A program made the translations under genes and the position numbers. The notes under the pieces are model-generated. The model had not been told where the DNA came from and made no database searches. It saw only the letters and a program-made list of their open reading frames with translations. Shown piece by piece: positions 1-60,602 of a stretch of DNA of 60,602 nucleotides (positions are counted from its first letter, which is position 1; every line of letters begins with the position of its first letter). Source of the stretch: Clostridia bacterium (GTDB lineage: Bacteria; Bacillota; Clostridia; Christensenellales; Aristaeellaceae); NCBI GenBank assembly GCA_017427165.1, contig JAFRTK010000085.1, positions 1 to 60,602 on the forward strand. Reading direction: 5' to 3'.

Positions 1-26
1 ATGCCCGCTTTTCCGGTATACCCGGA

Positions 27-1151
27 TTATTCGTAAGAAACCACGCAGCGGCTGTCGTTGACGATAAAGAAGGTTTTGCCGCGCTGGAGCTTCAGTTCGT
101 TTCCTTCGTCATCGATGAGAATCAGCCGGCCCATCAGGTCATCCCGGTACCAGGCGCCCTTGATATAACGGCCGTTCTGGAAAATATCCGCCTGGCCGCT
201 GCCGGTATAATGGCCGTCTGTGTAGGAATAGAATGTGCCGTGGGCATTCTGGCTCTTGAAGGGGATCCGCAGGACAATGACGTTGCTGAAGGTCAGCATA
301 TTCTCCGTTGCCCGGTCATAGTTGAAGTCGACATTGTTTTTCTCAGCCTTTCCCATCAGGGACTGGCGGAAGTAGCAGTTGATTCCTTCCTGGTAATAGA
401 AGGCACAGTTGGAAGCCTTGTTGGAAGTTTTGTGGTCGTTGTTCTCATAGAACCGCGCGTTGATGACAGTTGCGCTTTCCCCGCGGGTCAGCGGTTCATC
501 CGTGAACAGGAAGGGACGCTGTTCGAACTGAAGGTTGTCTGCAAGCGCCTTTTCATGGATCTTTCTGATAAACACCAGCAGGTTATGCGGAGCCGGAATG
601 GCCTTGGAACGTTCCTTCAGCGCGTTGTTGCCGTTCATGTCATACCACCGGCCGGACGTAGTGGTCATGCCCCACTGCCGGCGCCAGTATTCCACATTGA
701 CCTGGAACTTCTCACCCGGATCAATCGGGGGTGTGCCGGCTGCCACAAAAATGGCGCCGAACATGTTCGCAATGGGCAGGAAGGCCATCCGGGCGGAACG
801 GCTGCCGCCGGCTTTCTCAGGGAATTCGGTGGTATAGAGCGCCAGCAGCTTGTTGTTGCCGGTGCCCTGGTTCGGGACCTGGAAGATCGCGCTTGCGGAT
901 TCCACACCCCAGTGCGGATAGGCGATTTCAGACCCGTCCAGCACCTGGAGGATCGGCGTATAGGCTTCCCCGTTCGTAGACAGGCCGGTCACCGGATCCA
1001 CACCGTCGATGACGGGATTGACGGCGGTAAAGGACGGCTTGGAAACATTCAGCTTCATATCCGGCTCAATGGTGGTTTCCGCGGCGGCCAGCGGCACACA
1101 GGCGGTGAAAACCATCACAACCAGCAGAAACAGTGCAGTCAATTTCTTCAT
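27..1151 (-). CDS. DUF3048 family (YerB-like) secreted protein
   Basis: 374 aa with an N-terminal signal peptide; a Cys at residue 18 after F-T-A could be a lipid anchor, although the -3 Phe is atypical. An RSAR motif near residues 118-121, in the context of an extracytoplasmic beta-rich protein, and a C-terminal segment with the W-Y-R-D then DDEGNELKLQRGKTFF pattern match the two halves of DUF3048, the family of B. subtilis YerB. The biochemical function of this family is unknown; it acts outside the membrane. The ATG is preceded by AAGGAGG at good spacing. It is transcribed alone from a near-perfect promoter at 1218-1246. The family assignment is from recognised motifs; no function is inferred. 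Confidence 0.8.
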   Translation of the reverse strand: MKKLTALFLLVVMVFTACVPLAAAETTIEPDMKLNVSKPSFTAVNPVIDGVDPVTGLSTNGEAYTPILQVLDGSEIAYPHWGVESASAIFQVPNQGTGNNKLLALYTTEFPEKAGGSRSARMAFLPIANMFGAIFVAAGTPPIDPGEKFQVNVEYWRRQWGMTTTSGRWYDMNGNNALKERSKAIPAPHNLLVFIRKIHEKALADNLQFEQRPFLFTDEPLTRGESATVINARFYENNDHKTSNKASNCAFYYQEGINCYFRQSLMGKAEKNNVDFNYDRATENMLTFSNVIVLRIPFKSQNAHGTFYSYTDGHYTGSGQADIFQNGRYIKGAWYRDDLMGRLILIDDEGNELKLQRGKTFFIVNDSRCVVSYE

Positions 1152-1217
1152 ATCGATTGACCTCCTTTTCTATCATGGGACACCGCCCGCGGGCGAAATC
1201 CGCATGAATACCTGCCC

Positions 1218-1246
1218 ATTATACGATAACCGGGGCATTGTGTCAA
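1218..1246 (-). promoter_or_regulatory. Sigma-A promoter for the DUF3048 gene
   Basis: On the minus strand TTGACA (1241-1246), a 17-base spacer and TATAAT (1218-1223): both hexamers are perfect consensus. The start would be about 60 bases upstream of the ATG at 1151. Confidence 0.85.
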
Positions 1247-1275
1247 CAAAACGCAATATATCCGTAACAATTTCT

Positions 1276-2232
1276 TCACGATTTACCGCTGGTTTCCGGC
1301 TTCCGGAAAACCAGCCGCCAGGTGACGATGCCCATCATGGCGCTGGCGGCAGCCATGATGGCGTAGCAGCTCCAGATTGGAAGCGCCGGCAGTTTGTCCT
1401 TTGCGAATTCCATCCCGATGACGATTCCGATGCCGAGGACGAAGAAAACCAGGTGGATCCAGTCCTTCCGGTCCGGGCCATGCCGGCGGATCAGCGCCGC
1501 GGCGATCAGGCCGGCAAGCACCAGCGCGGCTGTCAGCTGGGAAACACGGACAAAGGACCAGACGAGGTACTGGTCCCGCCGCAGGCTTTCACAGATGATC
1601 TGCGCGGCGGAGTACAGAATCAGGAACATCCGGGCTTTTCCGCCGCCGGAACGCCGGGAGAGGAGCAGGACCGCCAGGATGATGAGCGCGATCAGGCCTT
1701 CCAGCATGAAGATTGCCCAGTACCATTCCTCCCATTCATTGACGACGGCAAAGGGGAAACGGCAGAAGACGGAATCGGTATCCAGGCCCATGCCGATTCC
1801 CTGGCCGGTGAAAGGATACTCGGCAAAGCGGCATACCGCAATGACCAGCGCGGCCGGGGCGGCGCAGGCGTCAAACAGGACGGAGCACGGTTCCTTCGCA
1901 ATCCGGGAAGTCAGGAGAACCGCGATCGAGCAGCCCAGGACAGCGCCCCACAGGCCGTAGCCGCCTTCCCACAGGCGGAGGATGCTGTCCAGCCCGGCGG
2001 CTTCATACCAGTACCAGTCTCCCGCGACATGGAACAGTTTGGCAAATACCAGCCCGAGGGGCAGCATCAGGACAGCCAGGGTACTGACGGTTCCGCTTTT
2101 CAGCTTTCCGCGGGAGGTCAGTGCCAGGAGCAGGAGGCCGCAGGTAATTGCGGCGACAACGCAGACCGCGTAGGGCATCACTGTGAGTTCCGTATCCCCG
2201 ACCGGGAGTGTCCAGAGGGGCGTCTGTTCCAA
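1276..2232 (-). CDS. Divergent prolipoprotein diacylglyceryl transferase (Lgt)-like membrane protein
   Basis: 318 aa, about eight hydrophobic segments. The order of motifs follows Lgt: a GGYGLWGAVLG loop where Lgt has G-G-L-S-F-H-G-G, an R-F-A-E-Y-P-F-T-G-Q-G-I-G loop where Lgt has G-R-x-x-N-F-I-N-G-E-x-x-G, and E-S-L-R-R-D-Q-Y-L where Lgt has the C-terminal Glu/Arg motif. The catalytic His of Lgt is Trp here and the conserved Asn and Glu of the Lgt signature appear replaced, so transferase activity is doubtful. The start is TTG, supported by AAAGGAG 11 bases upstream; an ATG six codons earlier is in another frame. It is the last gene of the CapA-NAGPA operon, 36 bases after the NAGPA stop. 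Confidence 0.6.
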   Translation of the reverse strand: MEQTPLWTLPVGDTELTVMPYAVCVVAAITCGLLLLALTSRGKLKSGTVSTLAVLMLPLGLVFAKLFHVAGDWYWYEAAGLDSILRLWEGGYGLWGAVLGCSIAVLLTSRIAKEPCSVLFDACAAPAALVIAVCRFAEYPFTGQGIGMGLDTDSVFCRFPFAVVNEWEEWYWAIFMLEGLIALIILAVLLLSRRSGGGKARMFLILYSAAQIICESLRRDQYLVWSFVRVSQLTAALVLAGLIAAALIRRHGPDRKDWIHLVFFVLGIGIVIGMEFAKDKLPALPIWSCYAIMAAASAMMGIVTWRLVFRKPETSGKS

Positions 2233-2268
2233 GGGAAAAGCATCTCCTTTCCAAATCGGCCGGACGGA

Positions 2269-3249
2269 TTACTCGGCAGCGGGTTCCGCGGTTTCAGCCG
2301 GCGCATCCGGGATATAGGCCGAGGCAAAGTACAGGATATCCACGATTTCCCGCCGCGCGCTGCGGTTCGGGCAGTTGACCTTTTCGCCGAGGAACAGCAT
2401 GCTGGAAGAAGCACCGCCGTCGAGGTTATAAGCCTGCAGGACACCCTCCCGGGAGGCGACCAGGTCCGCGAACTGCTCCAGCGTCATGCCGGTGGAGCCG
2501 GGATCGTCCGGTCCTTCGCAGCAGATGCACATGTATTCCAGCGGGCCGGTCTGGCAGATGGCCATCCGCTGGGTATTTTTGGTCGGGCCGTTATTGGTGT
2601 TCGGGAAATCACTCTGTTTGACTCCGTCGATCACCAGGGCGGGACCGAAGGTGAAGGAATTGACGATGTTGTCCGCCAGCGGCTGGTACGGTTCCAGGTC
2701 CGCCATGACGGCAGACTTGAGGATGTGCAGGTCGCCGGCTTTGTCAATCAGCAGGATATCGAACTGGATACTTCCGTTGTAGGACAGGTTCCGGTCGTTT
2801 TTCGGCAGGTACCAGGCGCGTCCCTGGCGGATGGTGATACCGGTGTTGCGGCGCTTGGTGAAATAGTCGCCGTTGACTGCCAGGACCGCGTTTGCGCGCT
2901 TGGCCAGCCGGTCGCACCGGACTTCCGATGAATTCCCGTAGCTTCCGGACATCATGGACCGGATCTGGGAAGCGTTTGCGATCTTCACCCGGGCAATCAT
3001 ATAGTTGGTGTCGTACATCCGGCCGGTTTCAAAGGAAACGGAGATGGAAGGATCGGAATATTCCGTATCTGAAATCCGGCCGCTCTCCTGCGGGAGCGGA
3101 ATCGCATCCGGTACTTTGGACAGTTTTGTCTCCGCGTCGATCGGGATATCAATGATTTCCGCCCAGCCCACATGGGTGGCGGAGGGAATCAGGAACAGGA
3201 AACAAAACAGCAGCAGGAGGATCACAAGGGTTTTCAGTACGTTCTTCAT
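2269..3249 (-). CDS. Secreted phosphodiester glycosidase (NAGPA/DUF2233 family)
   Basis: 326 aa with a strongly hydrophobic N-terminal signal or anchor. The body carries V-N-G-D-Y-F near residue 135, a TFGPALV segment and N-L-D-G-G-A-S-S near residue 273, the hallmark active-site signatures of the NAGPA family, which remove a terminal sugar from sugar-phosphodiesters. It probably acts on cell-surface or extracellular phosphoglycans; the substrate cannot be told. The C-terminus is a short Pro/Ala/Glu tail. Its ribosome binding site (TAAGGAG) overlaps the stop of the CapA gene nine bases upstream, so the two are translationally linked. A second NAGPA enzyme is encoded at 36773-38017. Confidence 0.88.
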   Translation of the reverse strand: MKNVLKTLVILLLLFCFLFLIPSATHVGWAEIIDIPIDAETKLSKVPDAIPLPQESGRISDTEYSDPSISVSFETGRMYDTNYMIARVKIANASQIRSMMSGSYGNSSEVRCDRLAKRANAVLAVNGDYFTKRRNTGITIRQGRAWYLPKNDRNLSYNGSIQFDILLIDKAGDLHILKSAVMADLEPYQPLADNIVNSFTFGPALVIDGVKQSDFPNTNNGPTKNTQRMAICQTGPLEYMCICCEGPDDPGSTGMTLEQFADLVASREGVLQAYNLDGGASSSMLFLGEKVNCPNRSARREIVDILYFASAYIPDAPAETAEPAAE

Positions 3250-3258
3250 GGCGGCTCC

Positions 3259-5199
3259 TTACATTTCCGGTATGATCATACCGTTCTCATCAAACATAAT
3301 ACGTCCGGTTTCGAGAAAATATTCCGGCGGGTTCTCACATTTGGCCGGGACGTTCTTCGCGGTCAGGATCCGGAATGTTTTCCGGATCTCCGCCTCATCG
3401 GTCTGCACAAAGGGGCGGTAATCACCGCTGCCGGATGTCTGGCAGGGAACCACCTCGATTCCGGACAGGATGACGCGGTTTTCCGCCTTCCGGTAAGTGA
3501 AACGGAAAATCCCGGTGTGCGGATCCACTTTCGACATGGTGCCGAAGGTGAAATTCCCGGTGGAGAACATAATCGGCTTCCCCTGGTAGAACATCATGGG
3601 CTGCAGCACATGGGGATGATGGCCATAGATCACATCCGCCCCGCCGTCGATCAGCTGTTTGGCCATGGTGACCTGTCCGGCAGACTGCGTGAGGTAGGTT
3701 TCACGGCCCCAGTGCAGGCTGACGATGACAATATCGCAGCCATCCTCTTCCTTCAGCTTCTGCACGCGCTTGATCAGGTTCTTCGTGTCGCCGCTCTGCG
3801 GATACGTCATCCCGACAAAGCCGAAGCGGATGCCGTTGACATCCCGGACGAGCAGGTCATCAAAACCGTTGGCCATGCCGTAGGAGACAGACCCGAAACG
3901 CGCGATCCCGGCTTCATCGAGGACGGCCAGGCTGTCAAGGTATCCCTGACGCAGGTAGTCCATACAGTGGTTGTTGACCGTATTGACGACCTCGATGCTG
4001 CCTTCCAGCAGGATGTTCACATGATCCGGCGCAGCCCGCAGGGGGAACATGATATCTTTGCGCTGGTTCCGTTCCGTCAGGACGGCTTCCAGGTTGGCAA
4101 CCGTCAGGTCATCGGAGGCCAGGTATTCCTTCACCAGGGAGAACGGCCAGGCATATCCTTCCCGGTCCACCACGGAATGATAGGAATTCGGGGATTTGAT
4201 GGAGTTGAATCCGTCCCCGATGGAGCAGTCCCCGATAAAGGACAGGAGCGCTGTGTTTCCGGAACCGGGTTCCGGGGATTCGACAGCCGGCTCATCTGCA
4301 CCGGGCTCATCCACAGCCGGTTCATCCGCTTCGGTACCGGTTTCCGGTCCGGGTTCCGGAGAATCCGCCGGTTCAGGCGATGCGGCAGGCTTACCGGCTG
4401 CATCTTCCGGGACAGGAGCCGCCGGTTTTTCTTCCGTGCTGGCCAGCATGAAAGGATTGTTCCTGGAACCGTCCCCGCCGGTAATCCGGACGCGGGCCAG
4501 GTCCAGCCGGACCGCCAGCCGCAGGCCGGCCACCTTGGTATTGGTATAGGCGCCCCAGCTGATATGCCCGTTATGGCCGACGAGACCGAACTTGTAGTCG
4601 GTCGGGTTTTTGATGGCGATACACCACCAGGGGCTTTTCCCGTTGGCCCTCTCCACATACAGGCCTTTTGAACGGGCATACGGTGTGCTGACGCCCTGGC
4701 GGTCCGGATGGGCGTTGATCTCCTCTCCCCAGGGGTTATTGGAGAAACCGTAGGCCGGGGTGAGGGCTTCTTCCTTCGTCAGGGGGCGCAGTGTGCCGAG
4801 CTCCGGATCGGAAACCAGCGCTCCGCGCAGGGGATTGTCTCCCATCAGGTTATCCAGCATTTCGGAATTGATCCAGGGGAACAGGTCGCTTTCGGCGTAG
4901 CTGCTGATCCTGCGGAAAGTATGTTTTTCAATGACTTTCGGGTCGGTTTCGAAAATGACCTGCTTTACATCGATGACATTTTCCATATGAAGCAGGGCTA
5001 TCCCGTCATCGATGCTCAGGATCCGCCAGAGCACCGGACGGACGGCACCGTCCGCCTCGTACGGATACTCACCGAGATTCACATACTGGTATCCCTGCCC
5101 TTTGATGTACCCGCGCATTTCCTCCCCCAGGACTGCGGCGGGCAGCAGAAGCGAGACCAGCAGGATTGCGAACAGCAGGGAAAGCAGGGTTTTCCGCAT
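3259..5199 (-). CDS. DUF6273-CapA fusion, secreted metallophosphatase-like protein
   Basis: 646 aa with a signal peptide ending near L-G-E-E. Residues about 30-250 resemble DUF6273 (YVNLGEYPY, PVLWRIL, SSYAESDLFPWIN). A Pro/Glu/Ala-rich linker of about 50 residues follows, and residues about 318-600 form a CapA domain (calcineurin-like poly-gamma-glutamate synthesis type): S-F-I-G-D, V-A-N-L-E, V-N-N-H, S-L-H-W-G-R-E and Y-G-H-H-P-H-V-L-Q. CapA proteins act in poly-gamma-glutamate or capsule metabolism; here no capB/capC genes are near, so the substrate is open. First gene of a three-gene operon with NAGPA and an Lgt-like protein. ATG chosen for the AGGAGA site eight bases upstream. Confidence 0.85.
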   Translation of the reverse strand: MRKTLLSLLFAILLVSLLLPAAVLGEEMRGYIKGQGYQYVNLGEYPYEADGAVRPVLWRILSIDDGIALLHMENVIDVKQVIFETDPKVIEKHTFRRISSYAESDLFPWINSEMLDNLMGDNPLRGALVSDPELGTLRPLTKEEALTPAYGFSNNPWGEEINAHPDRQGVSTPYARSKGLYVERANGKSPWWCIAIKNPTDYKFGLVGHNGHISWGAYTNTKVAGLRLAVRLDLARVRITGGDGSRNNPFMLASTEEKPAAPVPEDAAGKPAASPEPADSPEPGPETGTEADEPAVDEPGADEPAVESPEPGSGNTALLSFIGDCSIGDGFNSIKSPNSYHSVVDREGYAWPFSLVKEYLASDDLTVANLEAVLTERNQRKDIMFPLRAAPDHVNILLEGSIEVVNTVNNHCMDYLRQGYLDSLAVLDEAGIARFGSVSYGMANGFDDLLVRDVNGIRFGFVGMTYPQSGDTKNLIKRVQKLKEEDGCDIVIVSLHWGRETYLTQSAGQVTMAKQLIDGGADVIYGHHPHVLQPMMFYQGKPIMFSTGNFTFGTMSKVDPHTGIFRFTYRKAENRVILSGIEVVPCQTSGSGDYRPFVQTDEAEIRKTFRILTAKNVPAKCENPPEYFLETGRIMFDENGMIIPEM

Positions 5200-5251
5200 T
5201 CAAACGTCTCCTAACATTTCACCGGATATATCTGAAAAACATCAACACTTT

Positions 5252-5280
5252 ATTTTATGAAAAGCGCCGCAGGTTGTCAA
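5252..5280 (-). promoter_or_regulatory. Sigma-A promoter for the CapA-NAGPA-Lgt-like operon
   Basis: Minus strand TTGACA (5275-5280), 17-base spacer, TAAAAT (5252-5257). The -35 hexamer contains the TGA stop codon of the upstream hydrolase gene. Confidence 0.8.
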
Positions 5281-6110
5281 CGCGGCGGGGCGCCTTCCGG
5301 CGAACGGGAAGGGGAGGCAAAACGCGCTGCGTACTGTTCGCACAGCTTCCGCTTGGCTGTTTTCGCGTTCCGGGTCCAGAAGAAAACGTCGAACCCATGG
5401 AAATTGCCGGGATACACATCGACGGCCGCATCCACGCCGGCTTCCTGCAGATTGCGGATATAGGTCCGGGTTTCATCCAGGAACGGTTCCCCGTCCAGCA
5501 CATAGGTGTAGGCCGGGGGAAGCCCGGTATAATCCGTTTCGCGGGAGGGCGAAGCGTATTTCGGAACGGAGGGGGAACCGTACAGGCTGCCCAGGTAATG
5601 CTTCCAGCCCCAGTGATTGCGGCGCGTGTTCCAGTTGTGGCCGTGATTGTCCCGGGAGGACGGGGTATCAAAGCAATCCAGCATCGGATACAGGGGGATC
5701 TGGAACGCAACCGGAATCCGGCCCTGGTCCCGTGCGTACAGGCAGACAGCGGCGGCGAGCCCGCCGCCGGCACTTTCCCCGCCGACGATCAGCTGATCCC
5801 GCCGGATGCCGAGCTCTTCGGCGTGGTCCGCCATGTACTCCAGGGCGGTATAGCAGTCCTCCAGCGCGGCGGGGTAAGGCTTTTTCCAGGCCAGGCGGTA
5901 TCCGGGGGAAACCACCACGGCACCGTACTTCCGCGCGAGCATCCGGCCGCAGGAGCCGTAGACCATGGCGGCCATGCCGGTCATGTATCCGCCGCCGTGG
6001 ATCCAGAGGATGCCCGGAACCGGCCCTTTCTGCCCGGCAGGGCGGAGGATGATCAGCTTCTGGTGCCCCGTGCGGGCAGGAATATGGCGGATTTCCCGAA
6101 TCAGTCTCAT
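5277..6110 (-). CDS. Alpha/beta hydrolase (hormone-sensitive lipase-like esterase)
   Basis: 277 aa, cytoplasmic. Oxyanion motif H-G-G-G near residues 36-40, nucleophile elbow G-E-S-A-G-G near 108-113, a likely acidic residue in VLDGEPFLD near 205 and catalytic His in N-F-H-G-F near 237: the HSL/acetyl-esterase family. It hydrolyses short-chain esters; deacetylation of acetylated plant sugars is plausible given the surrounding carbohydrate genes, but is inference. The open frame extends to 6209, but the ATG at 6110 has AGAAAGGA seven bases upstream and a promoter lies between the two candidates, so 6110 is used. Confidence 0.85.
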   Translation of the reverse strand: MRLIREIRHIPARTGHQKLIILRPAGQKGPVPGILWIHGGGYMTGMAAMVYGSCGRMLARKYGAVVVSPGYRLAWKKPYPAALEDCYTALEYMADHAEELGIRRDQLIVGGESAGGGLAAAVCLYARDQGRIPVAFQIPLYPMLDCFDTPSSRDNHGHNWNTRRNHWGWKHYLGSLYGSPSVPKYASPSRETDYTGLPPAYTYVLDGEPFLDETRTYIRNLQEAGVDAAVDVYPGNFHGFDVFFWTRNAKTAKRKLCEQYAARFASPSRSPEGAPPR

Positions 6111-6153
6111 ACAGATGTCCTTTCTTCTGGCAGGTGCCAAACGCACATATGCA

Positions 6154-6182
6154 AGTATACCGTACAAATAAGGAAAAGACAA
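6154..6182 (-). promoter_or_regulatory. Promoter for the alpha/beta hydrolase
   Basis: Minus strand TTGTCT (6177-6182), 17-base spacer, TATACT (6154-6159). Divergent from the glycosyltransferase promoter 20 bases away; the -10 position rules out the longer open-frame start at 6209. Confidence 0.7.
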
Positions 6183-6202
6183 TTGCCGGAAGGGTGCCAA
6201 CC

Positions 6203-6231
6203 TTGACAAAAAAAGGCATATGGTGTTTAAT
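6203..6231 (+). promoter_or_regulatory. Promoter for the GT2 glycosyltransferase
   Basis: TTGACA (6203-6208), 17-base spacer, TTTAAT (6226-6231), about 64 bases before the GTG start. Confidence 0.75.
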
Positions 6232-6294
6232 ACGTCCGTTGCGTTTTATTGGAGGGGACGGAGCGGGTGCTCTGTGAGTTGAGGAGGAACCACG

Positions 6295-7617
6295 GTGTCT
6301 GTATTGAAAACGATCCTGCAGATCATTGGCGGATTCACGGGCCTGTACCTGGCCGGGATGATGATCTACCAGCTGATTCTGGGATTTTTCGGATTCGGAA
6401 AGAAAACAAAGGATTATGAGGACCACGATCCGGAATCCCGGTTCCTGGTGCTTGTGCCGGCCCATAACGAGGAAAAGGTTATCCGGGATATTGTGCAGAA
6501 CCTGCAGGAGATGGATTATCCGAAGGAACTGTACGACTTTTACGTGATTGCCGACAACTGCACGGACCGGACCGCGGATGTCGTGCGGGAGCTGGGCGCG
6601 AACGTGATCGAAACCTGCAAGGAAAGCCCGGACGCACCGACCGGAAAACCGATTGCCCTGCGCAAGGCGCTGGAAGCGATCGGGGATTACCGCAGCCGGT
6701 ATGACCTGATGATGATCTTTGACGCGGACAACCTGATTGATACCAACATGTTCCGCGAGGTGAACAGCCAGTACCTGGACAAGGACAAGCCGGATTTCAT
6801 CCAGTGCTACCTGGGCGCGAAGAACAAGAAGGGCATTGTGGCCTGGTTCTACTATACCGGCTACACGCTGACCAACCGCTTCTTCGACCTGGCCAAGCAC
6901 CGGCTGGGGCTGAACTGCGCAATCGGCGGAACGGGCTTCGCCATGTCGACTGCCTACCTGTATGAACGCGGCGGCTGGACCACGCGCTCCCTGACGGAAG
7001 ACTTCGAGATCCAGGTGGAAGCGACGCTGGAAGGCCGGCGGATCCTCTGGAACCACAATACGCGCGTGTATGACGAAAAGCCCACCTCCATGCGGGCATC
7101 CATCCGGCAGAAGATCCGCTGGGGCCAGGGACACTGGTTTGTGGCCCTGAGCAATACGGGCCGGCTGTTCGGATCGGTGCTGACGGGAAAGATCAGCGTC
7201 GGGGAATTCCTGAGCCTGCTGACATACATGTACAGCATTACCACGTACATCGCCGCAGCGCTCCAGCTGGTGGTCAGCATCGCGCTGGCGCTGATGTCCC
7301 CGGAAGAACCGATGTTCACTTTTTCACTGGATACGACGCTCTTCGGACTGGGGCTGTTTGTGTACAGCTATATGTTCCTGTTCTACTATGCGGACCGGAA
7401 GGACAACAATATCCGGTTCAGCCTCCGGACGCTCCCGGTGATGGTCGGCGGGTTTGCCGCCAGCTCCATTGTCGGCGTGTTCAACCAGGTGGTCGGCCTG
7501 CTTCGCTGGCGGGACCAGCTGCACTGGGTCAAGACGGAGCACGCGATCGATGCCGATAACGAGCAGATCCGGAATATCGCCCCTGTTCACCACAAGGTGA
7601 AGGTCAAGGCCGCATAA
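6295..7617 (+). CDS. Processive-type GT2 family glycosyltransferase, membrane
   Basis: 440 aa. One N-terminal membrane segment, then a GT-A catalytic domain beginning LVPAHNEEKVI near residue 57, D-A-D near 142, and the Q-x-x-R-W-type motif QKIRWGQGHW near 270, followed by about three C-terminal membrane segments. This is the layout of cellulose/hyaluronan-synthase-like or N-glycosyltransferases that polymerise or attach sugars from a UDP donor at the cytoplasmic face. No PilZ domain is seen. GTG start with GAGGAGG upstream. It stands alone; its 3' end is four bases from the convergent helicase gene. The product glycan is unknown. Confidence 0.85.
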   Translation: MSVLKTILQIIGGFTGLYLAGMMIYQLILGFFGFGKKTKDYEDHDPESRFLVLVPAHNEEKVIRDIVQNLQEMDYPKELYDFYVIADNCTDRTADVVRELGANVIETCKESPDAPTGKPIALRKALEAIGDYRSRYDLMMIFDADNLIDTNMFREVNSQYLDKDKPDFIQCYLGAKNKKGIVAWFYYTGYTLTNRFFDLAKHRLGLNCAIGGTGFAMSTAYLYERGGWTTRSLTEDFEIQVEATLEGRRILWNHNTRVYDEKPTSMRASIRQKIRWGQGHWFVALSNTGRLFGSVLTGKISVGEFLSLLTYMYSITTYIAAALQLVVSIALALMSPEEPMFTFSLDTTLFGLGLFVYSYMFLFYYADRKDNNIRFSLRTLPVMVGGFAASSIVGVFNQVVGLLRWRDQLHWVKTEHAIDADNEQIRNIAPVHHKVKVKAA

Positions 7618-7621
7618 ACCA

Positions 7622-10054
7622 TTATTCATTGTCCCATAACGGGCGGTCATCCTCCCAACCGTGATACCGCCTTTTTCCACGAAAAGCATGCTGCTTCCTG
7701 TAGCAGCTGTCGCAGAGCCGGTATGGCCAGTTCCACGGCAGCTGACGCTTGCAGGCGCGGCATGTTTTTTGCTGCAGCCGCTGTGTGGACAGGATGTGGA
7801 CGATTCCCCCGGAAATCAGGTCCTTCCGGCGCTGGATTTCATCGAGCAGCCGGTCCGGCTGGTCCAGGAACAGCCGGACGTAGTTGTAATACAGGTCACA
7901 GCGGCGGTAATCCGCCTCCAGCATATCCAGCATCTGGACGGTACAGCTTTCCGGTTCGCGGATCGGCGGCATCTCCGGCAGGACATCGATATGCTCGCGG
8001 CGGGTTTCCGCCTGGTACATCAGCTTCCAGCGCTGCAGCAGGTCCGGATCCGTTTCATCGAACGGGATGCACAGGAAACGGTAGAGCAGCTGCTTGTCCG
8101 TATGGCGGGTCTCCATCATGGAGGCCAGCAGGGCCATCCGCGTGGCGGAGGCCTTGGAGAAGCATTCCTTGTCCTGCATGTTCAGCCACTGGTTGATGGT
8201 TTCCGTCAGCGTCAGCGGGAGCCCCAGCAGGGATTCCGGAAAGCGGATGACCGCTTCGGTCAGGGGCATCAGCGGACGGGCCAGTCCCTGCGCGATCATG
8301 CTCCGGAAGCCGAACGCGTTGACATAGCCGATATCATAAATCCCGTAGCGCCCCGCGCGACCGGCGATCTGCTTGATCTCCGCGTCGGTGAGGGTGCGGG
8401 TGGTATCCCCGTCATATTTCTCCGATTCCAGGAAGACGACCCGCTGGATCGGCAGGTTCATGCCCATGGCAATCGCGTCAGTGGAGACAACGACATCCGT
8501 TTCGCCCTGGTGGAAGCGTTCCGCCTGGTTGCGGCGGACATCCGGCGGCAGCGCGCCGTAGATCAGGGAGACCCGGAAACCGCGGCCGCGCAGCTCCGCG
8601 GCAACCGCGTGCACCCGGGCTTTGGAAAAGACGATCAGGGCATCCCCCGGGCGAACGGATTCCGGGAAACGGAAGCCCTCCTTTTCCACCTCCAGCGGGG
8701 TCATCCGCTCATGGCGGACGATGGACAGCTCATCCCCGCACTCGAGGATCATCCGGGTCAGCAGCGCTTCAGCATCCGGCGAGGCGCAGGCGTGGATTTC
8801 ATCCGCGCACAGGCCCAGGACCGCCGCGGTCCACGCGCCGCCGCGGTCACGGTCCGAGATCATCTGGCATTCGTCGATGACGGCAATATCATAATGCGTT
8901 TCGAGGTCCGCCATCTCCACCGTGGAGGACTGGACCCGGCTGTCCGGCACGCGGATCTGCTCCTCCCCGGTGACCAGGGAGCAGGGGACATCCTGCATAT
9001 TCAGCGTTTCAAACTGTTCGGCGGCCAGCAGGCGCAGCGGCCCGAGGTAAATTCCGCGCCGGGCCCAGCGCAGGCGCTCCACGCCTTCGTAGGTCTTACC
9101 GGAGTTGGTGGGGCCCAGGTGCAGGATAAACCGCCGGTGCATGCTCCGGGCCATGGGATACAGGTCCTTGTAGTGGTCCGGGATCGCGTGCAGCAGCGCG
9201 GTGCGGAGCTTCCGCTCCTTTGCGAAAGCCTCATCCGCCTGCTGCTGCAGGCGGGTCAGGGACGGGTTCGTCCGCATCAGCCGGATCATCCGCGGGGCGG
9301 TGAACCGTTTTTTCAGGGCTTTGACCAGGTCGTTTTTTGCGTCTTCCACACATGCCTGCACCCGGTTGCCGGTGGTTTCCCCGGTGGGGGAGAACGGGAC
9401 GGATTTGCAAGCGGAGAGTTCCGGATACTCCCGGTACAGCTCATCCTGCAGGAAGCGGGTGAGGCTGGCCGGATGGAAGGCCTGGTTGATCACCGGGAGG
9501 GTCAGCCCCCGGGCAAATACCGTGTCCATGAGGCGGGGAATGATATGCTCCGCCCGGGAAAGCTGTACGGCGTACATCCGGGCGAGGTTCCCGGTCTGCA
9601 GGTAACGGGCTGTTTTCTGGTCGGCGGTTTTGGCCAGCTTATCCGCCCGGGAGGCAAAGAACTCCTCCGGGGCATTGTTCATGATCAGGTCCCGGGCACG
9701 GTGCGCCTTTTCCGGCGACACGCGGCTCTGGGATACGGCACGCAGGAAACCCAGACGGATGTCATTCCCGCGGGCAAGCTCCTGGCGGATCAGCGGCGCG
9801 AGGCGGTCAAACTCCGCCCGCTGCCAGGAAAGGGGCAGTTCTCCCCGGGAAAGGGCCTGGTCCACGCTGTCCCTGCGGCGGATCGCGGCCAGTGTGTTGC
9901 CGAACGCGCTGCTGCGCAGGTAGGCTTCCTTTTCATCGGGCTTCATGCTGCGGGTGATGACGCGGACCTTGTTCAGGGCATGCTGGTACAGCCACGCGTC
10001 CCGCTCCTTGCGCAGCTCCCGGATATACGCCGCGAGGGCGTCCGGACGGTCCAT
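7622..10054 (-). CDS. SUV3-like ATP-dependent RNA helicase with C-terminal zinc motif
   Basis: 810 aa. Residues 1-280 are an alpha-rich domain with no motif I recognise. The helicase core starts near 300: Walker A G-P-T-N-S-G-K-T (about 313-320), GPLRLLAAE, T-G-E-E, D-E-C-Q (about 393), then V-F-S-K-A-R and A-I-A-M-G-M-N-L in the second RecA domain, ending with Q-I-A-G-R-A-G-R-Y-G. These are the signatures of the SUV3 family (mitochondrial degradosome helicase and bacterial relatives), which unwinds RNA for 3'-end decay. The last 50 residues hold C-x-x-C ... C-x-x-C (about 765-785), a probable zinc ribbon. ATG follows GGGGAGG. The gene stands alone; a partner exoribonuclease is not in the window. 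Confidence 0.88.
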   Translation of the reverse strand: MDRPDALAAYIRELRKERDAWLYQHALNKVRVITRSMKPDEKEAYLRSSAFGNTLAAIRRRDSVDQALSRGELPLSWQRAEFDRLAPLIRQELARGNDIRLGFLRAVSQSRVSPEKAHRARDLIMNNAPEEFFASRADKLAKTADQKTARYLQTGNLARMYAVQLSRAEHIIPRLMDTVFARGLTLPVINQAFHPASLTRFLQDELYREYPELSACKSVPFSPTGETTGNRVQACVEDAKNDLVKALKKRFTAPRMIRLMRTNPSLTRLQQQADEAFAKERKLRTALLHAIPDHYKDLYPMARSMHRRFILHLGPTNSGKTYEGVERLRWARRGIYLGPLRLLAAEQFETLNMQDVPCSLVTGEEQIRVPDSRVQSSTVEMADLETHYDIAVIDECQMISDRDRGGAWTAAVLGLCADEIHACASPDAEALLTRMILECGDELSIVRHERMTPLEVEKEGFRFPESVRPGDALIVFSKARVHAVAAELRGRGFRVSLIYGALPPDVRRNQAERFHQGETDVVVSTDAIAMGMNLPIQRVVFLESEKYDGDTTRTLTDAEIKQIAGRAGRYGIYDIGYVNAFGFRSMIAQGLARPLMPLTEAVIRFPESLLGLPLTLTETINQWLNMQDKECFSKASATRMALLASMMETRHTDKQLLYRFLCIPFDETDPDLLQRWKLMYQAETRREHIDVLPEMPPIREPESCTVQMLDMLEADYRRCDLYYNYVRLFLDQPDRLLDEIQRRKDLISGGIVHILSTQRLQQKTCRACKRQLPWNWPYRLCDSCYRKQHAFRGKRRYHGWEDDRPLWDNE

Positions 10055-10130
10055 ATGATCACCTCCCCGATGGATCTAACCAGATAATTCGACACGTACC
10101 GCGAAAGTGCCTGCCGGAAAACCCGGGAAC

Positions 10131-10159
10131 GGGACAAAGTGCCGCGGATGTGGTATAAT
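10131..10159 (+). promoter_or_regulatory. Extended -10 promoter for the EEP-family gene
   Basis: GGGACA (10131-10136), 17-base spacer, TATAAT (10154-10159) preceded by TGG, an extended -10. Confidence 0.7.
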
Positions 10160-10214
10160 CAGAGTACCAGCCCAAAGAAAAAACTGAAGAACCTGCCCAA
10201 AGGAGGACCGGAAT

Positions 10215-11285
10215 ATGAAAAAAGTCCTGAAAATCATCGGCCGGATTATCCTGGCGCTGGTCATTGTGATTGCCCTGGCACTGGGGGTGCTGACCATTGC
10301 GGAATACCGCCCCGCGGCAAGGGAAACCATTATTGCGGACCACCCGGCGGAAGCCGTCCTGAAGACGGAAGAACCCATGACGATGGTCATCTGGAATATC
10401 GGATACGGCGCGCTGGGCGACAACGCGGACTTCTTCATGGATGGCGGTACAGGCGTATATACAGCGGACCGGGAACGGGTACAGCAGAACCTGGCCGGAA
10501 TCCGGGAAACGCTGGGAGGCCTGGATGCCGATATCATCGCGCTGCAGGAAGTGGACATCGGATCGGACCGCAGCTACCGCACGGATGAGCGGGAGGCATT
10601 TCAGGATGTGATCCCCGGCGCATCGGAAGCGTTTGCGTATAACTTCAACTCGTTGTTTGTACCGTTCCCGCTGCCGCCGATCGGTCATGTGGAGAGCGGC
10701 CTGGTGACGCTCAGCCGCGCGGAAATCCGGGAAGCGGAGCGGATTTCGCTGCCGTGCCCGTTCTCCTGGCCGCTTCGGATTGCCAACCTGAAACGGTGCC
10801 TGCTGGTGAGCCGCATTCCGGTGGAGGGAACGGAACATGAGCTGGTGATGGTGAACCTGCACCTGGAAGCCTATGACAGCGGCGAGGGCAAGGAGGCGCA
10901 GACACGCCAGCTGCTGGAGCTGCTGCGGGACGAATACGGAAAGGGCAATTACGTGATTGCCGGCGGTGATTTCAACCAGGTGTTCAGCAATGTGGACAGC
11001 CCGTATCCCGTTTACGGCGGCATGTGGAAGCCCGGCATCATTGACGCGGATACGTTCATGGGCGGCTTCTCTCTGCTGATGGATCCGGCGGTGCCGACCT
11101 GCCGGTCGCTGGACCGCGCGTATGCGGGGGAAAAACCTGACGGTTTCCAGTTTTACATGATTGACGGGTTTATTGTATCAGGCAACGTCCAGGTGGACGG
11201 AATTGAGACACTGGACCAGGGCTTTGTCAGCTCGGACCATAATCCGGTCCGGCTCCGGTTTGCCCTCGAGGCGGATGCCGTCTGA
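10215..11285 (+). CDS. Membrane-anchored endonuclease/exonuclease/phosphatase (EEP) family hydrolase
   Basis: 356 aa. A single N-terminal membrane helix (residues 8-28), then an EEP fold: V-I-W-N-I-G near 57, A-L-Q-E-V-D near 113, V-N-L-H-L-E, G-G-D-F-N near 250 and S-S-D-H-N-P near 339, all catalytic motifs kept. The membrane anchor and the phosphatase-like spacing suggest an extracytoplasmic phosphodiesterase or phosphatase rather than a DNA repair enzyme; substrate unknown. ATG has AAAGGAGGA upstream. Convergent with the MBL gene only 12 bases away, with no visible terminator between. Confidence 0.85.
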   Translation: MKKVLKIIGRIILALVIVIALALGVLTIAEYRPAARETIIADHPAEAVLKTEEPMTMVIWNIGYGALGDNADFFMDGGTGVYTADRERVQQNLAGIRETLGGLDADIIALQEVDIGSDRSYRTDEREAFQDVIPGASEAFAYNFNSLFVPFPLPPIGHVESGLVTLSRAEIREAERISLPCPFSWPLRIANLKRCLLVSRIPVEGTEHELVMVNLHLEAYDSGEGKEAQTRQLLELLRDEYGKGNYVIAGGDFNQVFSNVDSPYPVYGGMWKPGIIDADTFMGGFSLLMDPAVPTCRSLDRAYAGEKPDGFQFYMIDGFIVSGNVQVDGIETLDQGFVSSDHNPVRLRFALEADAV

Positions 11286-11297
11286 TCCGGCCGGCGG

Positions 11298-12113
11298 TTA
11301 TTTCGCGGCGTCGAATACCAGTACCCAGTCCCGGGCGGGACAGGTGACCTGGCGGGTGCGGACCGGGCTGTTCATATCCACGGACGGCGCGGAATCCAGC
11401 CGCTCATCCGACATATAGTCCATATATTCCCGCAGCTCCGCGCCTTTGCGCGGGGCCGGCTGATGGGAGCAGAGCACATGGGAGATGCCTGCTCCCGTTT
11501 CTTTTTCAATCGCCGGAAGAACGGCCCGCATGTTTTTCCGCCAGGTAACCACACTCAGCGATTCCGGGAACCACATCCAGGTGCAGGGATTCCAGTCATC
11601 CCCGGTCAGCAGCAGGCCGTATTCCGGAACGAACAGCATGATGCTTCCCGGCGTATGCCCGGGTACCTGGACGGCCAGTACCTCCAAGCCGCCGGGATTG
11701 AACACACGGCAGGGAAAACCGGCCAGCGTGCGGTCCCAGATGACCGGATCCGGATCCGGGATGGGAGCGGTCAGGAAATCATCCGGTGCGCAGAGACCTT
11801 TGGCGGCAGCCTGTTCCAGCACCCGCGCGCGCTGGGCAGCCGCGGTCCGGAGGCGGAACACCGGCAGGTCCTCCGTACTCATCTGTACGGACGGGAACCA
11901 GCGCGTGCCGAGGGCATGGTCATGATGGCCGTGGGTCAGGAGGACATCCACGGGCAGGGAAGTGAGCGTGCGTACATACGCGGCAACGTCCTCCAGCCCG
12001 TAGCCGGTATCGATGAGGAGCGCCCGCTCCGATCCGGTGAGCAGCGTAAAGCTGACGCCCATTGCGTCGGTGATATGGAAAATGCCCGGGAATACTTCCT
12101 GACTGGTGAACAT
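11298..12113 (-). CDS. MBL-fold metallo-hydrolase
   Basis: 271 aa. The metal-binding H-G-H-H-D-H motif is near residue 62, with later ligands in V-P-G-H-T-P-G and the C-terminal C-S-H-Q. This is a generic metallo-beta-lactamase-fold hydrolase (glyoxalase II or lactonase-like); the substrate is not predictable. The open frame reaches 12143, but the consensus promoter at 12146-12174 would start RNA near 12139, inside that extension, while the ATG at 12113 has AGGGGG eight bases upstream, so 12113 is chosen. Confidence 0.85.
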   Translation of the reverse strand: MFTSQEVFPGIFHITDAMGVSFTLLTGSERALLIDTGYGLEDVAAYVRTLTSLPVDVLLTHGHHDHALGTRWFPSVQMSTEDLPVFRLRTAAAQRARVLEQAAAKGLCAPDDFLTAPIPDPDPVIWDRTLAGFPCRVFNPGGLEVLAVQVPGHTPGSIMLFVPEYGLLLTGDDWNPCTWMWFPESLSVVTWRKNMRAVLPAIEKETGAGISHVLCSHQPAPRKGAELREYMDYMSDERLDSAPSVDMNSPVRTRQVTCPARDWVLVFDAAK

Positions 12114-12145
12114 GCTGAAGCCCCCCTGCGGATGAATATGCAAAA

Positions 12146-12174
12146 ATTATACTATTGCCGGTTTCCGGTGTCAA
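12146..12174 (-). promoter_or_regulatory. Perfect-consensus promoter for the MBL hydrolase
   Basis: Minus strand TTGACA (12169-12174), 17-base spacer, TATAAT (12146-12151). Confidence 0.85.
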
Positions 12175-12325
12175 AGACGCCCGGCCCCGTGAATCTGAGG
12201 ATATATAAGGCACGGAAGGTTGTACAGACGTTGTTTTCTTTTTCCGGAACGGGTTTTCTCTGTTAAAAATTATAGTATACTGTATGCATTATTTCCGGCA
12301 GAGGCCGGAGTGGAGGAGAAATACC

Positions 12326-13804
12326 ATGAAAGTGAACAACTGGACAGAAGCGATCGTATTTATCGTTTACCTGGTATTTATGATCGGCGTCGGACTGTTC
12401 TTCTTCCTGCGCAGCAAGGGCGCCGGCGAGAAGGAATACTTCCTGGGCGGCCGGAAAATGGGCCCCTGGGTCAGCGCGCTTTCCGCGGGCGCATCGGATA
12501 TGAGCGCCTGGGTGCTGATGGGCCTGCCGACATCGATTTACGCAGCCGGCCTCGGCCAGGTTTGGATTGCCGTCGGCCTGGCAATCGGCTATGCGCTGAG
12601 CTGGCTGTTTGAGGCGAAACGCCTGCGGGCATTCTCCATCGTATCGGATGACGCGATTACGATTCCCCAGTACCTGACCCGCCGGTTCAAGTCCAAGTCC
12701 TACGCGCTGCAGGTGGTCTGCGCGGTGATCTTCCTGATTGCCTATACCATCTATGCCGCATCTTCCATCAAGGCGGCCGGCAGGCTGTTCAACCAGGTGA
12801 TCGGAATCGACACCAACATCGCGATGTACCTGGCAGCGGCGATCATTATTGCCTATACTTTCCTGGGCGGCTTCTCCGCCGTATGCTGGACGGACTTCTT
12901 CCAGGGCCTGCTGATGCTGGGCGCCCTGCTGCTGGCCCCGCTCTTTGCACTCAACCTGATGAATATCACTCCCGAGGCGATTGCCGCGGAAACGCCGGCA
13001 TTCTACAATCCCATCACCAGCTGGCAGGATATTGCCTCCGGCCTGGGCTGGGGCCTCGGATACTTCGGAATGCCCCATATCATCATCCGGTTCCTGTCCC
13101 TGAGATCCCAGAAGGATATCAAAAAGTCCGCGACGATCGGCATCTCCTGGACCACCCTGATCCTGATCTTTGCCGCCCTGGTCGGTATCTTCGGACGCCA
13201 GATGATGGCATATGACGCGCAGATGGTCAAGGATGAAGCAGTGTTTATCAACATGGTGCGGCAGATGTTCCCGGCGGTGATCTCCGGTGTCCTCCTGTCT
13301 GCGATCCTGGCGGCTGCCATGTCCACGGCAGACAGCCAGCTGCTCTCCGCCGCTTCCGCATTCTCCAGCGACGTGTACAAGCCTATTGTCCGGAACAACA
13401 AGGCCAGCAACCGCGAAATGCTCTGGACCGGCCGGATGGTGGTCATCATCATTGCGGTCATTGCCCTGGTGATCGCATCCGATCCCGGCGCAAAGTCCAT
13501 TATGGACCTGGTTGCCAACGCATGGGGCGTGTTCGGCGCTGCGTTTGGCCCGGTCATCCTGCTGAGCCTGTTCTGGAAGCGCATGAACTTCCTCGGCGCA
13601 CTAACGGGTATCGTTGCCGGCGCGGCGGTGGATATCGCCTGGCTGGCTTTCCTTTCCGATACCGGACTGTACGAGATCATCCCCGGTTTCGCGGCCGGCC
13701 TGATTGTGGCGGTTGTGGTTTCCCTGGTGACGAAGAAGCCCTCCAGGGAAGTGGAAGAGCTGTTCGATGCCGGCGTCCGTTACGAGGATCCGGCCCAGGC
13801 ATAA
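12326..13804 (+). CDS. putP: Sodium/solute symporter, PutP-like (SSS family)
   Basis: 492 aa, about thirteen membrane segments. Sequence features of the proline-type SSS group: FLGGRKMGPWVSALSAGASDMSAW in the first third (sodium-site region), later A-D-S-Q-L-L-S-A-A-S-A-F-S-S-D-V-Y-K, and a C-terminus D-P-A-Q-A. It imports an organic solute, most likely proline, with Na+. The start is the ATG at 12326 behind GGAGGAG; the frame extends 14 codons upstream without a site. A TATACT -10-like hexamer lies at 12276-12281 but I find no good -35. A strong terminator follows. Confidence 0.85.
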   Translation: MKVNNWTEAIVFIVYLVFMIGVGLFFFLRSKGAGEKEYFLGGRKMGPWVSALSAGASDMSAWVLMGLPTSIYAAGLGQVWIAVGLAIGYALSWLFEAKRLRAFSIVSDDAITIPQYLTRRFKSKSYALQVVCAVIFLIAYTIYAASSIKAAGRLFNQVIGIDTNIAMYLAAAIIIAYTFLGGFSAVCWTDFFQGLLMLGALLLAPLFALNLMNITPEAIAAETPAFYNPITSWQDIASGLGWGLGYFGMPHIIIRFLSLRSQKDIKKSATIGISWTTLILIFAALVGIFGRQMMAYDAQMVKDEAVFINMVRQMFPAVISGVLLSAILAAAMSTADSQLLSAASAFSSDVYKPIVRNNKASNREMLWTGRMVVIIIAVIALVIASDPGAKSIMDLVANAWGVFGAAFGPVILLSLFWKRMNFLGALTGIVAGAAVDIAWLAFLSDTGLYEIIPGFAAGLIVAVVVSLVTKKPSREVEELFDAGVRYEDPAQA

Positions 13805-13836
13805 ACCGCACGGATTCACGGAAAACCATGAAACCC

Positions 13837-13866
13837 AGGGGAGCGGAGTTTCCGCTCCCCTGTTTT
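13837..13866 (+). terminator. Intrinsic terminator after putP
   Basis: 11-base-pair GC-rich stem (13837-13847 with 13851-13861), three-base loop, then GTTTTC. Confidence 0.8.
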
Positions 13867-13901
13867 CACGGCCGGAAACAGAAAAAGTGCATTCCGGCTA
13901 T

Positions 13902-13929
13902 TTGCTTTTTCTATCTGTACGATTATGAT
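13902..13929 (+). promoter_or_regulatory. Probable promoter for the amino acid ABC operon
   Basis: TTGCTT (13902-13907), 16-base spacer, TATGAT (13924-13929), 41 bases before the GTG start. Confidence 0.5.
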
Positions 13930-13970
13930 GGATAACCATAAAGGGCATTTTGCCGGAAAGGAAGGATCGC

Positions 13971-14642
13971 GTGGACTGGTCGTTTATCGGCGTGCATGTG
14001 CCGGACTACATCGGCGGCGCCTGGGTCACCCTGCGGTTCGGCCTTTACGGGGTGGCCTGCTCGATGGTGCTGGGGCTGCTGTGCTGCCTGGCGCAGTATT
14101 TCCGCGTTCCGGTCCTGCGGCGGATTGTGGGCGCGTATATCGAAGTCGCCCGGAACACGCCGCTGCTGGTGCAGCTGTTCTTCCTGTACCAGGGACTTCC
14201 GCGGGTCGGCATCCGGTTCAGCGCACAGGCCTGCGCGGTGATCGGCCTGACGTTCCTGGGCGGCGCCTATATGGCGGAAGCATTCCGCAGCGGCCTGGAG
14301 GCGGTGGACCGCTCCCAGACGGAAGCCGGACAGTGTATCGGCCTGACAGCGGCCCAGAATATCCGATTTGTGATTCTCCCGCAGGCACTGGCCACCGCCG
14401 TGCCCGCGCTGTTTGCCAATATCATTTTCCTGATCAAGGAAACCAGCATGTTCTCGGTACTTGCCATGATGGACCTGATGAATGTGGCGGATACCCTGCG
14501 GACCAGCGGCGGACGCACGATTGAGGTGCTGTTCATGCTGGTGGCCGCCTACCTGGTGCTCCTGCTCCCGGTTTCCCTGATCGCGACACTGGCTGAAAGG
14601 AGGCTGCGCTATGCAGGATTCGGGGATCGCCATCCTGTTTAA
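13971..14642 (+). CDS. Polar amino acid ABC importer permease 1
   Basis: 223 aa, HisM/GlnP type with about five membrane segments. The cytoplasmic EAA loop is A-F-R-S-G-L-E-A-V ... Q-T-E-A-G. Start: GTG at 13971 is preceded by GGAAGGA six bases upstream; an in-frame TTG at 13950 lacks a site. It overlaps the second permease by 32 bases. Together with permease 2, the ATPase and the binding protein at 16448 it forms a complete importer. Confidence 0.88.
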   Translation: MDWSFIGVHVPDYIGGAWVTLRFGLYGVACSMVLGLLCCLAQYFRVPVLRRIVGAYIEVARNTPLLVQLFFLYQGLPRVGIRFSAQACAVIGLTFLGGAYMAEAFRSGLEAVDRSQTEAGQCIGLTAAQNIRFVILPQALATAVPALFANIIFLIKETSMFSVLAMMDLMNVADTLRTSGGRTIEVLFMLVAAYLVLLLPVSLIATLAERRLRYAGFGDRHPV

Positions 14643-15282
14643 GGGAATCAACTTCCAGCGCCTCCTCGGCGGGCTGTGGGTCACGCTGCGGATTGCGCTG
14701 ATCAGCATCGGCCTTTCCTGCGTGCTGGGCCTGCTGTTCGGCCTGCTGATGCTTTCCCGCCGGAAGATCGCGCAGGTCTTCTGCCGCGTATGGCTGGAGA
14801 TTGTCCGGTTCATGCCGCAGCTGGTGCTGCTGTATATCGTGTATTTCGGGTTTGCCCGGATGTTCGGCTGGGACCTGGACGGGGAAACCAGCGGAATCCT
14901 GGTATTCACCTTCTGGGGAGCGGCGGAGATGGGCGACCTGATCCGCGGCGCACTGACCTCCATCCCGCTGCACCAGACGGAATCCGCCGCCGCGATCGGC
15001 CTGACCCAGTGGCAGATCTACCGGCATGTGCTGATTCCGCAGATGCTTCGCCGCCTGCTTCCGCAGGCGATCAACCTGTCGACCCGCATCATCAAGACGA
15101 CCGCGCTGGTGAAGATGATCAACGTAATTGAGGTCCTGAAGGTGGGGCAGCAGATTATCGGACAGTTTTACCGGTCGCCGGATGCGGCGTTCTGGATCTA
15201 TTTTGTGATTTTCCTGCTGTATTTCCTGGTGTGCTGGCCCATCTCCATGCTGGCCAAACGGCTGGAAAAGAAATGGGCGTGA
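14611..15282 (+). CDS. Polar amino acid ABC importer permease 2
   Basis: 223 aa, the same HisMQ-type permease family as its upstream neighbour. It has an EAA loop L-I-R-G-A-L-T-S-I ... Q-T-E-S-A-A and about five membrane segments. The ATG lies inside the end of the preceding gene behind AAAGGAGG. The two different permeases probably form a heterodimer. Confidence 0.88.
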   Translation: MQDSGIAILFKGINFQRLLGGLWVTLRIALISIGLSCVLGLLFGLLMLSRRKIAQVFCRVWLEIVRFMPQLVLLYIVYFGFARMFGWDLDGETSGILVFTFWGAAEMGDLIRGALTSIPLHQTESAAAIGLTQWQIYRHVLIPQMLRRLLPQAINLSTRIIKTTALVKMINVIEVLKVGQQIIGQFYRSPDAAFWIYFVIFLLYFLVCWPISMLAKRLEKKWA

Positions 15283-15300
15283 AAGGGAAGGTGAGACCGG

Positions 15301-16083
15301 ATGAGTGAACCGATTCTGCGGGTGAAGGACGTCCATAAATCATTTGACGAAACCGGCGTGCTGCACGGGGTCTCCCTGGACATCCGGGAAGGCGAGGTTG
15401 TGGTGATCGTCGGCCCGAGCGGCTGCGGAAAGAGCACGCTGCTGCGGTGTATCAACGGACTGGAGACCATTGACCGCGGGGAAATCTTCCTGCGGGGAGA
15501 GAAAATCTCCGGCCGGACAAAGGACCTGCACCTGGTCCGCCAGAAGATCGGCATGGTGTTCCAGAGCTATGACCTGTTCCCCCATATGAAGGTGATGGAC
15601 AACCTGCTGCTGGGCCCGGTCCGGGCGTTGGGAAGGCCGCGGGAAGAGGCGGAAAAGGAAGCGATGGAAATGCTCGCGCGCGTCGGCCTCCGGGAGAAGG
15701 CGGACGTCTATCCGCGTACCCTGTCCGGCGGGCAGAAGCAGCGCGTGGCGCTGGTGCGCGCCATGATGATGCATCCGGAAATCCTGCTGCTGGATGAGAT
15801 TACCGCCGCGCTGGACCCGGAAATGGTCAGCGAGGTGCTGAATGTGGTGATTGACCTGGCCCGGGGCGGCATGACCATGGCGATTGTGACGCATGAGATG
15901 CGGTTCGCCGAGGCCGTGGCGGACGAAGTGCTGTTTCTGGAGGACGGGGTCGTCGTAGAACAGGGACCTCCCGAAAAGTTCTTCCATGCGCCGGAGACGG
16001 AGCGCGCGCAGCAGTTCCTGAAGAGCTTTACCTATTCGTTCAAAAAGTCCGAAGTACAGCCAAAAAACAATCCGGAGGATTGA
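15301..16083 (+). CDS. Polar amino acid ABC importer ATPase (GlnQ/TcyC type)
   Basis: 260 aa. Walker A G-P-S-G-C-G-K-S-T near residue 38, Q-loop FQSYDLFPHM, signature L-S-G-G-Q-K-Q near 140, Walker B I-L-L-L-D-E near 160, H-loop V-T-H-E-M. The C-terminal extension of about 20 residues is Lys/Asn-rich. It energises the two permeases encoded immediately upstream. Its TGA stop is embedded in the -35 hexamer of the next promoter. Confidence 0.92.
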   Translation: MSEPILRVKDVHKSFDETGVLHGVSLDIREGEVVVIVGPSGCGKSTLLRCINGLETIDRGEIFLRGEKISGRTKDLHLVRQKIGMVFQSYDLFPHMKVMDNLLLGPVRALGRPREEAEKEAMEMLARVGLREKADVYPRTLSGGQKQRVALVRAMMMHPEILLLDEITAALDPEMVSEVLNVVIDLARGGMTMAIVTHEMRFAEAVADEVLFLEDGVVVEQGPPEKFFHAPETERAQQFLKSFTYSFKKSEVQPKNNPED

Positions 16084-16108
16084 CAAGGCAGTCTGCCGGC
16101 ATTACAAT
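16080..16108 (+). promoter_or_regulatory. Separate promoter for the Cys-leader and binding protein gene
   Basis: TTGACA (16080-16085), exactly 17 bases, TACAAT (16103-16108). RNA would begin near 16115, leaving a leader of about 330 bases before the binding protein. Confidence 0.85.
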
Positions 16109-16162
16109 CCACTTAACCTATCGGAGTGATAGGCGAAAAAACGGAAAGGAGACGGAACCGAA

Positions 16163-16231
16163 ATGAAGATGTGTATGTGTTCCTGTATGATGTGCTGTTC
16201 CATGAGTCCGTCTCATCCGGAGCGCGGCTGA
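16163..16231 (+). CDS. Cysteine/methionine-rich leader peptide (22 aa)
   Basis: ATG at 16163 with GGAG 11 bases upstream, 22 codons, TGA at 16229-16231. The first 14 residues are MKMCMCSCMMCCSM: five Cys codons (TGT/TGC) and six Met, then a plain tail ending E-R-G. It sits 55 bases after a strong promoter and 28 bases before an intrinsic terminator, upstream of a binding protein resembling cysteine-binding CjaA. This is the expected form of a ribosome-stalling leader peptide sensing charged tRNA-Cys (and perhaps tRNA-Met). Too short for ordinary gene finders. A metal-sensing role for the Cys cluster is a less likely alternative. Confidence 0.75.
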   Translation: MKMCMCSCMMCCSMSPSHPERG

Positions 16232-16258
16232 CGCGTGCAGAAGCAGACGCTTTTCCGG

Positions 16259-16290
16259 GAGCCGGACATGACCGTTCCGGCTCTTTTTCT
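16259..16290 (+). terminator. Intrinsic terminator of the Cys attenuator
   Basis: Stem GAGCCGGA/TCCGGCTC of 8 base pairs (16259-16266, 16276-16283), nine-base loop, five T residues. Confidence 0.8.
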
Positions 16291-16447
16291 GTGCCGGAGG
16301 CAAGGAAACCAACGGAAAGGATGACGCGGATGACACACACCAGAACGGCGAGGGACCGATGTTCCGCCGCCTGAGAATGAAAAGGTAAAAACCAAAGTGG
16401 AGAAATAAAGAATCAACAAACGGAAAACGAAAGGAAGGTAAACCGAT

Positions 16448-17275
16448 ATGAAACTGCTGAACAAAGTATTTGCCCTGACCCTGGCCCTGGTCCTGCTGCT
16501 GGCTGCTACTGCCGCTTCTGCGGAAGGTTTCCGCACCCTGGATGAAATCAAGCAGAGCGGAAAAATTACCATCGGCCTCTTCTCCGATAAGAAACCCTTC
16601 GGCTATGTGGACGAGAACGGCGAATACCAGGGATATGACGTCTACCTGGCCCGCCGGCTGGCCGCCGACCTGGGCGTGGAACTCGATATCGTGTCCCTGG
16701 ATGCCCCGAACCGCATTGAGTATCTGCAGTCCTTCAAGGTGGACCTGGTACTTGCCAACTTCACCTACACCGCGGAACGCGCGGAACAGGTCGATTTTGC
16801 CCTGCCCTACATGAAGGTTGCCCTGGGCATCGTCAGCCCGGACAGCGCCCTGATCACCGAAGCGGAACAGCTGAACGGACAGCACCTGATCGTTTCCAAG
16901 GGCACGACCGCGGAGACCTATTTCACCAACAACTACCCCGAAGTGATCCTCGACCGGTATGACAGCTACACCGAAGCGTACCTGGCCCTGCTGGACGGCC
17001 GCGGAGCCGCTCTGTCCACGGACAATACCGAAGTGCTGGCCTGGGCGATTGAGAATCCCGGATTCACCGTGGGCGTTGAGTCCCTGGGCGACCTGGACAC
17101 GATCAACCCCGCCGTTTCGAAGGGCAATGAAACCCTGCTGAACTGGATCAATGAAGAGATCAAGGCGCTGGGAGAGGAAAACTTCTTCCATGCGGACTAT
17201 GAAGCGACCCTGCGGGAAACCTACGGCGAGAACGCGGACGCGGACAGCCTCGTGGTGGAAGGCGGCGTCATCTGA
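16448..17275 (+). CDS. Cysteine-type amino acid ABC importer substrate-binding protein
   Basis: 275 aa with a cleavable signal peptide (A-S-A-E-G). Mature N-terminus FRTLDEIKQSGKITIG, then FSDKKPFGYVDENGEYQGYD, V-D-L-V-L-A-N-F-T-Y-T and FALPYMKVALGIVSP: the PBP family 3 fold and the specific pattern I associate with cysteine-binding CjaA-type proteins. Extracellular (Gram-positive, no lipobox seen, so retention at the membrane is unclear). It works with the permease pair and ATPase upstream but has its own promoter and the Cys-rich attenuator, allowing separate control. The first ATG with AAGGAAGG upstream is used. Specificity for cysteine or cystine is inferred from family and leader. Confidence 0.85.
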   Translation: MKLLNKVFALTLALVLLLAATAASAEGFRTLDEIKQSGKITIGLFSDKKPFGYVDENGEYQGYDVYLARRLAADLGVELDIVSLDAPNRIEYLQSFKVDLVLANFTYTAERAEQVDFALPYMKVALGIVSPDSALITEAEQLNGQHLIVSKGTTAETYFTNNYPEVILDRYDSYTEAYLALLDGRGAALSTDNTEVLAWAIENPGFTVGVESLGDLDTINPAVSKGNETLLNWINEEIKALGEENFFHADYEATLRETYGENADADSLVVEGGVI

Positions 17276-17290
17276 GCGATCAGCGGAAAA

Positions 17291-17319
17291 CAGCCCCGGC
17301 ATCATGCCGGGGCTGTTTT
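17291..17319 (+). terminator. Terminator after the binding protein
   Basis: 10-base-pair stem (17291-17300 with 17306-17315), loop ATCAT, TTTTG tail. Confidence 0.85.
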
Positions 17320-17332
17320 GCGTTCTGTCCGG

Positions 17333-17361
17333 TGGCAAAGCCTTTCCGGTTATGCTATAAT
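17333..17361 (+). promoter_or_regulatory. Extended -10 promoter for the secreted GH43
   Basis: TGGCAA (17333-17338), 17-base spacer, TATAAT (17356-17361) preceded by TGC. Confidence 0.75.
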
Positions 17362-17402
17362 GGCGCCGGTTCAAAAACATCCGATACCGGGAGGAATGCA
17401 TC

Positions 17403-18899
17403 ATGATCAGACGCGGGAGACTCTGGATCATCCGCATCGCGGTGGTCGTGTCGGCGCTGGTGATCCTGACACCGGGTTCGGCCTTTATGGAAGGAGTCCG
17501 GGACATTATGGCAGGCATGGATATCAAGCTGAAGGCATCGTACAAGAAAAAAGGGGAGAACAACCCCCTCTATACCCAGCGGTTCGGGGCGGATCCCGGC
17601 GTAATGGAATATGACGGCCGGCTGTACGTCTTCATGACGGACGATATCATCGAGCGGGATACTGCCGGAAACGTGAAGGAGAATTCCTACAGCCAGATCC
17701 GGTGCATCAACTGCATCTCCTCCGATGATATGGTGAACTGGACCGACCATGGGCGTATCCGCGTGGCCGGCGCCGGCGGGATCGCCCGCGGCGCGAACAA
17801 TTCCTGGGCGCCGTGCGCCGCCCACAAGACGATTGACGGGCAGGAGAAGTTCTTCCTGTATTTCTGCAACGGCGGCAACGGCATCGGTGTCCTGACCGCG
17901 GACAGCCCGACCGGCCCCTGGCGGGATGCGCTCGGCAAGCTGCTGATTACCCGGAACACGCCGAACTGCGCCAATGTGACATGGCTGTTTGACCCGGCGG
18001 TGATGGTGGACGACGACGGCACCGGCTACCTGGCCTTCGGCGGCGGCGTGCCGAGCGGAAAGCAGGCACGGCCCGGCACCGGGCGGATCGTGCGTCTCGG
18101 GGCGGACATGATGAGCCTGGACTGCGATCCGGTGGCGCTGGACGTCCCGTACCTGTTTGAGGATTCCGGCATCAACAAGGTCAACGGAAAATATATCTAC
18201 TCCTACTGCTCCAACTGGCAGACGGACGGAAACGCCCTGCGCCTGAGCAGCGGCGCGATCCAGTACATGATGTCCGACGACCCGATGGGACCGTATACCT
18301 ATGTGGGGGAACTGTTCCCGAACGAGGGCAAGTTCTTCGGCATGTACGGCAACAACCACCATTCCATCGCCTGCCTGAACGGGGAATACTACCTGTTCTA
18401 CCATAACCGGCCGGTGGAAAAGGCCATGAAAATCAGCGGCAACTACCGCAGCCCACAGGCGGACCGGATCACCGTGAACGAGGACGGGACCATGAAGGGC
18501 GTGATCGGCACGATGCGCGGAATCAGCCAGCTGAAGCCCTTTGATCCATACCGGGAGGTCGAGGCCGCGACCATGGCCCGGCAGGCCGGGATCCAGGTTT
18601 CCGTGAAGGACTGGAAGACCTGGGTGACCGCCAAGCCCGGCAGCTGGACCACGGTTTCCGGCGTGGACTTCGGGGAGAAATCCGAGTCGGTCCGTGTACG
18701 GGCTTCCTCCGCAGCCGGCGGAACGATCTATATTGTCAGCGATTCCCTGGATGGGGAAATTGCCGCCCGGATTGAAATCCCGGCCGGGACGGAGGAACCC
18801 GCGGAATTCACCGCGGCGATGAATATTTCCGGCCAGACGGACGTGTACTTCGTGTTTGACAGCGAGATTGAGTTCTACGCCTGGCAGGCGGAAAAGTAA
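17403..18899 (+). CDS. Secreted GH43 glycosidase with C-terminal CBM6-like domain
   Basis: 498 aa with a signal peptide or anchor (residues 8-30). Five-bladed propeller of GH43: catalytic base Asp in G-A-D-P-G-V near 63, pKa-tuning Asp in F-D-P-A-V-M near 198, acid Glu in L-F-E-D-S-G-I-N-K near 246. Residues about 375-498 (from EAATMARQAG) have the beta-sandwich pattern of CBM6, ending I-E-F-Y-A-W. This arrangement is typical of arabinoxylan alpha-L-arabinofuranohydrolases, so it probably trims arabinose or xylose side groups from hemicellulose at the cell surface. Transcribed alone. Exact substrate is inference. Confidence 0.87.
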   Translation: MIRRGRLWIIRIAVVVSALVILTPGSAFMEGVRDIMAGMDIKLKASYKKKGENNPLYTQRFGADPGVMEYDGRLYVFMTDDIIERDTAGNVKENSYSQIRCINCISSDDMVNWTDHGRIRVAGAGGIARGANNSWAPCAAHKTIDGQEKFFLYFCNGGNGIGVLTADSPTGPWRDALGKLLITRNTPNCANVTWLFDPAVMVDDDGTGYLAFGGGVPSGKQARPGTGRIVRLGADMMSLDCDPVALDVPYLFEDSGINKVNGKYIYSYCSNWQTDGNALRLSSGAIQYMMSDDPMGPYTYVGELFPNEGKFFGMYGNNHHSIACLNGEYYLFYHNRPVEKAMKISGNYRSPQADRITVNEDGTMKGVIGTMRGISQLKPFDPYREVEAATMARQAGIQVSVKDWKTWVTAKPGSWTTVSGVDFGEKSESVRVRASSAAGGTIYIVSDSLDGEIAARIEIPAGTEEPAEFTAAMNISGQTDVYFVFDSEIEFYAWQAEK

Positions 18900-18913
18900 A
18901 AACCGGATATAAC

Positions 18914-18945
18914 AAGGAGCTCTCCCATCCGGGAGAGCTCCTTTC
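18914..18945. terminator. Bidirectional stem between GH43 and gguB
   Basis: 13-base-pair inverted repeat (18914-18926 with 18931-18943), ATCC loop, TTTC on the plus side. Lies between convergent genes. Confidence 0.7.
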
Positions 18946-18963
18946 AGTATGCCCCGCAGGGCG

Positions 18964-20952
18964 TTACGTACCCGCGGCTTCCTTTTTCTTTTCCTTCCGG
19001 GCTCCGAGGCGTCCGAGGAAGGGAAGGGCGGAACCGTTGGACTTGGAGACGATATCCATGACCACGGCGGCCAGCAGGACCAGGCCCAGCACCACCTGCT
19101 GGATATCCTGCTGCATGCCCATGATGGACATACCGTTCTTGATCATACCCATTGTCAGGGCGCCGATGACCGCGCCGCCGACCGTACCGATTCCGCCGTA
19201 GGCGGAGGCACCGCCGATGTAGCAGGCCGCGATGGCGTTCAGCTCTTCACCCTGGCCGCCCATCGGAGAGGCGGAGTTCATACGGGACGCGAACGCGAGA
19301 CCGGCCAGGGCGGCCAGGAAGCCCATGTTCACATAGGTCAGGAACAGCATCCGCTGGGTCTTGACACCGGAGAGGCGCGCCGCGTTGACGTTGCCGCCCA
19401 TGGCGTACAGGTGGCGCCCGATGACCGTTTTGCTGGTGATGAAGGTGTAGATCAGCACGACCAGGGAGACGGTGATCAGTACGGTCGGCAGGCCCTTGTT
19501 CGCGGACAGGGAGTAGAACAGGAAGGCCAGCACCGCGGAGATAATAACGATCTTGCCGATGGTCGTTACGAAGGGCTGCACTTCATATCCCTTCTTGATG
19601 CGGCTTGCGCGGTTGAGCAGCTGCATCGCGATGAAGACCAGGATGACCAGCGCGCCGATGATCAGTGTTGTGATGTTCAGCGAAGACTGGATTCCGAACG
19701 CGGAGCCGATGAAGTCCGGCAGCGCGGTGGAGAAGATATTGTTGAATGCGGCCGGGAACGGCGCAATGGTTTCACCCTTCAGGATGACCATCGTCAGGCC
19801 GTAGAAGGTCAGCTGGCCGGCCAGGGTCACGACGAAGGCGGGGATCTTCACGTAAGCGATCCAGAAGCCCTGCCAGGCGCCGATCGCGATACCGATCAGC
19901 AGGCACAGGAACATGCTCAGCGGCACGTTCATCTTGAAGTCGATGATGAACTTGGCGGCACACGCGGCGATGAAGCCCATCACACGGCCGACGGACAGGT
20001 CGATGTTCGCGCTGGATACGATACACAGCAGCATACCGGTGGCCAGGATGATGATGTAGGAATACTGGTTGATGACGTTGTAGATGTTCGCCGGCGTCAG
20101 GTTCTTGTAGTTTGTCAGCACGAAGAACAGCAGCGTGATGACGATCAGGGCAACCAGCATCATGTTTTTGTTGGCGGCCGCGCCGATCTTCTTCAGGGTC
20201 GCGGGCTTTTTCCAGCCGATAAAGCTGAGCACGGAGGCAATCAGCATCACGCCGGCCAGCCAGAACGCGTACTGCCAGTTATCCTGCAGGAATCCCTTGA
20301 ATCCCTTGCCGGGTTCCGGAACGTCCTCCTGCGCCGCGGCGGATTCCCGCGTGACGGTGAACTGGTCGCCCAGGTCCAGATCCGGATACTCCGCGGAGAC
20401 CGTTTCCAGCAGGGCTTCCGCCTGCTTGCGGGCAATGGTCTCAGCACTGGGATTGGAAGCGCTTTCCACCTCATCGATCTTGGTGATCTTTTTCAGCGCC
20501 GCGCGGATGGTATTGATCCGCTTGGGCATGGTGGTCCGCGCCTTGTCGACTGCTTCGGCATCGCTGCCGTCCAGGCCGATGCTGGCTTTCAGCTTTTCAA
20601 AATCGCCGGCCATCTTTTCCTTCTGGGTTTTGGCACTTTCCAGCGCTTCGCCGGCCGCTTTGACCTGCGCGTCCAGGTTCGCGGCATCCCCGCCGGCGGC
20701 GGTGAACGCGGCGGCGTTTTTGTTCATCTGATCCAGGTAGCTGTTGATGTTTCCGATGGCTTCATCCGCCACGGCCAGGTATCCTTCACCCTCGGCAAAC
20801 AGCTGGCCGGCCTCTTCCTGATACAGGTCAAAGGCGGAAGGCTGCGCGTTACGCTCCTGGTTCTCGAAGACGGTTCCTGTTACACCGGCGGCTGCCAGCA
20901 CCAGGGTGAGAACCAGCAGAATAATCGTACCGAATTTCGCACCGTTTTTCAT
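18964..20952 (-). CDS. gguB: Multiple-monosaccharide ABC permease (GguB/XylH type) with large N-terminal insertion
   Basis: 662 aa, about 260 longer than usual GguB. Residues 8-26 are a membrane helix. Residues about 30-220 form an Ala/Glu/Lys-rich, probably coiled-coil segment with no motif I recognise, predicted outside the membrane. A second helix (about 225-245) leads to the permease: about eight helices with N-I-D-L-S-V-G-R-V, K-I-P-A-F-V-V-T-L and A-I-A-A-C-Y-I-G-G-A-S-A-Y-G-G-I-G-T, typical of MmsB/XylH. The C-terminus is Lys-rich. Third gene of chvE-gguA-gguB. The insertion is real sequence in one frame, not a neighbouring gene. Confidence 0.87.
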   Translation of the reverse strand: MKNGAKFGTIILLVLTLVLAAAGVTGTVFENQERNAQPSAFDLYQEEAGQLFAEGEGYLAVADEAIGNINSYLDQMNKNAAAFTAAGGDAANLDAQVKAAGEALESAKTQKEKMAGDFEKLKASIGLDGSDAEAVDKARTTMPKRINTIRAALKKITKIDEVESASNPSAETIARKQAEALLETVSAEYPDLDLGDQFTVTRESAAAQEDVPEPGKGFKGFLQDNWQYAFWLAGVMLIASVLSFIGWKKPATLKKIGAAANKNMMLVALIVITLLFFVLTNYKNLTPANIYNVINQYSYIIILATGMLLCIVSSANIDLSVGRVMGFIAACAAKFIIDFKMNVPLSMFLCLLIGIAIGAWQGFWIAYVKIPAFVVTLAGQLTFYGLTMVILKGETIAPFPAAFNNIFSTALPDFIGSAFGIQSSLNITTLIIGALVILVFIAMQLLNRASRIKKGYEVQPFVTTIGKIVIISAVLAFLFYSLSANKGLPTVLITVSLVVLIYTFITSKTVIGRHLYAMGGNVNAARLSGVKTQRMLFLTYVNMGFLAALAGLAFASRMNSASPMGGQGEELNAIAACYIGGASAYGGIGTVGGAVIGALTMGMIKNGMSIMGMQQDIQQVVLGLVLLAAVVMDIVSKSNGSALPFLGRLGARKEKKKEAAGT

Positions 20953-20975
20953 GGTCGTATCCTTCCTTCGTGTGT

Positions 20976-22532
20976 TTATTCGGCTTCCATGCCGATGTTG
21001 GATTTACTGGCTTCCATGATCATCTGCATGATGATCTCCTGGCTGGCTTCCGCCGCAGGCAGCTCGCCGACCAGCTTGCTTTCGCACATGACGTAGATCC
21101 GGTCGCACATGCCCAGCAGCTCCGGCAGCTCCGAGGAAACCATCAGGACGGATTTTCCCTCCGCCGCCATGTCGTTGATGATGCAGTAGATTTCATACTT
21201 CGCGCCGACGTCGATACCGCGGGTCGGCTCATCCAGCATCATGATTTCCGGCTGGGCGTACATCCACTTCGCGACCAGCACTTTCTGCTGGTTGCCGCCG
21301 GAGAGGTTGTTGACCAACTGCTCGACGGACGGGGTTTTGATGCTCAGCTTCTGGCGGTATTCCTCCGCTTTTTCATGCTCCAGGTCCGCATTCAGCACAC
21401 CGTGGCTGGAAACAAATCCAAGCCGGGACAGCGTGATGTTCCGCAGGATGCTGTTGCTCAGCACCAGGCCGTCTCCCTTGCGGTCCTCGGTAACATAGGC
21501 CAGGCCGTTGTGGACGGCTTCGGCCACGGAGTTCAGGTGAAGCTCCTTTCCGTCCTTGTACAGCTCGCCGCTGATCTGGGTGCCGTAGGCTTTGCCGAAA
21601 ACGCTCTGGCACAGCTCTGTCCGGCCGGCGCCGATCAGGCCGGCGATGCCGACGACTTCCCCCTTCCGCAGGTAGAGCGATACATCATCGACGACCTTGC
21701 GTTCCGGATACAGCGGATGATGGACGGTCCAGTGTTTGATCTCCAGGGATTTCTCCCCGATGGTGACGTTGGTCCGCTTCGGGAAGCGGTTGGTCATCTC
21801 CCGGCCGACCATGCCGCGGATGATCCGCTCTTCTGAGATATCATCCTTTGCCTTGTCCAGTGTCTCGATGGTTTTGCCGTCGCGGATGACTGTGATCTTG
21901 TCGGAGACGTAGGAGACTTCGTTCAGCTTATGGGAAATAATAATGGAAGTGATGCCGCGGGTTTTCTTGAACTCCAGCAGCAGGTCCAGCAGCTTCCGGG
22001 AGTCCGCCTCCGTCAGGGAGGAGGTCGGCTCGTCCAGGATCAACAGCCGCACGTTCTTGGCCAGAGCCTTGGCGATTTCCACCAGCTGCTGCTTGCCGGT
22101 ACCGATATTCTTAATCAGCTCACGGGGCGAGTCTTCCAGGCCCACGATGCGCATGTATTTTTCGGCGTTTGCGTAAGTAGCGTCCCAGTCAATGATTCCC
22201 TTGACCTTCCGCTGCTCGTTGCCCAGGAACATGTTTTCCGCGATGGTCAGGTACGGAACCAGCGCCAGTTCCTGGTGGATGATGACGATTCCGAGGCTTT
22301 CGGAATCCCGGATTCCCTGAAAACGGCATTCCTGCCCGTCATACATGATGTCTCCGTCATAGGAGCCGTACGGATGAATGCCGCTGAGCACCTTCATCAG
22401 GGTGGATTTCCCGGCGCCGTTTTCGCCGACGAGCGCGTGAATCTCGCCTTCGTCCACGGAGAGGTTCACGTTGTCGAGCGCCTTGACGCCCGGGAATGTT
22501 TTGGTTATGGAGCGCATTTCCAGCAGGGGCAT
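20976..22532 (-). CDS. gguA: Multiple-monosaccharide ABC ATPase (GguA/MglA type, two ABC domains)
   Basis: 518 aa. Domain 1: Walker [10 protein letters not shown] near 37, D-E-P-T-S-S-L-T near 168. Domain 2 from about 260: degenerate Walker [10 protein letters not shown], signature L-S-G-G-N-Q-Q-K near 412, D-E-P-T-R-G-I-D. Sugar-importer ATPases of this group have the same weakened second Walker A. It energises GguB with ChvE-delivered sugars. ATG preceded by AAGGGA nine bases upstream. Separated from chvE by three inverted repeats and from gguB by 23 bases. Confidence 0.92.
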
Positions 22533-22565
22533 GCAATCAATCCCTTCTGAACAGAAATAGGACGA

Positions 22566-22649
22566 AAGGGCGGTTCCCGGAACCGCCCTTCCGCCAAACC
22601 GGCACAGCCGGTTCAGGAAATGAGAGCCCGGTTCGGGAACCGGGCTCTC
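22566..22649 (-). repeat. Three tandem stem-loops between chvE and gguA
   Basis: Inverted repeats at 22566-22590 (10 base pairs), 22597-22613 (7 base pairs, three-base loop) and 22622-22649 (12 base pairs, four-base loop). None has a T-tract on the minus strand, so they are more likely 3'-end stabilisers of chvE mRNA than terminators. Confidence 0.75.
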
Positions 22650-22660
22650 GGGGATTCAGA

Positions 22661-23728
22661 TTAAGCCGCGGGGGCTTCTTCGGGGGTGATTTCCTCAACG
22701 GTGTAGTAGCCGGAGTCGATCAGCAGTTCCTTATAGTTGCTGATATCCGCGAACACGGGCTCGCACAGGAAGGAAGGAACAACCTTCACTTCGTTGTCAT
22801 AGGTCTTCTCATCGTTGACCGGGACTTCGTCGCCCAGCAGGATCGCGTTCACCATTTCCACAACCTGGGCTGCCAGGGTGCGGGTGTCTTTGAACACGGA
22901 CATGCTCTGCTTGCCCAGCAGGATGTTCTTCATGTTGGCCTTGTCGCAGTCCTGACCGGTGATGATGGGCCAGTTTTCAGCGGTGCAGCCGGCAGCTTCC
23001 AGAGCGTTCGCAATACCCATGGCCAGGGAGTCGTTGGGGCTCAGCACGACATCCGGGAAAGTGCCGTCGCTGTACTGCTTGGCCAGCAGGTCGTCCATAC
23101 GCTTCTGAGCATCGGGGGTGCCCCAGCCCAGGATCGCAACCTTTTCCATTTCGACTTCACCGGACGGGATAACCAGCTTGCCGGCGTCGATGTAGGGCTT
23201 CAGAGCGTCCATAGCGCCATTGTAGAAGAAGTAGGCGTTGTTGTCATCGGGAGAGCCGCCGAACACTTCCATGCGGTACACTTTGTCGGTGTTTTCCAGA
23301 TCCAGCTTTTCAATGATGAAGTTCGCCTGGATCTGACCAACCTTGTAGTTGTCGAAGGTGGCATAGTAGTCCACGTTGGGGGTCTTCATGATCAGGCGGT
23401 CATAAGCGATGACCTTGATGCCCTTGTCCGCAGCACTCTGCAGCACAGTGCCCAGGGAGCCGCCGTCGATGGAAGCGATAACCAGAACGTCACAACCATC
23501 GGTGATCATGTTTTCCAGGTCAGCGATCTGGGTGGCCACAACGTTGGCCGCGTAGGTCAGCTTAACTTCGTAGCCGTTCTTTTCCAGTTCGGCCTGCATG
23601 TTTTCACCGTCCTGCACCCAGCGCTGCAGGTCCTGCGTCGGCATGGAGACGCCGACTTTTTCCGCGAAAGCGGAAGCACAGCCGAGACAGAGAGCCAGGG
23701 CAATAACCAGAGCCAAGATCTTCTTCAT
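22661..23728 (-). CDS. chvE: Multiple-monosaccharide-binding protein (ChvE type)
   Basis: 355 aa with a signal peptide (A-S-A-F-A-E-K). Very ChvE-like: VGVSMPTQDLQRWVQDG, V-I-A-S-I-D-G-G-S, VIAYDRLIM, YYATFDNYKVG, F-G-G-S-P-D-D-N-N-A and FKDTRTLA, residues that line the sugar pocket in ChvE. It binds aldose monosaccharides (glucose, galactose, xylose, arabinose are typical) outside the cell and delivers them to GguAB. The ATG at 23728 has GGAG 11 bases upstream; an in-frame GTG at 23740 is too close to the site. Two tandem promoters lie upstream. Confidence 0.92.
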   Translation of the reverse strand: MKKILALVIALALCLGCASAFAEKVGVSMPTQDLQRWVQDGENMQAELEKNGYEVKLTYAANVVATQIADLENMITDGCDVLVIASIDGGSLGTVLQSAADKGIKVIAYDRLIMKTPNVDYYATFDNYKVGQIQANFIIEKLDLENTDKVYRMEVFGGSPDDNNAYFFYNGAMDALKPYIDAGKLVIPSGEVEMEKVAILGWGTPDAQKRMDDLLAKQYSDGTFPDVVLSPNDSLAMGIANALEAAGCTAENWPIITGQDCDKANMKNILLGKQSMSVFKDTRTLAAQVVEMVNAILLGDEVPVNDEKTYDNEVKVVPSFLCEPVFADISNYKELLIDSGYYTVEEITPEEAPAA

Positions 23729-23768
23729 AGGGTTACACACTCCTTTTTATTTTTTACAGGACATCTGT

Positions 23769-23797
23769 CCTATAAATTCAAATATATATGGGGTCAA
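23769..23797 (-). promoter_or_regulatory. Proximal promoter of chvE-gguAB
   Basis: Minus strand TTGACC (23792-23797), 17 bases, TATAGG (23769-23774). Confidence 0.5.
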
Positions 23798-23817
23798 ATC
23801 ATTTCACATCTGGTCGT

Positions 23818-23846
23818 AATTTAGCACAAAACAGACCTACTGTCAA
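23818..23846 (-). promoter_or_regulatory. Distal promoter of chvE-gguAB
   Basis: Minus strand TTGACA (23841-23846), 17 bases, TAAATT (23818-23823). Confidence 0.65.
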
Positions 23847-23899
23847 CAGAAGTAAAGCCGATTTCAGCAATAAATGCAAATATGCAAATCATTTTTAAA

Positions 23900-23913
23900 C
23901 GTAATCGATTGCG
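23900..23913 (-). promoter_or_regulatory. Cre-like / LacI-family operator upstream of chvE
   Basis: CGCAATCGATTACG on the minus strand matches the catabolite-response-element core AA-N-CG-N-T-NN-C, differing at the two outermost bases; it is also a near-palindrome around CG. It lies about 55 bases upstream of the distal -35, suggesting control by CcpA or a local LacI-family protein. No regulator gene is adjacent. Confidence 0.4.
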
Positions 23914-24002
23914 ATCGAAAAAATCTTACCTTTTCTGTTCCGACCGCCCGGGGCACGGGCTTTCCCGGTTCCCCGAACCATCCATCTGCCGGGGAATCAA
24001 AC

Positions 24003-24029
24003 AAAAACCCCGGACCGTACGGTCCGGGG
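24003..24029 (-). terminator. Terminator of the iron alcohol dehydrogenase gene
   Basis: Perfect 22-base inverted repeat (24008-24029) followed on the minus strand by TTTTTG. Confidence 0.85.
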
Positions 24030-24038
24030 CACCGGGAT

Positions 24039-25217
24039 TTACCGGCTGGCCCGGTAGATGGCCAGCATATCCTCTTCGTTGAGCAGGCGGGCGGAACCCA
24101 TGGCGCCGCCGACGCCGACCGCGCACTTGTGGGCCATGAGGGCCAGGTCCTCGTCCGTGGCGGCCACTCCCAGCTCCCGCAGGTTCGTGGGCATTCCGAT
24201 CCGGCGGAAGAAGGCCTCCAGCGCTTCGATTCCCCGCAGGGCGATTTCCGCATCCGTACCGGACGGATCCACGCCCATCACATTGAGGGCAAAGCGTTTG
24301 AACCGGGGCACGCATTCCGGGCAGACATAGCGCGCCCAGCTGCCCCAGACCGCGGCAAGGCCCGCGCCGTGGGCCACATCGTACAGGCCGCCGAGCTCGT
24401 GCTCCAGCTTATGGGTCATCCAGTCGCCGCCGTCGTTTCCGCAGCCGGTGAGCCCGTTGTGGGAAAGGCTCCCGGCCCACATGACCTCGGCCCTCGCGTC
24501 GTAGTTCTTCGGATCCTTTGCCAGAATTTCCGCGTTGACCATCACGGTGCGGAGCAGGCCTTCCGCCATGGAATCGGTGATTTCCATGTTGCCGCCGTTG
24601 GTGAAGTAGCGCTCCATGGTGTGCATCATGATATCGGTGCAGCCACAGGCGGTCTGGTAATCCGGAAGCGTCATGGTCAGCTCCGGGTTCATGATGGCAA
24701 ACTTCGGCCGGCAGAAGTCGCTGCTGTAGCCGCGCTTGACCAGGCCTTCCTCCTTCGTGATGACGGAGGAGTCGCTCAACTCGCTGCCGGTGGCGGCGAT
24801 GGTCAGGATGACGCCGAGGGGCAGGCAGGCGGATGCTTTCCTTTTATAGTCGTAGAAATCCCAGACATCACCTTCATTGGTGACGCCGTAGCCGATGGCC
24901 TTGGCGGAGTCGATGGCGCTTCCGCCGCCCACGGCCAGCAGGAAATCGACGCCCTCCTTTTTACACAGGTCGATTCCCTCATAGACCAGCTGCAGGTGCG
25001 GATTCGGAACTGCGCCGCCCAGTGTGACGTAGGGGATACCGGCCGCATCCAGCGTATCCGTAACCCGCTGCAGGAGGCCGGAGCGGATGACGCTTCCGCC
25101 GCCGTAATGAATCAGGACCTTTTTGCCGCCAAATTCCCGGACCAGCTCCGCCACCCGGGACTCCGTGCCCTTTCCGAAAACGACCTTGGTGGGGGTGTAG
25201 TAATTGAAACCGAACAT
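24039..25217 (-). CDS. Iron-containing alcohol dehydrogenase (BdhA/YqhD type)
   Basis: 392 aa. N-terminus FYYTPTKVVFGKG-like, NAD(P) motif Y-G-G-G-S-V-I near 40, G-G-G-S-A-I-D-S-A-K near 93-102, metal-site region with C-T-D-I-M-M-H-T-M and N-D-G-G-D-W-M-T-H-K. Family III metal-dependent ADH, close to butanol dehydrogenases and aldehyde reductase YqhD; reduces aldehydes with NAD(P)H. The promoter has the stretched 19-base spacer and dyad of MerR-family targets, so aldehyde or electrophile induction is likely. ATG preceded by GGGAGGAAGG. Monocistronic. Confidence 0.88.
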   Translation of the reverse strand: MFGFNYYTPTKVVFGKGTESRVAELVREFGGKKVLIHYGGGSVIRSGLLQRVTDTLDAAGIPYVTLGGAVPNPHLQLVYEGIDLCKKEGVDFLLAVGGGSAIDSAKAIGYGVTNEGDVWDFYDYKRKASACLPLGVILTIAATGSELSDSSVITKEEGLVKRGYSSDFCRPKFAIMNPELTMTLPDYQTACGCTDIMMHTMERYFTNGGNMEITDSMAEGLLRTVMVNAEILAKDPKNYDARAEVMWAGSLSHNGLTGCGNDGGDWMTHKLEHELGGLYDVAHGAGLAAVWGSWARYVCPECVPRFKRFALNVMGVDPSGTDAEIALRGIEALEAFFRRIGMPTNLRELGVAATDEDLALMAHKCAVGVGGAMGSARLLNEEDMLAIYRASR

Positions 25218-25273
25218 ATGACCTTCCTCCCGATGAATGATGATCCGATGTGTATTTTTCCTTCCTAAAAAGA

Positions 25274-25304
25274 ATGGTAAACCTTCGAGTTCACTTTATG
25301 TCAA
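25274..25304 (-). promoter_or_regulatory. MerR-family-type promoter of the alcohol dehydrogenase
   Basis: Minus strand TTGACA (25299-25304), a 19-base spacer (25280-25298), TACCAT (25274-25279). The spacer contains AAGTGAACTC, a short dyad, followed by GAAGG. Stretched 19-20-base spacers with a central dyad are the signature of MerR-family activators such as AdhR. Confidence 0.6.
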
Positions 25305-25345
25305 GCATGAATTTTGAAGCGTGGAAGAGGCCGTTTAATTACCCA

Positions 25346-25374
25346 TTGACATAGTAGGCAAAAGGGAATATAAT
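25346..25374 (+). promoter_or_regulatory. Perfect-consensus promoter for nifS-nifU
   Basis: TTGACA (25346-25351), 17 bases, TATAAT (25369-25374). Confidence 0.88.
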
Positions 25375-25416
25375 GCCCGTGGTAATGACCCAGACCCAAG
25401 CAAAGGAGATTACGGA

Positions 25417-26604
<1,188 letters not shown>

Positions 26605-26622
26605 ACCGGGAGGGACAGCAAG

Positions 26623-27012
26623 ATGGCACTGTACAGTGAAAAAGTCATGGACCATTTCCTTCATCCGCGGAACGTGGGCGTCATTGAGGACGCCAACGCC
26701 GTGGGTGAAGTCGGCAACGCCAAGTGCGGGGACATCATGAAGATGTACCTGAAGATTGAGGATGACATCATCCAGGACGTGAAGTTTGAAACATTCGGCT
26801 GCGGCAGCGCGATTGCCTCCAGCTCCATGGCGACGGAGATGATCAAGGGCAAGCCCCTTTCCGAGGCCATGCAGCTGACCAACCAGGCGGTGACGGAAGC
26901 GCTGGACGGCCTTCCGGCCCACAAGCTCCACTGCTCTGTACTCGCAGAGGAGGCAATCCAGTCCGCCCTGGAAGACTACCGGAAACGGCAGGAGAAAGAG
27001 GTGGCAGAATAA
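26623..27012 (+). CDS. nifU: Iron-sulfur cluster scaffold NifU (IscU-like)
   Basis: 129 aa, the short one-domain form. Cluster ligands Cys35 (in N-A-K-C-G-D, with the tuning Asp37), Cys60 (F-G-C-G-S-A) and Cys104 (L-H-C-S-V-L-A-E-E) are all kept. Receives sulfur from NifS and builds [2Fe-2S]/[4Fe-4S] clusters for apoproteins. Own ribosome binding site GGGAGGG; followed after 13 bases by the SGNH hydrolase gene. Confidence 0.93.
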   Translation: MALYSEKVMDHFLHPRNVGVIEDANAVGEVGNAKCGDIMKMYLKIEDDIIQDVKFETFGCGSAIASSSMATEMIKGKPLSEAMQLTNQAVTEALDGLPAHKLHCSVLAEEAIQSALEDYRKRQEKEVAE

Positions 27013-27025
27013 AGGAAGAAACGGC

Positions 27026-27649
27026 ATGAAACAGGTACTGGCTTTCGGAGATTCCAACACATGGGGACTGGTTCCCGGTTCTGACGGGGAACGGTATCCC
27101 GCGGAGGTCCGCTGGACCGGCCTGCTGCAGAAGGAATCAGAAAGCCGGGATATCCGGATCCTGGAGGACGGCGTGTGCGGACGCACCACCATATATGAGG
27201 ATCCGGTACGGCCGGGCCTTCGGGGAATTGACGATATTGCCCGGTATGCCGGTACGGAAAACCTGGCTGCCGTGATCCTGATGCTCGGCACCAACGACTG
27301 CAAGGCCGCTTTCCATGCCGCGCCGGAGGAAATCGGCCGCGGGCTGGAACAATGCCTGGACCGGTTTGAAAAGCTGGCCCCGCCGGAACGGATCCTGGTC
27401 TGCTCCCCGCTGCGGCTGGGAGCGGATGTATGGAAACCGGATAAGGATCCGGCATTTGACCGGCAGTCCGTTCGGGTGTGCGAAGCACTGCGGGAAACTT
27501 ACCGTGCGATCGCGGCCCGGCGGGGGAACGGCTTCCTGGCCGCGTCCGATTACGTGGCGGCCAGCCCGGTGGATGAGGAACATATGGATCCGGAAGGACA
27601 CGCCCGATTTGCCGCGGCGGTCCGGGAGGCGCTCCGGGCGCTCCTGTGA
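27026..27649 (+). CDS. SGNH/GDSL-family hydrolase
   Basis: 207 aa, no signal peptide. Block I F-G-D-S-N with Ser10, block II Gly in D-G-V-C-G-R-T, block III G-T-N-D near 91, block V D-P-E-G-H near 189. An intracellular esterase or acetyl-hydrolase of the arylesterase (TesA-like) group. Sits 13 bases after nifU, so it is probably co-transcribed, although no functional link to cluster assembly is evident. A terminator-like stem follows. Confidence 0.87.
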   Translation: MKQVLAFGDSNTWGLVPGSDGERYPAEVRWTGLLQKESESRDIRILEDGVCGRTTIYEDPVRPGLRGIDDIARYAGTENLAAVILMLGTNDCKAAFHAAPEEIGRGLEQCLDRFEKLAPPERILVCSPLRLGADVWKPDKDPAFDRQSVRVCEALRETYRAIAARRGNGFLAASDYVAASPVDEEHMDPEGHARFAAAVREALRALL

Positions 27650-27660
27650 ATCCGGTTTGC

Positions 27661-27698
27661 GCGCTGCTCCTGCGGAAAGCAGGGGCAGCGCCTGCTTT
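27661..27698 (+). terminator. Terminator-like stem after the SGNH hydrolase
   Basis: 13-base-pair stem (27661-27673 with 27679-27691, one G-T pair) then CTGCTTTTGG. Confidence 0.6.
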
Positions 27699-27764
27699 TG
27701 GCGAATATATACAAAATCATGCCGGATCAGCGGGAAAAAGACCCGGCCGAAGGAGAAAAACAGA

Positions 27765-28994
27765 ATGACACAGGAAAAGATCAGGGAGATTCTGGACAGT
27801 ACGGATTATATCCGGACCAGCGGTTCGGAGGAGGAAAAGGCAGCGGCCGTTTACCTGGCGGAGGAATGCCGGAAATACGGTGCGCAGGCCGTCCTGGAGC
27901 CGTTTGACGTGTGGACGGCGGAGATCCGGGAAGCGGTGTTGACCGCCGACGGCCGGGAGATTCCCTGCAAGGGGTACAAGCTGTGCGGAAGCGGAAGCGT
28001 GGAAGCGCCGCTGTGCTACCTGCCCAATACGGACCCGGCTTCCTGCGCGCAGGCAAAGGGAAAGATCGTCCTGCTTGATACGGGGATTACCTACTGGGTT
28101 TACCATGACCTGCTGAATGCCGGCGCGGTGGGGTTCATCACCTATGACGGGGATATCCATTTTGAAGACCGGGATATCGACCAGAAGATGCTGCGCCCCT
28201 ATGTTTCCCTGGGGAAAAAGGTGCCGTGCGTCAATATCAACGCGAAGGACGCCTTTGAGCTGGTGAAATCCGCTCCCGCCTCGGTATCGATCCGGATTGA
28301 GCAGGAGGAAACCGCCGGGGAATCCCAGAACGTGGTGGCGGAGATTCCCGGAAAAACCGATGAATGGATTGTGCTGACGGCCCATTACGATTCCACCCCG
28401 CTTTCCCACGGCGCGTATGACAATATGTCCGGCTGCGTGGGGCTGCTGGGGATCATGGAAGCGCTTGCCGGGAAGGCACCGCTCCGCTACGGGCTGCGGT
28501 TTGTGTTCTGCGGCAGCGAGGAGGTCGGCCTGCTGGGCTCCAAGGCGTATACCGCGGCCCATGAAAAGGAACTGGGGAAGGCCGCGCTGAACATCAATCT
28601 GGATATGATCGGTACCTATATGGGGCGGTTCATCACCTGTGTCAGCGCGGAGGACAAGCTGCTCCACTTCATTGAGTATTTCTGCGCCCTGCGCGGGTGG
28701 GGACTGTACGGCCGGCAGGACGTCTATTCCAGCGACTCCACCCCCTTCGCGGACCACGGGGTGCCGGCACTGTCCTTTGCGCGGATCGCGCCCAAGTCCC
28801 AGGCCACCATCCATAACCGCTATGATACCAAGACGCTGCTTTCCGAAGCCCAGCTGGCGGAGGATATCGGCTTCCTGACGGATTTCACCTTCGCCATGGC
28901 GGACGCGGTGAAGTGCCCCGTTTCCCGGGAAATCCCGGACAGCGTCAAAACCAAGCTGGATGAATACCTGCTCCGGAAGCGCCGGAAGGAATAA
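27765..28994 (+). CDS. M28-family aminopeptidase
   Basis: 409 aa, cytoplasmic. An inserted PA-like domain (about residues 90-185) lies within the zinc peptidase: L-T-A-H-Y-D-S-T near 203, D-N-M-S-G near 220, S-E-E-V-G-L near 248, N-L-D-M-I-G near 272, C-terminal I-H-N-R-Y-D near 348. The His/Asp/Glu metal ligands are present. Releases N-terminal amino acids from peptides. The frame runs upstream through the SGNH gene, but the ATG at 27765 with AAGGAG is the supported start. Followed by GNAT and VOC genes in the same direction. Confidence 0.88.
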   Translation: MTQEKIREILDSTDYIRTSGSEEEKAAAVYLAEECRKYGAQAVLEPFDVWTAEIREAVLTADGREIPCKGYKLCGSGSVEAPLCYLPNTDPASCAQAKGKIVLLDTGITYWVYHDLLNAGAVGFITYDGDIHFEDRDIDQKMLRPYVSLGKKVPCVNINAKDAFELVKSAPASVSIRIEQEETAGESQNVVAEIPGKTDEWIVLTAHYDSTPLSHGAYDNMSGCVGLLGIMEALAGKAPLRYGLRFVFCGSEEVGLLGSKAYTAAHEKELGKAALNINLDMIGTYMGRFITCVSAEDKLLHFIEYFCALRGWGLYGRQDVYSSDSTPFADHGVPALSFARIAPKSQATIHNRYDTKTLLSEAQLAEDIGFLTDFTFAMADAVKCPVSREIPDSVKTKLDEYLLRKRRKE

Positions 28995-29018
28995 TCAACG
29001 ATTCCGGAGGATAACAGG

Positions 29019-29477
29019 ATGGAAATCCAGCTGATCTGCCAGGGGCATCCCCTCTGGGAGAAAACGATGGCCTTTGCGCGGGGCAGTTCCTGGAGCGCGG
29101 GCCCTTTCCTGGCCAATATGATGGAGAAGAACGCGTTCCGGGACTGGGAGCGGGTAGCGGTGGCGACGGACGGGGAACAGCCGGCCGGTTACTGCGTGTT
29201 TGCCGAGAAGGACGAGCTGCCGGAGGAATATGGCTTTTCACCGTTTATCGGATTTGTGTATGTGGATGAAAAATACCGCGGCCGGCGGATTTCGGAGCAG
29301 ATGATCCATGAAGTGGTGCAATACGCAGGCACCCTCGGATTCCGGAAGGTGTACCTGATGAGCGGTGAACACGGCCTGTATGAGAAATACGGGTTTGAAA
29401 AGATCGGGGAGTACCGGACCATTTTCGGGACGACGGACCAGCTGTTTTACAAAAATACGGGGGAGGCGGAAGCATGA
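29019..29477 (+). CDS. GNAT-family N-acetyltransferase
   Basis: 152 aa. Acetyl-CoA loop F-V-Y-V-D-E-K-Y-R-G-R-R-I-S near residue 84-96, then Y-L-M-S-G-E-H-G-L-Y-E-K-Y-G-F-E-K-I-G, the usual GNAT C-terminal half. Substrate unknown. Good GGAGG site; its TGA overlaps the ATG of the next gene by four bases. Confidence 0.85.
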   Translation: MEIQLICQGHPLWEKTMAFARGSSWSAGPFLANMMEKNAFRDWERVAVATDGEQPAGYCVFAEKDELPEEYGFSPFIGFVYVDEKYRGRRISEQMIHEVVQYAGTLGFRKVYLMSGEHGLYEKYGFEKIGEYRTIFGTTDQLFYKNTGEAEA

Positions 29478-29851
29478 TTACAGGTATTCATCACATTTCC
29501 CTGAAATGCGACAATGCGGAGGATTACCGCAGGGTGAAGGAATTCTACCTGGATGTGCTGGGATTTACGATCAAACGGGAATGGCCGGAAGGCATGATGA
29601 TCGATACCGGCGGCGGACTGCTGGAAATCGGCAATAACCAGGCCGGGATCCGGAACATCGGCGCGCTCCGCCATATCGCGTTCCGGACGGACGACACGGA
29701 CGCGATGACCGAAAAGGTGCGGGCAGCCGGCTATGAGGTATTCATGGAGCCGAAGAATATCGTATTCAGGACGGAACCGGAATACCCCGCGCGGATCGCG
29801 TTCTGCTACGGTCCCCTGGGGGAAGAGGTTGAGTTTTTCCAGGAGCTCTGA
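29474..29851 (+). CDS. VOC-family (glyoxalase/bleomycin-resistance fold) protein
   Basis: 125 aa, two beta-alpha-beta-beta-beta modules. Starts I-T-G-I-H-H-I-S-L-K-C, with a metal-type His near residue 6, Glu/Ile in G-L-L-E-I-G near 55, A-F-R-T-D-D and a final Glu in E-E-V-E-F-F. Could be a lyase, isomerase or binding protein. Translationally coupled to the GNAT gene by ATGA. Confidence 0.85.
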   Translation: MITGIHHISLKCDNAEDYRRVKEFYLDVLGFTIKREWPEGMMIDTGGGLLEIGNNQAGIRNIGALRHIAFRTDDTDAMTEKVRAAGYEVFMEPKNIVFRTEPEYPARIAFCYGPLGEEVEFFQEL

Positions 29852-29868
29852 CACTCCCGGAAAAAATG

Positions 29869-29905
29869 AAGGATGCCGGAAACGCATTGCGTTTCCGGCA
29901 TCCTT
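29869..29905. terminator. Bidirectional terminator between VOC and HAD genes
   Basis: Inverted repeat of up to 17 base pairs (29869-29885 with 29889-29905). On the minus strand it is followed by TCATTTTTTCC. Confidence 0.85.
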
Positions 29906-29911
29906 CTGTAT

Positions 29912-30673
29912 TCACATATGCATCAGGCGGTCCAGAAACCGGGCAACCCCGTCCTCATCGTTGCTTTCCGTGACCTCATCCGCGGCTTCCAGGACGTTTC
30001 CGAGGGCGTTCCGGACAGCCACGCCGCAGCCGCACCGCCGGATCGGCTCGATATCATCGTTGTCATCGCCGAAGAACACCGTATGGGCCGGATCGATCCC
30101 GAAAGCATCGAGCATGTTCCGGACGCCGTTCCATTTGGTGGCGGAACGGCTCATGACCTGGAGCAGTTTCCGCTCGGCAACGGAATAATAGGTATCATCC
30201 GGAAGGTTTACCGCCAGATGTTCGACCGGGAGCTCCGGGTGGCTGGCGAGGATCTTGTAGATTGTTTCCGCCCGGGGAAGATCCAGGAGACGATCCGTGA
30301 CCTTCGGCGACCATGGCGGGATATCCATATTGGCGTAAATTCCATTCTCCGCCTCTACAGAAAGGACGATGCCCGGAATGCCGGAGAACTGTTCCAGCAC
30401 GGACAGGGCGCTTTTTTCCGAGATCGGGTTTTCGATGACGGAATCCTTTGTGATCGTCCGGGCACCGTTCAGGGTGCAGATCGCATCGAAGGCAATCTGC
30501 CGGCAGTATTCCCCGATCGCCCGTTCCGGCCGCGCGGTCGCGGCGAAGAGCCGGCCTCCGCTTTCCTGCCAGCTCCGCAGGATCCGGACGGTATAGGCGG
30601 AAATGGATTTATCCGTACGGAGCAGCGTCCGGTCAAAATCAACGATTGCAGCCAGACAGGGCAGGCGATTCAT
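29912..30673 (-). CDS. HAD-superfamily phosphatase, Cof type
   Basis: 253 aa. Motif I D-F-D-R-T-L-L near residue 10 with both Asp residues, motif II A-A-T-A-R near 41, motif IV G-D-D-N-D-D near 204, and an inserted C2 cap domain. Dephosphorylates sugar phosphates, nucleotides or cofactors; specificity unknown. ATG preceded by AGGAGGTG. Lies 75 bases after the zinc-binding-protein gene and may share its transcript. Confidence 0.87.
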   Translation of the reverse strand: MNRLPCLAAIVDFDRTLLRTDKSISAYTVRILRSWQESGGRLFAATARPERAIGEYCRQIAFDAICTLNGARTITKDSVIENPISEKSALSVLEQFSGIPGIVLSVEAENGIYANMDIPPWSPKVTDRLLDLPRAETIYKILASHPELPVEHLAVNLPDDTYYSVAERKLLQVMSRSATKWNGVRNMLDAFGIDPAHTVFFGDDNDDIEPIRRCGCGVAVRNALGNVLEAADEVTESNDEDGVARFLDRLMHM

Positions 30674-30748
30674 GCGGCACCTCCTGTGAACGGGATTTAC
30701 CGGTAAGGATATCAGGAATCCGCCCTGATGGCAAGGGTGCGGGATACT

Positions 30749-31711
30749 TCAGTTCAGCGCTTCCCGCAGCACTTCCAGGTTTTTCTCCATGATGGACAGA
30801 TAGCTGGCTCCTGCCTGTATCTCCGCGGCGGTGACGCCCTGCATGGAATCCAGTATAAGGATTTTCCGGTCTTTCTTCGCGGAAGACTGGATGACGGTTT
30901 CCGCAATCCTGCAGTCGGAACCTTCGATGGCCAGTACGGCCGGCAGGTCCAGTTCATCGAGTTTCTGCGCCAGGAAGACGATGGTTTTGAAGCTGGCCCC
31001 CGTTTCCGCGGAACAGCCGGAGAAGGCGGCGTAACAGGTGAGCCCGTAATCATCCGCCATATAGCGGAACGGGAACCGATCGCCGAAAAGGGCGGCATGA
31101 TGCGCGGCGGAACCGATAACTTCCGAATAATGCGCATCCAGCGCATCCAGGCGTTCACAGAAGGCGGCGGCGCCGGCGGTATACGCTTCCGCACAGTCCG
31201 GATCGGCTTCCCCGAGCCGGGCGGCAATCCCGGTGACCAGTTTCCGGGCGCTGCGCAGGGAAAGCCAGACATGCTCGTCCGCTTCCTCCTCTTCGCCTTC
31301 CTCATGGGATTCCGGCTCCATCCCATTGATGAGTTCCTCCGCCTTCACGTCATCGCCCAGGAGATCCAGCAGGCTGATGACCACCTGGTCCGGGTTGACG
31401 GAGCTTTTCAGGGCATCCTCCACCCATTTGTCCGATTCCCCGCCGACATAGACAAACACATCGCAGGCGGCGATCCGCATCATATCCGCCGCGGTAGGCT
31501 GGTAGCTGTGGAGATCCACCCCGCTGTCCAGCAGCATGGTAACCTGCGCGTGCTCCGCGCTGCCGGATACCTGACGGATCCAGTCATATACCGGGAAAAT
31601 GGTGGTGACAATATCCAGTTTTTTCCCCTCCGCTTTCATAGCCGGGACGGCTGCGGAAACCAGGAAAAGAACGGAAGCCAGCAATACGGCCAGCAGTTTT
31701 CTGCGCTTCAT
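30749..31711 (-). CDS. Zinc ABC transporter substrate-binding protein (ZnuA/AdcA-like)
   Basis: 320 aa with a signal peptide. Cluster A-I metal protein: H68 in D-L-H-S-Y, an acidic/His loop at about 136-147 (S-H-E-E-G-E-E-E-E-A-D-E-H), H204/H205 and D266 in I-E-G-S-D, which fit ZnuA ligands. Binds Zn2+ (or Mn2+) outside the cell. The usual znuB/znuC permease and ATPase are not adjacent. The frame continues upstream, but the ATG at 31711 follows GGAGG. The promoter is sandwiched between two Fur-family boxes, indicating zinc repression through Zur. Confidence 0.88.
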   Translation of the reverse strand: MKRRKLLAVLLASVLFLVSAAVPAMKAEGKKLDIVTTIFPVYDWIRQVSGSAEHAQVTMLLDSGVDLHSYQPTAADMMRIAACDVFVYVGGESDKWVEDALKSSVNPDQVVISLLDLLGDDVKAEELINGMEPESHEEGEEEEADEHVWLSLRSARKLVTGIAARLGEADPDCAEAYTAGAAAFCERLDALDAHYSEVIGSAAHHAALFGDRFPFRYMADDYGLTCYAAFSGCSAETGASFKTIVFLAQKLDELDLPAVLAIEGSDCRIAETVIQSSAKKDRKILILDSMQGVTAAEIQAGASYLSIMEKNLEVLREALN

Positions 31712-31806
31712 AGGATCATCCTCCAAGGGTTTCAATGACCGACCGGACGAGATCAAAAACCGGATGCTCCAGTCATTGAACCGGGTCCTTCGGCATATGC
31801 CGAATT

Positions 31807-31821
31807 TGAAAACTGTTCTCA
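31807..31821 (-). promoter_or_regulatory. Fur-family (probable Zur) box 1
   Basis: TGAAAACTGTTCTCA on the plus strand, a 7-1-7 dyad with one mismatch, immediately downstream of the -10 and covering the predicted transcription start. Same dyad as box 2, centre to centre exactly 50 bases. Confidence 0.72.
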
Positions 31822-31850
31822 ATTATATGCATCGATGGGACGCATGTCAA
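31822..31850 (-). promoter_or_regulatory. Perfect promoter of the zinc-binding-protein gene
   Basis: Minus strand TTGACA (31845-31850), 17 bases, TATAAT (31822-31827). Confidence 0.88.
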
Positions 31851-31856
31851 GAAAAA

Positions 31857-31871
31857 TGAGAACCGTTCTCA
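31857..31871 (-). promoter_or_regulatory. Fur-family (probable Zur) box 2
   Basis: TGAGAACCGTTCTCA, a perfect 7-1-7 inverted repeat seven bases upstream of the -35. Confidence 0.75.
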
Positions 31872-31900
31872 AAAAAGAAAAAAGCCGCCGGAACGGCGGC
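31872..31900 (-). terminator. Terminator of the double-GNAT gene
   Basis: Stem GCCGCCG/CGGCGGC (31884-31890, 31894-31900), then on the minus strand a T-rich run CTTTTTTCTTTTTT abutting Fur-family box 2. Confidence 0.85.
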
Positions 31901-31908
31901 ATGGGGGA

Positions 31909-32961
31909 TTATTCCGGGAGTTTGATTTCCATGTACCGGCGGAAGGTGGAAAAACCGGCTGCCTCGTAGAAGGCCAGGGCGCCGCGGTTGAACTCCCACA
32001 TGTTCAGCTCAATCCGCCGGAAGCCCTTTTCCCGCGCGAATTCCCGGATGAACCGGATCATTGCGGAGGCAATGCCCTGCCGGCGGCAGGAGGCATCGAC
32101 TCCGAATTCATCAATATCCAGGAAATCCCGCTCAAACATGAAGGGGTTTTCCGGCTTGCTGATATGGTTCAGGACCGCGAAGCCGCAGACCTTTCCTTCC
32201 AGTTCCGCGACGACGATTTCCTGCTGGGGGTTTTTCCAGATCGTGTACAGGTAATCCCGCAGTTCATCGCAGAAACCCGGTTTGAATACATCCGGGACTC
32301 CGGCGACGTGCAGGTCATTGACTTCCCGGCGCAGTTCATTGACGCATTCCAGGTCCCCTTCCCGGGCCAGCCGGACGGTGACCGGGGCGGGAGCGGATTT
32401 CCGGCTGGAGGATTCCGCATTTTCCCGGAGGAGGACATACCGGCCGACATCACAGAACCCCTGGTTATTCCTGCCGGCGCTGTGCAGGATGCCTTCAAAC
32501 ATCATGCCGGCCTTGGCCATGACCCGGCCGGATTTGGGATTGTTCACATCGTGACGCGCGATAATCCGGCGGAGTCCCGCAGTCTCCAGCAGCCAGGAGT
32601 TGACCGCCCGAAGGGCTTCGGGCATGATTCCGCGGCCCCAGAAAGCGCGGCCGAGGCAGTATCCGATCTCTGCCGATTCGAGGGGCTCAATCACACTGAC
32701 CGCCGCGATATTTCCGATGACTTCCCCGGTTTCCTTCCAGACGATGGCCCAGTTGAAGAAACTGCCGTCATCGTACCGGGAGATCCAGTCCGCCAGGACC
32801 ATCCGGGTGATCTCCACACTGCCGTGGGCCGGCCAGGTCAGGTATCGGGTGACCTCCGGGTCCGACGCCCAGTTCCTGAACATGTCTTCCGCGTCCTCCA
32901 CGCGGAAACGGCGCAGGACCAGTCGGTGGGTTTCCAGCTGCTGTGTTCCGGGTTTGTTCAT
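31909..32961 (-). CDS. Tandem double-GNAT acetyltransferase (RimJ/RimL-like plus GNAT)
   Basis: 350 aa. Domain 1 (about 10-180) is RimJ/RimL-like: ETHRLVLRRF, E-I-G-Y-C-L-G, F-W-G-R-G-I-M-P-E-A and V-M-A-K-A-G-M. Domain 2 (about 200-350) is a second GNAT: R-L-A-R-E-G-D, V-D-A-S-C-R-R-Q-G-I-A-S and F-Y-E-A-A-G-F-S. Both acetyl-CoA loops look intact. Could acetylate ribosomal proteins, a peptide or a drug; substrate unknown. The ATG at 32961 sits behind AGGAAG; a GTG at 32970 is an alternative. A leader peptide and terminator precede it. Confidence 0.82.
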   Translation of the reverse strand: MNKPGTQQLETHRLVLRRFRVEDAEDMFRNWASDPEVTRYLTWPAHGSVEITRMVLADWISRYDDGSFFNWAIVWKETGEVIGNIAAVSVIEPLESAEIGYCLGRAFWGRGIMPEALRAVNSWLLETAGLRRIIARHDVNNPKSGRVMAKAGMMFEGILHSAGRNNQGFCDVGRYVLLRENAESSSRKSAPAPVTVRLAREGDLECVNELRREVNDLHVAGVPDVFKPGFCDELRDYLYTIWKNPQQEIVVAELEGKVCGFAVLNHISKPENPFMFERDFLDIDEFGVDASCRRQGIASAMIRFIREFAREKGFRRIELNMWEFNRGALAFYEAAGFSTFRRYMEIKLPE

Positions 32962-32992
32962 TTCATTCACGCTTCCTTTCTTCTCCGGGGTA

Positions 32993-33029
32993 TAAAAAAG
33001 ACCGCTTACCGACGAGCGATAAGCGATCT
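32993..33029 (-). terminator. Attenuator terminator upstream of the double-GNAT gene
   Basis: 10-base-pair stem on the minus strand (33029-33020 with 33008-32999, one G-U), eleven-base loop, then six T residues. It lies after the leader ORF and 38 bases before the GNAT start, so it must be read through for expression. Confidence 0.75.
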
Positions 33030-33063
33030 TCATTGCGGATGCAATTCCGGAACCGGATTCCTA

Positions 33064-33147
33064 TCAGCTCTTCGGATGATGGTATGTGAAATAATAACCC
33101 CAGCAATACGCTTCGGCCATCATATAAACCATACCGACCATCGTCAT
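33064..33147 (-). CDS. Aromatic/histidine-rich leader peptide (27 aa)
   Basis: ATG at 33147 with AAGGAG eight bases upstream, 27 codons, TGA at 33064-33066. The core MAEAYCWGYYFTYHHP holds Trp, Phe, four Tyr, Cys and two His in a row of sixteen; an earlier Tyr lies at residue 8. It is 26 bases after a predicted transcription start and 35 bases before an intrinsic terminator, so it fits a stalling leader peptide that controls the double-GNAT gene. Signal could be aromatic/His tRNA charging or a ribosome-binding drug. Absent from ordinary gene calls because of length. Confidence 0.65.
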   Translation of the reverse strand: MTMVGMVYMMAEAYCWGYYFTYHHPKS

Positions 33148-33179
33148 GGGAAGAGCTCCTTTCCGGAAAGATTGGAGTG

Positions 33180-33209
33180 AGTATACCCTGTGATCCGGGG
33201 TTCCGTCAA
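33180..33209 (-). promoter_or_regulatory. Promoter of the leader peptide/double-GNAT transcript
   Basis: Minus strand TTGACG (33204-33209), 18 bases, TATACT (33180-33185). Confidence 0.7.
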
Positions 33210-33234
33210 GCATTAAATCATTCTCTTCCGGAAA

Positions 33235-33867
33235 TCAGCCTGCACCAGGAGTGAAGGTATCCTTTTCCACGGCCTCGTACAGGTCTTTTCCCATTTTTCC
33301 CTCAAAGTAAGCCTTGAGCTCCAGGTTCCGGTTCCATTTATCCGGATCATAGAAACCATAGCGGCGCTTTACATCTCCCATCCGGTCGATGATGTCCATG
33401 ACGCCTTCCGCTCCGGAAATGGAATCACACAGCTGGATCAGGAGATCATAATCATCGTATACGGCCTCCTGCAGCTTTTCCCGGATCAGGCGGGTTTCCG
33501 CTTCGCTGGTGTCAACACTCCCGACATAGCTTTCCATGCGTTTGTCGTTGAAGGAATGCGTGAGGCAGATCCGGGCGGCATCCTCATAGCCGAGGGACAT
33601 CATATACGTGTATCCGTCGGACACGTGTCCCAGGTGGCGCTTGCCGAAACGGCGGCCGATATCGTGCAGCAGGCCGAGGACGTACGCCTTGTCGGGATCC
33701 AGGCCCGCGTACAGCGCGATTTTCTCCGCACAGTGGGCCGCTGTGCGGCTGTGGTCTCCCCAGGGGCCGGGGTTGAGCGGCTCGGCTTCTGCCAGGATCC
33801 GCTCCGCTTCAGCGCGGCCGGGATATCCTTTGCGGGCATGATCTGCCGCGGGAATGGTCTGTTCCAT
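33235..33867 (-). CDS. HD-domain phosphohydrolase
   Basis: 210 aa. H-x-n-H-D-n-D set: His in D-H-S-R-T-A-A-H near 41, H-D in L-L-H-D-I-G near 70, and a later Asp in Q-L-C-D-S-I-S near 147. Metal-dependent phosphohydrolase of unknown substrate (nucleotide or second messenger are typical). ATG with AAAGGA upstream, 40 bases after the second HD gene, so the two form an operon. Confidence 0.83.
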   Translation of the reverse strand: MEQTIPAADHARKGYPGRAEAERILAEAEPLNPGPWGDHSRTAAHCAEKIALYAGLDPDKAYVLGLLHDIGRRFGKRHLGHVSDGYTYMMSLGYEDAARICLTHSFNDKRMESYVGSVDTSEAETRLIREKLQEAVYDDYDLLIQLCDSISGAEGVMDIIDRMGDVKRRYGFYDPDKWNRNLELKAYFEGKMGKDLYEAVEKDTFTPGAG

Positions 33868-33907
33868 ACAGTTCTATTCCTTTCTGTTGTATCTTCGGTA
33901 TCTTCAA

Positions 33908-34483
33908 TCAGGACTCTTCCTGCTCCCGGTTCCATTCCCGCAGGAACTGTTCCATGAACGCATGGCGGAAGGCCGCCATTTCCCGGGCTTTTTCCGTATT
34001 CATCCGGTCCTTCAGCAGGAGAAGCTTTTCATGGAAATGCGCGATGGAATCCTCCGGCGGCCGTCCGTGCTTTCCGCCGTAGGCAAACGTCCGGGCAATT
34101 CCGATGGCCCCGATCGCGTCCAGCCGGTCCGCATCCTGGATAATCCGGCCTTCGGCTGTTGCGGGACGTTTATCGCCGTTCTGGCTGAAGGAAACCGAAT
34201 TGACGGCTTCACAGATCCGCTCTTCCGTTTCCGGACTGATTCCCTGCCCGCGCAGAAAACGCCGGGCATTGGCATTGTTCTCCGTATGGAACAGCTTATG
34301 GTCGTCCGCGTCATGGAGCAGGGTGCCCAGGGAAACAACCAGCCGGTCCGCCTCCGGTTCTGTTTCCAGGATCAGCAGGGCGTTCCGGTACACCCGCATG
34401 GAATGCCCGAATCCGTGGCCGTCCGTATTTTCCGCAAAGAGAGTCCGGATATAGTTCTTTGCCGCTTCCACCAGCATCTGCAT
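33908..34483 (-). CDS. HD-domain phosphohydrolase (YpgQ/YedJ-like)
   Basis: 191 aa. [12 protein letters not shown] near residue 21-32, L-L-H-D-A-D-D-H-K near 57, and D-A-D-R-L-D near 113: the YpgQ/YedJ group, some of which hydrolyse nucleoside triphosphates. The open frame extends to 34600, but the ATG at 34483 has GGGGGAG upstream and the promoter at 34520-34548 places the start after the extension. Confidence 0.85.
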
Positions 34484-34519
34484 TTTTTCCACTCCCCCGC
34501 TGTCCGGTACTGCGGATTC

Positions 34520-34548
34520 ATCATACCATGGAACCGGACCCGCAACAA
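34520..34548 (-). promoter_or_regulatory. Promoter of the two-HD operon
   Basis: Minus strand TTGTTG (34543-34548), 17 bases, TATGAT (34520-34525) with extended TGG. Confidence 0.7.
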
Positions 34549-34630
34549 GGGAAAGCGCGGAAGCAGGAAAAACCGCCTTCCGGGGCGAAAAGAAAAACAA
34601 GGATTTTCAAGACACAGAAGGTGTAAAAAA

Positions 34631-35803
34631 ATGAAAAAGGGAATCGGCAGACGGAAGATCCTGATTCCGGTGGTTATCGTGCTCCTGGTGATGACCGCGG
34701 CATTTATCCTGATCAGTTACCATACATTCCGGCAATATGAGATCCGGGACCTCGAGGATTACTCAAAGGGACTGACCGGCCTGATTGCCGGGGATATCAT
34801 TGACGTGGAAGACATTGACGGATACCTGGAACAGGGACGGAACTATCCCGGCTATGCCGAAACGGAACACAAGCTGTACCTGCTGCGGGAAGCCTACCCG
34901 GATATCGTTTACCTGTACGTCTACCAGGTCCGGGAGGACGGTTTCCATGTGGTGTTTGACCTGAACACGGAGCAGTTTGCCGGATCGGAACCGGGAACGG
35001 TGGAACCGTTCTTCCCGGCATACCAGCCGTATATTCCGGACCTGCTGGCGGGAAAAGAAGTTCCGTCGATTGAGTCCAATGAAAAATACGGCCATGTGCT
35101 GACGGTGCTCACCCCGGTCCGCGACGCGGAAGGCACCTGCCGGTGCTATGTCGGCGCGGACAGTTCCATGGACATGCTGCGGGAATATACCTGGAACGTC
35201 ATCAGCCAGGTTGGGTTTATTTTCCTGATTGTGCTGGGAATCATCCTGGCCGTAAGCATTTTTGCTACGGACCGCGGCGTGATTCGGAAGATGGATAAGC
35301 TGGAGGACCGGGCATACCTGGATACGCTGACCGGACTTCGGAACCGGACCGCATACTACGATTACAACGACGTGCTGAACAAAAAGGAAGATGCCGGGGA
35401 TGCGGATTTCTCCATTATCATGATCGATATCAACTTCCTGAAACGGATGAACGATACCTACGGCCATGAGCAGGGCAACCTGTACCTGCAGCATGCCGCG
35501 GACCTGATCCGGAAGGTGTTCGGGGAAGAACATGTATACCGGATCGGCGGGGATGAGTTTGTCGTGATCCTGGAAGGAAAAGCCCAGGAAGGCGCGGAGG
35601 AACGCATCCGCGCATTTAAGGAAGAAGCGGCGAGACTGCAGGCGGATGATTCCCTGCAGCCATGGGAAAAGGTTTCCGCCGCGGCGGGGATCGCAAAATA
35701 CGAAAAAGGCCGCGACGCATCCACTGAGGAAGTGCTGCGCCGGGCCGATGAAGCCATGTACCGGGACAAGATTGCCATGAAGGCGGTCCGGACGGACAGG
35801 TAA
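34631..35803 (+). CDS. Membrane diguanylate cyclase (GGDEF)
   Basis: 390 aa. Membrane helices at about 10-30 and 195-215 enclose an extracytoplasmic sensor of about 165 residues resembling a Cache-type domain (YLREAYPDIVYLYVYQV). The GGDEF domain starts near 230: A-Y-L-D-T-L-T-G-L-R-N-R, then R-I-G-G-D-E-F near 305, intact for c-di-GMP synthesis. The inhibitory I-site R-x-x-D five residues before is F-G-E-E here, so product feedback is probably missing. The frame runs 259 codons upstream, but the ATG at 34631 with AGAAGG starts the natural signal helix. Followed by a terminator. Confidence 0.88.
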   Translation: MKKGIGRRKILIPVVIVLLVMTAAFILISYHTFRQYEIRDLEDYSKGLTGLIAGDIIDVEDIDGYLEQGRNYPGYAETEHKLYLLREAYPDIVYLYVYQVREDGFHVVFDLNTEQFAGSEPGTVEPFFPAYQPYIPDLLAGKEVPSIESNEKYGHVLTVLTPVRDAEGTCRCYVGADSSMDMLREYTWNVISQVGFIFLIVLGIILAVSIFATDRGVIRKMDKLEDRAYLDTLTGLRNRTAYYDYNDVLNKKEDAGDADFSIIMIDINFLKRMNDTYGHEQGNLYLQHAADLIRKVFGEEHVYRIGGDEFVVILEGKAQEGAEERIRAFKEEAARLQADDSLQPWEKVSAAAGIAKYEKGRDASTEEVLRRADEAMYRDKIAMKAVRTDR

Positions 35804-35819
35804 GAAAAAAACGGGGGAA

Positions 35820-35850
35820 AGAACCGGGACCGGGAGGCCCCGGTTCTTTT
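35820..35850 (+). terminator. Terminator after the GGDEF gene
   Basis: Nine-base-pair stem (35820-35828 with 35839-35847), ten-base loop, TTTT. Confidence 0.8.
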
Positions 35851-35892
35851 ACGTTCCGGCGTGCCGGTTGGACCGGCCGGAACGGTGTTCCA

Positions 35893-35921
35893 TTGACACA
35901 GAAAACTGAATCAGATATAGT
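35893..35921 (+). promoter_or_regulatory. Promoter of the CotH surface operon
   Basis: TTGACA (35893-35898), 17 bases, TATAGT (35916-35921). Confidence 0.8.
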
Positions 35922-36004
35922 TACAATGAGATATTATAGATCTGCGCTCCTGCCCGGAACGATCGGCCGGGACGGGCAGAATACAGAGGAACGGAGTGAC
36001 CCGG

Positions 36005-36760
36005 ATGATGAAGAAAAGCCTGATTGTCCTGCTGGTGATGATGCTGCTTGCAGCAGTACCTGTTTTCGCGGAGGAAAACACTGCCATTGTTTCTTTTTCA
36101 GACACAGGGCTGGAGCAGGAAACAGAGGGTGTGTTATTTGACAACGGGGTGGTCCGGATTGAAAAACCTGGGACCTATGTGCTCTCCGGCACGCTGACCA
36201 ACGGGCAGATATTTGTCAGCGTGAAGGACAAGGGAGATGTCATTCTGGTCCTCAGCGGGGTGGACATCCACAGCAATGAGAGCGCGGCCATCGAAGTGGA
36301 AAAGTGCAGCAAGCAGGCGGTTATCTCACTGGCGGAAGGAACAGAGAACATTATTTCCGACGGACCGCAGCCCAATGCGGATCCGGATGAGGATCCGAGC
36401 GCGGTTCTGTTTTCCTCAGCAGATCTTGTGATTGAGGGAAACGGAAGCCTGCAGGTGACCGGCGGACGGGTGGATGGAATCACATCCAAGGACCGGCTGA
36501 TCATCCGCGGCGGAAAGATTGTGGTGGAAGCAGTCCGGCACGGCATCAAGGGGAAGGACAGCGTACAGATTGCCGGCGGCGAGATTGAGATCAACGCGGG
36601 GAAGGACGGCATCAAGAGCACCAACAAGGAAAAATCCTCCCTGGGCTATGTGGAAATTATCGGCGGAAGGATCACCATCCGGAGCGGCGATGAACCGATC
36701 CAGGCGGAAACCTACTATACGGTCGAGGATGCCAAAATCCGGATTATTGTGAATGAATGA
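36005..36760 (+). CDS. Secreted carbohydrate-binding-domain protein (Cthe_2159 type)
   Basis: 251 aa with a signal peptide (V-F-A-E-E). Repeated short beta strands with G-V-D-I-H-S-N, F-S-S-A-D-L-V-I-E-G-N-G, G-I-T-S-K-D, H-G-I-K-G-K-D and D-G-I-K-S-T-N form a parallel beta-helix, the fold of the Cthe_2159 family that binds cellulose or pectic polymers. It probably sits outside the cell as an adhesin or glycan-binding factor. First of four genes: 12 bases separate it from the NAGPA gene. ATG at 36005 is placed eight bases after GGAG; an in-frame GTG lies nine bases earlier. Confidence 0.82.
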   Translation: MMKKSLIVLLVMMLLAAVPVFAEENTAIVSFSDTGLEQETEGVLFDNGVVRIEKPGTYVLSGTLTNGQIFVSVKDKGDVILVLSGVDIHSNESAAIEVEKCSKQAVISLAEGTENIISDGPQPNADPDEDPSAVLFSSADLVIEGNGSLQVTGGRVDGITSKDRLIIRGGKIVVEAVRHGIKGKDSVQIAGGEIEINAGKDGIKSTNKEKSSLGYVEIIGGRITIRSGDEPIQAETYYTVEDAKIRIIVNE

Positions 36761-36772
36761 GCGGGCGGAAAG

Positions 36773-38017
36773 ATGAAGGGACATAAAACACTCCTGGCAG
36801 CCGCGGCAGTGTTCATCCTGCTCGCGGTGATGGTTGCAGGGGTTTTCGCGGAGACTTCCTACCGGGAGCTGAAAAAAGGAGACAGCGGCCCGGACGTGCT
36901 GGCACTGAAGGAAAGGCTGTTTGACCTCGGCTACATTACCTCCAAAAACTTTGAGGATGACTATAACAAAAACACAGCGGAACGAATCCGGCAGCTTCAG
37001 AAGAAAAACGGGCTCAGGCAGACCGGAATTGCCACTCCCGAACTGCAGGAACTGATCTTTTCGGATGAGTGCATCGGAAAGGACGGAAAGAAGCGGGCGG
37101 CGTCCGATGGGAACAGCGGGCAGGCGCCGGTTCAGTTCCGTATGCCTGAACCGGCCGGGAAGATGAAGATCCCGCTGGATGATGAAGGGTTCTATGACGC
37201 GGACGAACCCTATGTTTACGCGGACCGGAAGGCCGGGGAATGGAGCTATGTGAGCCGCGATATCCATGTGGAAATCCGGCAGCGTGTGGACAAATCCGTG
37301 CCGCACCAGTGGCTGGAAGCGGCCATCCGCTACCGGGAACCGGCGTTTTTCGGGGCGATGGTCAATGAAGCGCCGCCGGAGAAAATGACCAAATCCGGAA
37401 CGTTCCTTTCCAAACCGACGACGATTGCCCGGGATCACCAGGCAGTATTTGCATTCTCTGATGATTTCTTCGGATACCGGATGCTGAACAAGCTGACAAC
37501 GGGCATTGTGATCCGGAACGGCCGGGTGTGGTCAGAGAAAACGAAAAAGGGGGACAGCCGGGTATGGCCGCCCCTGGATGTGATTGCCCTTTTTGACGAC
37601 GGGCACATGAAAACATTTGAATCGGATTCGCATTCCGCCCAGGAATACCTGGACATGGGCGTTGTGAGCACATTCGCTTTCGGCCCGATCCTGGTGGAGA
37701 ACGGTGCGGTATGTCCTGACCTGAAAAAGTGGCGGACGACGGACCGGGCTCCGCGGATGGCGATGGGGATCACCCATGACGGAACCATCCTGGCCGTGGA
37801 CGTGCTGGGCCGCCGGAAGGACGCGGTGGGTGTGACCATCACCTGGCTGGCGGACAAGCTGATTGAACTGGGCGCTGTTGAGGCGGTCAACCTGGACGGC
37901 GGCAATACCACCTGTATGATCTTTATGGATGATGTGATCAACCGGCCGGCGGGGGTCAAGGAGAAGGACCTGCGGACCGTAAACGGGATGATCGGCATCA
38001 GGGAGGGAGCAGAATGA
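36773..38017 (+). CDS. Secreted phosphodiester glycosidase with peptidoglycan-binding domain
   Basis: 414 aa with a signal peptide. Residues about 32-100 are a PG_binding_1 helical repeat (LKKGDSGPDVLALKERLFDLGY). Residues about 195-410 are a NAGPA domain: F-G-A-M-V-N-E, FAFGPILVENG and N-L-D-G-G-N-T-T near 372. It should be held on the wall and cleave sugar phosphodiesters there. Its stop overlaps the ATG of CotH (ATGA). Different architecture from the NAGPA at 2269-3249, which has no wall-binding domain. Confidence 0.88.
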   Translation: MKGHKTLLAAAAVFILLAVMVAGVFAETSYRELKKGDSGPDVLALKERLFDLGYITSKNFEDDYNKNTAERIRQLQKKNGLRQTGIATPELQELIFSDECIGKDGKKRAASDGNSGQAPVQFRMPEPAGKMKIPLDDEGFYDADEPYVYADRKAGEWSYVSRDIHVEIRQRVDKSVPHQWLEAAIRYREPAFFGAMVNEAPPEKMTKSGTFLSKPTTIARDHQAVFAFSDDFFGYRMLNKLTTGIVIRNGRVWSEKTKKGDSRVWPPLDVIALFDDGHMKTFESDSHSAQEYLDMGVVSTFAFGPILVENGAVCPDLKKWRTTDRAPRMAMGITHDGTILAVDVLGRRKDAVGVTITWLADKLIELGAVEAVNLDGGNTTCMIFMDDVINRPAGVKEKDLRTVNGMIGIREGAE

Positions 38018-39702
38018 CAGTACGGGGATTCAGGACACGGGTTTTCCTGTGGGTTCTGGCAGCGCTGCTGGCCTGCCTGGTGGTAACAGCGCATGCGGCT
38101 TCCGGCGGACCGGAGGTCTGGATTTCACCGGACGGGGAGCTGACGGCGGACGCAATCACGCTCAACAAGAATGAGGGAAAGGGCTATACGCTTTACCTCC
38201 CGGGGAACCTGAAGACGGGGGAACTCAAGTTCGGTCTCGCGGACGGGGTGTCTTTTACATTCGGTTCCCGGTCGGTCAAGAACGGGGACGGGGCCGGGAT
38301 CATCAAACCCGGAAAGTACCAGATCAAAATCGGCAAGACAAAGGCAAGTCTGCAGGTCATGCAGGGATCGGAAAACCTGCCGGTGGTGTATGTGACGACC
38401 GAAAGCGGCAGCCTGAAAAAAATCGAAGCGAACAAGGAAAACAAGGAACCCGGATATCTTGTGCTCCGCGGCCCGGACGGAAGCGTCCAGTATGACGGCG
38501 AGCTGGAGCATGTAAAGACCCGCGGGAATTCCTCCATGACGTTTAAAAAGAAGAATTACCAGATCAAACTGGCTAAAGGAACCGACCTCCTGGGAATGGG
38601 CAAGGCCAAGAAATGGATCCTGACCGGCAATTACCGGGACAAATCCTACCTGCGGAACCAGGTGATGCTGGACCTGGCCACGGCGATCGGCCTGGATTAC
38701 ACCCCGGAGCATACTGCCGCGGAGCTGTACATTAACCATGAGTACCGGGGATTGTATCTCTTTTCCGAAAAGGTGGAGATTGACAAGGACCGGATTGCGA
38801 TTGCCGATCTGGAAAAGGCGACCGAGAAGCTGAACAGCGAGCCCCTGGAAAAAAACAAGCTGGTCGGCAAAAAGGCATCCACCAAAGGCCATTACAAAGC
38901 GTACAGCATTCCGGTGGATCCGGAGGATATTACCGGGGGCTACCTGATCGAATACGAAAGCTATCCGGTGCGCTACGGAATGGAAGCCAGCGCCTATACG
39001 ACGAAAAAAGGCGGGGTCCTGGTATCCAAATCACCGGAATACATATCATCCGCACAGATGAAGTATATTTCCGCCCTGATGCAGTCGTTTGAAAACGCCA
39101 TTATGGCATCGGACGGAAAGGATCCGGAAAGCGGGAAACACTATACGGAAATTGCAGACGAGGAATCCCTGACCCTGAAGTACATGGTTGAAGAGATCAG
39201 TGAAAATTACGACGGGAATTCCTCCAGCCAGTATTTTTACAAGCCGCAGGACAGCATCAGCGAGAAAATATTCGCTGGCCCCGCATGGGATTATGACAGC
39301 TCCTTCGGTTCATACGCGGCGAAGCACAATGCCAAATATGTGCTGAATCCGGAATACCTGTGGATCGCCAAGGGCGACCGGACGGCCTGGTATCCGGCAC
39401 TGTACCGGCATGAGGAGTTCCGGCAGAAAGTGGCGGAGCTCTGGCAGGAACGCGCCCGGCCGGCCGTGGAGGTACTGCTGGGAATCCGCCCGGACGGGGA
39501 AGCGGGAATGGAATCCATTGACAGCCTGGCCAAATCCATTAAGGATTCCGCCGCCATGGACCGGCAACGCTGGCCGCGTCCCGGGGTATCGAGCACGGTG
39601 GCCCAGACAGGCAGTTCCTTTGACGAGAATATCAAGTTCCTGAAGAACTACCTGAAGAAGCGTTATGAATTCCTGAACGGTGAGTGGGGTGGCGGAAAGT
39701 GA
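38014..39702 (+). CDS. Secreted CotH-family protein kinase-like enzyme
   Basis: 562 aa with a signal peptide. Residues about 25-115 are an all-beta Ig-like domain. The CotH domain starts near 125: V-K-T-R-G-N-S-S near 168, K-K-N-Y-Q-I-K-L, S-Y-L-R-N-Q-V-M-L-D-L, Y-R-G-L-Y-L-F-S-E-K, and the catalytic-loop-like A-W-D-Y-D-S-S-F-G near 423. CotH proteins phosphorylate Ser residues of coat or surface proteins; many act outside sporulation. Translationally coupled to the NAGPA gene before it. The protein substrate is unknown; no CotB/CotG-like Ser-rich protein is in the window. Confidence 0.88.
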   Translation: MTVRGFRTRVFLWVLAALLACLVVTAHAASGGPEVWISPDGELTADAITLNKNEGKGYTLYLPGNLKTGELKFGLADGVSFTFGSRSVKNGDGAGIIKPGKYQIKIGKTKASLQVMQGSENLPVVYVTTESGSLKKIEANKENKEPGYLVLRGPDGSVQYDGELEHVKTRGNSSMTFKKKNYQIKLAKGTDLLGMGKAKKWILTGNYRDKSYLRNQVMLDLATAIGLDYTPEHTAAELYINHEYRGLYLFSEKVEIDKDRIAIADLEKATEKLNSEPLEKNKLVGKKASTKGHYKAYSIPVDPEDITGGYLIEYESYPVRYGMEASAYTTKKGGVLVSKSPEYISSAQMKYISALMQSFENAIMASDGKDPESGKHYTEIADEESLTLKYMVEEISENYDGNSSSQYFYKPQDSISEKIFAGPAWDYDSSFGSYAAKHNAKYVLNPEYLWIAKGDRTAWYPALYRHEEFRQKVAELWQERARPAVEVLLGIRPDGEAGMESIDSLAKSIKDSAAMDRQRWPRPGVSSTVAQTGSSFDENIKFLKNYLKKRYEFLNGEWGGGK

Positions 39703-39704
39703 GG

Positions 39705-40925
39705 ATGTTTATCCGGAAAAGGAATACCCGCCGGATTCTTTCGGGATTCCTGCTTTTCGTACTGCTTACGGTGACGGCTTCCGCCGGAATTTCCGAACAG
39801 CCGGAAGCTGAAGCGTATGCGGAGGACATCACCGCGGGATGCACCTACGGCGGCAATTCAAAGGAAACCAAAAAGAACACTTTCCAGCTGATGACGGACG
39901 GGGATGTAAGCACTTATTTTGCGCTCGGGGAAAAGGGAGGCTTCCTGACCATTGACAGCGCGGAGCCGATCTTCGGCGTTTCGGTTATGCTCTATGACCG
40001 GTTCAACAAAGACTATTCCTATGACCTGCAGATTGAGGGCACGGACGGGGAATGGAAAACAATCGGGCAGAGCAAATACCTGAGCAACTGGCATCCGCTG
40101 GAACAGCCGGTAAACCGGATCCGGATCCGGACCACGAGCAGGGAACGGCTGAGGATTGCGGAACTGCAGCTGTTCAGCGCAGGGAAAAAACCGGAGGAGG
40201 TCCAGGACTGGCAGGACCTGGACAAGGCGGATATTATGCTGCTGGCCTGCCATCCGGATGATGAGGTGCTTTGGTTTGCCGGGCTGATGCCGGTATACGC
40301 GGACCGCGGGTACAAGGTGCAGCTGGCCATGATGACGCCGGAGTATGAAGAGCGCCAGCTGGAACTGCTTCAGTCCGCCTGGCACTGCGGAATGCGCTAT
40401 TATCCGTATTTCATCGGGCTCCATGACAAGAACGGCCATAAAAACCTGGCGAGGCAGTATACCATGTGGAAGGGAAAGACACGGGTACACCGCCTGGTGA
40501 CAGAATGCTTCCGGAGATTCAGGCCGGAGGTGGTGGTGACGCATGGAGAAGACGGGGAGTATGGGCACAGCGCCCATAAAGCAACGGCGGATTCCGCCAA
40601 GACCTGCATCAAATACGCGGCAAACAGCCGGAAGTATCCTGAGTCAGCCAAAGAATACGGGACCTGGCAGGTGAAAAAACTTTACCTGCATGAGTATGAA
40701 AAGAATAAGGTAACCATGGACTGGACCCAGCCGCTGGAATCATTCGGCGGGAAAACGGGATTTGATATTGCCGGGGAAGCGTTCCTTTACCATGTTTCCC
40801 AGGTCAAAATCGGGCACTATGAATTCAAACCGGTGGGAGATCACGACAATACAGCGTTCGGCCTGTATTATTCGGCGGTCGGACCGGACCAGGGGAAAAA
40901 TGATTTTATGGAGAATATTCCGTGA
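39705..40925 (+). CDS. Secreted PIG-L-type deacetylase with N-terminal discoidin-like domain
   Basis: 406 aa. Signal peptide, then about 130 residues shaped like an F5/8-type C (discoidin) sugar-binding domain (FQLMTDGDVSTYFALGEKGGF). The PIG-L domain starts with L-A-C-H-P-D-D-E near 182 and ends T-H-G-E-D-G-E-Y-G-H-S-A-H near 285, carrying the HPDDE and HxxH zinc ligands. Removes N-acetyl groups from GlcNAc-type sugars; an extracellular location is unusual for the family. ATG at 39705 lies two bases after the CotH stop; GTG at 39684 or 39699 is possible. Last gene of the operon. Confidence 0.85.
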   Translation: MFIRKRNTRRILSGFLLFVLLTVTASAGISEQPEAEAYAEDITAGCTYGGNSKETKKNTFQLMTDGDVSTYFALGEKGGFLTIDSAEPIFGVSVMLYDRFNKDYSYDLQIEGTDGEWKTIGQSKYLSNWHPLEQPVNRIRIRTTSRERLRIAELQLFSAGKKPEEVQDWQDLDKADIMLLACHPDDEVLWFAGLMPVYADRGYKVQLAMMTPEYEERQLELLQSAWHCGMRYYPYFIGLHDKNGHKNLARQYTMWKGKTRVHRLVTECFRRFRPEVVVTHGEDGEYGHSAHKATADSAKTCIKYAANSRKYPESAKEYGTWQVKKLYLHEYEKNKVTMDWTQPLESFGGKTGFDIAGEAFLYHVSQVKIGHYEFKPVGDHDNTAFGLYYSAVGPDQGKNDFMENIP

Positions 40926-40948
40926 TCCGCCGGAGGCGGGTGCCGATC

Positions 40949-40982
40949 AAAAAACCAGGCTGAGCTGTCAGCCTGGTTTTTC
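40949..40982. terminator. Bidirectional terminator after the CotH operon
   Basis: Stem CCAGGCTGA/TCAGCCTGG flanked by A-run and T-run (40949-40963 with 40968-40982), tetraloop; serves both convergent genes. Confidence 0.88.
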
Positions 40983-41007
40983 TGTATCCGGAGTCGGGTG
41001 TTTACCG

Positions 41008-42498
41008 TCAGTCGGGGCTGTGAGCCCGGAAGGTGAAACGGCGGAAAGCGGCGCTGCCGCCGGTTTCTTCCGCCGCGTACAGGTACAGCCCGAACCGGCA
41101 GCCGGTGAAATGATCCAGCGCGAAGGCCATCGGATGAACCGGCCCCAGCGGTTTCCATCCGGTATTGTCCAGGTACTCAAACTGTACTTCACCCTTCAGC
41201 CCGGCAAAGCGGACATCCGCCCGCAGCCGGACTTCCGCGTGTTCCCAGGGGATCCGGGCATATTCCTTTTCTTCCTTTTCCCCCGGCTTCCGGGCTTTCA
41301 TAACCAGCGCGTATCCGTCTTTATCCCGGGTGATGCCGGCCAGGCCGTAGCTGCCGATCAGCAGGCAGAGCCCGGCCGTATCGCCCGGACGGATTCCGGA
41401 AGCGTCTGCCGTGACCTCCGCCGCGCAGCCGGGAAGCACGGTGCGCTGGGTAATGGTGTTCCGGGCATGTTCCACGGTCCGGCTGAGCTTATCGGTCCGG
41501 ATGATGTACGCGCCGTTTCCGGTTTCCCAGCAGCCTTCCCGGGGCTCATGGTTGAACTGCCAGACATTCTTCAGTGCGGGGGACATGAAATCATCGTCGG
41601 CATACAGGGGCTCCGGAACCCAGTCCGGCCGGGTGCAGGCGTTGGTGATTTCCTTTGTTACGGGACCGAAAACCGGACAGCCGGATTCATTCCAGGTGAC
41701 AGGAACCAGGACCGGGATCCGCCCGACCGGGCCGCGGTCCTGGAAAAGAACGGCAAACCAGCGCCCGTCCGGGGTATCGACAATTCCGCCCTGCGCCACG
41801 CCGCTGTTCAACCCGTCCAGGTCGGAAATGAGCACATCCCCGCCGGTCCATTCCCCGTCCGGGGAATCCGCGGTAAAGCAGGCTTCCGCACGGAACCACC
41901 TGTCCTGCAGGGAATGGATCATCAGCAGGATATATTTACCGTTGATTTTGTAAAGGTGGGAACCTTCATACCCGAGGAAATCCCCCGGGGCATCCCGGAC
42001 GATGATCCGGTCCAGGCCGCCTTCCTTCGGGCCACTGAGATCCTCCCGCAGCTCTGTCAGGCGGATATTCCGGTTGCCGTATACGATATACACCCGGCCG
42101 TCATCATCAAACAGCAGGGAGGAATCGTGGAAGATTCCCTCAATATACTGCTTTTTCCACGGCCCTTCGATGCGGTCCGCCGTGAAGAGGAAGGTTTTCG
42201 GCCACTCATGGGCGATGAAGACCGCATAGAACCGGCCATTATGGTACCGCAGGGAAGCCGCCCACATGCCGTGGCCGTAGGCGGTCTGCTCCCCTTCCAG
42301 GATTTCCCCGGGTGTATGCTCCAGGGTTTCATACAGGTACGTGCAGATTTCCCAGCGGATGAGGTCATGGGATCTGAGGATAACAGCGCCGGGAAAGAAA
42401 TGCATGGTCGTGCTGATCATGTAATACGTGTCACCGATCCGGATAACATCCGGATCCGGGTAATCCATTCCCGTGAGGGGATTGAAGCCGCCGGCCAT
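41008..42498 (-). CDS. GH43 beta-xylosidase/arabinosidase-type enzyme, intracellular
   Basis: 496 aa, no signal peptide. Propeller residues 1-310: catalytic Asp in Y-P-D-P-D-V-I near 14, modulator in H-D-S-S-L-L-F-D-D near 120, acid Glu in G-Y-E-G-S-H-L near 175. Residues about 315-496 are a jelly-roll concanavalin-like C-terminal domain common in beta-xylosidases. Probably hydrolyses imported xylo- or arabino-oligosaccharides. The frame extends to 42549, but the ATG at 42498 has GGAGGGATCCC. Follows the flavin reductase gene by 47 bases and may share the MarR promoter. Confidence 0.86.
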   Translation of the reverse strand: MAGGFNPLTGMDYPDPDVIRIGDTYYMISTTMHFFPGAVILRSHDLIRWEICTYLYETLEHTPGEILEGEQTAYGHGMWAASLRYHNGRFYAVFIAHEWPKTFLFTADRIEGPWKKQYIEGIFHDSSLLFDDDGRVYIVYGNRNIRLTELREDLSGPKEGGLDRIIVRDAPGDFLGYEGSHLYKINGKYILLMIHSLQDRWFRAEACFTADSPDGEWTGGDVLISDLDGLNSGVAQGGIVDTPDGRWFAVLFQDRGPVGRIPVLVPVTWNESGCPVFGPVTKEITNACTRPDWVPEPLYADDDFMSPALKNVWQFNHEPREGCWETGNGAYIIRTDKLSRTVEHARNTITQRTVLPGCAAEVTADASGIRPGDTAGLCLLIGSYGLAGITRDKDGYALVMKARKPGEKEEKEYARIPWEHAEVRLRADVRFAGLKGEVQFEYLDNTGWKPLGPVHPMAFALDHFTGCRFGLYLYAAEETGGSAAFRRFTFRAHSPD

Positions 42499-42545
42499 GG
42501 GATCCCTCCTGTTGATTTTTCTGCAGCTGCCGTGTTCCCTGAAGA

Positions 42546-43130
42546 TCACCGGCCTGAAGAAATGAATTTCTTCGCGGGTTCGCCCCAGGCGCCCAGGTTG
42601 CCGCCGTTCCAGGCAAAATAGCGCTCACAGGTGGTGGAAACCGGCGCGATGGCGGCCAGCTTTTCCGTGGAGGTGACGGCTTCGCCGTCCAGCGATTCAT
42701 CCTGGAGCACATTGCGGATGGCGCAGAGCATTACTTCGCCGTCGTCCATGGGGAGGAACTGTTTGACTTCCAGTTCAAAGACTACCGGGGAATCGGTGAG
42801 GACCGGGACAGGCAGCACGCGGCCTTTTTCGATTCCCGTAACGGGCTTCATTTTGTCCGGGCTGTGGCCGTCGGTCGTTCCAAGGTAATCCGCCAGGGGC
42901 AGGAGCGCTTCGGTGACCAGGCAGGCGGAAAAGACCTTCTGTTTGTGGATGTTCTCTTTGGTGAGCTTGTCCCCGCCGATGCAGGCCATTACGCCCAGTT
43001 CGGTGTCCCAGATGTAGCTGAACCAGCAGAAAAGGCCGAAGTCCGGCCGGCCTTCCTCATCATAGGTTCCGTAGAGGAACAGTGTCTGCGGGCAAAAATC
43101 GTTGGTGGGAGCTTTACTGATTTTATTCAT
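42546..43130 (-). CDS. Flavin reductase-like FMN-binding protein
   Basis: 194 aa. Beta-barrel flavin reductase family (DIM6/NTAB): begins with a T-L-F-L-Y-G-T-Y-D-E-E-G-R-P-D-F-G strand pair, then D-T-E-L-G-V-M-A-C-I-G-G and N-I-H-K-Q-K-V-F-S-A-C-L. Likely uses FMN; substrate unknown. Encoded 35 bases after a MarR repressor gene, a pairing typical of redox or quinone-responsive operons. Confidence 0.85.
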   Translation of the reverse strand: MNKISKAPTNDFCPQTLFLYGTYDEEGRPDFGLFCWFSYIWDTELGVMACIGGDKLTKENIHKQKVFSACLVTEALLPLADYLGTTDGHSPDKMKPVTGIEKGRVLPVPVLTDSPVVFELEVKQFLPMDDGEVMLCAIRNVLQDESLDGEAVTSTEKLAAIAPVSTTCERYFAWNGGNLGAWGEPAKKFISSGR

Positions 43131-43165
43131 GGTTTTTCCTTTCTGAGCCGGCGGCTCATCCGTTT

Positions 43166-43612
43166 TTATTTTCCGGGATTCCGGTCCGCCTCCCGCACGT
43201 TTTCCAGTACGCGCAGGAGGAGGCTTTCAAAGGAGGCAACCTCGTTTTCCCCAAAGCCCCGGAAATAGATATCGGTCATCTTTTCCGAGACGGAGGTGTA
43301 CTGTTCCCGGCACTGTATGGCCTTCGGACCGAGGAAAATCCGGATCACGCGCCTGTCCTCCGCAGAGCGTTTCCGGATCACCAGCCCGGCGTCCTCCATC
43401 CGGTCCAGCATACCGGTCAGCGTACTGCTGGCCAGTCCGGTCCGGCGGCCGATTTCGATTGCCGAAAGGCCGTCCTGCTGCCAGAGCGCATCGAGGATTT
43501 TGCCCTGCGGACCGTTGAACTGAACCGCTCCGGATGCGGAAAGCAGCTTCTCAAATACACGTCCGCCGATCAGGCGGATCTGGGCAATGTAATCCCCGCT
43601 GCGCGAAATCAT
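43166..43612 (-). CDS. MarR-family transcriptional regulator
   Basis: 148 aa. Winged-helix DNA-binding core: L-S-A-I-E-I-G-R-R-T-G-L-A-S-S-T-L-T-G near residue 50-68, then the wing R-K-R-S-A-E-D-R-R-V-I-R-I near 80-92. An autoregulatory repressor is likely: a perfect 16-base palindrome sits in its own promoter. Start: ATG at 43612 is nine bases from AAGGAGG; the ATG at 43621 is directly against that site. Regulates itself and the flavin reductase gene downstream, possibly in response to phenolics or oxidants. Confidence 0.88.
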   Translation of the reverse strand: MISRSGDYIAQIRLIGGRVFEKLLSASGAVQFNGPQGKILDALWQQDGLSAIEIGRRTGLASSTLTGMLDRMEDAGLVIRKRSAEDRRVIRIFLGPKAIQCREQYTSVSEKMTDIYFRGFGENEVASFESLLLRVLENVREADRNPGK

Positions 43613-43637
43613 GACGACCATCCTCCTTCTACATAGG

Positions 43638-43666
43638 ATATTACTATATAGTAATATTATTGTCAA
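43638..43666 (-). promoter_or_regulatory. MarR gene promoter
   Basis: Minus strand TTGACA (43661-43666), 17 bases, TAATAT (43638-43643). Confidence 0.78.
43640..43655. promoter_or_regulatory. MarR operator candidate
   Basis: ATTACTATATAGTAAT, a perfect 16-base palindrome overlapping the -10 and spacer of the MarR promoter, the right size for a MarR dimer. Confidence 0.75.
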
Positions 43667-43705
43667 CCCTGTTGATCCTGAAAAAAAGCGGATGGGCGAT
43701 GCCCA

Positions 43706-44905
43706 TCAGCTCTTTACCAGGGAAGCCAGCACATCCACCATCTTCTCCATGGCCGGGACAGGGATCAGCTCCTTCCGCCCGTGAAAGTTGTACCCGCCGG
43801 TGGACAGGTTGGGGCAGGGAAGCCCCATGTACGACAGGCGGGCGCCGTCGGTTCCGCCGCGGATCGGCTGGACGAGAGGCTCAATCCCATTGGCTGCGAA
43901 AGCCTTCTTTGCCCGGTCCAGGATCTCCGGATACCGCTCCACGATCTCCTTCATGTTCCGGTAGGAATCCTTCAGCTCCACCGCCACCGTTCCGGCGCCG
44001 TACCGCCGGTTCAGCACTTCCGCGGCGGCGGTCATCATCGCCTTCCGGGCTTCCAGTTTCGTGATGTCATGATCCCGGAGGATGTACCGGAGCTCCGCGA
44101 ACTCCTCATTCCCGGCCATGCCGGTGAGATGATAGAACCCTTCGTAGCCTTCCGTATGCTCCGGCCGCTCCCAGGGCGGGAGCATTCCGGCGAATTCCAT
44201 GGCGACGAGCGCGGCATTGACCATCTGGTTTTTCGCACTGCCGGGATGAATGCTGATGCCCTTCACCCGCACGATGCAGGAGGCGGCGTTGAAGCACTCA
44301 TATTCCAGCTCGCCCAGGGCTCCGCCGTCGACCGTGTAGGCGAAATCCGCCCCGAAACCCGGGACATCGAACAGGTCCGCCCCGCGGCCGATCTCCTCAT
44401 CCGGCGTGAAGGCGATGCAGATTTTCCCGTGGTCCGGCGCGTCCGGCGCGAGCATCCGCTCACACAGGGCCATGATTTCCGCCACACCGGCCTTGTCATC
44501 CGCCCCAAGGACCGAATCCCCGGAGGTGACGATCAGCTCCTGGCCTTTCAGGCTTTCCAGGAAGCTGAACCCGCTGATTTCGACGCCGTTTTCCAGGCGG
44601 ATTGTTCCCCCGTCATAAGCGGGAATGACCCGGGGCCGGGTAGCCCCCGGAACCGCGTCGGAGGTATCCATATGGGCGATCAGCCCGATGGCCGGCGCGT
44701 CCGTTTTTCCCCGGGCGGGAATCCAGCCATATACATATCCGTGCTCATCCATGCGGGCGCCCTGCACCCCCATGGCGTTCATTTCGCTGACCAGCAGTTC
44801 CCCCAGTACTTTCTGGCCCGGGGTGGACGGGCAGCATTCGTTTGCCTCACAGGAGGTGGTTTCCACCTGTACATATCTCAGGAACCGTTCCTTTACACTG
44901 CTCAT
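43706..44905 (-). CDS. pepT: Peptidase T (tripeptide aminopeptidase)
   Basis: 399 aa, M20 family. Metal sites: I-A-H-M-D-T-S near residue 79, G-A-D-D-K-A-G near 139, P-D-E-E-I-G-R-G near 171, and a C-terminal N-F-H-G-R-K-E. Cleaves N-terminal residues from tripeptides in the cytoplasm; dizinc. The frame extends to 45142, but ATG at 44905 has GGGAGG upstream. Monocistronic; ends 93 bases from the MarR gene start. Confidence 0.92.
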   Translation of the reverse strand: MSSVKERFLRYVQVETTSCEANECCPSTPGQKVLGELLVSEMNAMGVQGARMDEHGYVYGWIPARGKTDAPAIGLIAHMDTSDAVPGATRPRVIPAYDGGTIRLENGVEISGFSFLESLKGQELIVTSGDSVLGADDKAGVAEIMALCERMLAPDAPDHGKICIAFTPDEEIGRGADLFDVPGFGADFAYTVDGGALGELEYECFNAASCIVRVKGISIHPGSAKNQMVNAALVAMEFAGMLPPWERPEHTEGYEGFYHLTGMAGNEEFAELRYILRDHDITKLEARKAMMTAAAEVLNRRYGAGTVAVELKDSYRNMKEIVERYPEILDRAKKAFAANGIEPLVQPIRGGTDGARLSYMGLPCPNLSTGGYNFHGRKELIPVPAMEKMVDVLASLVKS

Positions 44906-44963
44906 ATGATCCTCCCTGTTTTCCAGGACCCTTTTTCCGCGTCCGGGACTTTGCGCTGCTGAC

Positions 44964-44992
44964 ATCATACCACATTCCCGGGGAATCGGAAA
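44964..44992 (-). promoter_or_regulatory. Probable pepT promoter
   Basis: Minus strand TTTCCG (44987-44992), 17 bases, TATGAT (44964-44969) with extended TGG. Confidence 0.5.
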
Positions 44993-45014
44993 TGCCCGTC
45001 CCGGCAATCCGCTA

Positions 45015-45043
45015 TTGACATTCCGGGGCAAGTAAGATATTTT
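45015..45043 (+). promoter_or_regulatory. Promoter of the YcxB-like gene
   Basis: TTGACA (45015-45020), 17 bases, TATTTT (45038-45043). Confidence 0.6.
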
Positions 45044-45119
45044 TGCATGGAAAAAAGGACCGAGCCCGGCCGCACGGAAAAACGCGGCAGGGACCTGACA
45101 AAAAAAGGATGTGCAGGAT

Positions 45120-45668
45120 ATGGCGGATGCCCGGGAAATCACGATTCCCGTTCAGCTGGATGCCGGAACGTTCCGGCGCTTTGCGTGTTTTGATACCCTG
45201 ATCCGGAAAAAACGCGGGATCCGCCCGGTGGTGTTTGCCGTGATCCTGATTGCTTTTGCCATTGCCGCGCTGCTGAGCGGGAAACCGCAGAGCGGGCTGA
45301 TCGCCGGCGTGCTGCTGGCGGTGGGCTGCGGGCTGCCGCTGGTTTATTTCGGGATGTTCCTGGGACAGGTGAACCGGCAGGCAGCGCAGCAGAAGCTTGA
45401 AAAGGGAAAGACCGTCTATACGGTGACGCTCCGCGGGGATGGTTTCACGGTGGTCAACAACCGCAAAGCGGGCGAAACCATCACCGTTCCGTGGCAGGAC
45501 GCGGACAGCGCGTACCGGAAAAAAGGATGCATCTACCTGTATGCCGGCCCGCAGCGGGCGTTCCTCCTTCCCTCCGGACAGGCGGACGCGCCGGATGAAG
45601 AGGTATGGCAGGCGGTGGCCCGCGGGCTGGGAGAGGAAAAATGCCGGCCGGCCGGGACCCGGAAATAA
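45120..45668 (+). CDS. YcxB-like two-helix membrane protein
   Basis: 182 aa. Two membrane segments (about 38-55 and 62-82), then a cytoplasmic beta domain with D-G-F-T-V-V-N-N, I-T-V-P-W-Q-D-A and G-C-I-Y-L-Y, the YcxB C-terminal pattern. Function of the family is unknown. ATG at 45120 is ten bases after AAAAGGA; the GTG at 45111 is too close. Lies 52 bases before the histidine kinase gene. Confidence 0.72.
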   Translation: MADAREITIPVQLDAGTFRRFACFDTLIRKKRGIRPVVFAVILIAFAIAALLSGKPQSGLIAGVLLAVGCGLPLVYFGMFLGQVNRQAAQQKLEKGKTVYTVTLRGDGFTVVNNRKAGETITVPWQDADSAYRKKGCIYLYAGPQRAFLLPSGQADAPDEEVWQAVARGLGEEKCRPAGTRK

Positions 45669-45720
45669 GGCCGTATCAACTGCGGAACCGCAGACATGAT
45701 GAACAGGAAGGAGGAAGAAC

Positions 45721-47244
45721 ATGAAGCGCTTAGGCTGGCACAGCATGAGCCTTTCCAGGAGAGTATTGCTGCTCCTGACGCTGGTGCTGGTTTCCGCGGC
45801 TGTCCAGATCAGCATCGCGCAGATCCAGAATCTTCATGTATTCCGGCCGATGGAAGAAAACGCGGAGCAGATCCAGACCATCAGTCAGTTCCTTCATGAA
45901 ACCGAAAAAGCAATCGGAACCCTGGAAGAGTACCACTGGGAGTACGGGGATCCGGATGCCCTGAATGAGAACATCCGGAACAGCATGGAAGCTGCGTCGG
46001 ATCATCTTTCCTCCCTGAAGTTCCGGGACGGGGCGGTGAGCGAGAACACCCTCCTGCTGTTCCACGCGGTGCGGACGACCTATCCCTTCTATGTGGAGCG
46101 CCTGGACGAGATCCGGCAGGCACTGGAGAACAATGACAAATCCGGGGCGAGCCGGATTTACTATGATACGGCTGCTCCGTGCGGCCAGTACCTGGCGCAG
46201 TACAGCCGGGAACTGCTGGAACAGACGATCCTCGACAGCCATGACGAGGTTTTTTCCCTGACGTCCAGAAGCAAGAAATACAATGCCCTGCATCTGGCCA
46301 GCTCCCTGGCGGCGCTGCTGGCCACCGTTGTGCTGGCGCTGTGGCTTCGCTCCCTGCTGGTTTCCATTTCCCAGCTTTCCAAAGCATCCCGGAACATCAG
46401 CGAGGGGAACTTCGATATCCCGGATGTGGACGACCACCGGCAGGATGAAATGGGCCGCCTGGCATCCACCTTCAACGAAATGAAGCAGTCCATGAAGGGA
46501 CAGATGGACCTGCTCCGGGAAAAGGGAGAGATGGAGCGGAAGCTCCGCATCAAGGAAACGGAAGCGCTGGAGCTGCAGAACCGGGTTGACGCCGGGAAAC
46601 TGCAGCTGCTGCGCAGCCAGATCCACCCGCATTTCCTGTTCAACACGCTGAACGTGATCAGCTACCGCGCGAAGCGGGAGAATGCCCCGGAAACGGTGGA
46701 GCTGCTGGGCTCCCTCAGCCGCTTTTTCCGCTATACCCTGGGCAGCAACGACGCCTATGTTCCGCTGTCCAAAGAGGTGCAGACCATCCGGGATTTCTAC
46801 GCGATTTACCATGCCCGGTTCGCCGACCGGATCCGGATGGACTGGCATATCGATCCGGAAATCGAACTGACCGAAACCATGATTCCCTCCTTCCTGATCC
46901 AGCCCCTGGTGGAAAACGCGTTCTACCACGGCGTGGCGCCGAAGGAAGAAGGCGGCACGGTTTCGGTGGATATCCGGAAAGCCGGGGAAGAGCTCCGGGT
47001 TTCGGTATCGGACGACGGTGTCGGGATTTCGCCGGATGTGATCCGGCGGCTGGAAGAGCACCTGCAGCAGCAGTCGCCGCCGGACGAGCATATCGGCCTG
47101 TACAACGTGGCGGCCCGGCTGCGGCTGGCCGGGGAAGGCAACCGGCTGAGCATTGAGGACCGGCCGGAGGGCGGGACCACCGTCAGCATCCGGATGCCGC
47201 TGATCTCCGCGGCAGACATGAGTGAAGCGGAGGAAAAGGCATGA
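45721..47244 (+). CDS. LytS/YesM-type sensor histidine kinase
   Basis: 507 aa. Membrane helices near 12-30 and 195-215 enclose a helical extracytoplasmic sensor. HAMP about 215-265. The His_kinase domain has S-Q-I-H-P-H-F-L-F-N-T-L near 300 (phospho-His) and the ATPase G-box S-D-D-G-V-G-I near 430. Overlaps the response regulator by ATGA. The next genes encode TRAP binding proteins and transporter, so it likely senses the transported acid, perhaps via the membrane-anchored DctP. Confidence 0.9.
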   Translation: MKRLGWHSMSLSRRVLLLLTLVLVSAAVQISIAQIQNLHVFRPMEENAEQIQTISQFLHETEKAIGTLEEYHWEYGDPDALNENIRNSMEAASDHLSSLKFRDGAVSENTLLLFHAVRTTYPFYVERLDEIRQALENNDKSGASRIYYDTAAPCGQYLAQYSRELLEQTILDSHDEVFSLTSRSKKYNALHLASSLAALLATVVLALWLRSLLVSISQLSKASRNISEGNFDIPDVDDHRQDEMGRLASTFNEMKQSMKGQMDLLREKGEMERKLRIKETEALELQNRVDAGKLQLLRSQIHPHFLFNTLNVISYRAKRENAPETVELLGSLSRFFRYTLGSNDAYVPLSKEVQTIRDFYAIYHARFADRIRMDWHIDPEIELTETMIPSFLIQPLVENAFYHGVAPKEEGGTVSVDIRKAGEELRVSVSDDGVGISPDVIRRLEEHLQQQSPPDEHIGLYNVAARLRLAGEGNRLSIEDRPEGGTTVSIRMPLISAADMSEAEEKA

Positions 47245-48032
47245 ACAAGATCCTGATTGCGGACGATGAACAGTTCGAACGCGAGCTGCTGGACGAAATC
47301 GTGCACCGTAATTTTGACCCGCAGATCCAGACCCGGCTGGCGGAAAGCGGACGCCAGGCCATCGACGTGGCGGGATTCTGGAAACCTTCCATGGTCCTGA
47401 TGGACATCGAGATGCCGGGGATCAACGGCATCAACGCGGCGAAACGGATCATCGAGCGGGATCCTTCCGTGAAGGTGATCTTTGTGACGGCGTACAGCCT
47501 GTTCAATTATGCCTACGAAGCGGTCAAGCTCGGCGCGTTCGACTATATCCTGAAGCCGGTGAATGAAGCAGATACGGTGAAGTCCATCCGGCGCTGCCTG
47601 GGGCAGGTGGAGTCGCGGGAACAGCTGGAAGCGCTGGCGTCCGTCGCGTCCTCGCTGGAGGAGCATTCCTCCGCGGACAAGATCAGCCTGCTGATGTCCA
47701 ACGTCCGCAACTACCTGCAGCACAATTACATGCGGATGGATATCAGCCTCGACTCCATCAGCGATATCCTGCATATCAACCCGTCCTACTTTTCCATGCT
47801 GTTCAAGAAAAATTTCGGGGTCAATTTTGTGGACTATGTGACGGAACTCCGCATCAGCGCATCCAAGGAACTGCTGAAGGACCCTTTCCTGTCCGCGACG
47901 GAAATCGCCAACGCGGTCGGATATGAGAGCCTGAACTACTATACCCGGGTATTCAAGAAAACAACGGGGGTTACGCCGACGGAGTACCGCCGGAACCACA
48001 GCGCCCCGGTGAGCAAGGAGGAAGAATCGTGA
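47241..48032 (+). CDS. YesN-type response regulator with AraC DNA-binding domain
   Basis: 263 aa. Receiver: D-D-E near 9-11, phospho-acceptor Asp in L-M-D-I-E-M-P near 55, K in L-K-P near 105. Two helix-turn-helix motifs of the AraC family near 165-255, ending S-L-N-Y-Y-T-R-V-F-K-K-T-T-G-V-T-P-T-E-Y-R. Pairs with the upstream kinase and probably activates the TRAP operon. Overlaps dctP1 by four bases. Confidence 0.92.
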   Translation: MNKILIADDEQFERELLDEIVHRNFDPQIQTRLAESGRQAIDVAGFWKPSMVLMDIEMPGINGINAAKRIIERDPSVKVIFVTAYSLFNYAYEAVKLGAFDYILKPVNEADTVKSIRRCLGQVESREQLEALASVASSLEEHSSADKISLLMSNVRNYLQHNYMRMDISLDSISDILHINPSYFSMLFKKNFGVNFVDYVTELRISASKELLKDPFLSATEIANAVGYESLNYYTRVFKKTTGVTPTEYRRNHSAPVSKEEES

Positions 48033-49042
48033 AGCGGATCGGTATCCTGCTCGGTGTGCTGCTCCTGGCAGCGGCCGTTTTCCTGGCGGTCTGGACGATG
48101 ATTCCCCGGGAAACCCAGCCGGAGCAGCCCGCACTGATGTTCCGGTACGCGGACAACCAGCCGAAGGGATATCCCACCACGCAGGCCGCGGACTATTTTG
48201 CGGAGCTGGTTGAAAAGCGGACGGACGGAAAAATCGTGATCCGGGTGTTCCCGGACAGCGTGCTGGGAAATGAAATCAGCGTTTTCCGCCAGATGCAGTT
48301 CGGCGGGATCGACTTTGCCCGGCTTTCCGTGAGCACCCTGTCGGAATTTGTGCCCGAGATATCGATTCTCCAGCTTCCGTACCTGTTTGAGGACGCGGAG
48401 CACATGTGGCGGGTGCTGGACGGGGAAATCGGGAAGCAGCTGCTGGAGAGCATCCGGCCCTTCGGGCTGGCCGGCATGAGCTGGTTTGACGCCGGAAGCC
48501 GGAATATCTATACGAAAACGCCGGTCACAAGCCTGGACGATATCCGGCACCTGCGGATCCGGGTGCAGGAATCGGATTTCCTCAGCCGGATGGTATCCCT
48601 CTGGGGCGCGGTGCCGGTGAAAATCTCCTACGAATCCGTTTATTCCGCGCTGCAGACCGGGAAGATCGACGGCGCGGAAAACAACTGGCCCAGCTATGAA
48701 GCCACCGGACATTATGAGGTGGCGCCCTATTACCTGCTGGACGCGCATTCCCGGCTGCCGGAAGCGCAGCTGATCAGCCGGAACGCGCTGGAGGAAATCT
48801 CCGCACTGGGGGAGGAATACGTGGATATCGTGCTGCAGTGCGCGGCGGAATCCGCACAGTATGAACGGGAACTGTGGAAGGAGCGGGAAGCGCGGTCGGA
48901 AGCGATCGTCCGGGAAAGCGGATGCATCGTGACCGAGCTGAGCGAGGAGGAAACGAAACGCTTCCAGGATGCTGTCGCACCGATCTATGAGGAATTTACC
49001 GGGGACAGGGCGGAAATGATCCGGCGGATCCAGGAAGACTGA
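48029..49042 (+). CDS. dctP: Membrane-anchored TRAP substrate-binding protein (DctP), sensor-operon copy
   Basis: 337 aa. The N-terminal helix (about 5-25) lacks a signal cleavage or lipobox site, so it probably stays anchored. DctP fold: F-A-E-L-V-E-K-R-T-D-G-K, L-R-I-R-V-Q-E with the carboxylate-binding Arg, and G-A-E-N-N-W-P-S-Y-E-A-T-G-H-Y-E-V. The A-E-N-N pattern is common in uronate-binding DctP proteins. Translationally fused to the two-component genes (ATGA overlap) and separated by a terminator from the second DctP, which suggests that it serves signalling rather than bulk uptake. Confidence 0.88.
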   Translation: MKRIGILLGVLLLAAAVFLAVWTMIPRETQPEQPALMFRYADNQPKGYPTTQAADYFAELVEKRTDGKIVIRVFPDSVLGNEISVFRQMQFGGIDFARLSVSTLSEFVPEISILQLPYLFEDAEHMWRVLDGEIGKQLLESIRPFGLAGMSWFDAGSRNIYTKTPVTSLDDIRHLRIRVQESDFLSRMVSLWGAVPVKISYESVYSALQTGKIDGAENNWPSYEATGHYEVAPYYLLDAHSRLPEAQLISRNALEEISALGEEYVDIVLQCAAESAQYERELWKEREARSEAIVRESGCIVTELSEEETKRFQDAVAPIYEEFTGDRAEMIRRIQED

Positions 49043-49050
49043 TCTTATCC

Positions 49051-49092
49051 ATTCCGGCTGAAGGTTTTTCAGCCGGAATTGTCATTTTTTTT
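49051..49092 (+). terminator. Terminator after the two-component/dctP1 operon
   Basis: 12-base-pair stem (49051-49062 with 49068-49079), five-base loop, then TTTTTTTT after GTCA. Confidence 0.85.
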
Positions 49093-49109
49093 GGATTATT
49101 AGCACATTT

Positions 49110-49149
49110 TTGACATTCGCTTGAATTTCATTTTTCATTCCAATAGCAT
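49110..49149 (+). promoter_or_regulatory. Promoter region of the TRAP transporter operon
   Basis: TTGACA (49110-49115), 17 bases, TTTCAT (49133-49138); or TTGAAT (49121-49126), 17 bases, TAGCAT (49144-49149). Weak -10 hexamers suit an activator-dependent promoter; the AraC-type regulator is the candidate. Confidence 0.5.
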
Positions 49150-49221
49150 AGGGCACAACAAAGGCAGCGCGATCAAATGCAGCTGTCACACAACATTTTT
49201 CATATTTGGAGGAGTGGAAAC

Positions 49222-50217
49222 ATGAAAAAGATGCTCGTACTCGTTCTCGCCCTGGCCATGCTGTTCAGCTGTGCCTGCGCACTGGCTGACGAACCCGTCA
49301 CCCTGACCTATTCCGAAGTCAACCCCCTGGAAGGCAACGTCGTGGGCGAAGTCGCCAAGGCTTTCAAGGCCAAGGTGGAAGAGATCTCCGGCGGCAACGT
49401 GCTGATTGACATCCAGGCCGGCGGCGTGCTGGGCTCTGAAGACCAGATCCTGGACAACCTGCTGGGCGGCGGCAACATCACCGACATCGGCCGTTTCTCC
49501 GCGTTCGCGCTGACCCAGTACGGCTGCGACAAGGCCAAGCTCCTGTCCATCCCCTACACCTTTGTGAACGAAGACCATTTCTGGAAGTTCGCGGACAGCG
49601 AAATGGCCAAGGACTTCCTGATGGAGCCCCAGACGCTGGGCCTGCCGCTGCGCGGCCTGTGCTACGGTGAGGAAGGCTTCCGTCATTTCTTTATCCGCAA
49701 GGGTATCGAAGTGAAGACCATCGAAGACCTGAAAGGCCTGAAGATCCGCGTTTCCGCCGACCCCGTCATGACCGGCATGGTGGAGAACCTGGGCGCGACG
49801 GCCACCCCCGTGAACTTCAACGAACTGTATTCCGCGCTGAACACCGGTATGGTGGACGCGGCTGAACAGCCCACTTCCAACTACTTCGCCAAGGCCTTCC
49901 CGGAAGTTGCTCCCACGCTGCTGCTGGACGGCCACACCCTGGGCGCAATCCAGCTGATCATCACGGACGCGGCCTGGGCCAAGCTGAATGAGGAACAGCA
50001 GGGCTGGATCATGGAAGCGGCTGCGTATGCTTCCAAGGTCTGCCGTGAAAAGGTTGCCGAGATCGAAGCCGAAACCTTCCAGAAGCTGGCGGACATGGGT
50101 GTAACCGTGATCGAGGTCACCGACAAGGCTCCCTGGGTGGAAGCCTGCCAGCCCACCATCCAGGCCAACACCGCTGACCAGGCCGAGCTGTACCAGCAGA
50201 TCCTGGATATGCAGTAA
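49222..50217 (+). CDS. dctP: TRAP substrate-binding protein DctP (main copy)
   Basis: 331 aa with a cleavable signal peptide (C-A-L-A-D). DctP family: F-K-A-K-V-E-E-I-S-G-G, G-L-K-I-R-V-S-A near 171 with the substrate Arg, V-D-A-A-E-Q-P-T-S-N-Y-F. Only distantly similar to the DctP encoded just upstream. Binds an organic acid outside the cell for DctQM. The A-E-Q-P motif differs from the A-E-N-N of the sensor copy, so the two may have different ligands. ATG with GGAGG. Confidence 0.9.
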   Translation: MKKMLVLVLALAMLFSCACALADEPVTLTYSEVNPLEGNVVGEVAKAFKAKVEEISGGNVLIDIQAGGVLGSEDQILDNLLGGGNITDIGRFSAFALTQYGCDKAKLLSIPYTFVNEDHFWKFADSEMAKDFLMEPQTLGLPLRGLCYGEEGFRHFFIRKGIEVKTIEDLKGLKIRVSADPVMTGMVENLGATATPVNFNELYSALNTGMVDAAEQPTSNYFAKAFPEVAPTLLLDGHTLGAIQLIITDAAWAKLNEEQQGWIMEAAAYASKVCREKVAEIEAETFQKLADMGVTVIEVTDKAPWVEACQPTIQANTADQAELYQQILDMQ

Positions 50218-50243
50218 GCCGGATCAGGAGAATCCAAAGACCG

Positions 50244-50278
50244 AAGGGGTGCAGGGGAAATCCCCTGCGCCCCTTTTT
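50244..50278 (+). terminator. Leaky terminator between dctP and dctQ
   Basis: Stem of up to 15 base pairs (50244-50258 with 50261-50275) and TTTTT. It lies inside the operon, so it probably lowers permease expression relative to the binding protein. Confidence 0.75.
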
Positions 50279-50305
50279 CCGCTTTAGCATGAAAGGAGTT
50301 TCCCG

Positions 50306-50854
50306 ATGCCGGCTTTCTTTACGTCGCTTGAGAAAATCAAGCCATTGTTTGACTGGACCCACAGGATTATCCTGTTTATCTGCAAGATCCTGCTTGTTGC
50401 GGATATCATCATTACGACGTGGGCGGTCGCCGGACGGTATATCCCGTTTATCACCGACCCCAAGTGGAGCGAAGAGATTGTGCTGACGCTGATGGTCTAC
50501 ATGGCGGTGCTGTCCGCCACCCTGGCCATCCGCCGCGGGCTGCACATCCGTATGACCGCTTTTGACAAGTACCTGCCGGAAAAGTTGAAAACCGTTTCCG
50601 ACCTGATTGCCGATATCGGGGTGCTCGCGCTGGGCGTGGTCCTGGTGATTTACGGAATCAAGTTCTGCAATTCCCCGCTGAGCATCCGCGGAAAGTATGT
50701 GGCGATTCCCACGCTGAGCAAGTTCTGGCAGTACCTGCCGATCCCGGTGGCGGGAGTCGGAATGGTGATCTTTGAACTGGAACAGATTTTCAGGCATGTT
50801 GAGGCTTTATTTGTGAAAAAAACAGCAGAGGAGGGAAAAGAGCATGGATGCTGA
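50306..50854 (+). CDS. dctQ: TRAP transporter small permease DctQ
   Basis: 182 aa, four membrane segments. Typical W-S-E-E-I near 53 and R-R-G-L-H-I-R near 77. Forms the membrane unit with DctM. ATG nine bases from AAAGGAG; overlaps dctM by 11 bases. Confidence 0.9.
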   Translation: MPAFFTSLEKIKPLFDWTHRIILFICKILLVADIIITTWAVAGRYIPFITDPKWSEEIVLTLMVYMAVLSATLAIRRGLHIRMTAFDKYLPEKLKTVSDLIADIGVLALGVVLVIYGIKFCNSPLSIRGKYVAIPTLSKFWQYLPIPVAGVGMVIFELEQIFRHVEALFVKKTAEEGKEHGC

Positions 50855-52145
50855 AACCCTGTCGACAATCATCCTGCTGGGCAGTTTCCTGCTCCTGGTG
50901 CTGATTCGTTTCCCGATCGCGTACGCGGTGGGGATTTCCACCGTGCTGTGCATGATTTCCATGGGGCAGAACCTGGTAACCCTGCCCCAGCAGATGGTGA
51001 AGGGCGTATGGTCTTTCTCCCTGATGGCGGTTCCGTTCTTTATCACCATGGGGGTTCTGATGGGAACCGGGGGAATATCGGAAAAGCTGATTGCACTGGC
51101 CAATTCGCTGGTCGGATGGATGCGCGGCGGACTGGCCATGGTGAATATCGTGGCTTCCTACTTCTTCGGGGGAATCTCCGGTTCCGCGGCGGCGGACACC
51201 GCTTCCCTGGGTTCCATCCTCATCCCGATGATGGTGGACGAGGGATATGACGCGGACTTTTCCACCGCGGTTACGATCACATCCTCCTGTGAAGGCCTGC
51301 TGGTGCCGCCCAGCCATAACATGGTGATTTATGCCATGACCGCCGGCGGCATCTCGGTGGGTGCCCTGTTCATGGCCGGCTACCTGCCCGGCGCGCTGCT
51401 GGCGGTGGCCCTGATGATCGGTTCCTATGTACTTTCCGTGAAGCGGAAGTACCCCAAGGGGGATAAGTTCTCCCTGAAAGTGTTCGGAAAACAGCTGATC
51501 CAGTCCTTCTGGGCGCTGGCCGCGGTCCTGATTGTCGTGTTCGGCGTGGTGGGCGGCATCTTTACCGCCACCGAGTCTGCCGCGATCGCGGTGGTCTATT
51601 CCCTGTTTGTATCTGTGTTCATCTACAAGGGCCTGAACTGGCGGGGCGTCTGGAAGGGCCTGGAGAGCTGCGTGGGTACGCTGTCCATCGTGCTGATCCT
51701 GATCGCCATGAGCGCGGCCTTCGGCAACTGCCTGACGCTGCTGCATGTGCCGGCCAAAGCCGCTGCGCTGATCACGGGCATCTCCAGCAATCCGATCGTG
51801 GTGATCCTGCTGCTGAACCTGATCCTGCTGATCCTGGGCATGATTATGGATATGGCCCCGATCATCCTGATCGCGACGCCGATCCTGCTGCCGGTGGCGA
51901 TGAGCGTCGGCCTGCACCCGGTCCAGTTCGGCATCATGATGGTGCTGAACTGCGGAATCGGCCTGCTGACACCGCCGGTCGGCGCGGTGCTGTTCATCGG
52001 ATCGGCCGTGGCCAAGCGTCCGATGGAAAATGTGGTCCGCGCTACGCTGCCGTTCTACCTGTGCATGCTGGCCGCGCTGCTGCTGATCTCCTTTATCCCG
52101 GCGATCAGCCTCTGGCTGCCTGCCCTGACCGGGGCGACCCTGTAA
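50844..52145 (+). CDS. dctM: TRAP transporter large permease DctM
   Basis: 433 aa, about eleven membrane segments. Hallmarks: I-S-G-S-A-A-A-D-T-A-S-L-G-S near 110, E-G-L-L-V-P-P-S-H-N near 150, F-T-A-T-E-S-A-A near 235, and G-I-G-L-L-T-P-P-V-G near 372. Na+-driven uptake with DctP and DctQ. The substrate is probably a hexuronate, since a fructuronate-reductase-like enzyme follows. Confidence 0.92.
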   Translation: MDAETLSTIILLGSFLLLVLIRFPIAYAVGISTVLCMISMGQNLVTLPQQMVKGVWSFSLMAVPFFITMGVLMGTGGISEKLIALANSLVGWMRGGLAMVNIVASYFFGGISGSAAADTASLGSILIPMMVDEGYDADFSTAVTITSSCEGLLVPPSHNMVIYAMTAGGISVGALFMAGYLPGALLAVALMIGSYVLSVKRKYPKGDKFSLKVFGKQLIQSFWALAAVLIVVFGVVGGIFTATESAAIAVVYSLFVSVFIYKGLNWRGVWKGLESCVGTLSIVLILIAMSAAFGNCLTLLHVPAKAAALITGISSNPIVVILLLNLILLILGMIMDMAPIILIATPILLPVAMSVGLHPVQFGIMMVLNCGIGLLTPPVGAVLFIGSAVAKRPMENVVRATLPFYLCMLAALLLISFIPAISLWLPALTGATL

Positions 52146-52160
52146 ACCCAACTGTATTTC

Positions 52161-52187
52161 ACGGGTGCCCGGATTCCGGGCACCCGT
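52161..52187 (+). repeat. Intercistronic stem-loop dctM/uxuB-like
   Basis: 12-base-pair stem (52161-52172 with 52176-52187), three-base loop, no real T-tract (CCTTTGG). Confidence 0.7.
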
Positions 52188-52204
52188 CCTTTGGAGAGAA
52201 GAAG

Positions 52205-53815
52205 ATGAAAGTAAATCTGAGCAGCCTTCAGGATACCGCCGCATGGAAACAAGCCGGGGTCAAGCTGCCGGCTTTTGACATCGCTGCCATGCGGGAAAAA
52301 ACAAGGAGGGCCCCGGTATGGGTCCATTTCGGGGCAGGCAATATCTTCCGCGCTTTCATCGCGGCCCTCCAGCAGCGCCTGCTGGACAGCGGCGACGCGG
52401 AATGCGGCATTACCGCCGCGGATACCTTTGACGTGGACAATATCCGGATGATCTACGGCGGCTACGACAACCTGACCATGAGTGTCACGCTGAATGCCGA
52501 CGCCACCATCGACAAGGAGATTATCGCCTCCGTGGCGGAGGCCCTGGTGGCCCAGCCGGGGGAAAAGGCGGACTGGGAGCGGCTGCGCGAAATCTTTGCT
52601 TCCCCGTCCCTGCAGATCGTATCCTTCACCATTACCGAAAAAGGGTATGCCCTGCGGCAGATCAACGGAACCTACCTGCCGGCGGTCGCGGAGGACCTGG
52701 AGAAAGGCCCCGGACATCCCCGCCATGCCATGACCGCCGCGGCTGCCCTGCTGCTGTACCGCTACATGAACGGGAAAGCGCCCCTGGCAGTCGTGAGCAT
52801 GGACAACTGCAGCCATAACGGCGAGAAGCTCCGGAACAGCATTGTGGAGGTGGCGGAGACCTGGTGGAAACGGGGACTCGTATCGTGGGACTTCATCGCC
52901 TGGCTGACGAATGAAACCCGGGTTTCGTTCCCATGGAGCATGATTGACAAGATCACGCCCCGTCCCGCACCGGCCGTGCAGCAGATGCTCGCGGATGCCG
53001 GCATCGAGGATATGGCACCGATCCAGACTCCCCGCGGAACCTTTGTGGCTCCGTTTGTCAACGCGGAAAAGCCGCAGTACCTGGTGGTGGAGGACCGGTT
53101 TCCCAACGGGCGGCCGCCGCTGGAAAAGGCGGGCGTATACTTTACGGACCGGGATACCGTCAACCGGACGGAGCGCATGAAGGTGACCACGTGCCTGAAT
53201 CCCCTGCATACCGCGCTGGCGGTATACGGCTGCCTGCTGGGATATACCCTGATCTGCGAGGAAATGAAGGACGCGGACCTGGTGAAGCTGGTGCGCCGGC
53301 TGGGGTATACGGAAGGCCTGCCGGTGGTGACCGATCCCGGGATTCTGAGCCCCCGGGCGTTCATTGACGAGGTCGTGGAGCAGCGCCTGCCGAATCCGTT
53401 CATGCCGGATGCGCCGCAGCGCATTGCCACAGATACTTCGCAGAAGGTGGGCATCCGCTTCGGGGAAACCATCCGGAGCTACGCGGCGGAAGGACGCCCC
53501 ATGAACCAGCTGGTCGCGGTGCCGCTGGTGATTGCCGGATGGCTCCGCTACCTGATGGGCGTGGACGATGAAGGAAATCCGATGCCCCTGTCGAGCGATC
53601 CGCTGCTGGAGGACCTGCAGAAGCAGCTGCAAGGCATTGAGCTGGGCCGGCCGGAAACGGCGGGAGACAAACTGAAACCGATCCTGGCCAATGACATGAT
53701 CTTCGGAAGCAACCTGACCCGGACTCCCCTGGCGGAGCGGATTGAGGCGTATTTCCGGGAGGAAATCGCCGGACCCGGAGCCGTCCGGAGGACACTCCGG
53801 AAATACCTGGGCTGA
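52205..53815 (+). CDS. uxuB: Mannitol dehydrogenase-family oxidoreductase, probable fructuronate reductase
   Basis: 536 aa, the long form of the family. N-terminal V-W-V-H-F-G-A-G-N-I-F-R-A-F near 36-49 binds NAD; M-D-N-C-S-H-N-G near 200 and the K-V-T-T-C-L-N-P-L-H-T-A-L region near 328 hold the catalytic Lys. UxuB-type enzymes reduce D-fructuronate to D-mannonate; tagaturonate reductase or mannitol dehydrogenase cannot be excluded. The TRAP genes directly upstream support a uronate role. ATG with GGAGAGAAG; frame open further upstream through dctM. Confidence 0.8.
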   Translation: MKVNLSSLQDTAAWKQAGVKLPAFDIAAMREKTRRAPVWVHFGAGNIFRAFIAALQQRLLDSGDAECGITAADTFDVDNIRMIYGGYDNLTMSVTLNADATIDKEIIASVAEALVAQPGEKADWERLREIFASPSLQIVSFTITEKGYALRQINGTYLPAVAEDLEKGPGHPRHAMTAAAALLLYRYMNGKAPLAVVSMDNCSHNGEKLRNSIVEVAETWWKRGLVSWDFIAWLTNETRVSFPWSMIDKITPRPAPAVQQMLADAGIEDMAPIQTPRGTFVAPFVNAEKPQYLVVEDRFPNGRPPLEKAGVYFTDRDTVNRTERMKVTTCLNPLHTALAVYGCLLGYTLICEEMKDADLVKLVRRLGYTEGLPVVTDPGILSPRAFIDEVVEQRLPNPFMPDAPQRIATDTSQKVGIRFGETIRSYAAEGRPMNQLVAVPLVIAGWLRYLMGVDDEGNPMPLSSDPLLEDLQKQLQGIELGRPETAGDKLKPILANDMIFGSNLTRTPLAERIEAYFREEIAGPGAVRRTLRKYLG

Positions 53816-53821
53816 CCGGTG

Positions 53822-53880
53822 ATCAAAAACAAGCAGCCGGTTCTTTTACCTGCCGGAAAGACAGGGAAAAGAACCGGCTG
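53822..53880 (-). terminator. Terminator of the nitrilase-family gene
   Basis: 14-base-pair stem (53834-53847 with 53867-53880) plus an inner four-base-pair stem; on the minus strand followed by CTTGTTTTTG. Confidence 0.7.
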
Positions 53881-53970
53881 TTCTGCTTCGAAAGGGACTA
53901 TCTTCCGCCGCGGATCCGCGGCATGCTGAAGCCAGGCAAAAGTGAAAGCATCCGCATTCCGGGGAACAGG

Positions 53971-54750
53971 TCAGTCCTTCAGTCCAAGCAGTAAATCGGA
54001 GTACTGTTTCCGTCCTGATTCCCCGAAATTCAATTCCCGCTTCTCAAAATCATAAACCAGCAGTCCTTCCCGGTTTCTTTCGAGCTCACAGCAGACAGTT
54101 CCCGATGCGCTGATCATGCAGGTCGGCGCGGTCTGCCAGGGGCGGATGGCGTTAACCGACAGGACCGGGGTGACATTCTCAACCGCCCTGGTCACCAGAT
54201 GCCCGCGGATCATTCCGTATCTGTCCGCATCGTCATGATCCGCCACATCATAGAACAGGACGATATTGAGATCCGTTCCTGCCCGGTACAGTTCCCGGAA
54301 ATATTCCGGGAAACGCACTTCAAAACAGATCCTTACGCCGATCCTGAATCCGCAGATATCAAAAACGCCCGGTTCTGTTCCCGGTATGAAATTTTCCCTG
54401 TCCCATCCCCAGAGGGCCCGTTTGTCATACCATTGAACCGGCTTCCCGGGAGAAAACAGGCAGGCCCTGTTGCAATACCCGGGACCGGACTGCACAACCA
54501 TCCCCGCAAGAATATGAATGCCTGCCCGGTCCGCTGTTTCCTGAAGCGCGTCTGCGGCTTCCGCGGCGGCACGCATATCCATGTCCGAAGGTCCGGGAAT
54601 ATCCCGCGGAGGATACCCGGTCAGTGCACACTCCGGAAACACGATCAGGCCGGCTTTTTTATCTGCGGCCTGCATGGCGGCATTCCGGACGGATGCCAGA
54701 TTCTGCCGGATGTCACCGGATACGCCGAACTGCCAGGCTGCAAGCTTCAT
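53971..54750 (-). CDS. Carbon-nitrogen hydrolase (nitrilase superfamily)
   Basis: 259 aa. The catalytic triad is complete: Glu40 (F-P-E-C-A-L-T-G-Y-P), Lys110 (Y-D-K-R), Cys142 (R-I-C-F-E-V-R-F-P-E). An amidase or N-carbamoyl amidohydrolase rather than a true nitrilase is likely. Cytoplasmic. ATG at 54750 has AAGGAG; the open frame upstream belongs to the decayed gene next to it. It follows that pseudogene by 32 bases. Confidence 0.86.
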   Translation of the reverse strand: MKLAAWQFGVSGDIRQNLASVRNAAMQAADKKAGLIVFPECALTGYPPRDIPGPSDMDMRAAAEAADALQETADRAGIHILAGMVVQSGPGYCNRACLFSPGKPVQWYDKRALWGWDRENFIPGTEPGVFDICGFRIGVRICFEVRFPEYFRELYRAGTDLNIVLFYDVADHDDADRYGMIRGHLVTRAVENVTPVLSVNAIRPWQTAPTCMISASGTVCCELERNREGLLVYDFEKRELNFGESGRKQYSDLLLGLKD

Positions 54751-54782
54751 TCCTGTTTCTCCTTGCTGCCGCAGGCTTCCGG

Positions 54783-55100
54783 TTATTCCGCCATATGATG
54801 AATCAGCGGAAGGTGCGGAAGTTTCCCGAAGCGATAGAATTTCATGGCGTTCCCATGGAACAGCCGGTGTTTCTCGTCCTCCGTAAGGAGCGGGGACTTG
54901 CCGATGAAATCCCAGCTCATCCGGCAGGTGATGGCGGTCATGGTGCGCGGGTAATCCGAATCCTCGCAACAGTTTATCCAATCCGCCGTAAAGAACCCGG
55001 AGCAAAGCCTCTCCGGATTCCGGAACGGGCATTGGGATATCCCGGTTTTCCGTTTCAAAGGGTTGGGTGATGCATATCCCTTTCGTGGAACTCTGACTCC
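54783..55100 (-). pseudogene. C-terminal remnant of a metal-dependent amidohydrolase, frameshifted
   Basis: Only about 105 codons remain. In one frame (from about 55100) the segment I-C-I-T-Q-P-F-E then L-L-R-V-L-Y-G-G-L-D-K-L-L is read; near 54971 reading must shift by one base to continue with C-E-D-S-D-Y-P-R-T and end L-L-T-E-D-E-K-H-R-L-F-H-G-N-A-M-K-F-Y-R-F. Together they match the last quarter of amidohydrolase family 2 (metal Asp in D-S-D-Y-P). The N-terminal three quarters are gone and the MDR gene ends where it would continue, which indicates a deletion that joined the two. Confidence 0.65.
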
Positions 55101-56315
55101 TCAGCCTTCCATATTGACCTTATCCCGGTTCCAGATGACGGCGGTTTTCATCGGGGCGTTTTTGCAGTAGATCCGGTTTTCATAGGCACCGATGGGATCG
55201 GCGGCGAACTCTTCCCGGCCGATCAGCTCCACGATTCGGTCATAAGGACTCTGCGCCAGCATTTGGATGGCTTGTTCCATATGATCCCGGCGGAAATTGA
55301 TGGAACCGAAAATCAGGTGGTTTTCAAAGCTGAAGGGCATGGTATCGAAGGTGATTTTCGGGCCGAGTGAAAAGCTGTTGTACAGGCCGTTGCAGCCGAG
55401 CACCCGGTGGGTGAACGCGATTTCATGCTCCACGGAGGATCCGCTGACCCCGATGAAGGTGGTGGCCCGGCCGCCGAGGGCTTTGCAGATATCCGCTGCC
55501 AGGTTTTCCGGCCTGTCATGGCAGCTGCGGACATAGACGCCGCCGGTCTGCCGGAGGGCGAACTGCACCTTGGGGCTGTCTTCCGGGCTGCGGGCGACAA
55601 AGATGATCCTGGCATCCGGATGGGCCTGGTGGATGATGTCCCCGATGAACATGCCGGTGGTTCCCAGGCCGAAGATCACCGTCCGCTCAAAGATCTCGTC
55701 CTTTGCGGCGGTCCGGGCCAGCTCCTCCCCGCAGCTCAGGCGGCGGGCGGTCTGGCGGAACCAGTGGGCGGAGCCCAGGTCTTCCATGCGCTCCAGCTGG
55801 GAAAGCATGCAGGCAAACGGATCCGGGAATACCATCTTCTTCGCGAAGCTCAGGTCCAGCCGGCCGTCATGGACATGGCTGTCCGGGATATCCAGGAGCA
55901 TATCCGGATTGACATACATCCGGTCGCAGAAAAGGCCGTCCGCCTGGTCGCAGCCGTATTCAAAATAGCTTTCATCTTCCGTATACCGGGTGGGGTCGAT
56001 GCTGTCGCCGCCCCGGATCAGCACGATGGCGAACCGGTTCTGCGAAGGCACCCAGACCACGCCCTCATGGCCGTTGATCAGCCGGTCCTGGCCTTCCGGG
56101 AATTTGGGACCGAGCTGGCCGCGCTTTCCCATCATCATCAGCTCATGATCCGTGCCGCAGAAGCCGACGATGACCGGTTCGACGGGAATGCCTTCCTTCT
56201 TCGGTTCTCCCCGGAGACGCTGGCGGGGCGGGTTGATGAGATTGACTTCCCCGTAAACCAGGGGCTTGTCCGGATCATTCCGGAAACAGGTTCCGAATAC
56301 TTTATTTTCACTCAT
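55101..56315 (-). CDS. MDR-family dehydrogenase, glucose dehydrogenase-like
   Basis: 404 aa. Zinc site V-G-F-C-G-T-D-H-E near 50-58, G-H-E-G near 82; Rossmann motif G-L-G-T-T-G-M-F near 219, V-A-R-S near 240. The C-G-T-D then P-E-G-Q-D-R-L-I-N-G-H-E spacing resembles archaeal-type glucose/galactose dehydrogenases. Oxidises a polyol or aldose with NAD(P). GGGAGAAAAACC before the ATG. Its TGA is followed at once by the amidohydrolase remnant. Confidence 0.83.
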   Translation of the reverse strand: MSENKVFGTCFRNDPDKPLVYGEVNLINPPRQRLRGEPKKEGIPVEPVIVGFCGTDHELMMMGKRGQLGPKFPEGQDRLINGHEGVVWVPSQNRFAIVLIRGGDSIDPTRYTEDESYFEYGCDQADGLFCDRMYVNPDMLLDIPDSHVHDGRLDLSFAKKMVFPDPFACMLSQLERMEDLGSAHWFRQTARRLSCGEELARTAAKDEIFERTVIFGLGTTGMFIGDIIHQAHPDARIIFVARSPEDSPKVQFALRQTGGVYVRSCHDRPENLAADICKALGGRATTFIGVSGSSVEHEIAFTHRVLGCNGLYNSFSLGPKITFDTMPFSFENHLIFGSINFRRDHMEQAIQMLAQSPYDRIVELIGREEFAADPIGAYENRIYCKNAPMKTAVIWNRDKVNMEG

Positions 56316-56469
56316 GGTTTTTCTCCCGGATTGATGAACAGGATATTGATACGGGCTGACCCCGTCGGAGCAGGATTTGCGTATTCCGCATTTGTCCGTA
56401 TTTTACCAGAAACATAAGCGGAAGAAAACCCTGGTTTCTGCCGGACCGCGGGAAACTGCCCGGGATGAC

Positions 56470-56497
56470 TTGCCAGGGCGGAAACGGATGATATAAT
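56470..56497 (+). promoter_or_regulatory. Promoter of the MATE-queH-tex genes
   Basis: TTGCCA (56470-56475), 16 bases, TATAAT (56492-56497) with extended TGA. Confidence 0.72.
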
Positions 56498-56539
56498 GAA
56501 CCTGGCAGAACCGAACGGAACTGCCGGGGAGGGATTGGA

Positions 56540-57910
56540 TTGGCGCGGCTGGACCTGGACATGACCGAGGGAAACATCTGGATGCATATGCTGCGGTTCT
56601 CCGTGCCGATGGCGATCGGGCTCCTGTTCCAGCAGCTCTATAATACCGTTGATACGCTGGTGGTCGGGCAGTTTGTCGGGCAGCAGGCGCAGGCGGCGGT
56701 GGGTTCCACCGGGCCGATTATCAACACGGTGGTGGGTTTCTGCGCCGGACTGGCCACCGGCGCTTCCGTTGTGATTTCACAGCGTTACGGCGCCCATGAC
56801 CGGGAAGGCCTGGGCAGGGCGGTTCATACGACGGTGGCACTGACATTTATCATCAGCGTGATCGCGACAGCCCTGGGCCGGCTCATTATTGATCCGATGC
56901 TGCGGTTCATGCAGACACCGGAAGACGTGATGCCGGAATCCGGGGCATACCTGTCCATTTATTTTTCGGGGATCTCCGGAATCCTGTTCTATAACCTGGG
57001 AGGCGGAATCCTGCGGGCGGTGGGGGATTCCAGGAGGCCGCTGGTCTTCCTGATCATTTCCGCCCTGCTGAACACGGCCCTGGACCTGCTGTTTGTACTG
57101 GCTTTCGGCATGGGCGTGGACGGGGTGGCCTATGCCACCGTGCTGGCGCAGATCCTGTCCGCATTCCTGATCCTGATCACGCTGAGCCGGGAGAAGGGGG
57201 ACTACGGAATCCGGTGGCGGAAGGTGCGCATTGACCGGAAATCCCTTTCCATGATCCTGCGGCTGGGGCTGCCCAGCAGTATCCAGGCGGCGGTGACATC
57301 CTTTTCCAACGTGTTTGTCCAGAGCTACATCAACGCGTTCGGCTCCGCCTGCATGGCCGGCTACGGCGTATACGGCAAGATTGATGCCTTTGCCCTGATC
57401 CCGGTGCAGAGCATCTCCATGTCGTCCACGACGTTTGTCGGCCAGAACTGGGGTGCCGACCAGCCAGTCCGGGCCCGGGAAGGGGTCCGGACGGCCACGC
57501 TGATGAGCCTGATTTCCACGGCAGTGCTGGGTCTGCTGGTATTTGTGCTGGCCAGGCCGCTGATGGGCTTTTTCTCTCCGGAGGAAGAGGTGGTGGAATA
57601 CGGCATACGGTTTATCCGGATTGTGACGCCGTTCTATATCGCAGTGTGCTTTAACCAGATTTACGCGGGGGCCCTGCGCGGGGTCGGGGACGCCACCATG
57701 CCGACGGTGATCATGCTGGCATCCTTTGTGGTGTTCCGGCAGATCTACCTGGCCGTGACCAAGGCACTCGGCGCGGGATTTATCGCGGTCGCGCTGGCCT
57801 ATCCGGTGGGGTGGATCCTGTGCTCCACCCTGCTGCTGATCCGGTATTCCCGCAGCGTGCTGGTGCGGAAAAGCCGGGAGGCCGCGCGGCAAGGCATCCA
57901 GGCAGAATGA
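56540..57910 (+). CDS. MATE-family multidrug/Na+ antiporter
   Basis: 456 aa, twelve membrane segments in two homologous halves (second half from about 235). L-F-Q-Q-L-Y-N-T-V-D-T-L-V-V-G-Q-F-V-G and the repeat Q-N-W-G-A-D-Q-P near 310 are typical of the NorM/DinF group. Exports drugs or metabolites. The start is TTG at 56540, seven bases from GGGGAGGG; the ATG at 56561 has no site. Followed 12 bases later by queH. Confidence 0.88.
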   Translation: MARLDLDMTEGNIWMHMLRFSVPMAIGLLFQQLYNTVDTLVVGQFVGQQAQAAVGSTGPIINTVVGFCAGLATGASVVISQRYGAHDREGLGRAVHTTVALTFIISVIATALGRLIIDPMLRFMQTPEDVMPESGAYLSIYFSGISGILFYNLGGGILRAVGDSRRPLVFLIISALLNTALDLLFVLAFGMGVDGVAYATVLAQILSAFLILITLSREKGDYGIRWRKVRIDRKSLSMILRLGLPSSIQAAVTSFSNVFVQSYINAFGSACMAGYGVYGKIDAFALIPVQSISMSSTTFVGQNWGADQPVRAREGVRTATLMSLISTAVLGLLVFVLARPLMGFFSPEEEVVEYGIRFIRIVTPFYIAVCFNQIYAGALRGVGDATMPTVIMLASFVVFRQIYLAVTKALGAGFIAVALAYPVGWILCSTLLLIRYSRSVLVRKSREAARQGIQAE

Positions 57911-57922
57911 AGGAGAATAGGC

Positions 57923-58534
57923 ATGGAGAAACGGAACTACCAGCGGGAGATGGAAGCGGAAATCGCGCGGCTGGAAGGCCGCCGGCCGACGCTGCTGCTG
58001 CACAGCTGCTGCGGCCCGTGCTCCAGCGCGGTGCTGGAGCGGCTGACGGAGCATTTCCGGGTGACACTCCTGTATTACAATCCCAATATCGAGCCGGAGG
58101 CGGAATACCTGCACCGGCTGAACGAGCAGAAGCGCCTGCTGGAACTGCTGCCGGGAGAAATACCGCTGCTGCCCTGCGGGTATGACAACGCCGCCTTCGA
58201 GGCGTTTGCCCCGGCTATGGCGGACGCGCCGGAGGGCGGGGAACGGTGCCTGGCCTGCTTTGCCCTGCGGCTGGACTATACCGCGGCCCAGGCGAAGGAA
58301 CACGGCTTTGAGTACTTTACGACGACGCTTTCCGTGAGCCCCCACAAGAACGCGGACAACGTGAACCGGATCGGGGAGGAAGCGGGAAAGAAGCATGGGG
58401 TGAAATACCTCTTTGCGGATTTCAAAAAGAAGAACGGATACCTGCGGTCGCTGGAGCTGTCGAAGGAATACGGGCTGTACCGGCAGGATTACTGCGGATG
58501 CCGGTATTCGATGAACCATGACCGGGACGACTGA
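57923..58534 (+). CDS. queH: Epoxyqueuosine reductase QueH
   Basis: 203 aa. L-L-H-S-C-C-G-P-C (Cys29, 30, 33), C-L-A-C-F near 109 and D-Y-C-G-C near 190: the four-plus Cys of QueH that carry an iron-sulfur cluster and second metal. Converts epoxyqueuosine to queuosine in tRNA, the last step of the pathway, replacing QueG. It depends on iron-sulfur assembly, which NifS/NifU in this window could supply. Short downstream gap to tex (44 bases). Confidence 0.93.
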   Translation: MEKRNYQREMEAEIARLEGRRPTLLLHSCCGPCSSAVLERLTEHFRVTLLYYNPNIEPEAEYLHRLNEQKRLLELLPGEIPLLPCGYDNAAFEAFAPAMADAPEGGERCLACFALRLDYTAAQAKEHGFEYFTTTLSVSPHKNADNVNRIGEEAGKKHGVKYLFADFKKKNGYLRSLELSKEYGLYRQDYCGCRYSMNHDRDD

Positions 58535-58578
58535 GGAAATCACCGGATATCATTTTCAGGACAAGGAGCAGACAACAC

Positions 58579-60602
58579 ATGGATTTTGTGAACAGGCTGG
58601 CGGGAGAATTCAAGCTGCGGCCGCAGCAGGTGCAGGCGGCCGTGGAACTGCTGGACGCGGGGAATACGATTCCCTTTATTGCGCGGTACCGGAAGGAAGC
58701 GACCGGGTCCCTGGATGACCAGGTGCTGCGGGAGCTGGCGGAACGGCTGGAATACCTGCGGAACCTGGAGAAGCGCCGGGAGGAAATCGCGGCTTCCCTG
58801 GAAGAGCAGGGCGTGATGACGGATGAGCTGAAAGCGCAGCTGGTCCAGGCGGTTACGCTGAGCGAACTGGAGGACATTTACCGTCCCTACCGGCCGAAAC
58901 GGCGGACCCGGGCCACCGTGGCAAAGGAACGGGGACTGGAACCGCTGGCCCTGTGGCTGATGCTGCAGCAGGCCGGGGATCCCGTGGCGGAAGCGGCCAA
59001 ATATATCGATGCGGAAAAGGACGTGCCGGACGCGGAGACAGCGCTGGCCGGCGCGCGGGATATCCTGGCGGAAACGGTGAGCGACAGCGCGGAGATCCGG
59101 AAGGAACTCCGGACGCTGCTGAACCGGGAAGGCGTGCTCCGCAGCAAGGCCGCAAAGGAAGAGGACAGCGTATACAGCATGTATTATGATTTCCGGGAGC
59201 CGGTGCGGACCATTGCGCCCCACCGGATCCTGGCGGTGAACCGGGGCGAACGGGAGGAGTTCCTGAAGGTTTCATTGGAGGTTCCGGACGAGAAGGCGCT
59301 GGAGCTGATCTGGAAGGCCTTTGTGCGGAACAGCACCGACGCCGCCGGACAGGTGGCGGAAGCCTGCGCGGACGCCTGGGAACGGCTGGTGTTCCCGTCC
59401 CTGGAGCGGGAAATCCGGAACGACCTGACCGACCGGGCTAATGTGAGCGCCATCAAGGTGTTCAGCGACAACCTGCACCAGCTGCTGATGCAGCCGCCCA
59501 TCAAGGGCAAGGTGACCCTGGGGATGGACCCGGGCTTCCGGACAGGCTGCAAGCTGGCGGTGGTGGATGAGAACGGCAAGGTGCTGGACACCGGCGTGGG
59601 GTATTTCACCCTGCCCGGGAACGAAGCAGGGAAGGCGGCATCCGCGAAGCTGATCAAGGGGTTTGTGAAGAAATACGGGATTACCGCCATTGCCATCGGC
59701 AACGGAACCGCCAGCCGGGAGAGCGAGCAGTTTATCGTATCCCTGCTGCCGGAAATGCCGGGTACGGCCTACATGATTGTCAGCGAGGCGGGCGCATCGG
59801 TGTACAGCGCCAGCAAGCTGGCGGCGGAGGAATTTCCGGACTTTGACGTGACCCAGCGCAGCGCGGTTTCCATTGCCCGCCGGATGCAGGACCCGCTGGC
59901 CGAGCTGGTGAAGATCGATCCAAAAGCGATCGGCGTGGGGCAGTACCAGCATGACCTGAAGCAGAACGAACTGACCGCGGCGCTGGACGGCGTGGTGGAA
60001 CAGTGCGTGAACCAGGTGGGCGTGGAGGTCAGCACGGCTTCCGCGGAGCTGCTGAGCCATGTGGCGGGTATCGGCCCGGCACTGGCGAAGAATATCGTGG
60101 CGTACCGGGAAGAAAACGGAATCGCAAGCCGGGCGGCGCTGAAAAAGGTGCCGAAGCTGGGGCCGAAAGCCTTTGAGCAGTGCGCGGGCTTCCTGCGGGT
60201 GATGGACAGCAAAAACCCGCTGGACGCCACCGCGGTGCACCCGGAGAGCTATGACGCGGCAAAACTGCTGCTGGAGAAGCTGGGCTATGACATGAAGGAG
60301 ATCCGGGGCGGCGCGGCGGATGTGATCCTGCGGGCGAACCGGTACGGACATGAAAAGCTGGCGGCGGAAATCGGGGTCGGCCTGCCGACGCTGAACGATA
60401 TGCTTTCGGAACTGGCCAAGCCTGGCCGGGATCCCCGGGACGAGCTCCCCAGGCCGGTGCTTCGCACGGATGTGCTGGAAATGAAGGACCTGAAGCCCGG
60501 GATGGAGCTGACAGGCACGGTGCGCAACGTGATCGACTTCGGCGCCTTTGTGGATATCGGCGTCCACCAGGACGGCCTGGTGCACATCAGCCGGATGGCG
60601 GA
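58579..60602 (+). CDS. tex: Tex-type S1 RNA-binding transcription accessory protein (3' end beyond window)
   Basis: 674 codons present, cut by the window end. Tex N-terminal helical domain F-K-L-R-P-Q-Q-V-Q-A-A-V ... I-P-F-I-A-R-Y-R-K-E-A-T-G; YqgF-like domain from about 315 (G-M-D-P-G-F-R-T-G); helix-hairpin-helix near 495 (G-I-G-P-A-L-A-K-N-I-V); S1 domain starting near 640 (G-T-V-R-N-V-I-D-F-G-A-F-V-D-I-G). Full-length Tex is about 720 residues, so only about 40 are missing. Nucleic-acid-binding; role in transcription and stress. AAGGAG before the ATG. Confidence 0.93.
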   Translation, partial: MDFVNRLAGEFKLRPQQVQAAVELLDAGNTIPFIARYRKEATGSLDDQVLRELAERLEYLRNLEKRREEIAASLEEQGVMTDELKAQLVQAVTLSELEDIYRPYRPKRRTRATVAKERGLEPLALWLMLQQAGDPVAEAAKYIDAEKDVPDAETALAGARDILAETVSDSAEIRKELRTLLNREGVLRSKAAKEEDSVYSMYYDFREPVRTIAPHRILAVNRGEREEFLKVSLEVPDEKALELIWKAFVRNSTDAAGQVAEACADAWERLVFPSLEREIRNDLTDRANVSAIKVFSDNLHQLLMQPPIKGKVTLGMDPGFRTGCKLAVVDENGKVLDTGVGYFTLPGNEAGKAASAKLIKGFVKKYGITAIAIGNGTASRESEQFIVSLLPEMPGTAYMIVSEAGASVYSASKLAAEEFPDFDVTQRSAVSIARRMQDPLAELVKIDPKAIGVGQYQHDLKQNELTAALDGVVEQCVNQVGVEVSTASAELLSHVAGIGPALAKNIVAYREENGIASRAALKKVPKLGPKAFEQCAGFLRVMDSKNPLDATAVHPESYDAAKLLLEKLGYDMKEIRGGAADVILRANRYGHEKLAAEIGVGLPTLNDMLSELAKPGRDPRDELPRPVLRTDVLEMKDLKPGMELTGTVRNVIDFGAFVDIGVHQDGLVHISRMA

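Follow-up and report, generated by a model that had tools for sequence, protein, structure and literature searches.

Ribosome-mediated attenuators of the trp, his, and leu type are known from enterobacteria. T-boxes, in contrast, bind tRNA directly and do not need translation. Polycysteine leaderless ORFs of mycobacteria have reportedly been described by Canestrari in 2020.

In Clostridia, the RNA elements known to control genes for cysteine and related sulfur metabolism are T-boxes and S-boxes in the sections of the source drawn on here, and in Clostridium perfringens cysteine-specific T-boxes precede cysteine uptake genes, among others (PMC2940859). The original prediction for the locus described below held that cysteine genes of Firmicutes are generally controlled by T-boxes, which stands as regards T-boxes but is incomplete, as the same sections also describe sulfur control by S-box, CymR, and CysR (PMC2940859). 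CymR, a member of the Rrf2 family, represses cysteine genes in other Firmicutes, according to the part of the source cited (PMC3828012), and a His leader has been predicted in Bacillus, again on the strength of an excerpt (PMC2965389). The uORFC-8-2 motif before cysS in Rhodobacterales (Alphaproteobacteria) is predicted to act by Cys-codon ribosome-mediated attenuation with an intrinsic terminator, and its two tandem Cys codons usually fall at positions 14-15, as given in the passages cited (PMC8632094). Actinobacterial cys/cbs genes are preceded by leader peptides with runs of Cys, their Cys codons lying near the stop, and in the portion of that report cited here no conserved terminator hairpin was found (PMC1262725). 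No report of Cys-codon attenuation in Clostridia was found in the open-access literature searched.

Here, we describe a leader within a 60,602-nucleotide stretch of clostridial DNA (hereafter the window). On comparative sequence grounds, we hold with good confidence that it is a four-segment ribosome-mediated transcription attenuator with Cys (probably Cys plus Met) codons, predicted to control the gene for the solute-binding protein (SBP) of a cysteine-type importer.

Anatomy of the leader and proposed mechanism

The leader follows a block of transporter genes and precedes the SBP gene (Table 1). Its elements were found as originally predicted: the promoter; the 22-codon ORF, read directly from the sequence, whose first 14 residues include five Cys and six Met; the terminator, earlier drawn to 16290; the perfect, base-for-base complementarity between segment 1 (GAGACGGA) and TCCGTCTC (16207-16214); and the alternative pairing of the segment 2 region with the terminator's left arm, which appears in the fold and in which GUCCGuCUC (16206-16214) and GAGcCGGAC (16259-16267) pair at 8 of 9 positions. 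In 3,000 dinucleotide shuffles of positions 16084-16447, not one ATG ORF 8-40 codons long had five Cys among its first 15 residues. The terminator is absent from the plus-strand list of a consensus scanner because its loop exceeds the length that the scanner allows.

Table 1. Features of the leader locus and associated elements in the window
Feature	Position	Strand	Remarks
Two polar-amino-acid-type ABC permease genes	13950-14642, 14611-15282	+	5′ of leader
ABC ATPase gene	15301-16083	+	Ends shortly 5′ of leader; permease and ATPase block spans 13950-16083
Sigma-70-type promoter, TTGACA-17-TACAAT	16080-16108	+	TTGACA 16080-16085, TACAAT 16103-16108; 11/12 consensus
Inverted repeat CCTATC-N5-GATAGG, putative operator	16117-16133		At about +1; Rrf2 type suggested
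Segment 1 GAGACGGA	16149-16156	+	Leader Shine-Dalgarno (SD) region
Leader ORF MKMCMCSCMMCCSMSPSHPERG	16163-16231	+	22 codons, ATG to TGA
Five-Cys-codon stretch	16172-16198	+	Proposed stall sites; codons start at 16172, 16178, 16184, 16193, 16196
Segment 2 GUCCGUCUC	16206-16214	+	Partner of segment 1 or segment 3
Hairpin GCGCG-GCUGA-CGCGU	16222-16236	+	Leader stop codon in loop; within predicted antiterminator
Segment 3	16259-16267	+	Left arm common to antiterminator and terminator
Intrinsic terminator	16259-16288	+	Stem GAGCCGGA 16259-16266 / TCCGGCTC 16276-16283; U5 16284-16288
Second mini-ORF (uORF2) MTHTRTARDRCSAA	16330-16374	+	Between terminator and SBP gene
Family-3 SBP gene	16448-17275	+	Proposed controlled gene; closest solved relatives 1xt8, 2yjp
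Second inverted repeat	25340-25358		Over −35 box of nifS-nifU promoter; CCYAYY-N5-RRTRGG at 25342-25358

Among solved structures, the SBP best matched 1xt8 (1.5e-78) and 2yjp (1.1e-75), whose PDB names are generic and which we take to be L-cysteine receptors, CjaA from Campylobacter and Ngo2014 from Neisseria, respectively. With these assignments, the SBP is CjaA-like as had been proposed, and the importer to which it belongs is probably of cysteine type, with cysteine as its likely substrate. The SBP reached no NCBIfam cut-off, and NCBIfam gave no match for six peptides. The locus thus has the parts of a trp-type attenuator, namely, a leader ORF with an SD 3′ of a promoter, an intrinsic terminator before the gene, and leader codons matching the amino acid of the downstream gene (Cys, going by the presumed specificity of the closest solved relatives).

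In the mechanism that we propose, an untranslated leader would let the SD region (segment 1) pair with segment 2, leaving segment 3 free, so that the terminator (3:4) would form. Were charged tRNA-Cys scarce, the ribosome would stall on the first Cys codons and mask segment 1; a stall at Cys 4, 6, or 8 (16172-16186) would leave segment 2 free for segment 3 and allow read-through into the SBP gene, and farther on, at Cys 11 or 12, a stalled ribosome would reach segment 2, so that no antitermination is expected. With ample cysteine, the ribosome at the stop codon (16229-16231) would cover the stop-codon hairpin and the lower left arm, and termination would presumably follow in vivo. These positions assume ribosome footprints of typical size.

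Folding of positions 16115-16300, named in the original prediction as a check, did modestly better than shuffles (z −1.26), and this whole-leader fold is uninformative because the competing structures mix. Taken separately in the window sequence, the antiterminator (z −1.34) and the 1:2 pairing (z −1.72) were likewise weak, and the terminator reached −2.49. As single-sequence folding only modestly beats shuffles, the weight of the argument rests on conservation in relatives.

Distribution and linkage to one gene

Relatives of the SBP came from two sources, namely, 45 genus genomes, of which 31 had a match at E 1e-30, and the best 80 of 534 named contigs. By record title, the top of those 80 consisted mainly of Clostridia MAGs from rumen and gut, with Lachnospiraceae and Treponema among the rest. 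The host of the window is itself a rumen-type gut bacterium. A scan for a Cys-rich mini-ORF plus SD passed 45 of 111 loci. Four of these calls (L028, L084, L092, and L095) were false and were removed by hand, leaving called leaders at 41 loci (two being the window itself), each at an SBP identity of at least 70%. The 70 loci without a called leader had SBP identities of at least 80% (7 loci), 70-80% (26), or below 70% (37). Merging L001 and L002 into one window row and dropping four identical ORFs gave 36 distinct leaders, 23 in the window's subclade 1 and 13 in subclade 2; 12 later additions gave 48 distinct leaders, a set that overlaps with but differs from the 48 family genomes below.

A sequence-only model (R1) was built from the 36 leaders; under the strict filters applied, weak copies can escape it and convergent leaders would. 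Its strong matches (E<1e-12) fell in 11 of the 45 genus genomes, one per genome and each at the SBP, and its weak matches there had E values of 5e-4 to 0.05. At E 1e-5, one leader copy each was found in 48 of 308 family genomes, from 9 of 50 genera. Each of these 48 places was inspected, and a Cys-rich ORF was present at all of them. The SBP lay 95-381 nt 3′ of the match in 47 of the 48, and the other genome (G213) had a leader with no SBP found at E 1e-75, such that linkage to this one gene is nearly fixed. Among the 56 genomes whose SBP was 71% identical or more, the leader was present in 47 and, under the same strict filters, gave no match in the other 9; it was matched in 0 of 20 genomes with a 60-65% SBP, where weak copies could be missed. 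One family genome (G020, 2 contigs) has an SBP 99% identical to that of the window. No Cys leader was found outside the family in the order search with R1 and strict filters, in which 5 of 396 genomes matched, all five within the family.

A promoter with at least 10 of 12 consensus matches was present in all 36 leaders versus 0 of 311 control windows, and the gene order ATPase-leader-SBP was kept at 34 of 36 loci. Since the ATPase gene ends shortly 5′ of the leader at those 34, the terminator might merely end the permease-ATPase operon, with the ORF as noise. We give that explanation almost no credence, however, as the promoter lies between ATPase and terminator in 36 of 36, the ORF and the pairings are conserved, and L036 and L040 keep the leader with no ATPase match within the 727 and 833 nt, respectively, of available upstream DNA.

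Across the 48 distinct leaders, start codon, SD, and frame were kept despite a distance from start to Cys cluster end of 8 to 17 codons. The ORF could conceivably be an independent gene for a small Cys-rich protein (metal or redox binding), as its own promoter, SD, terminator, and many Cys would suit; such a gene would not account for the same SBP lying 3′ in 47 of 48 genomes, for the varying length up to the Cys cluster end, or for the RNA-pairing constraint on the ORF's 3′ half (see below), and we regard it as very improbable.

Mutually exclusive pairings

The columns of 23 aligned leaders support two of the three pairings of an attenuator. For 1:2, 89.7% of cells were paired, with four pairs changed on both sides (a count reached in 2 of 500 shuffles) and a covariation score reached in 1 of 500. 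For the terminator, 92.4% of cells were paired and the covariation score was reached in 0 of 500 shuffles; the count of pairs changed on both sides was unremarkable (279 of 500). The 2:3 columns of subclade 1 were 79.2% paired, with the covariation score reached in 11 of 500 shuffles and the pairs changed on both sides in 127 of 500, and one slid register scored higher. No single column structure was counted for subclade 2 because its 1:2 register shifts between members (alignment by eye), and swap tests were used instead. Some subclade 2 terminators had poor U-tracts, and that of L062 was placed by hand.

In the swap tests on 48 distinct leaders, segments paired better with their cognate partners than with swapped ones. 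For 1:2, the energies were −19.75 versus −17.07 kcal/mol (0 of 5,000 permutations overall and 0 of 5,000 within subclades), and for 2:3 they were −29.49 versus −26.56 (0 of 5,000 overall and 3 of 5,000 within subclades; 17 of 5,000 within subclades on 36 leaders), counts that are not probabilities because the sequences are related. Among the 36 leaders, the 2:3 pairing of subclade 1 had no cognate advantage over subclade 2 partners (−27.6 cognate versus −28.1).

When the 3′ part of the ORF was recoded synonymously, 18 of the 36 leaders had a weaker 1:2 and 13 a weaker 2:3 (p<0.05); for the window, none of 400 draws came up to the native 1:2, whereas 2:3 was not weakened (p=0.14). At least 10 pairs between segment 2 and the terminator's left arm were possible in 35 of 36 leaders versus 55% of draws with segment 2 shuffled. 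In 25 of 36 leaders (22 of 23 in subclade 1 and 3 of 13 in subclade 2), the stop codon sat in the loop of the inner hairpin of the predicted antiterminator, versus a baseline of 22% of positions. The mutually exclusive 1:2, 2:3, and 3:4 pairings are kept in relatives, by swap tests and by the columns of 1:2 and 3:4. Conservation of this kind in homologues had been put forward as the check on the original prediction. It was borne out for the ORF (its Cys content owing partly to scan selection), for the terminator, and for 1:2 and 3:4 covariation, and for 2:3 it is supported by the swap tests, with an equivocal column result.

Codon content and the signal

Before segment 2, in-frame residues of the 36 leaders comprised 121 Cys and 92 Met of 405, the Cys figure arising partly by construction because the scan required Cys and an SD; the Met content, promoter, terminator, and pairings are free of that selection. 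The other two frames of the same stretch held 71 and 5 Cys of 369, and because the 71 stem from ATGTGT repeats, a repeat at the RNA level is also possible.

With Met codons nearly as common as Cys codons, the leader may respond to sulfur amino acids in general and not to cysteine alone. The trp/his-type attenuation that had been predicted for cysteine is supported in its logic by the swap tests and the 1:2 and terminator columns, with a signal that may be wider than Cys. The Met count and the recurrence of MCCMC-like blocks among leaders would also suit an attenuator whose stall depends on Met, on the two sulfur amino acids together, or on arrest by the nascent peptide (redox or metal) in place of tRNA-Cys charging. 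This we find unlikely, given that 2-5 Cys precede segment 2 in every one of the 36 leaders (partly by selection), that both TGT (82) and TGC (39) are in use, and that the SBP is nearest to the presumed cysteine receptors.

A metabolite riboswitch not yet described, or an element akin to a T-box, would likewise present mutually exclusive structures joined to a terminator. Against this, the window held no Rfam family at gathering score, the T-box family (RF00230) included; the 10 T-box places of the genome, two of them over the cut-off, all lie elsewhere than the leader; and the conserved positions are those of the SD, the codons, and the switching arms. We consider an element of that sort scarcely believable beside ribosome-mediated attenuation. 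The ORFs read by eye after eight of the 10 T-box places, one of them doubtful, included no obvious cysteine gene. Nothing reached the Rfam gathering score in 20 leaderless loci chosen from the 111.

Putative additional layers of control

Many of the 36 leaders had repeats similar to the inverted repeat at about +1; in others, mostly of subclade 2, the repeats were poor. The pattern CCYAYY-N5-RRTRGG, drawn from the leader, occurred twice in the window versus 0.22 expected (two in 1 of 100 shuffles), its second occurrence being before nifS, a cysteine desulfurase gene paired with nifU. The longer WACCYAYY-N5-RRTRGG had three matches in the genome (80% complete) versus one for a reversed control pattern; two of the three are the window sites at the leader and at nifS-nifU, and the third lies on contig C27, 423 nt before an ORF that by eye is membrane-transporter-like, with no clear sulfur link. 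Two leaderless SBP loci (L010 and L046, identical in the stretch examined) have an Rrf2 regulator gene directly 5′ of the SBP, whose promoter, by eye, has CCTATTGACTTGGTAGG across its −35 box. The source genome encodes three Rrf2 proteins over the Pfam cut-off, one of them 67% identical to the L010/L046 regulator. Together, these observations hint that an Rrf2-type repressor may act above the attenuator via the putative operator.

The search pattern for uORF2 required Ala, Asp, Cys, and an Arg encoded by any CGN, with start codons chosen by SD. Common to the 21 copies is M-x(5-7)-A-[RKT]-D-R-C; the Arg codon is CGA in each, and a few copies start with GTG. Pattern matches away from the SBP (among 26) were longer or unrelated frames and were set aside. 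A sequence model placed uORF2 in 25 of the 308 family genomes, always 63-144 nt 5′ of the SBP and in two cases without the Cys leader, and in 0 of 23 genomes with a 71-74% SBP. As RNAalifold gave no common fold for the region, uORF2 looks peptide- or codon-level.

A tentative reading, to which we give somewhat less than even weight, is a layered sulfur-amino-acid switch in one clostridial family, wherein an Rrf2-type site at +1 (shared with nifS-nifU) would stand above the Cys/Met attenuator and uORF2, below both, would tune the same gene. Held just as tentatively, the same reading would make the SD the anti-antiterminator, place the stop codon in the antiterminator loop in a subclade, and give the uORF2 motif A-[RKT]-D-R(CGA)-C a role possibly in arrest.

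Implications and comparison with known systems

If the attenuator is real, ribosome-mediated attenuation also arose for cysteine in a clostridial lineage and left dozens of natural variants, the transporter is marked as cysteine responsive, and the leader offers a small, naturally evolved readout of tRNA-Cys charging. If the layered reading holds as well, a trp-like design of repressor plus attenuator evolved for cysteine uptake in Firmicutes. The conserved uORF2 and the operator-like repeat common to nifS-nifU lay out cysteine homeostasis in these rumen and gut bacteria in a form open to testing.

The kind of control is a known one (ribosome-mediated attenuation), here predicted for cysteine uptake in Clostridia. 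Like the trp, his, and leu attenuators, the locus has a leader ORF with regulatory codons, segments 1-4, and an antiterminator opposed to an intrinsic terminator. Unlike them, it has Cys/Met codons, a transport gene, the SD region as segment 1, and a stop codon 3′ of segment 2, which in subclade 1 lies within the antiterminator loop. With the cysteine T-boxes of C. perfringens, as far as the cited sections describe them, it would share premature termination relieved by a shortage of cysteine, 5′ of uptake genes; it differs in that the leader here has no T-box. Actinobacterial and mycobacterial leaders, as known from partial accounts, are likewise short upstream ORFs with several Cys codons before cysteine genes, but here the Cys codons come first and are accompanied by an SD, an antiterminator, and an intrinsic terminator. 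The uORFC-8-2 motif, going by the passages available, shares the predicted ribosome-mediated Cys-codon attenuation with an intrinsic terminator, and it is set apart by description: here an SBP lies 3′, the Cys codons are at positions 4-12, and the organisms are others.

Mini-ORF downstream of the Cys leader

Searching the 308 family genomes with a sequence model recovered a second conserved mini-ORF (uORF2) in 25 of them, accompanied in 23 by the Cys/Met-rich leader ORF with its predicted attenuator (the Cys leader) and lacking it in the remaining 2. This peptide is possibly an arrest peptide or a second cysteine-dependent step. A second group of orthologues of the solute-binding protein (SBP), at 60 to 65% identity (e.g., L017 and L019 to L031), occurs in this genus and in several further genera; it matched neither the Cys-leader model nor the uORF2 model.

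T-boxes and a candidate operator

The genome to which the window belongs has 10 T-box places (L112 to L121). By eye, the ORFs 3' of these include a symporter, an aminotransferase, an asparagine synthase, and an anthranilate synthase, among others, with no obvious cysteine gene seen at the eight resolved places in this ~80% complete genome. A stricter form of the inverted repeat listed below had one further match in this genome besides the two window copies, and its reversed control pattern likewise had one match. The repeat is a candidate operator for an Rrf2 (CymR/IscR-like) regulator.

Features at the leader and at nifS-nifU
Feature	Position	Location	Pattern
Inverted repeat, copy 1	16117-16133	at +1 of Cys leader	CCYAYY-N5-RRTRGG
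Inverted repeat, copy 2	25342-25358	over -35 box of nifS-nifU	CCYAYY-N5-RRTRGG
uORF2	16330-16374	between terminator and SBP	A-[RKT]-D-R(CGA)-C

SBP loci with an adjoining regulator gene

At two SBP loci of relatives that lack the Cys leader (L010 and L046), an Rrf2-family regulator gene lies immediately upstream of the SBP gene, and the inverted repeat listed above covers the -35 box. Here a regulator gene adjoining its target would take the place of the attenuator.
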